Both the position numbers and the translations under genes were made by a program. Shown here piece after piece: positions 1-33,860 of a DNA stretch of 33,860 nucleotides. The DNA comes from Planctomycetota bacterium. GTDB lineage: Bacteria > Planctomycetota > Planctomycetia > Planctomycetales > Planctomycetaceae. The DNA lies in NCBI GenBank assembly GCA_016872645.1, contig VGZH01000063.1:1-33860 (forward strand), read 5' to 3'. The notes under the pieces are model-generated. The model ran no database searches. It was not told where the DNA came from and was given only the letters and a program-made list of their open reading frames with translations. The stretch's first letter is position 1; each line of letters starts with the position of its first letter.

Positions 1-5
1 AAACG

Positions 6-743
6 TCACGCCACTCGGCGATATTCCGCGTCCAAGCCGCTCGCCAGAAACTGGATCACGCTCGGAGCCAGATGATTGAAGTACTCCCACGAGTGCCCGC
101 CGTGTGATGTCGTGAAGTCACGCTCGAAGGGGACGCCGGACGAGTTCAATTTGCTGACGAGCTTCTCGACGCCGGGCAACGCATCGCGATCGGTCGGATC
201 GCACGCGAGAAACTGATGCCGCGGCCAGTTCAAGCCCTGCACCTGCAACGTCGCCGTCTGCTGCCGAGCTGCTTCTTGATCGACGAACATCTCATCGAGC
301 GGCAGTCCATGTCCCAGCCACTCCTGAAGGTCGATCACCGGCGAGATCGCGGCGACAACCGGGAATTCGTTCGGATGCCGATACGCCAACTGCAGGACCC
401 CTTGTCCACCCATGCTCACGCCGAACGCGGCCAACGCGGGAGGCTTCACCTGCCAGGTTGCCTCCAACCACGGCAGCACGTTCGAGCGAATGTGCCCGAG
501 CGGCGACAGCTCGGCATCAAACTCCGGGCAAACCACCGGCAGCCACCACGAACGCTTTCCATGCGGGCAAATCGCTCGCAGGCCGAGTCGTTCGAGTTCC
601 ACGGTGTACGCCGCGTTACCCGCGAGCGTCTGCAAGCCGTGTCCGTGCAGAAAGAGCACAGCTCGCGCGGGATCACTCGGCCGAGACGGTTCAAAGATGT
701 CGGCCGCTTTGCCGGCGATTTCTAGGGTTTGCCAACCAGACAC
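6..743 (-). CDS. Putative esterase (esterase D / S-formylglutathione hydrolase-like alpha/beta hydrolase)
   Basis: A 245-residue alpha/beta hydrolase, probably a cytoplasmic carboxylesterase, as no signal peptide is visible. The oxyanion-hole region is FLHGHG (about residues 31-36). The nucleophile elbow is GVSMGGQG with Ser110. The likely catalytic His is His217 in GGHSWEYF, which resembles the HSWxYW ending of the esterase D family (PF00756). The acid is probably one of Asp182 or Asp185 in CDPTDRD. The start is GTG, with AAAAGG about six bases upstream, and no upstream ATG suits better. The length is slightly short for the family (about 280 residues). The gene reads in the same direction as the DUF1501 gene behind it but is separated from it by 151 bases. 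Substrate unknown. Confidence 0.8.
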   Translation of the reverse strand: MSGWQTLEIAGKAADIFEPSRPSDPARAVLFLHGHGLQTLAGNAAYTVELERLGLRAICPHGKRSWWLPVVCPEFDAELSPLGHIRSNVLPWLEATWQVKPPALAAFGVSMGGQGVLQLAYRHPNEFPVVAAISPVIDLQEWLGHGLPLDEMFVDQEAARQQTATLQVQGLNWPRHQFLACDPTDRDALPGVEKLVSKLNSSGVPFERDFTTSHGGHSWEYFNHLAPSVIQFLASGLDAEYRRVA

Positions 744-894
744 GAGAAGCCTTTTCGATCACAGTTTCGCAGGAGGAGAAACAGAGTGCAGAGTGAAGAG
801 TGCAAAATGCAAAATCAAGAAGTCGGCAACGACAACATCTGTCCGACACTCTTACCTTTGAACGAGTCACTTTGCACTGCTTTTCGCCCGACCA
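744..894. other. Intergenic spacer with simple A-rich repeat
   Basis: This 151-base gap separates two minus-strand genes. It contains a degenerate direct repeat around 783-813, in which short units of the type GAGTGCA / GAGTGAA / GAGTGCAAAATGCAAAAT follow each other. No open frame, RNA gene or clear terminator was seen. Confidence 0.4.
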
Positions 895-2376
895 TCACGT
901 CAGCACGTCGCGCAGGACGTGCCCATGCACGTCGGTCAGGCGGCGTTCGATGCCGTTGTGATAAAAACTCAACCGTTCGTGATTCAGGCCGAGCAGATGC
1001 AGAATCGTGGCGTGCAGGTCGTAGATCGTGGAGGCGTTCTCGACCGCTTGATGACCGAACTCGTCGGTCGCGCCGTAAGAGAACGGAGTCTTTACGCCTG
1101 CGCCGGCCAGCCAGACGGTGAAGCCTTTCGGGTTGTGATCGCGGCCGTTCGCTCCCTTTTGGAAGGTTGGCATCCGTCCGAATTCCGTGACCCACGCGAC
1201 GAGTGTGTCTTCCAGCAAACCGCGTTGCTTGAGATCGCGCAGCAGAGCGGCACACGGTTGATCGAGGATCGGCGCGTGAACCGAATACTGCTGCTGAAGA
1301 GTTTTGTGTCCATCCCAATTACCGACACCCTCGCCCATCGCGTACGAGCCGTTGAAGAGTTGCACGAATCGCACGCCCCGCTCGATCAGCCGCCGAGCCA
1401 GCAGGCAGTTCCGCGCGAAGCCGGCTTTGTTCTTGTTCTCGTCCTGAGTGCCGTAAGCCTCGTGAGTCGCTTTCGATTCGGCTTCGAGATTCGCGACGGT
1501 CGCCGCGCTGATCTGCATCTTCGCGGCGAGTTCATAGCTGGCGATTCGCGCGAGCAGTTCAGTGTCGCCCGGATTGCGTTCCAAATGCTTCTCGTTAAGC
1601 CGCCGCAGGAAGTCGCGTGTCGCAAGGTCTGTCGACTCGGAAATCTCCGGCGGGCGGCGCAGGTTCGGAATCGGTTTGTCGGCGGTGAATGGCGTTCCTT
1701 GAAACGCGGCCGGCAGAAACTTCGAGTTCCAATGACTCGCGCCGATCTGCGGCACGCCGCGCGGATCGGGGATCGCCACGAACGCCGGCAGGTCGGAGCA
1801 CTCGCTCCCCAACGCGTAGCTGACCCAACAACCGACTCCGGGGAAGCCGTCGAGGATGAAGCCGGTGCTCATCTGATTTTCCGCCGGTCCATGCGTATTC
1901 GACTTGGCTGTCATCGAATGAATGAAGCACATGTCGTCGCTCAGACCGGCGAGTTGCGGCAGCAATTCGCTGACCATCTTGCCAGACTCACCACGGGGCC
2001 GGAACGTCCACAGTGGCTTGATCAGATTACCGTTCTCTCCCTGAAACGTGATGAGCTTGTCGGACCCCGGCATCGGTGTGTCGTGTCGCTTAACTAACTC
2101 CGGCTTGAAGTCGAACGTGTCGACATGGCTCACAGCGCCCGAGCAAAAAATCATCAACACGCGATTCGCCCGTCCCGCGAAGTGTGCCGGCCGAGCGGCA
2201 TACGGAGTCGCCGGATTGATCTTCGGCCGGATCGGCGATCGGTCTTCCGCCGACAATCCGTTTTGCGCGAGCAACGTCGCCAGAGCGAGACCGCTCAACC
2301 CGTGGGCCGAGTCGTTCAAGAAGCGACGCCGGTCGAGCAACCGCAGTCCGATCGGTGAAATCTGAGAGGCTGTCAT
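895..2376 (-). CDS. DUF1501 family protein with Tat-like leader
   Basis: A 493-residue member of the DUF1501 family (PF07394), which is abundant in planctomycetes and structurally related to sulfatases and alkaline phosphatases; its biochemical role is not established. The N-terminus carries a twin-arginine-like stretch (LLDRRRFL, residues 13-20) followed by a hydrophobic segment, so Tat export is likely. Family signatures are the [17 protein letters not shown] region near the N-terminus, NWDGH, the EFGRMP motif and GRDHNP near the C-terminus. The ATG at 2376 is preferred to an upstream TTG at 2394 because it puts the RR motif at the normal distance. It is divergent from the BatA-like gene across 65 bases. 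A DUF1549/DUF1553 partner, often adjacent to such genes, is not adjacent here. Confidence 0.9.
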
Positions 2377-2441
2377 GGCGGCAAAGCAAAACAAGCGGAC
2401 CCGCGCCGGTCAACCGGTAGTCTGGTAGGATTCGATCCGCA

Positions 2442-4715
2442 ATGACCATAACCTCGCTCCACCTGCTTGCCTTCGGCTTTGCCAGTCCCGCTTTGCTGGG
2501 TTGGCTGGCGTTGGCGGCTGTACCGGTGTTAATTCACTGGCTGTTCCGCCGCCGCTATCGCGAAGTGACTTGGGCAGCGATGCAGTTCCTTCATGCGGCG
2601 GCTCGCAAGCAGTCGCGACGGACTCGGTTGGAGCAACTGCTGCTGTTGGCGGCGCGAATGCTGATATTGACGCTGATTGTGCTCGCGTTCGCGCGGCCGC
2701 GCTGGGCGGACGGCGACAAGCTTGTGGCCTCATCCCCACCGACGTTACGAGTCATCGTGCTCGATGCGTCACTGAGCATGGGACGGAAGACGGCGGCTGC
2801 CGAGGGCGATCCCTCCTCGACGTTGTTCGACGCTGGTAAGGCCATCGCGCGAGACCTCGTCAAACAAAGCCGCTCTGGCGACCGCTTCGCGCTGGCACGC
2901 ATTGCCGGGTCAGAGCCGCGATTAGTGATTCGTCAGCCGACGCTCGTGTCCAGCGGCGCGTTGGATGAAATCGACCGGCTGCCGCAGACGTTCGAGCGCG
3001 GAGATGTCGCGGCGACGCTGGAGCAACTTGCCGAACTGATTGCGTTGAAACAGCAGAACGAACGCTGCGAAGTCGTCGTGATTTCGGATTTTCAAGCAAA
3101 CAACTGGAGCGCGGGGCAGATTGACAACCTGCCCGGATTGGACGGACCGTCTAGAAACCTGCCCCACGAACTGGTGCTCATCGACGTTGGAACAGCGCAG
3201 CCGGACAACGCGGCAGTTGTCGGTCTGACAACCGATCCGCCAATCCTCGCCGCCGAGCAACCGATGTCCGTGACTGCGACGCTCCGCAATGCGGGAACCG
3301 TGCCGCTCACCGTGAGGCGAGTCGAACTCCGCATCAATGATCAGCTCGCGGAATCAAGACGCGTCAACTTGCTGCTGGGCCAAGACACGACGGTTGAGTT
3401 CTCACTGACCGCACCGGCATCGGGCGAGCACTCGTTGTCGGTACGGTTGGAAGGGGACTCATTACTGGCCGATAATGAACGCTGGTTGCCGCTCCGCGTG
3501 CGATCGGAGTTGAGCGTGTTGCTGGTCAATGGCCGCCCCTCGGCCCGTCTGCGCGACGCAGCGACGTTTTTCGTCGAGCAAGCCTTGTCCCCAAAAACGA
3601 TCGACCGAGCAGCGAGTTCGCGTTGGTTGCGAGTGACAACTGTGCCAGACTCGGATTTGCCGAACGTCGACCTCGACCGGCACGACGTGATCTTCGTCTG
3701 CGATGTCGGCACGTTAAGCGAACTGGACGTTGAGCGTCTGCGGCGCTTCGCCGAAAACGGTGGCGGAGTGATCGTGTCACTCGGTCCCACGGTTTCGATT
3801 GAGAAGCTCAACGAAACCGCGTTTGGGCCGCGAGGACTGCTGACTCTGCGATTGAACGATGTCGTCACGAGTACCAACGCCGATGGCACGCCGTCGGTCT
3901 TCGGCTTTGATCCAGGTGACTTGAGCCACCCGTTGCTGCACGAGTTTCGAGGCAATCCCGGAGCGGGTTTGGAAACGGCGCTCATTCGGCAGTTCGTACG
4001 TGCCGAATCGAGTGACCAAAAACGGCTCGACAGCGATGTCGCGCTCCGTTTTTCCAACGGCGATCCGGCGATTGTGACGCAACCGCTCGGCCGGGGCCGC
4101 TGCGTGCTCATCACGACTGCACTCGACGAGTCGTGGGGCGAATGGGCCATCTGGGCGGCGGGCTTCGTGCCGCTGATCCACGAATTAACCGAATACGCCG
4201 CCACCGGACGCTCGCAACCGCGCGAAGCTCTCGTCGGCGAATTCGAGCAACGCGAGGTTCCGAATGGTGCGATCAACGTTACGCTGACGACACCCGACGG
4301 AACCACGAAGACACTGACGCCGGTCGATCGTGACGGTCGCTCACTAATCGTCATCAACGACACGCTTCGCCCCGGCAACTACATGCTGGCGAGCGGCAGC
4401 ACGAGCGAACGTTTCGCGATCAACGTCGATCCTCGCGAGAGTGACCCTCAGCGGCTCGACCCGCGCGAGTGGGCCACCTCCGCTGACAACCCACAAGGTC
4501 GTGCGATCATCGTCCGCGACGAGAACTCGCCGGGAACGGCGGCAACCAACGATCCGGAAATCGACTCGCATTCGCTGACGATCAACCTGCTCGCGGCGGT
4601 GTTGGCTTTGCTCTTCATCGAACAAGCTCTGGCGTGGCGCTTTACGGTTGGAGCCGCAGTCGCAATCCTCTCGTTCGCTCTCGCCGCGATCTGGACGGCG
4701 ACGCAATTCCTCTGA
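2442..4715 (+). CDS. BatA/VWA-domain membrane protein
   Basis: A 757-residue membrane protein. Residues 1-90 match the aerotolerance-regulator N-terminal domain (PF07584): a hydrophobic helix with PVLIHWLFRRR and a second helix ending LAFARPRW. A von Willebrand A domain follows, with an intact MIDAS at Asp108-x-Ser110-x-Ser112. The middle part (about 260-350) looks like a CARDB-type beta domain. A glutamine-amidotransferase-like Rossmann region follows (VIFVCDVGTLS, GGGVIVSLGP). The last 45 residues form two hydrophobic segments. AGGA lies about 11 bases before the ATG. Such proteins usually sit behind moxR and DUF58 genes in stress or envelope operons. Here the only MoxR gene in the window is 25 kb away. 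The exact function is unknown. Confidence 0.88.
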   Translation: MTITSLHLLAFGFASPALLGWLALAAVPVLIHWLFRRRYREVTWAAMQFLHAAARKQSRRTRLEQLLLLAARMLILTLIVLAFARPRWADGDKLVASSPPTLRVIVLDASLSMGRKTAAAEGDPSSTLFDAGKAIARDLVKQSRSGDRFALARIAGSEPRLVIRQPTLVSSGALDEIDRLPQTFERGDVAATLEQLAELIALKQQNERCEVVVISDFQANNWSAGQIDNLPGLDGPSRNLPHELVLIDVGTAQPDNAAVVGLTTDPPILAAEQPMSVTATLRNAGTVPLTVRRVELRINDQLAESRRVNLLLGQDTTVEFSLTAPASGEHSLSVRLEGDSLLADNERWLPLRVRSELSVLLVNGRPSARLRDAATFFVEQALSPKTIDRAASSRWLRVTTVPDSDLPNVDLDRHDVIFVCDVGTLSELDVERLRRFAENGGGVIVSLGPTVSIEKLNETAFGPRGLLTLRLNDVVTSTNADGTPSVFGFDPGDLSHPLLHEFRGNPGAGLETALIRQFVRAESSDQKRLDSDVALRFSNGDPAIVTQPLGRGRCVLITTALDESWGEWAIWAAGFVPLIHELTEYAATGRSQPREALVGEFEQREVPNGAINVTLTTPDGTTKTLTPVDRDGRSLIVINDTLRPGNYMLASGSTSERFAINVDPRESDPQRLDPREWATSADNPQGRAIIVRDENSPGTAATNDPEIDSHSLTINLLAAVLALLFIEQALAWRFTVGAAVAILSFALAAIWTATQFL

Positions 4716-4747
4716 CCCCTTATCTCTAATCCCCTCGCCCATCGCTC

Positions 4748-5530
4748 ATGCCCGAAACCATCCAAGCCAGCATCTACGACTTCCCCCAGTATTACGAATT
4801 GCTGTTTGGCTCGGACTGGCGAGCGGAGTTCCACTTCCTGCAAGGCTGCTTTGAGCAGTACGCGACTCGCAAAGTGCGCAGCGTCTTCGAGCCGGCCTGT
4901 GGGACCGGTCGGCTGCTGCTGCAATTCGCGAAGGCGGGTTGCAAGGTTGGCGGCAACGACCTCAACGAGAAGGCGGTCGCGTACTGCAACGAGCGACTGA
5001 AGAAGCATGGCTTCGTGAAGAGCGTCACCGTCGGCGACATGGCCGACTTTCAACTGAAAGGACCGGTAGATGCCGCGTTCAACACGATCAATACGTTTCG
5101 GCATCTGCCGACAGAAGAGACCGCCGAAGCTCATTTGAAGTGCATGGCTGCGGCGTTGGCTCCGGGAGGGGTCTACGCACTCGGTCTGCACCTGCTGCCA
5201 ACTCGTGGGCCGCACGACGAAGAGGAGTCGTGGATTGCGCGCCGAGGGCATGTGCAGGTCTGCTCGCGCATGTGGTCGAAGAAAGTCGATCGCAAACGAC
5301 GAATGGAATACCTCGGCATGACGTTCGATATCTGGATGCCGACCAAGCAATTCCGAATCGAAGACGAGATGCACTACCGCACCTACACGGCGGCGCAGCT
5401 GTTCGATCTGCTGTCGCGAGTCCCCGAACTCGAACACGTCGCGACGTTTGACTTCGCGTATGACCTCAAGAAACCGGTGACGATCGGGCCGATGACGCAA
5501 GACGTTGTGCTGATCCTGCGGCGTTCGTAG
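4748..5530 (+). CDS. Class I SAM-dependent methyltransferase
   Basis: A 260-residue cytoplasmic methyltransferase. Motif I is VFEPACGTGRL (residues 46-56), which binds S-adenosylmethionine. Asp71 in GGNDLN is the expected acidic residue for the ribose. Residues near GDMADFQL form motif III, and LAPGGVYALGLH is the usual post-motif strand. The C-terminal third (DIWMPTKQFRIEDEMHYRTY) is a beta-rich insertion typical of small-molecule methyltransferases of the Methyltransf_25 type. It follows the BatA-like gene after only 32 bases and may be co-transcribed with it. The substrate cannot be read from the sequence. Confidence 0.85.
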   Translation: MPETIQASIYDFPQYYELLFGSDWRAEFHFLQGCFEQYATRKVRSVFEPACGTGRLLLQFAKAGCKVGGNDLNEKAVAYCNERLKKHGFVKSVTVGDMADFQLKGPVDAAFNTINTFRHLPTEETAEAHLKCMAAALAPGGVYALGLHLLPTRGPHDEEESWIARRGHVQVCSRMWSKKVDRKRRMEYLGMTFDIWMPTKQFRIEDEMHYRTYTAAQLFDLLSRVPELEHVATFDFAYDLKKPVTIGPMTQDVVLILRRS

Positions 5531-5533
5531 CCA

Positions 5534-5552
5534 TCATCGCTCCGCGCGATGA
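5534..5552 (+). terminator. Hairpin behind the methyltransferase gene
   Basis: TCATCGC and GCGATGA form a perfect 7-base stem around a 5-base loop, 4 bases after the stop codon. A short pyrimidine stretch (CCTTCTTG) follows rather than a clean T run, so this is either a weak intrinsic terminator or one of the dispersed hairpin repeats seen elsewhere in this window. The rest of the 219-base gap up to 5749 shows nothing recognisable. Confidence 0.4.
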
Positions 5553-5749
5553 GCCTTCTTGCTCATACACTTGGAACGCTTCAGGCCGTTCGTGGTTCGC
5601 ACGCATCAGGTTCGTCACGAGGAGTGGTGACGGCGACGTCGAGGATGCCTGAGGGCGGAACTCCGAACTTTTGCTAGCCGAAATGCCGATACCAAGCTAC
5701 GATCAACCGCGATTGATGCGTTTCCTTTTCGGCCGGAGATTCTCGAAAC

Positions 5750-7180
5750 ATGCTGACGATGCTTGGAAGTCCGCGAAGGTGTTGTGACGGAATCACTCGG
5801 CGCGAAACGCTGAAGGCCGGGGCGTTATCGGCACTCGGCGGGTTTGGCCTGCCACAGATGCTGGCGGCCGAGCAGGCGGGGCACGTCGGACACGCGAAGG
5901 CGAAGAACGTGATCTTCGTGTTTTTGCTCGGAGGCGCTGCGACCCAGGACATGTATGACTTGAAGCCGGAAGGTCCGTCGGAAACGCGCGGCGAGTTCCG
6001 GCCGATCGCGACCAGCGTCCCCGGCATCGATGTCTGCGAGCACCTGCCGCAGTTCGCTCAGTGGGCACATCGCACGGCGTTCATTCGCTCGATCAATCAC
6101 AAGGCAGGCTGTCATAACTGCCTGCCGTGTTACACCGGCTATGACTTGATGCCTCCCGATCAACACCCGCGCGATACCGATCCGCCGAGCATGGGGTCGA
6201 TCTGCGAATACCTCGGCGCAGGACAGAAGAAGCTGCCCGATTACGTTTACATGCCGGTCTGGCTCGGCTGGGGCCAGGCGTTTCGCCGAGCGGGACCGTA
6301 CAGCGGCTTCCTCGGCAAACGCTTCGACGGACTGACGACCGAGTCGATGCCGTACTACGACAAGGACGGGTTCGTACCGGTGCCCGGCAATCCGCAGATC
6401 GTGCGCGGCGCACCGCTTCTACCAAACAGCGTCCTGAAGGACGGGATGACCGTCGACCGACTGAACTCGCGCCGCTCGTTGTTGCAACAGATCGACGACC
6501 AACGTGCGAAAGCCGAGCAAGCCCTCGCGACCGCGTCGTTCGACCGCAATCAACAGCGAGCGTTCGACGTGCTGACCTCCTCGAAGCTGCGTACCGCGTT
6601 CGATCTGAGCCTCGAAGACCCGAAGACGGTCGATCGCTACGGCAACACGCTGTTCGGGAACTCGACCCTGATCGCTCGGCGGTTGATCGAGCAAGGCGTG
6701 CGCTTCGTGAACGTGACTTGGGATTTGTTCTGGGGGCCAGTCAACGTCGATTATGACGCTTGGGACACGCACCACAAAAACTTCCAAATCCTGAAAAACA
6801 ACAAGCTGCCCGGCTTCGACCAAACAATGTCGGCGTTGATGGCCGACTTGCAGGCTCGGGGGATGTTGGACGAAACATTGATCTGCGTCACCAGCGAAAT
6901 GGGCCGCACACCGCGTGTGAATGGCAACGCGGGCCGCGATCATTGGACGAACTGCTACGGCTCGCTGCTGGCCGGAGCCGGCATCCGCGGCGGCACGGTT
7001 TACGGAGCCTCCGATTCGCAAGCTGCCTATGTGAAGGACAAGCCGGCACGCCCCGCCGATCTGTGTGCGACGATCTATCGCTGCCTCGGTATCGACCCGG
7101 AAATGCGCGTCCCCGATCACAACAACCGCCCGGTCGAAATTGCTCAAGGCGGGCAGCCGATTGAAGAAGTTTTGGCGTGA
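5750..7180 (+). CDS. DUF1501 family protein, Tat-exported
   Basis: A 476-residue DUF1501 protein (PF07394), a second and distant paralogue of the one at 895-2376. The N-terminus has a clear twin-arginine motif, TRRETLK (residues 16-22), followed by AGALSALGGFGLP, so export of the folded protein is expected. Signatures of the family are NVIFVFLLGGAATQDMYDLKP, DAWDTHHKN, EMGRTPRVNGNAGRDH and AGAGIRGGTVYG. GGAG lies about 12 bases before the ATG. Downstream on the same strand are a PPC-domain protein and a DUF1549/DUF1553 protein. That combination is common in planctomycetes and probably acts together outside the cytoplasm, though the substrate is not known. Confidence 0.92.
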   Translation: MLTMLGSPRRCCDGITRRETLKAGALSALGGFGLPQMLAAEQAGHVGHAKAKNVIFVFLLGGAATQDMYDLKPEGPSETRGEFRPIATSVPGIDVCEHLPQFAQWAHRTAFIRSINHKAGCHNCLPCYTGYDLMPPDQHPRDTDPPSMGSICEYLGAGQKKLPDYVYMPVWLGWGQAFRRAGPYSGFLGKRFDGLTTESMPYYDKDGFVPVPGNPQIVRGAPLLPNSVLKDGMTVDRLNSRRSLLQQIDDQRAKAEQALATASFDRNQQRAFDVLTSSKLRTAFDLSLEDPKTVDRYGNTLFGNSTLIARRLIEQGVRFVNVTWDLFWGPVNVDYDAWDTHHKNFQILKNNKLPGFDQTMSALMADLQARGMLDETLICVTSEMGRTPRVNGNAGRDHWTNCYGSLLAGAGIRGGTVYGASDSQAAYVKDKPARPADLCATIYRCLGIDPEMRVPDHNNRPVEIAQGGQPIEEVLA

Positions 7181-7228
7181 TGTTGGGTGTTCGGACGGGG
7201 CGATGAGCTTTGCAGAACTCGGTTGCCG

Positions 7229-7640
7229 CTACTGAAGTCGAACGACGCATTTCGGCAACGCCTGCTTCCGTTCGGCGATGCCGGCCGCTGTGACTTGCGT
7301 GTCACTCGCAACAAATCCCGCCAGTTGAGCCAGCCCTCGAAGATGCACAACTCCGGCATTGATGATCCGCGTCTTGGACAAGTTGAGGACGAAGGGGCCT
7401 TTCAAAAGACTCAGAGGTTTACACCCATCGTCACCCATGGTGAGCCCAACCAATCCCAGTTGTTCCAAGTTTTGCAAATCGGAAAGTTGATAAAGCCCGG
7501 CGTTCCTGATCGGAAATATCGTCGAGAGTCAGGCTGGCAAGTCTCTGCATCAATCGTGGGAATTGTCGCAGCCCCTCGTCGGTCATCTGCGCGAGCCTGA
7601 ATTGGAGAGTGCGAAGCTGTTCGAGAAGTCCCGCAACCAA
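7229..7640 (-). pseudogene. Frameshifted leucine-rich-repeat protein remnant
   Basis: Two minus-strand reading frames together spell a planctomycete-type LRR protein. The upstream frame (from 7640) reads LLEQLRTLQ, MTDEGLRQFPRL and LASLTLDDI. The downstream frame, to the stop at 7229-7231, continues with RNAGLYQLSDLQNLEQLGL, LNLSKTRIINAGVVHLRGL, SDTQVTAAGIAE and the typical family ending KQALPKCVV. The two frames join at about 7505-7530, so one frameshift breaks the gene. A third frame just upstream (about 7610-7665) has NWLRD, which may be part of the original N-terminal region, so more than one lesion is likely. No start codon with a ribosome binding site was found. Function of the intact family is unknown; LRRs mediate protein contacts. 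Confidence 0.75.
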
Positions 7641-7914
7641 TTGGCGTCGGAGTCATTGAAGCCGCGGACTTACGTTTCGATAGGCCCTCTTCTCACGCTC
7701 TTGATCCACGGTGTCTGCACCCGCACGACCGGCGCAATCGGACGTCGTTCGGGAAGTCGTCCCCCTTTCGCTTTGACCAATGGGGAGGGCACTTCTATAT
7801 TGACCAGCCAGTAAAGCCTTCCCAAACAACCGGAATGAGTCCCCCCTCGCCATTGGTCGCTGACGTGACAGGATGTGACGCCAGAGACTCCTACCTTCCC
7901 CAGGCGTGAGGTGC
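7641..7914. other. Non-coding spacer with a long inverted repeat
   Basis: The rest of the 734-base gap between the DUF1501 and PPC genes has no convincing gene. It holds a 14-base inverted repeat with one mismatch: ACCAATGGGGAGGG at 7776-7789 and its near complement at 7844-7857, separated by 54 bases. The promoter of the PPC gene is expected between 7857 and 7900, but no clear -35/-10 pair was recognised. Confidence 0.5.
7776..7857. repeat. 82-base element with 14-base terminal inverted repeats
   Basis: The arms at 7776-7789 and 7844-7857 are complementary except for one position (GGGG in one, GGCG in the other). The inner part has no coding signature. No target-site duplication is obvious outside the arms. 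It could be a MITE-like relic or simply a large RNA hairpin. Confidence 0.4.
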
Positions 7915-10224
7915 ATGTTGAAACGTAGTTACTCGGTCTCCTGTTTTCTGGCCGGCATGGTCCTGCTCGCGATGGCGAGTCAGGTTTCGGCGCAGGCTCC
8001 CGCGATCACCTACACGACACCGCTGGCTTTGAAGCCCGGTCAGCCAAATGATTTGAAAATCCACGGCGGTGCTCTCGTCGGGCCAACGCAGTTGTGGACC
8101 AGTTTCGCGGCCCAAACCGTTCTCAAACCGGACGTGCCGATGAACGGCATGAACGCGGCTGAGTGCGTCTACTCCGTGACTGTCGCCAGCGATGTGCCGG
8201 TCGGTATCTACGGCGTCCGAGTCGCCACCGCCAACGGCACTTCTCCGATTCGGCTGGTTGTCGTCGATGACTTGCCTTCGGTGGCTCAGGCGGCCGGCAA
8301 CGGTGTGCCGACGGCCGCACAGGCATTGACTCTGCCGACGGCTGTCGATGGACAGGTCAGCAACCTGAGCCAGCACTACTTCAAGTTCACGGTCGCCGCT
8401 GGACAACTCGTGACGTTTGACCTGCTCGCGCGGCGGATTGGATCGACGCTCGATCCGATGATTCGATTGCTCGACGCCAAGGGACGCGAGCTGGCTTACA
8501 GCGACGATGTCCCTGGCCTGCGTTCCGACAGCCGGTTGTGTTACCAGTTCAAAGACGCAGGCGAGTACATGCTCGAAGTCCGCGACATCCGTTTTCAAGG
8601 GAGTGCCAATCACTTTTTCCGACTGCGAATTGGCGACTTCCCGTGCGTGACGGTGCCGTACCCGTTGGCGGTCAAGAAGGGTGCTGCGGGTACTGTGAAC
8701 TTCGCCGGACTGTATCTCGATGGCGTACAACCGACCGCTGTGAATTTCCCGGCTGATGCGGGCTTTGCTTGGGCGTCGGTTGGAGCCAAGCGAGCCAACG
8801 GAGCCAGCAGCGGCTTTGCTCAGATCGCCGTCAGCGACCGGGATGAATTTCTCGAAACCGAACCGAATGACGATCCGAAAGCTCCAAACCGGACCGATCT
8901 CGCGCAAGGGATCAACGGCCGGTTCGACAAAGTCGGTGACATCGATCACTTCGTCTTCGCCGCGAAGAAGGGCCAGGCGATGACCTTTAGTGGTATCACG
9001 CGGAGACAAGGTTCCCCCGCGGCGCTGATGATGCGACTGCTCAACGCGGCCGGCGGACAGCTCGCCGCGAAGGAAGACTTCGGCGCGATTGATCCGACGT
9101 TTGATTTCACGTTTCCGGAAGACGGCGACTACACGCTGGCTGTGCAAGACTTGCATCGCCAAGGGGGGACGCAGTACGCCTATCGAATCGTCGCGACCCC
9201 GGTGCAAACTGGATTCACATTGTCTGCATCGGCCGACACGCTCAATGTCGTCGCCGGAGGTACGTCTCTGATCACGGTCACGGCGGCGCGAAAAGGTTAT
9301 GCGGGTACGATCAATGTTTCCGCAATCGACCTGCCGGCCGGTGTGACCAGCAGCCCGACGTTCATCGGCCCCGGTCGAGACAATGCCGTGCTGACATTGC
9401 GATCGACGCCGGAAGCGGCCGCTGGGAAAGTCTCGCTCGCCAAGATCGTCGGCACCGCGTCGATCAACAACGCCGAGTACAAAGCGGTCTCGTCGGTTTC
9501 ACCCGCCCTCACGGCGTTGTTTGCCGGCTTGCCGTGGCCACCGCAGAATCTGACCGAATCATTCGCCGTTGGCGTTGCTCCAAAGATGCCAATCAGCTTG
9601 ACCGCCGAACCGGCCGAATTGGTCTTCGGCAGAGATCTGTCGGCGACTGTGAAGATCAAAGTCGCTCGGCAGGAGAAGTTTGACGAAGCGGTCACGATTG
9701 CCGTCATTCCCGCGGCTCCGGCCGGTTTGCCTGCCGGCATCACCGCCGCCGTCAAGCCGATCGCGAAAGGGACGAATGAGATCGACGTTGTCTTCACTGC
9801 GAACGCGCAAGCTCCGCTTGGCGAGTTCACCGTCGTGCTTACCGGAGCCATCAATCAGAACAACGTCAACACCACGCAGCCAACGCCCGGCATCACGCTC
9901 CGCATGCGGTCGCCGTTTGAGGTGGCTGTGAAGCTCGACGCCGATAAGATGGCTCGCGGCGGCACGCTCAAAGGCAAGGTCACGATTGATCGCAACCCGG
10001 CCTTCAAAGGGCCGATCACTCTGACGCTCGCCAATCTTCCGAAGGGTGTGACCGCCGCTCCCGCCACGGTTGCCGAGGGAGCCGCTGAAGCCGAAATCGT
10101 CCTGACCGCTGCCGCCGATGCGGCTCAAGGAGCCGTCAACAACATCAACGTCCAGGGCAACGCGATGAACGGAGCCGCTAAACTCGCCGGCACGTCCCCG
10201 AACATCACGCTGACTGTGGAGTAA
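7915..10224 (+). CDS. Exported PPC-domain protein (pre-peptidase C-terminal type)
   Basis: A 769-residue secreted protein made of beta domains. A signal peptide is clear (residues 1 to about 25: LKRSYSV, then a hydrophobic core ending MASQVSAQA). Two PPC-like domains follow, around residues 125-225 (FTVAAGQLVTFDL, GEYMLEVRD) and 315-430 (DIDHFVFAAKKGQ, DGDYTLAVQDLHRQG). The C-terminal half consists of several Ig/NEW3-like repeats such as LTLANLPKGVTAAP. The ATG at 7915 is preferred to a GTG nine bases upstream because it gives a standard signal peptide and leaves GTGAGG as ribosome binding site. No catalytic motif is seen. It precedes the DUF1549/DUF1553 gene on the same strand, and such pairs recur in planctomycetes, suggesting a shared extracytoplasmic job. 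Confidence 0.85.
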   Translation: MLKRSYSVSCFLAGMVLLAMASQVSAQAPAITYTTPLALKPGQPNDLKIHGGALVGPTQLWTSFAAQTVLKPDVPMNGMNAAECVYSVTVASDVPVGIYGVRVATANGTSPIRLVVVDDLPSVAQAAGNGVPTAAQALTLPTAVDGQVSNLSQHYFKFTVAAGQLVTFDLLARRIGSTLDPMIRLLDAKGRELAYSDDVPGLRSDSRLCYQFKDAGEYMLEVRDIRFQGSANHFFRLRIGDFPCVTVPYPLAVKKGAAGTVNFAGLYLDGVQPTAVNFPADAGFAWASVGAKRANGASSGFAQIAVSDRDEFLETEPNDDPKAPNRTDLAQGINGRFDKVGDIDHFVFAAKKGQAMTFSGITRRQGSPAALMMRLLNAAGGQLAAKEDFGAIDPTFDFTFPEDGDYTLAVQDLHRQGGTQYAYRIVATPVQTGFTLSASADTLNVVAGGTSLITVTAARKGYAGTINVSAIDLPAGVTSSPTFIGPGRDNAVLTLRSTPEAAAGKVSLAKIVGTASINNAEYKAVSSVSPALTALFAGLPWPPQNLTESFAVGVAPKMPISLTAEPAELVFGRDLSATVKIKVARQEKFDEAVTIAVIPAAPAGLPAGITAAVKPIAKGTNEIDVVFTANAQAPLGEFTVVLTGAINQNNVNTTQPTPGITLRMRSPFEVAVKLDADKMARGGTLKGKVTIDRNPAFKGPITLTLANLPKGVTAAPATVAEGAAEAEIVLTAAADAAQGAVNNINVQGNAMNGAAKLAGTSPNITLTVE

Positions 10225-10414
10225 TTTCAACTGAAAGATCAGTCGCCACCAAAGAAGAACACAACGTTTGCAGTTCTCTCTGTTTTCTCTGTTTCCTGCT
10301 GTTCAAGTCACTTCAATTCGAACAGAGGGGAACGAAGGCAACAGTGAGACGAAAAAGGGAAATCAGCAGTCTCAATTTTCGTTCATCAGAAACCAAATCA
10401 TCGAGGGTTTCGTT
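10225..10414. other. Spacer with imperfect inverted repeat
   Basis: The 190-base gap before the DUF1549/DUF1553 gene holds a pyrimidine-rich tract (about 10274-10306, repeated TCTCTGTTT and CTGCTGTTC units). Its partial complement follows at about 10319-10343 (GAACAGAGG, GAAGGCAACAG). This looks like a degenerate dispersed repeat. Although an open frame reads through it, its translation is low-complexity and it precedes the signal peptide, so it was left out of the gene. Confidence 0.45.
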
Positions 10415-12847
10415 ATGTTTCAACGCAAGTTTCTCGCCAGCACGTTTGCGGTTTTCAATCTCATTTCGGCCTCGGTGTTCGCCGCCGATCCCGGTGCGAT
10501 CTCGATTGATCCGGGCAAGTTTGAGTTGCGGGGTGCTCGCGCTCAGCAGCAGCTTGTGGTCAGCGGGACGTACAGCGCAGACGACATTCGCGATCTGACG
10601 AACGCCGGAGTGCAATTCGCCTCGTCGAATCCGGCGGTCGTGAAGATCGAAGGGTCGCTCGCGAAGCCAGTTGCCGATGGAACCGCTCAGGTCACCGCGA
10701 CGTTCGGTGGTCTCAAGGCTACGACGGAAGTAACCGTCAAAGAGATGACGATGCCGTCGCCTGTCAGCTTCAAGAACGAAACGCTCGCCGCGCTGACCAA
10801 GGCCGGCTGCAATATGGGAGCCTGTCACGGTTCGCCCTCCGGCAAGGGCGGCTTCCGGCTGTCGCTGCGAGCGTTTGATCCGACGATCGACACGCTCACG
10901 CTGCGATCCGAGTTCATGCAGCGTCGCGTCAACACTGTCCAACCCGACGAGAGTCTGTTGCTGAAGAAGCCGTTGATGGAAGTGGCTCACGGCGGCGGAC
11001 GCCGATTGAAGAAAGGTGATGCCGCTCACAAGGCGTTGCATGGCTGGGTTGGTGAAGGCCTGCGAATGGACGCCGATGGCGTGCCGGACCTCGTGAAGAT
11101 GGAAGTCTTCCCAAACAAGCGGGTCTTCAAGCCGGCCGCGAAGGAACAGCAACTCGTGGTGATGGGCACCTACTCGGACGGCAGCGTGCGAGACATCACG
11201 GCGTTGACCGTCTTCAGTTCGTCGAACGAACAAGTCGCCAGCGTCAACGAAACGGGCCTCGTCTCGAAGGGTGGTCGCGGCGAGACGGCCATCCTCGCCC
11301 GCATCCTCGACAAGATGACGACCAGCTACATCACGTTCCTGGAAGACGTCCCCGGCTTTACTTGGAACAACCCACAGCCGAACAACTTCGTCGACAACCT
11401 CGTCTTCGAGAAGTTGCAGCAGCTTCAGATTCTGCCGTCCGATCTTTGCTCGGATGAAGAATTCCTCCGCCGAGTTTATCTCGACGTCACCGGTCGCTTG
11501 CCGACGATCGACGAGTCGACCGCCTATCTCAACAACCCAGCGGCTGACAAGCGCGCCCAACTGATCGATGCGCTCGTTGAAAGCGACGACTTCGCCGACT
11601 TCTGGACGCTCAAATGGACCGACATTCTGCGATCAAACAGCAAGAAGGTCACGGCGGTCGGCACCCACAAGTTCCGCCGTTGGGTCTATGACACGATCCG
11701 CACCGACAAGCCGTTCAATCAATTTGCACACGAATTGGTCACCGCCAGCGGCAGCGTCTTCGAGAACCCCGCCGCGAATTATTGGCGAGCCAGCCGAGAC
11801 CCGAACGACGCCGTCGAAACGACCGCACAGCTCTTCCTCGGCATCCGCATTCAATGTGCAAAGTGCCACAACCATCCGTTCGAACGTTGGTCTCAAGACA
11901 ACTACTACGGCATCGCCGCTGCGTTCACCCGGATCGCTCGGCAAAAAGGTGACACGGCCGACGAGGAAATCATCTACCCGATGCCGACCGGCGAAATCAC
12001 GCAGCCGCGCACCGGCAAGCAAATGAAGGTGCATCTGCTGCTGAAGGGTGATGTCGATGACGCTCCGGGCCAGGATCGCCGCGAAGTCTTCGCCAACTGG
12101 CTGACCTCGAACGACAATCCGTTCTTTGCGAAGACCGCCGTGAACCGCATCTGGGGCCACTTGCTCGGCCGAGGCATCGTCGAGCCGGTCGATGACTTCC
12201 GCGACTCGAACCCACCGTCGAACGCCAAGCTGCTGGATGAACTTGCCTCGCAGTTCGTGAAGAACAACTTCAGCCAGAAGTTCGTCGTGAAGACCATCCT
12301 CAAGAGCCGCACCTATCAACTCAGCAGCCGCAAGAATAACTTCAATAAGGACGACGAGATTTACAATTCACACTCGAACACGCGATTGCTCTCGGCCGAG
12401 CAACTGCTCGACGCGATCTGCCAAGTGACGAACGTGCCGGAATCCTTCGCTGGTTTGCCCCCCGGCACGCGAGCTGTCTCGCTGGCCGATCCACCGACCG
12501 ACCACTACTTCCTGAAGATCTTCGGCCAGCCGCAGCGCGAGATGGCCTGCCAATGTGAACGCTCCAACGAATCGAACCTGTCGCAAGCTCTGCAAATGAT
12601 CAACGGCCCGACGGTCCACGGAAAGCTCCGAGCCGACACCGGCCGCATCGCCGTCTTTGCGAAAGAGAACAAGCCGGACGATGAGGTCATCACGACGCTG
12701 TACCTCGCCGCCTTGTCTCGTAAGCCGACTCAAGCCGAACTCGACGCCGCGAAAAAACACATCGCGGCTCAGCAAGATCGTCGTCTTGCCCTCGAGGACG
12801 TGGGGTGGGCCATCCTGAACTCGAAGGAGTTCTTGTTCCAGCACTAA
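10415..12847 (+). CDS. DUF1549/DUF1553 protein with cytochrome-like motifs and Ig-like domains
   Basis: An 810-residue exported protein. The start at 10415 has GAGGG about eight bases upstream and gives a good signal peptide (residues 1-23, ending SASVFAA). Domains in order: a bacterial Ig-like (BIG2) domain at about 25-110; a cytochrome-like segment with CNMGACHG (Cys132, Cys137, His138: spacing CX4CH); a second Ig-like domain at about 225-300; DUF1549 (PF07583) at about 328-530, which contains a regular CAKCH haem-type motif (Cys481, Cys484, His485); and DUF1553 (PF07587) at about 565-790. This architecture is typical of planctomycetes and its reaction is unknown. The motifs suggest a covalent haem, but that is inference. 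It follows the PPC gene. Confidence 0.92.
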   Translation: MFQRKFLASTFAVFNLISASVFAADPGAISIDPGKFELRGARAQQQLVVSGTYSADDIRDLTNAGVQFASSNPAVVKIEGSLAKPVADGTAQVTATFGGLKATTEVTVKEMTMPSPVSFKNETLAALTKAGCNMGACHGSPSGKGGFRLSLRAFDPTIDTLTLRSEFMQRRVNTVQPDESLLLKKPLMEVAHGGGRRLKKGDAAHKALHGWVGEGLRMDADGVPDLVKMEVFPNKRVFKPAAKEQQLVVMGTYSDGSVRDITALTVFSSSNEQVASVNETGLVSKGGRGETAILARILDKMTTSYITFLEDVPGFTWNNPQPNNFVDNLVFEKLQQLQILPSDLCSDEEFLRRVYLDVTGRLPTIDESTAYLNNPAADKRAQLIDALVESDDFADFWTLKWTDILRSNSKKVTAVGTHKFRRWVYDTIRTDKPFNQFAHELVTASGSVFENPAANYWRASRDPNDAVETTAQLFLGIRIQCAKCHNHPFERWSQDNYYGIAAAFTRIARQKGDTADEEIIYPMPTGEITQPRTGKQMKVHLLLKGDVDDAPGQDRREVFANWLTSNDNPFFAKTAVNRIWGHLLGRGIVEPVDDFRDSNPPSNAKLLDELASQFVKNNFSQKFVVKTILKSRTYQLSSRKNNFNKDDEIYNSHSNTRLLSAEQLLDAICQVTNVPESFAGLPPGTRAVSLADPPTDHYFLKIFGQPQREMACQCERSNESNLSQALQMINGPTVHGKLRADTGRIAVFAKENKPDDEVITTLYLAALSRKPTQAELDAAKKHIAAQQDRRLALEDVGWAILNSKEFLFQH

Positions 12848-12874
12848 TCGCGAAGAGCGATCGCCGGAAACCTC

Positions 12875-12927
12875 ATTCTGCCCTCATCATTCTGCCAAAA
12901 CTTTCGGCTGAATGATGGGGGCAGAGT
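12875..12927. repeat. 22-base imperfect hairpin
   Basis: ATTCTGCCCTCATCATTCTGCC at 12875-12896 pairs with 12906-12927 across a 9-base loop, with only three mismatched positions. It lies 28 bases behind the DUF1549/DUF1553 stop, so it may stop transcription, but there is no T run. The sequence looks like a repetitive planctomycete intergenic element. Confidence 0.55.
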
Positions 12928-12951
12928 CGTTTAGGGGCCGCACGCTGTCGA

Positions 12952-13575
12952 ATGATTACGCCTCGCGATAGAAAGATTGCGGTTCGGTTGATCCGTTGCC
13001 TCTCGAATCCGTGGGCTCACTCGATGTCCCAGCTTCAACCTATCGAGACGAATTTGTTGGCGACGAACGCCAATGCCCCGGACACTACTGTAAAGGTGAG
13101 CGATCCGTCTCCGGCCAGTTCATCCGTGACGGCTGAACCGACAGCCCACCAGGCTGCGAAGACCGAACCGATCGTGTCAGCCAAGCGGACTCCGGATCAT
13201 TGGCTGTGGCTGACCAAACTCGATCAGACGTTCGTGACGATTGTCGTGGCTGGGCTGCTGGTGCTTTCTGGATATCACTGGGCGACACTTGGTGGTTGGG
13301 GGATGCGGCCGATCGAAATCGAACGGCAGCCGGAGCGGCGGTACGACTTTCGCCTCGACATCAACTCGGCCAGTTGGGTCGAGTGGACGCAGATCGAAGG
13401 AATCGGTGAGGCGACCGCGAACAAAATCGTCGCCGACCGCGACTCGAACGGCCCGTTTAGGTCAATCGAGGGTTTATTGCGAGTCAAAGGGATCGGCCCG
13501 AAGACACTGGAAAAGATGCGGCCCTTCCTGCGCGATCCGAACGAAACGCCCGGCAAGGTGAAGGGCACGCTATGA
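12952..13575 (+). CDS. Membrane-anchored helix-hairpin-helix (ComEA-like) protein
   Basis: A 207-residue protein with one membrane helix (about 93-111) and a C-terminal pair of helix-hairpin-helix motifs: IEGIGEATANKIV (148-160) and VKGIGPKTLEKM (178-189), preceded by DINSAS. This is the ComEA layout (membrane anchor, then HhH DNA-binding domain), in which the protein binds incoming DNA during natural transformation. The N-terminal 90 residues are Ala/Thr/Pro/Ser-rich and probably disordered. Neither the ATG at 12952 nor the in-frame ATG at 13024 has a strong ribosome binding site, so the start is uncertain. The stop overlaps the first ATG of the next frame (ATGA). No other competence genes are nearby, so a role in DNA uptake is inference. 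Confidence 0.8.
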   Translation: MITPRDRKIAVRLIRCLSNPWAHSMSQLQPIETNLLATNANAPDTTVKVSDPSPASSSVTAEPTAHQAAKTEPIVSAKRTPDHWLWLTKLDQTFVTIVVAGLLVLSGYHWATLGGWGMRPIEIERQPERRYDFRLDINSASWVEWTQIEGIGEATANKIVADRDSNGPFRSIEGLLRVKGIGPKTLEKMRPFLRDPNETPGKVKGTL

Positions 13576-13590
13576 AGGTCTCTCCAAGTC

Positions 13591-13633
13591 GGTTGGGACT
13601 CTGTCCCAACCCGGTCGGGACGAAATCCCAACC
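13591..13633. repeat. Tandem pair of hairpin repeats
   Basis: GGTTGGGAC and GTCCCAACC form a perfect 9-base stem with a 3-base loop (13591-13611). Directly after it, GGTCGGGA and TCCCAACC form a similar stem with one mismatch and a 5-base loop (13613-13633). The two copies are clearly related. They separate the HhH gene from the ribosome-entry region of the hydrolase gene and are probably not translated. Confidence 0.75.
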
Positions 13634-13667
13634 TGCAAATCGCAGCCGTTCGTTCACAGACTCTTCG

Positions 13668-14657
13668 ATGTTATGGATGACCGTCGTCGCCGTTCTGCTC
13701 GCAATCGCACCAGCCTCGGCCGATGAACCTGCGGCCTCGCTTTCGGCGGGGTTTCGAAAGTTCGCGATTTCGTACAAGGCGGCGGACGAAGAGCGGCGTC
13801 GGGACGTGTTCTTGTGGTATCCATCGGCGAAGGAGGCGCAGCGGCATGACTATGGTGGGCAGATCGGCTTGGTGTCGGTGAATGCCGACGTGGCAAAGGG
13901 ATCGCATCCGTTGATCTTGTTCTCCCACGGGTTCCTGGGAACAGGGGATCAGACGATCTTCTTGACGGAGGCGTTTGCGCGGCAGGGTTACATCGTCGCG
14001 TCGCTTAATCATGCGGACTCGTTGTCGCAGAAGCGGACGAAGCCGATCGAATCGCCGAAATTCGGGGACGCCAAGAATTGGACCGACCAGAAGTTTCGAG
14101 ATCGTCGCGACGACATGCTCGCGCTGCTCGATCATTTGCTGGAACTCAACGGCAAAAACGAGACGTACCTGTACGAGCACTTGCAGGCCAACAGGATCGG
14201 AGCCTGCGGACATTCGCTGGGCGGCTACACAGTGCTGGGCTTGGCCGGTGCGTGGAACTCGTGGCGCGACGACCGAATCAAAGCGGTGCTCGCGATGTCA
14301 CCGTACTCCATGCCCTTTCTGACGCAGGGCAGCATCGCCCAGATCAAGGTCCCGGTGATGATCCAAGGGGGCACACGCGACTTCGGTATCACCCCGTTTC
14401 AACCCCTGATTTACAACAAGCTGACGGCTCCGAAGTATTTGCTGGTTCTCAAGAATGAAACACATCTTGGTTGGACCAACCTGATCTCGCTGGGGAAGAC
14501 GACAGTTGAAGTGGTGCAAGATGGCAATGCGCAGCTCATCACCGATTACAGCGTCGCCTTCTTCGAAAGGCATCTGCGGCTGAAAGAGGGTCAAGAGACC
14601 AAACTCTTACAACAGAAGCATCCGCGTTTGGACTCGTACCGCCACGACGAGAAGTGA
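13668..14657 (+). CDS. Secreted alpha/beta hydrolase (PAF-acetylhydrolase/dienelactone hydrolase-like)
   Basis: A 329-residue alpha/beta hydrolase when started at 13668. That start gives a signal peptide (MLWMTVVAVLLAIAPASA) and avoids translating the hairpin repeats. A start at 13572, overlapping the previous stop, would add 32 residues of repeat-derived sequence. The oxyanion region is LILFSHGFLG, the nucleophile elbow is GHSLGG (residues 181-186, Ser183), the acid is probably Asp in GGTRDFGITP, and the His is in ETHLGW. The general plan fits the chlorophyllase/PAF-acetylhydrolase-like and dienelactone-hydrolase-like groups. The natural ester is unknown. The last residues (LKEGQETKLLQQ) are charged. 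Confidence 0.8.
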   Translation: MLWMTVVAVLLAIAPASADEPAASLSAGFRKFAISYKAADEERRRDVFLWYPSAKEAQRHDYGGQIGLVSVNADVAKGSHPLILFSHGFLGTGDQTIFLTEAFARQGYIVASLNHADSLSQKRTKPIESPKFGDAKNWTDQKFRDRRDDMLALLDHLLELNGKNETYLYEHLQANRIGACGHSLGGYTVLGLAGAWNSWRDDRIKAVLAMSPYSMPFLTQGSIAQIKVPVMIQGGTRDFGITPFQPLIYNKLTAPKYLLVLKNETHLGWTNLISLGKTTVEVVQDGNAQLITDYSVAFFERHLRLKEGQETKLLQQKHPRLDSYRHDEK

Positions 14658-14863
14658 GGAAGACGGTTTGATCGCGCCGACCGTGCGATTCAGAAGTGTG
14701 GATTCGGTTGAGATTCAACTCCAGGTTTGGGAGACGATTTCTGGCTGTTGACGACGGTTGAAAATGACGGCGCGCAGAAGTGTTTGCTGGTGAACGGAGA
14801 AGATCAGAGCGTTCGCTTGGATCTTCATGCGGTTCACCAAGAGACACAGGATTGCGTAGCAAT
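14658..14863. other. Spacer without recognisable gene
   Basis: This is the first part of a 695-base gap between the hydrolase and HD-domain genes. The open frames here are short, have no family motifs and differ in character from the flanking genes. The following parts of the gap hold the IS21-like and sigma-factor remnants described separately. The last 150 bases (15200-15352) contain only a degenerate repeat-like stretch (around 15260-15320). Confidence 0.5.
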
Positions 14864-15007
14864 ATGGAATTTCGGAAGGAAGTTCGTCGTGAAGTTCTGA
14901 CGAACGAATTGAGCCAGCGTGCCGCCTGTCGGAAGTACGGCTCGGGCTGGCACGCGCTGAAGAAGATTTTGGCTCATGCCGAGCCAGCGGGGTATCGGCT
15001 GCGATGA
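14864..15007 (+). pseudogene. Remnant of IS21-type transposase (IstA) N-terminus
   Basis: An open stretch of 47 codons beginning with ATG reads EFRKEVRREVLTNELSQRAA, then CRKYGSGWHALKKILAHAEPAGYR. This matches the N-terminal helix-turn-helix part of IS21-family IstA transposases, which ends in a characteristic PPGYR-like motif. The frame stops at once afterwards, and no DDE catalytic domain or istB follows. It is therefore a truncated relic, not a mobile element. Confidence 0.6.
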
Positions 15008-15029
15008 TTCGTGATGACCAGCGGCTGGC

Positions 15030-15199
15030 TCAAACGACGGCCGAGAAGACTTCTTGCGTCAAGTCACTGGCGTCTTCTTTCGACAGTCCGTGACGGCGTC
15101 CTCCCAGTGATCGACCAACGAACCATACAGATCAGTCAACCACCGCCACGCTTACGGGCCGTGATGTCGCATACGGCTCAGCCAACTGGTGGAGTTCAT
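15030..15199 (-). pseudogene. Broken ECF sigma factor N-terminal fragment (region 2)
   Basis: Read on the minus strand from 15199, one frame gives SWLSRMRHHGP, a TAA stop (15152-15154), then AWRWLTDLYGSLVDHW. After a frameshift near 15103 the next frame gives GRRHGLSKEDASDLTQEVFSAV and a stop at 15030-15032. Joined, this is the start and region 2 of a planctomycete ECF sigma factor: the AW...LYGxLV...RRxGL...DAxDLxQEVF pattern is diagnostic. Region 4 is absent. The fragment ends 23 bases from the IS21-like remnant, so an insertion may have truncated it. Confidence 0.65.
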
Positions 15200-15352
15200 G
15201 CTCGCAGAGGGTGATGGAGAAAGGCTCATCAGTGATTGCAAATCTCAAATTGAGTGAGGGGATTCGCTCGAGTAGCGAGGCTCGATGGGCCGGGCTACCG
15301 TATTGCCCTCCGCTACCCGATTCCAGAGGTTTCTTAGTTTTGGAGTTGTCTC

Positions 15353-15931
15353 ATGAGCCGCGCAGACGATCTTGCTCTCGTTCACGAGTACACGCAGAGC
15401 GACAGCCTGATCAAGCACATGCTGGCCGTCGAAGCGGCGATGCGCGCGTACGCTCGGAGGTTCGGAGAGGACGAGGATAAGTGGGGCACCGTCGGTTTGC
15501 TGCACGACTTCGATTACGAACGCTGGCCGACGGCACCGGATCATCCTTTGCAGGGCTCGCGGATTTTAAAGGAGCGTGGGTACTCGGATGAGATCATCTA
15601 CGCGATCAAATCTCACGCCAGCTACCTGACCGATTGCCCGCGCGTGTCGTCGCTCGACAAGGCGTTGTTCGCGTGCGACGAATTGTGCGGCTTCATCACG
15701 GCCTGCGCGCTGGTGCGGCCAAATCGGTTGGAAGAGCTCGAACCGAAGAGCGTCCGCAAGAAGATGAAACAGGCTTCGTTCGCCGCAGCCGTCCACCGCG
15801 AAGACATTACGGAAGGGGCGGCCAATCTCGGCGTTGACCTCGACGAGCACATTGCGTTTTGCATCGCGGCTTTGCGAGAAATCGCGGCGGATTTGGGGCT
15901 GTTGCCAGCCACCGACTCATTGGAAACGTGA
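15353..15931 (+). CDS. HD-superfamily hydrolase
   Basis: A 192-residue HD-domain protein resembling the predicted hydrolases of COG2316. Metal-ligand candidates are His22 (KHM), the His51-Asp52 pair in LLHDFDYE, His64 in DHP, His88 in KSHAS and an Asp in SSLDKALFACDE. The order H...HD...H...D is that of a metal-dependent phosphohydrolase, often acting on nucleotides. No signal peptide or second domain is visible. GGAG lies seven bases before the ATG. It precedes the ATP-grasp gene on the same strand, but a 175-base repeat-like spacer separates them, so shared transcription is uncertain. Confidence 0.82.
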   Translation: MSRADDLALVHEYTQSDSLIKHMLAVEAAMRAYARRFGEDEDKWGTVGLLHDFDYERWPTAPDHPLQGSRILKERGYSDEIIYAIKSHASYLTDCPRVSSLDKALFACDELCGFITACALVRPNRLEELEPKSVRKKMKQASFAAAVHREDITEGAANLGVDLDEHIAFCIAALREIAADLGLLPATDSLET

Positions 15932-16106
15932 GCGCCGGCGAACGCTGCACTCGCACTCAAGTCCCGTCGTTCGATGTGCGCCCTCGCTCGCGCTTCGGGT
16001 TAGTCGGAGACAAGCCCTGTTGCCTGAATTTGGAATCGTCCGCTACAAGCCCGACCCTTCGTTGGGCGTGAGCGCCCCACTTCGAACACCCTGCGGATTT
16101 CCAAGG
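15932..16106. other. Repeat-like spacer
   Basis: This spacer of 175 bases contains GCGCCCTCGCTCGCGCTTCG (around 15980) and GTTGGGCGTGAGCGCCCCA (around 16062), sequences of the type found as dispersed repeats in planctomycete genomes. An open frame passes through it into the ATP-grasp gene, but its translation is Arg/Ser/Leu-rich without motifs, and it overlaps the end of the HD gene. Confidence 0.5.
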
Positions 16107-17138
16107 ATGGGAAAGCCCCCGTTCACTCTGTTGCTGACCTGCGCGGGCCGCAAGGTCTCACTGGTCAATCAGTTTCGCCAGGCATTCGAAGAACTGGATC
16201 TCGACGGCCAGATCATCGGGGTGGATTCCTCCGCGCACTCGGCGGTGTTGAGCGTCTGCGACAAGTCGTACATTATTCCGCACTGCGATCATCCGGCGTA
16301 TGTGCCGACGCTGCTGGAGGTGTGCCATCGACATCGAGTCCAGCTGGCGCTTCCGCTGATCGATGTCGATTTGTTGGTGCTGGCCGCGCATCGCGGGCAG
16401 TTCAGTGAGATCGGCACGCTGGCAATGATCTCGTCTCTGCCAGTGGTTCAAATCTGTCGCGACAAAGCGAGTACGTCCCGTTTTTTTGAAGAGCGCGGCA
16501 TCCCGACGGTCCGCTGTTTGTCGATCGAGTCTGTTTGCAACGGTGAGGCACAGTACCCTGTTTTCATCAAGCCGGTGAACGGGTCAGGCAGCCAGCACGC
16601 GTACAAAATTCGCAATCGTGAGGAATTGGATTTCTTTGTGCGTTATGTCCCACAGCCAATGCTGCAAGAGGTCGCACAGGGGCAGGAATATACGGTCGAC
16701 GTTCTGTGCGATCTCGGCGGTCGAGTTATCAACGCCGTCCCGCGCCGCCGACTGGAAGTTCGTGCGGGCGAGATCAGCAAGGGAGCCACCTGCAAAGATT
16801 GGCGAATCATCGATGCGACGGTCGACTTGGCGACGAAGCTCGGCGGAGTCGGGCCGTTGACTGTGCAGTGCTTTGCAGGTGAGGAAGCCGATTCGGCGAT
16901 TCGCTTCACCGAGATCAACCCGCGAGTGGGTGGCGGTCTGCCGTTGTCGATCGCGGCGGGAGCCAACTACCCGAAACAAATCATCCGCATGGCGCTGGGC
17001 CAGGCGATCGAACCGTGTGTCGGCGACTTTGCCGACGAGTTTTACATGTTCCGTTACGAGGAGGGGGTGTATGTCCCCGCAGCGAGTCTCGCGGACATCC
17101 CCTGTCTGCGCGAAATCTCTGAGTGCCGTGCTGCTTGA
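16107..17138 (+). CDS. ATP-grasp enzyme, carbamoyl-phosphate-synthase-like
   Basis: A 343-residue ATP-grasp protein. Residues 5-100 form a pre-ATP-grasp Rossmann fold (LLLTCAGRKVSLV...GVDSS, then LPLIDVDLLVLA), like the short carbamoyl-phosphate-synthase large-subunit homologues. The ATP-binding lysine region is FIKPVNGSGS (153-162), and the metal-binding segment is FTEINPRVGGG (267-277) with Glu269 and Asn271. Such single-domain enzymes ligate a carboxylate to an amine or similar nucleophile through an acyl phosphate. The substrate is unknown. The ATG at 16107 begins the conserved fold. Its last 68 bases overlap the HAD gene. The HAD, GT4 and sugar-transferase genes downstream suggest that it modifies a sugar or builds a glycan precursor. 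Confidence 0.85.
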   Translation: MGKPPFTLLLTCAGRKVSLVNQFRQAFEELDLDGQIIGVDSSAHSAVLSVCDKSYIIPHCDHPAYVPTLLEVCHRHRVQLALPLIDVDLLVLAAHRGQFSEIGTLAMISSLPVVQICRDKASTSRFFEERGIPTVRCLSIESVCNGEAQYPVFIKPVNGSGSQHAYKIRNREELDFFVRYVPQPMLQEVAQGQEYTVDVLCDLGGRVINAVPRRRLEVRAGEISKGATCKDWRIIDATVDLATKLGGVGPLTVQCFAGEEADSAIRFTEINPRVGGGLPLSIAAGANYPKQIIRMALGQAIEPCVGDFADEFYMFRYEEGVYVPAASLADIPCLREISECRAA

Positions 17139-17820
17139 TCTTGACGACACGCTGTATCCGGAGCGGGAATTCGCTCGTGGCGGCTTTCGTGCGGCCGCAG
17201 CCGTGTTGGCCGAGCGCTTGTCACGGTCCGCCGACGAACTCTTCGAGTCGCTGTGGCACGCGTTTGAACGCGGAGTCCGCGGCTCGATCTTCGACACGGT
17301 TCTCGCGGAACTGAACGTACTGTACGACGACGCGCTAATTGCCGAACTGGTCCGAGCCTACCGCTCGCACGAACCACAACTGAGGCTGTTCGAGGACGCC
17401 GATCGCCTGCTTGAATTGCTGTGGCCGCGCTATGGCATCGGCCTGCTCACCGACGGCATAGCCGAGATGCAGCGGCGCAAGGTGAAATCTCTCGGCCTGC
17501 AACACCGCGTCGAGGCGATCGTCTACTCGGACGACTTCGGCCGCGAGCATTGGAAGCCGTCGCCGATTCCATATTTGGAACTGCTCCGCAAGATGCTCGT
17601 CGATCCGTCACGCGCCGTCTACGTCGGCGATAACCCGAAAAAGGATTTCATCGGAGCACGTCGACTCGGCCTGCAGACCATTCGCATCCGCCGGCCAGAC
17701 ACTGAGCACGGCCATTTGGACGCACAACCCGGCTTTGAATCCGATCACGAAATCACTTCCTTGGATTTGCTTCCCGATTGGCTCGCCGCGAACGAGCGAT
17801 CTGAACGACACGCCGCCTGA
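17071..17820 (+). CDS. HAD-superfamily hydrolase (phosphatase)
   Basis: A 249-residue haloacid-dehalogenase-fold phosphatase. Motif I is LLDLDDTLYPE (nucleophile Asp23, acid/base Asp25), motif II is the Thr in GLLTDG, motif III is the Lys in HWKPSP, and motif IV is VGDNPKKDF. The helical cap lies between motifs I and II (C1 type). The ATG at 17071 has an unusually strong ribosome binding site, GAGGAGGGGG, and lies inside the end of the ATP-grasp gene in another frame (68-base overlap), so the two are probably translationally coupled. It probably removes a phosphate from a sugar phosphate or from the product of the neighbouring ligase; this is inference from context. Confidence 0.88.
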   Translation: MSPQRVSRTSPVCAKSLSAVLLDLDDTLYPEREFARGGFRAAAAVLAERLSRSADELFESLWHAFERGVRGSIFDTVLAELNVLYDDALIAELVRAYRSHEPQLRLFEDADRLLELLWPRYGIGLLTDGIAEMQRRKVKSLGLQHRVEAIVYSDDFGREHWKPSPIPYLELLRKMLVDPSRAVYVGDNPKKDFIGARRLGLQTIRIRRPDTEHGHLDAQPGFESDHEITSLDLLPDWLAANERSERHAA

Positions 17821-17850
17821 TGACAATGACGAAAGAATGACGAAGCTCGA

Positions 17851-19092
17851 ATGTCGAAATTAACGTCCACAAACACTCGCCATCCCAAGTTGGCCTACGT
17901 CACGACGCACGCTATCAGTGCCGAAAACCTGATGCACGGGCAACTGACGTTTCTGCGCGAACAAGGGTTTGACATCACCGTGATCGCCGCACCTAGCGAG
18001 TCGCTCGATGTCGTGCGCGAACGTGAAAAAGTGGCGACGATTCCAATCCCGATTGAGCGCGAGATCTCTCCGGCCGCCGATGTGACAACGCTCGCGAAAC
18101 TCTGCAGGTGCTTTCGCAAGCTGCGGCCAGACATCGTCAATGCGGGAACCCCGAAAGCGGGACTGCTTGGCATGCTCGCGGCCAAGCTGACCGGAGTGCC
18201 AGTGCGGCTTTACACGCTGCGCGGTTTGCGATTGGAAACAACATCGGGATTCAAGCAGCAGTTGCTCGCGACGACGGAAAGAATTGCCGCGAGCTGTGCT
18301 CAGCAGGTGATCTGCGTGGGTGACAGCCTGCGGCGGGAGTTCATTCGTCGGGGGCTGGTCACTGCTGACAAGACGATTGTGCTGCGGCACGGTTCATCGA
18401 ATGGCGTGAATGCCGAGCGGTTTCAGTACTCGACCGAACAATTTGCGCAGGTCGAACAATTACGGATTTCGCTGGGGATTCCCGCGAATGCACCGGTGAT
18501 CGGCTTCGTCGGCCGATTGACTCGCGACAAAGGGATCGTCGACCTGCACGAATCTTTTACGCGACTGCTCGTCGAGTTTCCCGATCTGCGGCTTATCCTG
18601 ATCGGCTGGGCCGAACCGGGAGATCCCCTTCCGACAGAAGTTTGGCAGAGCCTCCAGCAGCATCCGCAGATCATTCTCACCGGTGCGATCAAAGACCCGT
18701 CGTTGCACTACGGTCTGTTTGACGTCGTCGTCTTTCCGTCGTCTCGCGAGGGGTTTCCGAATGTGCCGATGGAAGCGGCGGCAGCCGGAGTTCCGGTTGT
18801 GGGCTACTCAGCCACGGGAACGCTCGATGCGGTTGTGGATGGAGTCACAGGCACTCTGGTGCCGTTGCACGACTTGGCCTCGCTGACAGCGGCGACTGCA
18901 GAGTATCTTCGGTATCCATTGCAGCGTCACCGACATGGCGAGGCGGGTCGCCGCCGTGCTTTGCAAGACTTCCGCCGCGAAGACCTCTGGCAATCGCTCG
19001 CCGATTTGTACGTCCATTGGTTGAGCGAGCGCGGATTGCCGTTGCCGATTTCGGCAATTGCGAAGACTGTCCCGCTTCGGAAGACAGCATGA
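17851..19092 (+). CDS. Glycosyltransferase family 4 protein
   Basis: A 413-residue GT-B fold retaining glycosyltransferase. The N-terminal acceptor domain starts KLAYVTTHAISAENL with the glycine-poor loop of the WbpX/PglA-like group. The donor domain starts IGFVGRLTRDKG (217-228) and holds the E-x7-E motif, Glu300 and Glu308, in SREGFPNVPMEAA. It transfers a sugar from a nucleotide sugar, probably to an undecaprenyl-diphosphate sugar made by the product of the next gene, on the inner face of the membrane. Its stop overlaps that gene's start (ATGA). Acceptor and sugar cannot be determined. Confidence 0.9.
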   Translation: MSKLTSTNTRHPKLAYVTTHAISAENLMHGQLTFLREQGFDITVIAAPSESLDVVREREKVATIPIPIEREISPAADVTTLAKLCRCFRKLRPDIVNAGTPKAGLLGMLAAKLTGVPVRLYTLRGLRLETTSGFKQQLLATTERIAASCAQQVICVGDSLRREFIRRGLVTADKTIVLRHGSSNGVNAERFQYSTEQFAQVEQLRISLGIPANAPVIGFVGRLTRDKGIVDLHESFTRLLVEFPDLRLILIGWAEPGDPLPTEVWQSLQQHPQIILTGAIKDPSLHYGLFDVVVFPSSREGFPNVPMEAAAAGVPVVGYSATGTLDAVVDGVTGTLVPLHDLASLTAATAEYLRYPLQRHRHGEAGRRRALQDFRREDLWQSLADLYVHWLSERGLPLPISAIAKTVPLRKTA

Positions 19093-19721
19093 TTTGTTTT
19101 TCAAATCCCTATCGAACATTCGGCAAACGTCTGTTGGACCTGTGCGTCTCGGTACCAGCGTTGTTGTTGGTCGCCCCGTTGTTGGCGGCGATTGCGGTGG
19201 CGATCAAGCTGACGTCTCGCGGTCCGATTGTTTTCGTTCAGGAGCGGATGGGCCGAAACGGTGTCGCGTTTCGCACGTTCAAGTTTCGAACGATGACCGA
19301 CCGACATCGAACATCTCACCAGGAAATCATCGGGAAAACCGACGAGGTCACGGCGATCGGGTACTGGTTGCGGCGGTTCAAGCTCGACGAACTGCTGCAG
19401 TTGTGGAACATTGTCAACGGCGACATGTCGCTGGTTGGCCCGCGGCCGGCATTACCGGCTCAGTTGGCGGAATACACCGATCTTGCTCGGCAGCGATTGC
19501 TCGTGCGGCCGGGTCTGACCGGGCTGGCACAGGTGCATGGCAACATCCACCTGACGTGGCCGGAGCGCTGGATCTACGATGCGGAATACGTTGGGAGTGT
19601 GTCGTTCGCAAACGATGCGTGGATCGTCGTTCGTACAGTTGCGGTTGTGGTGTTGGGTGAGGAACTCTTCCTCAAAAAACCGACGCCGCCGGACGCGCAG
19701 AAGACTCGTCGGGCGGCGTAG
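19089..19721 (+). CDS. Undecaprenyl-phosphate sugar phosphotransferase (PglC/WcaJ-type)
   Basis: A 210-residue initiating sugar transferase of the Bac_transf family (PF02397). It starts the synthesis of a lipid-linked glycan by moving a sugar phosphate from a UDP-sugar to undecaprenyl phosphate. A re-entrant membrane helix lies at about residues 14-40 (KRLLDLCVSVPALLLVAP). The family signatures are RTFKFRTM (62-69), the catalytic Asp100-Glu101 pair in KLDELLQLWNI, SLVGPRP (114-120) and RPGLTGLAQV. The length is that of the short, monotopic PglC form, without the extra membrane domain of WcaJ. The ATG overlaps the GT4 stop by four bases, so the two genes are co-translated. Confidence 0.92.
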   Translation: MICFSNPYRTFGKRLLDLCVSVPALLLVAPLLAAIAVAIKLTSRGPIVFVQERMGRNGVAFRTFKFRTMTDRHRTSHQEIIGKTDEVTAIGYWLRRFKLDELLQLWNIVNGDMSLVGPRPALPAQLAEYTDLARQRLLVRPGLTGLAQVHGNIHLTWPERWIYDAEYVGSVSFANDAWIVVRTVAVVVLGEELFLKKPTPPDAQKTRRAA

Positions 19722-19722
19722 T

Positions 19723-19745
19723 CGAGAGTCGATCACGACTTCTCG
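19723..19745. terminator. Bidirectional hairpin between convergent genes
   Basis: CGAGAGTCG and CGACTTCTCG pair across the loop ATCA with one bulged base. The hairpin begins two bases after the sugar-transferase stop and includes the stop of the VIT/VWA gene (19733-19735), only 11 bases apart. Its position fits a shared terminator for the two convergent genes, though there is no long T run on either strand. Confidence 0.5.
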
Positions 19746-22048
19746 GGCTCTTCGGGATCAATTTGGTAGGTCGTGTCTCCGAGGTTGACCAGCACGGGTT
19801 CATCAAAAGCGATGTACTTCGCCAACGCGGCGTGCTTGGCGGCGAGGTCGAAGTACTCGCGACTGAATAGGCGAATGCGGATGGCTTTCTTGGCTTGCTC
19901 GTCGGAAACGGTTGAGTCTTGCCATTGATTGTTCTTGCGGAAGAACGACTTCTGTCCGACTTGGCGGAGATTTGATTCCGCTGGCAATGCCTTGTCATCA
20001 CTGGGTGCCGTCGGATCAAACGGACTGCCCGGTCTTGGACGAGTGGCTGTCGAAGCCTGATTGGGCCTCCCAGTCGCGGACTTCGCAACGGATGGCAGTC
20101 CGCCACCAGCTCCACCAGCCGGCGCGTTTTGAGCATTCTGAAGTTGTCCTTTGAAGGAGCGCTGTTCAAATCCCGCCGCGCCATCGACCTTTTCGAGCTC
20201 GCGGCGGGCAACGCCACTCGCGCGAGCCGCATTGCTGCTATCGGCGAGTCGGACGTTTTCGTCGGCCAGAAAACTCGTGTACGGCGTCATGATCCCGTGC
20301 TGGATCGAAAGCCGCACGAGTTCATCGACCAGTTCCTGGTTGTGTCCTCGCAGGTCGAGTTCGTCGATGATCTCTCCGACGCGGCGAGTGGCCCACAGCT
20401 TTTCGACAAATCCAAAAGTTTCGTCATTCGATTTGGCGACGAAAGCGGCGGGAAAAGAAAACGTCTTCTTTTCGTCCGCCGCGACACCGGTCAGTGTAAC
20501 TTTGGCGGTGCCGGCTTGGCGGTAGCGGCCGACCCAGACGAGTTGTTCGCCCTGGAATAAGTCGGTCAATTGTCGCGGGTACGTGCGGCTGATGAGCGGC
20601 GTTGTTGCGGCGGGAATGACCGCGTCGAATTCGACATTGATCGCAATGTCGGTCAGCACCGGCGAGCCGATCTTGCGATACAGCGCTGAGACCGACGCCT
20701 CGATGTTCTCGTTCGGCCGGACGTAAACCGACTGGCCGCGGTGGTCTCGCGAGAGACGGTCGAGCAGCCGGCTGTTGACGTCGAAGCCGACTCCGAAATT
20801 GAAGACGCGTGCGTTGACCTTGTTCGCCTCTTTCGCCTTCGCGGCGATTCGTTGCTCGTTGAGTTCGCCGACGGTCGGGATGCCGTCGGTCAGGAACAGG
20901 ACGTAGTTGGGACGCTTCGGATCCGTCAGTTGGTTGAGCGAGGTCTGTAACGCTCCGTCAATGTTCGTGCTGCCGCCAGCGTACAGGCCGTCGGCGAATC
21001 CCAGAGCCGCTTTGATGGTTGCTTCGTCGGCGCGTTGCAATTCCGGTCGAAAACTTTCGACGGCCGAGTCGTAGACGACGACGTTGAAGTTGTCCTCCGG
21101 TCGCAACTGTTGGATCAGAAACTTGAGTGCTCCGCGAGCCTGCTCAAACTTCTGCCCGGTCATGCTGCCGCTGCGGTCGATGACGAAGACGCAGGTTTTC
21201 GGCAACGGCTTCGCGTCCGGCCGAACGTCGGGGCTGGCGAGCATCAGGAAGAAGCCGTCTTCAGAATCTTTGGGCCGATAACTGAGGACGCTCATGCCGA
21301 CGGCTCCCCGTTCGGTGCCGAACAGCAGACGGAAATCATCCGGATTGGAGACGTGGTTGAGCGTCAGCTTGCTGACAGCGTGCGTGCTGTCCGGGCGAGA
21401 AAGGTCGATCGTGTGCGTCGGGCTGTAGACCGCTTTCAGTGGCTCAGTGGTTTCGATCCGCACGTTGATGTTCATCGACTCAATCGGATGATGCGCGTGC
21501 TTGTGAGTTCCGATCGGCAGCAGTAGGTCGGTCACCCCGCTCTCGCTGCGGAGCAATTGCTGGTAGCGGATCTCAACCTTCCGCTCAGCCTGCGGCGGCA
21601 CTGGGAAGACGCTCGTCTGGAATAATCCTTGGCCGAGATATTCCAGCAGCGCGGGGTCTTTTCGCTGGCGGACGATCGACTCGTAAATCGCGCGAGCTTC
21701 GTCCTTCTTCATCAGCTTGCCCACGAGCTCTTTGCCATCGACCAGCAGCGTGAGTTGACTGACGGCCGCATTCTCTGGCATGGGGAAGAGGAGTTGGGCT
21801 TCGAGAACCTGACTGCTGACATTCTGAAAAACCTGCGAGAACTGCACAGTCGCAATCTGGTCTTTGACCGTGACGTTCATGTCCACCGTTCGGACTTTGT
21901 AGACCGACGGCGGCGGAGTGGGACGGCTCACAACCGGGGGCCGAATGATGGGTGCTCCGTGGTCGATGATGACCACTTGAGCTTGAGCGAGGTTGGCAAA
22001 CAGGGCCGCTAAGGCACCGACGACGAAAGTCCAAAATCCTCGCTGCAT
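19733..22048 (-). CDS. VIT and VWA domain protein, exported
   Basis: A 771-residue secreted protein of the inter-alpha-trypsin-inhibitor heavy-chain type. The signal peptide is residues 1-24 (MQRGFWTFVVGALAALFANL, then AQAQ). The VIT domain spans about 48-175 (VKDQIATVQFSQVFQN, LEAQLLFPMPENAAVS, ARAIYESIVRQ). The VWA domain begins VFVIDRSGSMTG with MIDAS Asp291-x-Ser293-x-Ser295. The region around 650-700 is Ala/Gly/Pro-rich and probably disordered. ATG at 22048 has AAGGAG eight bases upstream; an earlier in-frame start would spoil the signal peptide. No sorting signal (LPXTG, PEP-CTERM) is seen at the C-terminus. The partner bound by the MIDAS is unknown. Confidence 0.9.
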   Translation of the reverse strand: MQRGFWTFVVGALAALFANLAQAQVVIIDHGAPIIRPPVVSRPTPPPSVYKVRTVDMNVTVKDQIATVQFSQVFQNVSSQVLEAQLLFPMPENAAVSQLTLLVDGKELVGKLMKKDEARAIYESIVRQRKDPALLEYLGQGLFQTSVFPVPPQAERKVEIRYQQLLRSESGVTDLLLPIGTHKHAHHPIESMNINVRIETTEPLKAVYSPTHTIDLSRPDSTHAVSKLTLNHVSNPDDFRLLFGTERGAVGMSVLSYRPKDSEDGFFLMLASPDVRPDAKPLPKTCVFVIDRSGSMTGQKFEQARGALKFLIQQLRPEDNFNVVVYDSAVESFRPELQRADEATIKAALGFADGLYAGGSTNIDGALQTSLNQLTDPKRPNYVLFLTDGIPTVGELNEQRIAAKAKEANKVNARVFNFGVGFDVNSRLLDRLSRDHRGQSVYVRPNENIEASVSALYRKIGSPVLTDIAINVEFDAVIPAATTPLISRTYPRQLTDLFQGEQLVWVGRYRQAGTAKVTLTGVAADEKKTFSFPAAFVAKSNDETFGFVEKLWATRRVGEIIDELDLRGHNQELVDELVRLSIQHGIMTPYTSFLADENVRLADSSNAARASGVARRELEKVDGAAGFEQRSFKGQLQNAQNAPAGGAGGGLPSVAKSATGRPNQASTATRPRPGSPFDPTAPSDDKALPAESNLRQVGQKSFFRKNNQWQDSTVSDEQAKKAIRIRLFSREYFDLAAKHAALAKYIAFDEPVLVNLGDTTYQIDPEEPEKS

Positions 22049-22221
22049 GGCAATGACTCCTTGTCCGGGTCGGTGAGCCGAGGGCAAATCGGGCGGTTCG
22101 ACAGGTCGTGACCAGCCAAAGTTCCCGGAAACTTCGGCTGCTTGCCGGCCTTGGAAGACAGGTCTAAACTCGCGCGACGAATTTGCAAGACGAGTTTATC
22201 GTCCCAACGGAGCGATTTGAC

Positions 22222-22422
22222 GTGGAGATTTCGGTCAACGGAGAGCCTCGGCAAGTCGAGGCGGGCTGCACAGTGGCCAAGCTGCTGGAGGAATTGAGAT
22301 TGCAGCCGCGATATCTGGCCGTCGAGCGAAATCAGGAACTCGTGCCGCGGGCGACCCATGCGGCGTGCGTTCTGCAGCGGGGAGATTGCGTTGAGATTGT
22401 GACGCTCGTCGGTGGGGGCTGA
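22222..22422 (+). CDS. thiS: Sulfur carrier protein ThiS
   Basis: ThiS is activated by adenylation and thiocarboxylation of its C-terminal glycine and donates sulfur for the thiazole ring of thiamine. The fold signature is VEISVNGEPRQVEAGCTVAK, then LLEEL, and the C-terminal tail is VTLVGGG, ending in the required Gly-Gly. A GTG start at 22222 with GGAG nine bases upstream gives 66 residues, the usual length of ThiS. A TTG at 22183 would add 13 residues not seen in the family. It stands alone: thiG, thiF and thiE are not in this window, and the next gene is convergent. Confidence 0.88.
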   Translation: MEISVNGEPRQVEAGCTVAKLLEELRLQPRYLAVERNQELVPRATHAACVLQRGDCVEIVTLVGGG

Positions 22423-22441
22423 CCAGACGTGGGCATCCGGT

Positions 22442-23308
22442 TTACTTTTGGTGGCTCGCGGGCTGAATCGTGTTGAGCGACGAGAGATGGGCGATGTATC
22501 GCGAATTGACCTCGGGCAAAGTGTCGCGCAAGGCCGTGCTTAGCGGGGCGGGGTGCGGGTTTTCTCGCAGTTCTTGCAGATGATTCAGCAGCACCTCGCG
22601 CGAGCCGTCGGAGCTGTGCAGCAGGAAGTGGACCCAGGCCCAGGACTCTTGGTAGTCGGCTCGCTGCATTTGAATGACGTCTTGCAGGGACTCCAGGCGA
22701 TCGAGGTCCGGTTCCCAATTGTTGGCGATGGCGATGCCGAGCTTTCGGACGTACTCGCGATTAACTTTGTTGAGAGTTGAACGCGGCAGCTCGAAATATT
22801 CGGCCAAGCCCTCGTCGAGCCACAACGGGACGTGCTTGAGCTGCGCGTGCAGCAGACCGTGAGTGAACTCGTGGCGAAGATCTTCTTGGATACTCTCGCC
22901 CCAGAAAGTGTAGACAGCCAGCTCGCGCGGTGTGCCGACGAAGTAAGCGCGGCGAGGTGGCAGGCCAGGGTATGTCTTGTCGAGATATTGCTGGTACTTC
23001 GTCTTGTCTCCGAAGACGTAAACGACGACGTCGCGCCCTTCGAGCGGCAGTTGTAATTCGTGGGCGACATCCCTCCGCAGTTGAATCAGGTCTTGGATCA
23101 ACGGCTGGTCGAGCTTCAGCTTCAGGTCGCTGATGACCTGCAACTGCTCGGATCGCACCGAGTGTCCTGCGGGGAGCTGACCGATTTCGTGCCGCGCGGT
23201 GCGGCAGCCGCTGGTGAGAACCGCGATGGCGAAAAATAACAAACCGAGTAACGGAGAACCGACAACGGAGAATGAGAAATGACAGCGGTGGCACCCGGTG
23301 CTGGTCAT
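22442..23308 (-). CDS. Lipoprotein with zinc metallopeptidase motif (DUF1570-like)
   Basis: A 288-residue predicted lipoprotein. The N-terminal helix ends in a lipobox, LTSGC (31-35), so Cys35 should be lipidated. The C-terminal half has HEFTH (146-150: His146, Glu147, His150), followed 16 residues later by Glu166 in LDEGLAEYFE, the layout of gluzincin-type peptidases (peptidase_MA-like, DUF1570). The preceding VVVYVFGDKTKYQQYL is also typical of this group. All ligands are present, so the enzyme may be active at the envelope. The ATG has GGAGAACAAGGA upstream. The small membrane protein gene lies 45 bases upstream on the same strand and they may form an operon. No substrate is known. Confidence 0.82.
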   Translation of the reverse strand: MTSTGCHRCHFSFSVVGSPLLGLLFFAIAVLTSGCRTARHEIGQLPAGHSVRSEQLQVISDLKLKLDQPLIQDLIQLRRDVAHELQLPLEGRDVVVYVFGDKTKYQQYLDKTYPGLPPRRAYFVGTPRELAVYTFWGESIQEDLRHEFTHGLLHAQLKHVPLWLDEGLAEYFELPRSTLNKVNREYVRKLGIAIANNWEPDLDRLESLQDVIQMQRADYQESWAWVHFLLHSSDGSREVLLNHLQELRENPHPAPLSTALRDTLPEVNSRYIAHLSSLNTIQPASHQK

Positions 23309-23353
23309 TCCTTGTTCTCCAATTGAGTCACCCGGTGACCCAGTCTTCAGTAA

Positions 23354-23686
23354 TTATTCGCGGTCAAACTTTGGCAAGCTCAATGACGTGTCATCGTCGC
23401 GCGGCGGAGCTTCGCCAAAGGTTTTGTCCATGAAGCGTGTCGTGACCGCTTTGCGGATCAGATCGGATCGACCGGTCAACACCAGGGCTTTGACCAACTG
23501 GGGGTGCTTGGTCCATTCAGCGGTGTCCCACTCGCGGACATCAACGTAGACGTCGACAAGCATAGCGCTCGGTTTGGGCACGAAGACCCAATCGTCCTTG
23601 GTCCGCACGACATGAAACTTGAAGGCGATGAACATGGCGGCCGCTCCAAGCAGCGCGCCAAAGGCCATAGCAAACAGTCGTCGCAT
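23354..23686 (-). CDS. Small single-pass membrane protein, unknown function
   Basis: A 110-residue protein with one N-terminal membrane helix (MRRLFAMAFGALLGAAAMFI) and a soluble, probably periplasmic, domain of about 85 residues (VVRTKDDWVFVPKP, LVDVYVDVREWD, WTKHPQLVKALVLTGRSDLI). I do not recognise a named family, although the VDVREW / HPQLVKAL pattern looks like a conserved planctomycete hypothetical protein. The ATG at 23686 has GAGGGAA upstream; the longer frame has no ribosome binding site. The lipoprotein gene follows after 45 bases. The C-terminus is acidic and probably flexible. Confidence 0.72.
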   Translation of the reverse strand: MRRLFAMAFGALLGAAAMFIAFKFHVVRTKDDWVFVPKPSAMLVDVYVDVREWDTAEWTKHPQLVKALVLTGRSDLIRKAVTTRFMDKTFGEAPPRDDDTSLSLPKFDRE

Positions 23687-23891
23687 GAGTTCCCTCTCTT
23701 CGCTGGCGACCGAAATCCGGAGCGGGGTTGTCCCAAAATCCCTGAATTGCCACAAGACGGACTGACGGTGAAGTTCTTGATGCGTTTGCCCTCTCCAGCT
23801 AAGCTCCAACCGACGTCGCCGGAGGGAGGAGACCTCATGGAGTCCAATCCGGCGTTTCTTTATTGTCGTCCCAAAGTCCTACCCCACCGGC

Positions 23892-25247
23892 ATGCCCAAG
23901 AATTCTGACATCCGCATCAAGGAGGCGGTTTGCTCCTTCGAACCGATCACCTTTCGCGCCCCCGTGAAGTTTGGTGGTCGAGTTGTCAGTAAGTCTGTCC
24001 TCATCAACGTTGAGGTCGTCGTCGAGACGAAATCGGGCAAACATGCAACGGGGCTGGGAAGCATGCCGGTCGGAAACGTCTGGGCTTGGCCATCGGACAA
24101 AGTCAGTCCTGACGACGCCGAGAAGGCGATGATGGACTTCGGCGAGCGAGTCTGCGATCTCGCGATGCTGTTCCCGGATTACTCCGACCCCATCGACATC
24201 GTCTACCACATCTCCGGCGAGTACGCGCACTTGGGGACCAAAATCCTCCCGCAGGAGCTGAAACTCGCTGAGCCGATGCCGGAGTTGGCTGAATTGGTCG
24301 CCGCCAGTCCGCTCGACGCCGCAATTCACGACGGCTTCGGCCGAGTCAATCAGATCAACAGCTACAACGCACTCTCGAAGCAGTACATCCACGAGGACTT
24401 GTCGTCGTACCTCGACGAGCAATTCAAAGGGGAGTACCTCGATCAATATACGCTGCGCGAGCCGAAAGCTCGAATGCCGCTGTATCACCTGGTCGGAGCG
24501 CTCGACCCGCTGACTGCCGCCGAAATCACGAAGCGGATCAACGACAAATTACCGGAAACACTGCCGGAGTGGATCAACTACAACGGGCTGACCCATCTGA
24601 AAATCAAGCTCAATGGTGATGATCTGAACTGGGACGTGAACCGCGTGTTGGAAGTCGAGAAGGTTTCCGCCGAAGCACAGGCCAAGCGGGGCTGCAAAGA
24701 GTGGGTTTACTCGACCGACTTCAACGAGAAGTGCCAGGACGCCGCGTACGTTTTGGAATTCCTCGCGCGGGTCAAAGCCGGTTCGCCCGCCGCCTACGAC
24801 CGGATTCAGTACATCGAGCAGCCGACCAGTCGGCATCTGAAAGCACATCCCGAATTGAAACTTCACGAGGTCGCGAAGCAAAAGCCGGTCGTGCTGGACG
24901 AAGGGTTGGTCGATTACGAATCACTACTGCTAGCGCGCGAGATGGGCTACACCGGCGTGGCCCTCAAGGCGTGCAAAGGCCAGACGGATTCACTGATCCT
25001 CGCGGCGGCAGCTCAGAAGCTGGGCATGTTTTTGTGTGTTCAAGATTTGTCGTGTCCTGGCTATTCGTTCCTGCACTCGGCCAGCTTGTCGGCCCGTATT
25101 CCCGGAGTCGCGGCCATCGAAGGCAACAGCCGCCAGTACTGCCCGGCCAGCAATCGACCGTTCGCCCGACGCTTCCCGACAATGTTCGAGATCAAAGACG
25201 GAACCGTCGGAACCAGCGTGCTCAACGGCGAAGGCTTGGGGTTCTGA
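23892..25247 (+). CDS. Enolase-superfamily (mandelate racemase/muconate lactonizing-type) enzyme
   Basis: A 451-residue member of the enolase superfamily, whose enzymes take a proton from a carbon next to a carboxylate with Mg2+ help. The KxK motif is in HLKIKLNG (Lys237, Lys239). Metal-ligand candidates are Asp276 (STDFNE), Glu309 (YIEQP) and Asp336 or Glu337 (VLDEGL). Lys359 or Lys362 in LKACKGQTDS may be the opposite base. The capping domain is unusually long at the N-terminus, and the KIKL motif is later than in most members (about residue 160), in line with 60-70 extra residues. The reaction cannot be named; a sugar-acid dehydratase or lactonizing activity is possible. No obvious ribosome binding site precedes the ATG. 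Confidence 0.82.
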   Translation: MPKNSDIRIKEAVCSFEPITFRAPVKFGGRVVSKSVLINVEVVVETKSGKHATGLGSMPVGNVWAWPSDKVSPDDAEKAMMDFGERVCDLAMLFPDYSDPIDIVYHISGEYAHLGTKILPQELKLAEPMPELAELVAASPLDAAIHDGFGRVNQINSYNALSKQYIHEDLSSYLDEQFKGEYLDQYTLREPKARMPLYHLVGALDPLTAAEITKRINDKLPETLPEWINYNGLTHLKIKLNGDDLNWDVNRVLEVEKVSAEAQAKRGCKEWVYSTDFNEKCQDAAYVLEFLARVKAGSPAAYDRIQYIEQPTSRHLKAHPELKLHEVAKQKPVVLDEGLVDYESLLLAREMGYTGVALKACKGQTDSLILAAAAQKLGMFLCVQDLSCPGYSFLHSASLSARIPGVAAIEGNSRQYCPASNRPFARRFPTMFEIKDGTVGTSVLNGEGLGF

Positions 25248-25324
25248 GGAACGTGGGCGACGCGAGTGCCAATTGACTCGTTTTTTTGAACGGGTCTATA
25301 ACCCGCCGCTCGTAGGTTGGGGAC

Positions 25325-25350
25325 TCTTGACCGACCTGCGATGGTCAAGA
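25325..25350. terminator. Hairpin between enolase-like and kdsD genes
   Basis: TCTTGACC and GGTCAAGA form a perfect 8-base stem with a 10-base loop, and TTT follows shortly after ATGCCCG. It is the second half of a 146-base gap that also has a GAACGGGTCTATAACCCG hairpin-like sequence at about 25289-25306. A terminator or a dispersed repeat are both possible. Confidence 0.45.
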
Positions 25351-25393
25351 ATGCCCGTTTTACTTTCGGCACAATTCGTCAAGGATGACGATC

Positions 25394-26419
25394 ATGAGCA
25401 TGGCAGCAATGGCGAGTCGCACGGCCGCGACATTCTCGCAGTTCGAGCAACTGCGGGAGGGTCGTGCGGTCATCAAGCAAGAGGCAGAAACGCTGCTCGA
25501 ACTGGCTGGCCGGCTGGACATGGACTTCTGCCGCGCGGTCGAACTGATCTTGCAGGCAAATGGCCGGGTCGTCGTCACCGGGATCGGCAAGGCAGGTCTG
25601 ATTGGACAAAAGATCTCGGCGACGTTGGCTTCGACCGGAACGCGTTCGCAATTCTTGCATCCGACCGAGGCCTTGCACGGCGATCTTGGTTGTCTCGGCA
25701 GTGACGACGTGCTGCTGGCGCTGTCCAACAGCGGCGAAACTCAGGAGGTCTGTGACGTCGTCGTCGCTGCACGCAGTCTCGGACTGTCATGCATCGCGCT
25801 GACGGCGAGTGAGTTTAGCACGCTTGGTTCACAGGCCGCGGTCGTGCTGCGGCTTGGTTCGATTCGCGAGGCGGGGCTGATGAGCCTTGCTCCGACCTGC
25901 AGCACCGCCGCGATGTTGGCGGTCGGCGATGCGCTGGCGCTGGTGCTCAGTCGCTCGCGAGGATTCACCCCGCAGCAGTTTGCAGTATTGCATCCCGGAG
26001 GTAGTCTGGGGCGTCGGCTACGTACTGTTCGCGAAGTGATGCGGCGCGGAACACAACTGCGGATCGCGCCGCAGTCAGCGACGATCCGCGAGGTGTTTTC
26101 GTTGCAAACCAGTCACGGTCGGCGCACAGGAGCCGTCATGTTGATCGACAGCGACGGCCGACTGAGCGGGCTGTTCACCGACAGCGATTTGGCCCGGTTG
26201 CTCGAACAGCATCGCGAAGGGCAATTGGATCGACCGATTGCCGAGTCGATGACGATGTCCCCCTTGACGATTGATGCGGACTCGTTGCTGCATGAGGCAG
26301 TCGAGGTGTTGTCGAATCGCAAGATCAGCGAACTGCCTGTCGTCGACGACGAACGACAACCGATCGGGTTGATCGACATCACCGATGTGATCGGACTGAT
26401 GCCTCCGTCGACGACGTAG
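25394..26419 (+). CDS. kdsD: Arabinose-5-phosphate isomerase (KdsD/KpsF type)
   Basis: A 341-residue sugar isomerase that converts ribulose 5-phosphate to arabinose 5-phosphate, the first step towards Kdo of lipopolysaccharide. The SIS domain covers about 40-180, with GIGKAGLIGQK, the family motif HPTEALHGDLG, SNSGET and ALTASEFSTLG. Two CBS domains follow (about 200-335), as in E. coli KdsD (328 residues). The ATG at 25394 has AAGGA eight bases upstream and is preferred over the ATG at 25385, which has none. It is followed after 21 bases by a giant LptC/LptA-like gene, matching the kdsD-lptC-lptA order of proteobacteria. This neighbourhood argues for Kdo synthesis rather than another sugar phosphate. 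Confidence 0.9.
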   Translation: MSMAAMASRTAATFSQFEQLREGRAVIKQEAETLLELAGRLDMDFCRAVELILQANGRVVVTGIGKAGLIGQKISATLASTGTRSQFLHPTEALHGDLGCLGSDDVLLALSNSGETQEVCDVVVAARSLGLSCIALTASEFSTLGSQAAVVLRLGSIREAGLMSLAPTCSTAAMLAVGDALALVLSRSRGFTPQQFAVLHPGGSLGRRLRTVREVMRRGTQLRIAPQSATIREVFSLQTSHGRRTGAVMLIDSDGRLSGLFTDSDLARLLEQHREGQLDRPIAESMTMSPLTIDADSLLHEAVEVLSNRKISELPVVDDERQPIGLIDITDVIGLMPPSTT

Positions 26420-26440
26420 TTGATCCTCCTGGAGTCCCCC

Positions 26441-29400
26441 GTGCTCAAGCGGTTGTCATTTACGCTGACCGTCATTACCAGCCTATCCGGGCTGTACTGG
26501 CTGTACTCGCTGGTCGTGACGCCGCGATTGGCACCCAAGATGCTGACTGCTCTGCAACGCCCGAACAGCAATCACGACGATCTGAAATTCGAACCGCCTC
26601 CTAGCAACATTCAATACGCGGAACAGTTTCTACCCGATGCTGCGTGGGCGGCCAGCGCGAAGCGTCAGATTGCGATGGCGAATGGCGTGATCTACACAAA
26701 CAGTTGGCAATTGAATGACAAGGCGAAGAATCTCTACGAGTTTCGTCCGTTTGCGATGATCTGGTTCAACACGCCCGACGAGAGTGCGGATGACTCCGAT
26801 ACGCATGACAATAAGCCACCAATGACGCTTGTGTCGGATTCCGGGCTCGTGCAATTCTCGTCGGAGTTTGATCCGATCAACAATCGCAAGTACGGTCGCG
26901 TAATCGGCGGCAAACTCGAGGGCCAAGTCGTTGCCGCCGGACCGGATGGACTTTCGATTCGTGGACGCGATTTCTTCTTTTACGAAAAGTCGCTGGAGCT
27001 TCAAAACGATTCGCCCGTGTTGCACAGCGATTCGCCCGTGGTGTTCAGTTTTCAACAGCATCACGGTACGGCCGATCTTGGTTTCAAAGCGGATCTGCGG
27101 CCCTCGGCTGAGTCGCATCGGCCAAACCAACTGTTAGCCGTTGCCGGATTCCGTCGAGTGCAACTGCGAGGACATGTCGAAATGGACCTCGCCGATCCGG
27201 ATAACCCGCTGCATGTGACCTGTGATGAAGTCTTTCAATTCAATCCCGAACAAGAAGTCGCTTCGTTTCATGGCAACGTCATTGTCCAGCGGTTCATCCC
27301 CAACGCTGAACCTGATTTATTGAAGGGCGAAGACTTTCGACTGGACTTCATGAATAACCCCCATCGAGACAATGATCAGACGCCGCGATCGCGAGGCGAC
27401 GCACCGACGTTCGTTCCGATCCTTGGAGGCGATGGCCCCAAAGCCCTGTCGGCGACTGGACCAATCTTAGATGGCCTCGATCTGCAGAACGCACGCACAA
27501 CTTCGGACACCAACCGAGGTTCGTTTGAATTGCGGGAGGCACGCATGACCGGAAGACGTGTCGTCGCCGAGTCTCCCAGCAGAGGCTTGACTGTCTTGGC
27601 AAACAGTTTGATTTATGACGTTGTCGCTCGCACTTTGAGTCTGGTTGTGGTTCCGGCGGCGGGAAAATCGGCGGGGCCAGATTTGAAATCGGTTTTTGTG
27701 CAGCATAAATCCTCGGCCACTGACCTGAATTGTCCCAAACTGCAACTGACACACGACGAAAGCGGTCAAGTGGTTTCTGTCCACGGCGACGGACCGGGCC
27801 GAATGCGTCGCCGAGTGCCTGGCTCAAATGCCGTGGAGTTCTCGGCGAATTGGCAATCACATTTTGATCTGCAGCAAGTGCTCGATACGGAAATGGATCT
27901 GGTCACACTTGTCGGCGACGCGTTCATCGCGCAACCGAATCGAGAGACCAGCCTCGAAGCGGAACAGATTCAGCTTTGGTACGACCGGCCGACCCACGTG
28001 TCAAACAGAGCCGAACTCCGTGCAGGTGCTGGCAGCACTCGCAAAGCAGCCATCGTCACGGTCAACGACGCGGCCGCTCATTCGGTTCCTGATCCTGCGA
28101 CTCGTGAGTTTCGGCCAAGGCAACTTCAGGCGCAGGACAATGTCGTCGTACTGAGCCCGCAATTGAACGCCGAGACGAAGCGATTCATTGTCAACTTTGA
28201 CGACAAATCGTCCGCGACCGGTGAATCGGCCGACGGATCGATGTCACGATCTCGCGTGAGTCAGGTTGGGATGAGCGACGCAAAGACCACCATCAACTCG
28301 AAGACCAAAACTCCTGACAAGCTCGATAGCCTGAAAGATTCTCCGCAACCGCTGCAATTCCGCTCGGATTTGATTCGCGCAAATGTGCAACTGGCCAGCG
28401 GGTCGCGACAAGTCGCCGATCAGCCCGAATTGACCGAGGTCTGGACCGAAGGCCAAGTCGATTTCCAACAGCCGCGTGAAGGCAACGACGAACCGTTGCG
28501 ATTGCTGGGTGACCGATTGCACTTGCGAAACGCCAGCCGCGAGGGTCAGCAGGTGCTGCATGTCTTCGGTCAGCCGGCGATGATTCGAGCACGCGGCTTC
28601 GATCTCGAGGGACAAGAGGTCTTCCTGGATCGTCGCAACAATCGCGTTTGGATCGAAGGCGCGGGTGTGTTGCGGATGCCGGTGAAAAATGACCCGTTTG
28701 ATGGCGCGCCATTTCGCAAACCAACGTTGATGACGGTGCAGTGGAAGGAACAAATGCTCTTCGATGGCCAAACAGCGACGTTCTTGGATGACGTCAACGC
28801 CGTACTCAAAGACAGCCGCCTGCAGTGTGAGGAAATGGAAGTTGTGATGACCGAGCGGCTCTCATTCCGCGATGACGCCGGCCCCGCGCAGACGGCTGAA
28901 GTACAACACGTGATTTGCAAAGACGGAGTTCAAGTCGATCAACGGTTATTCGTCAACGAAGACCCGTCCGAAATTCGACATGGCGAATTCGCGAGACTGA
29001 CAATCAACCAAGTGAGTGGTCAGATGGAGGCCGTCGGTCCCGGTCGCATCGACATGTGGCGTCCCGGCCGGGGCAAACGCGCGGCACTCGCGCCGCGCGC
29101 TGTCGCCAAGGCGAACCGGCCACTGGATTCCGATGTTTCGAATTGGGAGTTCACTCGCGTCACGTTCCAAGGCAAAACCGTCGGCAATCTCCGCGATCGG
29201 CAGACGAAGTTTCAGGATCGAGTGCATATTGTCTACGGCCCAGTCGCACATCCGCTCGACACCATCGACCCTGATCAACTTCCCAGGGACGGTGGCGACA
29301 TGGAATGCGATCTGTTGCAGATTCTCCAAATCAAACCGACGGGTACCCAGAAGCCGTACATCGAACTGGAAGCCAAAGGGAACGCTAAACTCGAGGGCCG

Positions 29401-29611
29401 CACGTTCAACGCTCGTGCCGACGAGATCACCTTCGATGAATCCAAAGAACTCTACACGCTCCGTGCTACTGGAAATCGGCAAGTCACCATTTGGCGTCAA
29501 ACGACACCCGATGGCGAGCCGAGCGAAGCCTCGGCAAAAAGCATGCGTTTCATTCCGTCGCAGAATTATCTCCGTTCCGACCAAACCACGGGGATCCGCG
29601 GGACGAATTGA
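26441..29611 (+). CDS. Giant LptC/LptA (OstA)-like protein
   Basis: A 1056-residue protein with one N-terminal membrane helix (about 6-27) and a long repetitive beta region outside. Segments resemble the LptC/OstA beta-jellyroll: GRVIGGKLEGQVVAA and IRGRDFFFYEKS near residues 150-190; LRGHVEMDLADPDNPLHVTC and ASFHGNVIVQR at about 240-290; LRLLGDRLHLRNASREG with MIRARGFDLEGQEVFLDR at about 680-730; and AKGNAKLEGRTFNARADEIT at the end. E. coli LptC and LptA are each about 190 residues, so this is over five times that length. The GTG at 26441 has GGAG upstream and gives a regular anchor; a TTG at 26420 is less likely. With kdsD directly before it, a role in lipopolysaccharide transport is inferred. 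Confidence 0.72.
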   Translation: MLKRLSFTLTVITSLSGLYWLYSLVVTPRLAPKMLTALQRPNSNHDDLKFEPPPSNIQYAEQFLPDAAWAASAKRQIAMANGVIYTNSWQLNDKAKNLYEFRPFAMIWFNTPDESADDSDTHDNKPPMTLVSDSGLVQFSSEFDPINNRKYGRVIGGKLEGQVVAAGPDGLSIRGRDFFFYEKSLELQNDSPVLHSDSPVVFSFQQHHGTADLGFKADLRPSAESHRPNQLLAVAGFRRVQLRGHVEMDLADPDNPLHVTCDEVFQFNPEQEVASFHGNVIVQRFIPNAEPDLLKGEDFRLDFMNNPHRDNDQTPRSRGDAPTFVPILGGDGPKALSATGPILDGLDLQNARTTSDTNRGSFELREARMTGRRVVAESPSRGLTVLANSLIYDVVARTLSLVVVPAAGKSAGPDLKSVFVQHKSSATDLNCPKLQLTHDESGQVVSVHGDGPGRMRRRVPGSNAVEFSANWQSHFDLQQVLDTEMDLVTLVGDAFIAQPNRETSLEAEQIQLWYDRPTHVSNRAELRAGAGSTRKAAIVTVNDAAAHSVPDPATREFRPRQLQAQDNVVVLSPQLNAETKRFIVNFDDKSSATGESADGSMSRSRVSQVGMSDAKTTINSKTKTPDKLDSLKDSPQPLQFRSDLIRANVQLASGSRQVADQPELTEVWTEGQVDFQQPREGNDEPLRLLGDRLHLRNASREGQQVLHVFGQPAMIRARGFDLEGQEVFLDRRNNRVWIEGAGVLRMPVKNDPFDGAPFRKPTLMTVQWKEQMLFDGQTATFLDDVNAVLKDSRLQCEEMEVVMTERLSFRDDAGPAQTAEVQHVICKDGVQVDQRLFVNEDPSEIRHGEFARLTINQVSGQMEAVGPGRIDMWRPGRGKRAALAPRAVAKANRPLDSDVSNWEFTRVTFQGKTVGNLRDRQTKFQDRVHIVYGPVAHPLDTIDPDQLPRDGGDMECDLLQILQIKPTGTQKPYIELEAKGNAKLEGRTFNARADEITFDESKELYTLRATGNRQVTIWRQTTPDGEPSEASAKSMRFIPSQNYLRSDQTTGIRGTN

Positions 29612-29684
29612 ACCCTCCGCTGCGGTACGGTTTTGAGACGATCCAGATTACGATCTGCGATGTCTTTGCCGTACAGGAATCCTC

Positions 29685-30764
29685 ATGTCTGAAGTCGCCG
29701 ATCCGCAAAACGTCCCGGTCGAGGAATCGGAAGCCGCTGCTCGCGAGCGTGAAGCTCAAGCCATTCGCGGACTGGCGATGGCGTATTCTCGGATGCGTGA
29801 AGAAATTGGCAAAGTCATCGTTGGCCAGCGCGATGTCGTCGATCAACTGTTGATCTCGATGTTCAGCGGCGGTCACAGCCTGCTGATCGGAGTCCCCGGA
29901 CTCGCCAAAACGCTGCTGGTCAACACGCTATCCCGCATTTTGTCGCTGTCGTTCCGCCGCATTCAGTTCACTCCCGATTTGATGCCGTCGGACATCACCG
30001 GCACTGACATCCTTCGCGATGATCCGGAGACCGGTCAGCGCAGCTTCCAGTTCATGCAGGGGCCGATCTTCACGAACATCCTGCTGGCTGACGAAATCAA
30101 CCGCACACCTCCCAAGACACAGGCCGCGCTCCTGGAGGCGATGCAAGAGCGGCACGTCACCGTCGGTACGAGCAGCTACTTGTTGCCAGCTCCATTCTTT
30201 GTGCTTGCCACGCAGAATCCGATTGAGCAGGAGGGGACGTATCCGCTCCCTGAAGCGCAGCTCGACCGGTTCATGTTCAACATCGTCGTCGCATATCCAA
30301 ATGCGGCCGAGGAACTGCGCATCCTCAAGCAAACGACCGGTGGCGAGACTCCTGCGCTCACGCCGGCTCTCAACGGCCGGCAAATCCTCGCGCTGCAAGA
30401 AGTTGTTCGCAAGGTGCCAGTGGCTGAGCACGTCTTCATCTACGCTCGCGATTTGGTTCGAGCCACCCGCCCCAACGAACCAGATGCGGCCGACTTCGTC
30501 AAAAAATACATCGGTTGGGGAGCCGGTCCGCGCGCGGGCCAGTATCTGATTCTCGGCGCGAAGGCCCGCGCGATTCTCGAAGGACGTTTTCACGTCAGTC
30601 CTGAAGACATCAAAGCGGTCGCACACCCGGTCCTCCGTCACCGGATCGTCACGACCTTTCAAGCTCACAGTGAAGGCATTTCTTCGGATCGTGTGGTCGA
30701 CATGCTGTTGGAAAGAATTCCGGTCGAAGTGCAGCAGCGCGCCGCGAAATTGGCTGGGAAATAG
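29685..30764 (+). CDS. MoxR family AAA+ ATPase
   Basis: A 359-residue MoxR ATPase (AAA_3, PF07726). Walker A is GVPGLAKT (69-76), Walker B is LLADEINR (133-140), and the sensor 1 region is VLATQNPIEQEGTYPLPEAQ. The C-terminal lid domain (AAA_lid_2) ends with LRHRIVTTFQAHSEGI. MoxR proteins act as chaperones that load partner proteins, usually with VWA-domain proteins from the same operon. Here a 73-base gap separates it from the LptC-like gene, and no DUF58 gene follows. AGGA precedes the ATG. The two VWA-domain proteins of this window (at 2442-4715 and 19733-22048) are possible partners but are not adjacent. Confidence 0.95.
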   Translation: MSEVADPQNVPVEESEAAAREREAQAIRGLAMAYSRMREEIGKVIVGQRDVVDQLLISMFSGGHSLLIGVPGLAKTLLVNTLSRILSLSFRRIQFTPDLMPSDITGTDILRDDPETGQRSFQFMQGPIFTNILLADEINRTPPKTQAALLEAMQERHVTVGTSSYLLPAPFFVLATQNPIEQEGTYPLPEAQLDRFMFNIVVAYPNAAEELRILKQTTGGETPALTPALNGRQILALQEVVRKVPVAEHVFIYARDLVRATRPNEPDAADFVKKYIGWGAGPRAGQYLILGAKARAILEGRFHVSPEDIKAVAHPVLRHRIVTTFQAHSEGISSDRVVDMLLERIPVEVQQRAAKLAGK

Positions 30765-30770
30765 CCGGGG

Positions 30771-30824
30771 GAATTGCTCTGGACGCAATTCTCGAAAGCT
30801 GACACAACCCCGCCTGAATCGGGG
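30771..30824. terminator. Two hairpins behind moxR-like gene
   Basis: GAATTGC and GCAATTC pair across 7 bases (30771-30791), and CCCCG and CGGGG pair across CCTGAAT (30808-30824). They fill most of the 74-base gap to the lipoprotein gene. No T run follows, so termination is uncertain; they may also be a processing or repeat element. Confidence 0.4.
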
Positions 30825-30838
30825 CAGTGGAGCAGGTC

Positions 30839-31126
30839 ATGAGATCTCGTACCCGTTGGATTTGCGTGCTGATCATCGGTGGTTTTTGCCTGCCGGGATG
30901 CGGACTGATGCAGTCCGCCAAAAGCGTCACGCGCGAGTCGCTAAAGTACCTGAAACCGCGGCCCAACGATTATCGAGATACGACTAATGAATCGGAAGAC
31001 GAATGGACAAGCGTCGGAAGAACGGCCAGCACGATGCGTAAAAGCGAGAAGGACAACGATCCACTTCACAAACGGATCGCTTCGCCAAAAGCCCTGAGCA
31101 TCGAACGCAACCTGGGGATTGAGTAG
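30839..31126 (+). CDS. Small lipoprotein, unknown function
   Basis: A 95-residue predicted lipoprotein: RSRTRW, then a hydrophobic helix and the lipobox LPGC (18-21), so Cys21 should be lipidated. The mature part is hydrophilic and charged (LKYLKPRPNDYRDTTNESED) and probably unstructured. The ATG at 30839 has GGAGCAGG directly upstream; a GTG 12 bases before it is less likely. It follows the moxR-like gene and is convergent with the GHMP kinase gene. I do not recognise a family. Confidence 0.7.
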   Translation: MRSRTRWICVLIIGGFCLPGCGLMQSAKSVTRESLKYLKPRPNDYRDTTNESEDEWTSVGRTASTMRKSEKDNDPLHKRIASPKALSIERNLGIE

Positions 31127-31170
31127 GTCGGGGTTTCTCGTCTGGACCGAACGTCCAAGTCCGCGTTGGA

Positions 31171-31188
31171 TCAGCCTGGAGAGGCTGA
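31171..31188. terminator. Bidirectional hairpin between convergent genes
   Basis: TCAGCCT and AGGCTGA form a perfect 7-base stem around GGAG, between the lipoprotein gene and the GHMP kinase stop (31190-31192). A related but decayed copy (AGAGAGGCTGGACT) lies at about 33118-33131, before the GalU-type gene, which suggests a dispersed repeat used as a terminator. Confidence 0.5.
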
Positions 31189-31189
31189 A

Positions 31190-32203
31190 CTACGGAACGT
31201 CCAGAATCGGCTTGATGACTTGGCAGCCAATCGCACCGAGGTCGTTCTTGAGTCGCTCAAACATCGCCTCGTCGGAATAGATGCCGACGATTGCTCCGCC
31301 GGAACCGGCGAATTTGGCGCTCGCTCCCGTACGACGTGCCACTTCGATCATCTCGACGTGCTTCGGCGCCAACTGGCAGATGCTGCAGCGCGTGTTGAAG
31401 TTCTCATCCACCAGAGTCGAGAGACGGGCGGTGTCGCGCTTCACAATTGCTTCGCGTGCTAGTGCGGCCAGCGCAGCGAACTTGAGCATCGCGGCGATGA
31501 CCGCCTGATCGCCGGCGCGAAATTTCTCTCGCAGCGGATTGTGAAACACCTCGGTCGGTTCGCTGCCGCCTGTGCTGTAGGCGACGTACAACGGCGGCAG
31601 CAGCATCGGTTCGAGCGGTTCGTAGACGCCGCATTGCAGGCCCATCTGCTCGGTCATGTGCTCTTTCGCGAAATCCATGTAGACGAGTCCGCCGTAGACC
31701 TGAATGACTCGGTCTTGCAGACCGGCCGCGATACCGAGTTCACCGGTTTCGACGCTTAGCACCAGCGACGGCTGAACCTGCTTGGGGATTTCGATGCCGT
31801 AGAAATCCATCAGCGCTCGAAACGTCGCCACGATGATCGCACTCGATCCGGCAAGACCGACCTGCCGAGGAATGTTGCTTTGATAGCGCACCGAAAAATT
31901 GCGATCGTGCAATTTGAAGTGATTGCGTTCACAGAATTCAACGAACCGCTTGATCGTAGCTTTGATGAGCCGAATGCCACCGTAGTAGCCGTGCAAGCGA
32001 ACGTCTTGGGCGAGATCTTTCACGGACCGAAACCGGCTGCGATCTTCCTGGCTGAGGACGATTTCAACGTCTTCCCATTCGTACAAGACGACTTCGGCCC
32101 AGAAGTTCTTCAGGGTGAATGAAATAGTCTTGCCGAAATAGCCGTCCGACGGATTGCCGACCAATCCGGCTCGTGCGTACGCGCGTTGTCGCAGCAGTTC
32201 CAT
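31190..32203 (-). CDS. GHMP kinase, plant-type glucuronokinase-like
   Basis: A 337-residue GHMP-superfamily sugar kinase. The opening [20 protein letters not shown], then NFWAEVVL, the GYYGG motif (72-76), [20 protein letters not shown] (ATP loop, continuing SA), [20 protein letters not shown] and [12 protein letters not shown] near the C-terminus all resemble the plant glucuronokinases as I remember them. Those enzymes phosphorylate D-glucuronate at C1 with ATP. Its start lies 7 bases after the stop of the nucleotidyltransferase gene, and AGGTGA serves as ribosome binding site, so they form an operon. The product, glucuronate 1-phosphate, could be turned into UDP-glucuronate by that neighbour. 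Other GHMP sugar kinases (heptose or fucose kinases) are the alternative. Confidence 0.78.
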
Positions 32204-32210
32204 GAGTCAC

Positions 32211-33086
32211 CTACAACAATTGCCGCACATGCTTGCGCAGAGCAGGTCCGTACTGAGGATCGGCGAGCGCGAACTCGACGAACGCCTGGAAGTAGCTTTC
32301 AAAATTGCCGATGTCGAATCGCCGTTCATCATCCTTAAGTTTCACACCAATTCCCTTGTGGCCTCGCTTGAGCAGGATGCGGATCGCGTCCGTGAGTTGA
32401 ATTTCGCCTTCTTTGCCCGGTTTCGTTTCGGCCAGAGCATCGAAGATGATCGGGCTGAAGACGTATCGAGCTGCGACGGCTAATCGGCTGGGAGCATCGG
32501 CAACGCTCGGTTTTTCGATGAGGTCTGCCAACTCGAAGACCTCGCCAACGGTGTCTTTCGGCCGAGCGATTCCGTAATGAATGACTTCCGCGGCAGGGAC
32601 TTCTTCAAAGCAGACGACGATGTCCGCATTTTCATGCTCGAAGATGGTGGTCATGCGCGAGACGATGTCCGATTCGGCATTCAGGCCGATGATCGAGTCG
32701 CCTAGCGCGACGACGAACGGATGTGCTCCGATCATCGCTTTGCCGCAGAGCACCGCGTGGCCGAGCCCCAATTGCCGTCGTTGTCGAGTGTAAAAATACT
32801 CGACGTCTTCCCGCTCGAACTGCAATTCTTGAAGCTGTTCTTCGCGGCCGGTCTCACGAAGGTATGTGATCAGCGGCGCGTCGATGTCGAAATGATTCTC
32901 GATCGAGGTCTTCCCCTGGCCGGTGATGAACAACACCTGTCGGATGCCGGATTTCACCAACTCCTCGACGACGTACTGCACGACCGGCTTGCGGCCGACC
33001 GGCAGCATTTCCTTCGGCTGCGATTTCGTCGCCGGCAACATCCGCGTGCCCCAACCAGCCACAGGCACCAAAGCCAGATCGATCAT
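32211..33086 (-). CDS. galU: UTP--glucose-1-phosphate uridylyltransferase (GalU-type)
   Basis: A 291-residue nucleotidyltransferase that joins UTP and a sugar 1-phosphate to give a UDP-sugar. The signature GWGTRMLPATKSQPKEMLP (11-29) holds the nucleotide-binding loop and catalytic residues. The later motifs are FITGQGKTSIENHFD, GLGHAVLCGK, VALGDSII, YGIARP, LIEKP and GEIQLTDAI, in the order of bacterial GalU. The length equals that of GalU (about 300 residues). The SQ in place of the usual AI/AV before PKEMLP is minor. It is first in an operon with the glucuronokinase-like gene, so its natural substrate may include glucuronate 1-phosphate. Confidence 0.92.
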   Translation of the reverse strand: MIDLALVPVAGWGTRMLPATKSQPKEMLPVGRKPVVQYVVEELVKSGIRQVLFITGQGKTSIENHFDIDAPLITYLRETGREEQLQELQFEREDVEYFYTRQRRQLGLGHAVLCGKAMIGAHPFVVALGDSIIGLNAESDIVSRMTTIFEHENADIVVCFEEVPAAEVIHYGIARPKDTVGEVFELADLIEKPSVADAPSRLAVAARYVFSPIIFDALAETKPGKEGEIQLTDAIRILLKRGHKGIGVKLKDDERRFDIGNFESYFQAFVEFALADPQYGPALRKHVRQLL

Positions 33087-33248
33087 CGACTCCCTTTCTA
33101 CGACTTAAGCCACATCCAGAGAGGCTGGACTGTAGCAGATGGATGCCGGTCTTCCGAGGTTTTCAAATTGGCAGGATGAGACCAACACAGCACCGGCCCA
33201 TCGCTTTGATCAAGAACGTTGGTGGGCCGGCGCTGCGCTCATCCCGCC
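33087..33248. other. Spacer with dispersed-repeat sequences
   Basis: The 162-base gap between argC and galU (both minus strand) should hold the galU promoter, although none was recognised. At about 33209-33250 a GC-rich stretch, TTGGTGGGCCGGCGCTGCGC, then TCATCCCGCCCTACGCCGGC, looks like a planctomycete intergenic repeat and ends in the argC stop region. At about 33118 it has a decayed copy of the hairpin seen at 31171-31188. Confidence 0.4.
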
Positions 33249-33860
33249 CTACGCCGGCAGCAACGCGGTCGTTTCATCGAAGCCACAGACGAGATTGAAA
33301 TTCTGCACGGCAACCCCGGAAGCTCCCTTGATAAGATTGTCCAGACAGGCAATCACGATCAGTTGGTCACGGCAGAAACGGATGGTGATGTCGCAGTAGT
33401 TCGTGAATGCGGAATCTTTCGTGCTCGGTAAGTGATCGACGACACGAATGAACGGCTTGCCCCGATAGAACTCTCGCAGGACTTGCAGCAGTTCCGGCTG
33501 CGTGGCTGATCGAGTCAGGCGCGGATAGATCGTGGCCAGAATTCCGCGATCCATTGGGATCAGGTGGGGTGTGAAAATGACGCTGACCTTCTGGCCGCTG
33601 GCGTCGGAGAGGACTTGGTCGATCTCCGGTGTGTGGCGGTGCTTGCCGACTGAGTAAGCCGACAAGCCCTCGTTGCACTCGGAGAACAACGTGTTGAGCT
33701 TGGGCGCGCGACCCGCGCCGCTGACGCCGCTCTTGGCATCAATGATGATGCCGGTCGGTTCGATCAGTTTCGCGCACAGCAGTGGGGCGAGCGCCAGAAT
33801 GGACGTGCTGGTGTAGCAACCGGGGTTCGCGATCAGCTCGCAGCCGGGAATCTTCGACGC
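33249..33860 (-). CDS. argC: N-acetyl-gamma-glutamyl-phosphate reductase, 3' part
   Basis: ArgC reduces N-acetylglutamyl 5-phosphate to the semialdehyde with NADPH, the third step of arginine synthesis. Only the last 203 residues are in the window; the gene continues past 33860. Visible are the catalytic cysteine in ANPGCYTST, the [16 protein letters not shown] segment, the second active-site region [26 protein letters not shown] and the C-terminal [18 protein letters not shown]. All family positions in this half are present and in frame. The stop is TAG at 33249-33251. It is followed by galU after the 162-base gap. Confidence 0.96.

Follow-up and report, generated by a model that had tools for sequence, protein, structure and literature searches.

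In bacteria, UDP-glucuronate is generally assumed to arise by oxidation of UDP-glucose. Two adjacent genes on a contig of a planctomycete raise the question of whether some bacteria build it instead from free glucuronate. Within the window (the whole stretch of DNA analysed, 33,860 nucleotides), the first of these genes encodes a GHMP kinase of 337 aa (31190..32203, minus strand; open reading frame with Pfam domain PF00288) and the second a GalU-like sugar-1-phosphate uridylyltransferase of 291 aa (32211..33086, minus strand; open reading frame with PF00483). We propose that they are a glucuronate 1-kinase and a glucuronate-1-phosphate uridylyltransferase, and we think it probable that they form a dedicated pair that converts free glucuronate to UDP-glucuronate, these being the substrates that we infer for the two enzymes. 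The kinase would use ATP to phosphorylate glucuronate at C1, and the GalU-like enzyme would combine the resulting glucuronate 1-phosphate with UTP to give UDP-glucuronate and pyrophosphate.

The kinase and its family

The kinase has both the domain and the fold of the GHMP kinases. PF00288 (GHMP_kinases_N) matches its reading frame at 48.9 bits against a cut-off of 22.3 in the Pfam scan, its predicted structure (pLDDT 90.1) has the GHMP fold, and the galactokinase 1pie aligns to the model with Z 32.0 and an rmsd of 2.5 over 304 aligned positions (VIA-align 2). The initial annotation described a plant-type glucuronokinase on the strength of four motifs (NPSDxYFGKTIS, GYYGG, NIPRQ.GL.GSSA, and GLQDRV.QVYGGL), all of which are found in the reading frame. 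By analogy with GHMP kinases, Asp164 in GLQDRV is the proposed catalytic aspartate.

One alternative, to which we give only a slim chance, is that the kinase takes another sugar, such as galacturonate, a heptose, or a deoxysugar, and that the pair makes another UDP-sugar. Its nearest neighbors by sequence in the PDB are indeed heptose kinases (such as 3k85 at 62.3 bits) together with mevalonate kinases, and none of the 30 matches to E 10 in a PDB profile search is named a glucuronokinase. For the predicted model, Foldseek ranks the heptokinase WcbL first, and VIA-align 2 gives galactokinases at Z about 32 and WcbL at Z 30.6. Because the GHMP fold is common to kinases of many substrates, this ranking does not point to one substrate. 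Against a different sugar, the best NCBIfam model for the kinase is that of the heptose kinase HddA (NF049969), at only 51.5 bits for a cut-off of 600, and no named GHMP model, including those for heptose, mevalonate, and galactose kinases, comes near its own cut-off. The likeness to WcbL and HddA lies in the shared fold and in database rank, whereas identity to these heptose kinases in structural alignment is about 22%.

Phylogeny also separates the kinase from the heptose kinases. Our tree comprised 33 bacterial and viral-contig members of the family, two HddA chains from the PDB as sole outgroup, and one provisional sequence of an Arabidopsis glucuronokinase (GLCAK1), the only eukaryotic sequence used here, which is not a database record and which we take to represent the plant enzyme. 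The initial annotation had asked for such a tree as a check on its assignment, and in it the two HddA chains split from the 33 kinases and the provisional plant sequence at 100/100, placing the kinase outside HddA by phylogeny as well as by the curated cut-off. The provisional Arabidopsis sequence falls inside the family, beside two viral-contig proteins at 90/98, in a tree that leaves the deeper branching order within the family unresolved.

Residue conservation follows the same division. The provisional plant sequence is 46.6% identical to the window's kinase over 311 aa and 21.6% identical to HddA 3k85 over 315, and it matches 40 of the 41 near-invariant columns of the family, against 24 for 3k85 and 19 for the incomplete 4n3o fragment. 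Arg165 (adjacent to the putative catalytic Asp164), Asn268, Arg272, and Arg290 are each kept in 32–33 of the 33 members as well as in the provisional plant sequence; the two HddA differ at all four positions, with Lys at 272, which again argues against a heptose as the substrate. The nesting of the provisional sequence within the family suggests that the plant-type label may hold, and we regard this apparent link to plant glucuronokinases as a strong lead.

Counting weak matches, 47 of 392 Planctomycetota genomes contain a member of the family, which also occurs on a plasmid from Bacteroidota and on two viral contigs. On one of the latter (IMG/VR contig IMGVR_UViG_3300009034_002981, L170:4001-5020), a kinase sharing 45% identity with that of the window lies near RecA/UvsX-like and QueC-, QueD-, and QueE-like genes. 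The other (IMG/VR contig IMGVR_UViG_3300017963_003169, L171:3755-4741) carries a kinase that is 38% identical. Neither contig has a GalU match within the stretch around the kinase that was examined.

The gene pair and its GalU-like partner

The initial annotation placed the kinase gene seven bases behind the uridylyltransferase gene, and the stop-to-start gap is indeed 32204..32210, between same-strand neighbors on the minus strand. Such spacing is consistent with one transcript for both genes. Upstream of the GalU-like gene and in the same direction lies argC (minus strand, from 33249 to past the window's end; 163 bits on the listed part), whose frame stays open to base 33860, where the window ends.

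The two genes are strongly associated across related genomes. Among 59 genomes (the window's own and 58 relatives; kinase at E ≤ 1e-10, GalU-like gene at E ≤ 1e-30), each gene is found in 21; 20 genomes have both, 37 have neither, the kinase occurs alone in G025, and the GalU-like gene alone in G017. The association is significant by genome (Fisher's exact test P = 1.5e-13) and by genus (P = 5e-8; both genes in 10 genera, kinase only and GalU only in 1 each, neither in 32, with the window's genus scored as having both though its G004 has neither), P values that are rough because the genomes are related and not independent. Kinase and GalU-like protein each recur in 20 of the 58 relatives (at 60–94% identity for the kinase, which in G008 is split across two contigs, and 60–95% for its partner), so the pair is not due to chance. 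Three genomes (G021, G022, and G028) have the two genes on separate contigs, yet still have both. The kinase and uridylyltransferase genes that a salvage route would require are thus present together.

Adjacency extends this pattern to a wider set, comprising the 41 genomes with a kinase that shares 44% identity or more with that of the window (the core-kinase set; 24 genomes with weaker matches were left out). In 29/41 a same-strand GalU-type gene adjoins the kinase, in the order GalU-kinase in 22, with varying gap lengths, and in the order kinase-GalU in 7, one of them (G374) cut by a contig end. Together with the co-occurrence in 20/59 genomes, this bears out the earlier view of the GalU-like gene as the partner of the kinase. 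The remaining 12 have no GalU beside the kinase; seven of these have one elsewhere in the genome (G003, G021, G022, G028, G171, G201, and G137). In G003, contig edges cut short the view, since each of the two genes ends at one. No GalU was found anywhere in the other five (G025, G334, G155, G068, and G098), which counts against a dedicated pair, as does the presence of a TuaD-type UDP-glucose dehydrogenase (defined below) in 7 of the 21 kinase-containing genomes among the 59.

Opposite gene orders go with different GalU proteins. Six of the seven kinase-GalU pairs were placed in the GalU tree, and their GalU falls outside the clade of the window's protein. The two kinase-paired GalU of this other lineage that were scanned both pass the GalU model TIGR01099 (372.2 bits in G360 and 352.5 bits on a Rufibacter plasmid). 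On that plasmid, from the bacteroidote Rufibacter tibetensis, galU follows a kinase 47% identical to the window's. Given two GalU lineages and opposite orders, the plasmid included, the pair seems to have come together on two or more occasions, or else the partner was exchanged.

No further operon partner emerged from Pfam searches of 20 reading frames around deep-branching or unpaired kinases. One of the 20 was itself a kinase. Among the remaining 19, family matches were obtained for 11 and none for 8; the families were mixed and included no glucuronidase. One of these neighbors (L151) matches glucosamine-6-phosphate isomerase and PIG-L.

We are least certain about the specificity of the GalU-like enzyme, which may also be the source of UDP-glucose for the cell, as no other UDP-glucose pyrophosphorylase turned up in the genome. 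The window's protein matches PF00483 (NTP_transferase) at 100.1 bits against a cut-off of 21.2, is similar in length to GalU proteins of the same family, and is about 41% identical to Escherichia coli GalU. One possibility, which we consider somewhat unlikely, is that the kinase is a glucuronokinase and its neighbor a broad UDP-glucose pyrophosphorylase, kept adjacent because it also takes glucuronate 1-phosphate. It is the sole GalU-type protein found in the window's genome, where the other four nucleotidyltransferase matches are RmlA (490.5 bits for a cut-off of 360.65), GlgC (L040; 470.9 bits for a cut-off of 424.9), a protein that is GlmU-like by NCBIfam (L042), and a protein that is GlgC-like by reading of its sequence (L041). 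Nor did the search of this genome yield the UGP-type PF01704, so the GalU-like protein may also, or only, make UDP-glucose. Every GalU-positive genome has a single GalU match (21 of the 59 genomes, and 14 of 24 in a second set).

However, the distribution of the GalU-like gene is tied to that of the kinase. Among the 38 kinase-free genomes, 37 lack this GalU (E ≤ 1e-30) and 35 have PF01704, which is also present in 9 of the 10 kinase-positive relatives from other genera than the window's. Moreover, the window's protein scores 285.2 bits with TIGR01099, under the cut-off of 326.8, and falls in a separate clade at 99/100. These differences from GalU favor a partner dedicated to the kinase. Positions 22, 210, 247, and 259 are common to the window's clade and most kinase-paired GalU and absent from five unpaired GalU; with only five unpaired sequences, three of them close kin, we do not rely on them as specificity residues. 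The alignment comparison established no residue that separates glucuronate-specific from ordinary GalU.

Related routes in plants and animals

The proposed pair resembles the plant enzymes GLCAK and USP, which likewise lead from free glucuronate to UDP-glucuronate in two steps and whose kinase is represented here by the provisional GLCAK1 sequence. The partners differ: in plants the second enzyme is USP, and here it is a GalU-like enzyme encoded next door. USP is described as a broad-specificity pyrophosphorylase (PMC6329318).

The initial annotation regarded this route as known mainly from plants, which proves too narrow, since a fused form exists in animals and fungi. According to one report (PMC3938481), zebrafish DrGKUP combines a bacterial-type nucleotidyltransferase with a glucuronokinase and has homologues in other animals and fungi; glucuronate was the sole substrate used by its kinase domain among nine sugars tried, its pyrophosphorylase activity was very low, and bacterial and archaeal relatives of its nucleotidyltransferase domain are reported as stand-alone proteins. 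The arrangement of DrGKUP, a short bacterial-type nucleotidyltransferase followed by a glucuronokinase, is the order of the GalU-kinase pairs described here, but DrGKUP is one fused protein and the bacterial enzymes are encoded by two genes.

Because the zebrafish and plant routes are known and no bacterial glucuronokinase appears among the open-access papers listed in our searches (subscription journals and preprints lay outside their scope), the chemistry would be familiar, and what we would call new, judging from sequence, is its occurrence in bacteria as two paired genes, with a GalU-like enzyme as the partner. The pair would then be a two-gene bacterial counterpart both to the plant route and to the animal fusion enzyme. 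It would also supply candidate enzymes for UDP-glucuronate synthesis in vitro, for which two reviews (PMC11868170, PMC9875253) mention USP together with the kinase from Arabidopsis.

UDP-glucose dehydrogenase and the source of glucuronate

The pair may stand in for a missing UDP-glucose dehydrogenase. We call a dehydrogenase TuaD-type when it exceeds 300 bits with the UDP-glucose 6-dehydrogenase TuaD model, a line of our own given that no protein in the 59 genomes reaches the curated cut-off of 700. Proteins scoring 302–521 bits occur in 42/59 genomes. The best match in the window's genome scores 119.9 bits, and nothing above 139 bits is found in 17/59, namely all 12 genomes of the window's genus and G015, G017, G020, G021, and G027. 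Of ten dehydrogenases scanned against further models, the two high scorers have TuaD as their best model. The only remaining nucleotide-sugar dehydrogenase of the window's genome (G000:C128, L110:1265-2584) passes a general dehydrogenase model, and the models for UDP-N-acetylmannosamine dehydrogenase reach 254 of 750 bits, below cut-off; no specific model matches it at cut-off, and no UDP-glucose model at E ≤ 1e-60. The earlier suggestion that the pair works without UDP-glucose dehydrogenase accordingly agrees with the window's genome, in which no clear copy was found.

Across the 59 genomes, 14 have the kinase without a TuaD-type protein, 7 have both, 3 have neither, and 35 have a TuaD-type protein without the kinase. 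The kinase is thus associated with the lack of a TuaD-type protein (P = 3.7e-6 by genome, P = 0.027 by genus), and the association is weak outside the window's genus (P = 0.057 by genome). A TuaD-type protein is also present in 8 of 19 further core-kinase genomes (G248 was left out of 20), several of which are incomplete assemblies. We tentatively suggest, as a possibility that we hold with less than even confidence, that in the window's genus the pair has fully replaced UDP-glucose dehydrogenase, with all UDP-glucuronate and UDP-xylose coming from scavenged glucuronate, and that different lineages built the pair from two GalU enzymes in opposite orders.

A distant clade of the kinase family shows a different pattern. 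These kinases (33–38% identity; L145, L146, L147, L148, and L149) come from other Planctomycetota, five genomes examined of the 24 weaker-match genomes outside the core set. A TuaD-type dehydrogenase is present in 5/5 and GalU at E ≤ 1e-25 in 0/5, so this clade may have another role.

UDP-glucuronate is apparently used in the window's organism, since its genome encodes a protein that matches human UXS1 (UDP-glucuronate decarboxylase) at 448 bits over 307 residues. Part of the UDP-glucuronate would pass on to UDP-xylose via this likely decarboxylase, whose presence further argues against a pair devoted to some other sugar. If the dedicated pair makes UDP-glucuronate as we propose, a surface-sugar precursor would depend on a scavenged sugar acid in genomes without a clear UDP-glucose oxidase.

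Free glucuronate might come from uptake or from breakdown of glucuronate-containing glycans, which is a guess because myo-inositol oxygenase was not found in the window's genome. As a source of glucuronate, myo-inositol oxygenase shows no link to the kinase, being present in 3/21 kinase genomes and 10/38 others, counts that leave out one below-cut-off match in G012. G017 (L164, G017:C202) has the GalU-like gene and myo-inositol oxygenase without the kinase or a TuaD-type dehydrogenase.

Elsewhere in the window, the plus strand carries a tight group of genes (15834-19721) that resembles an exopolysaccharide cluster and encodes an ATP-grasp protein, a glycosyltransferase, and an undecaprenyl-phosphate sugar transferase. 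Another stretch (25385-29611) encodes a KpsF/GutQ-type sugar-phosphate isomerase and, directly after it, a protein of 1063 aa that matches LptD_N/LptA weakly, a combination that hints at work on lipopolysaccharide.
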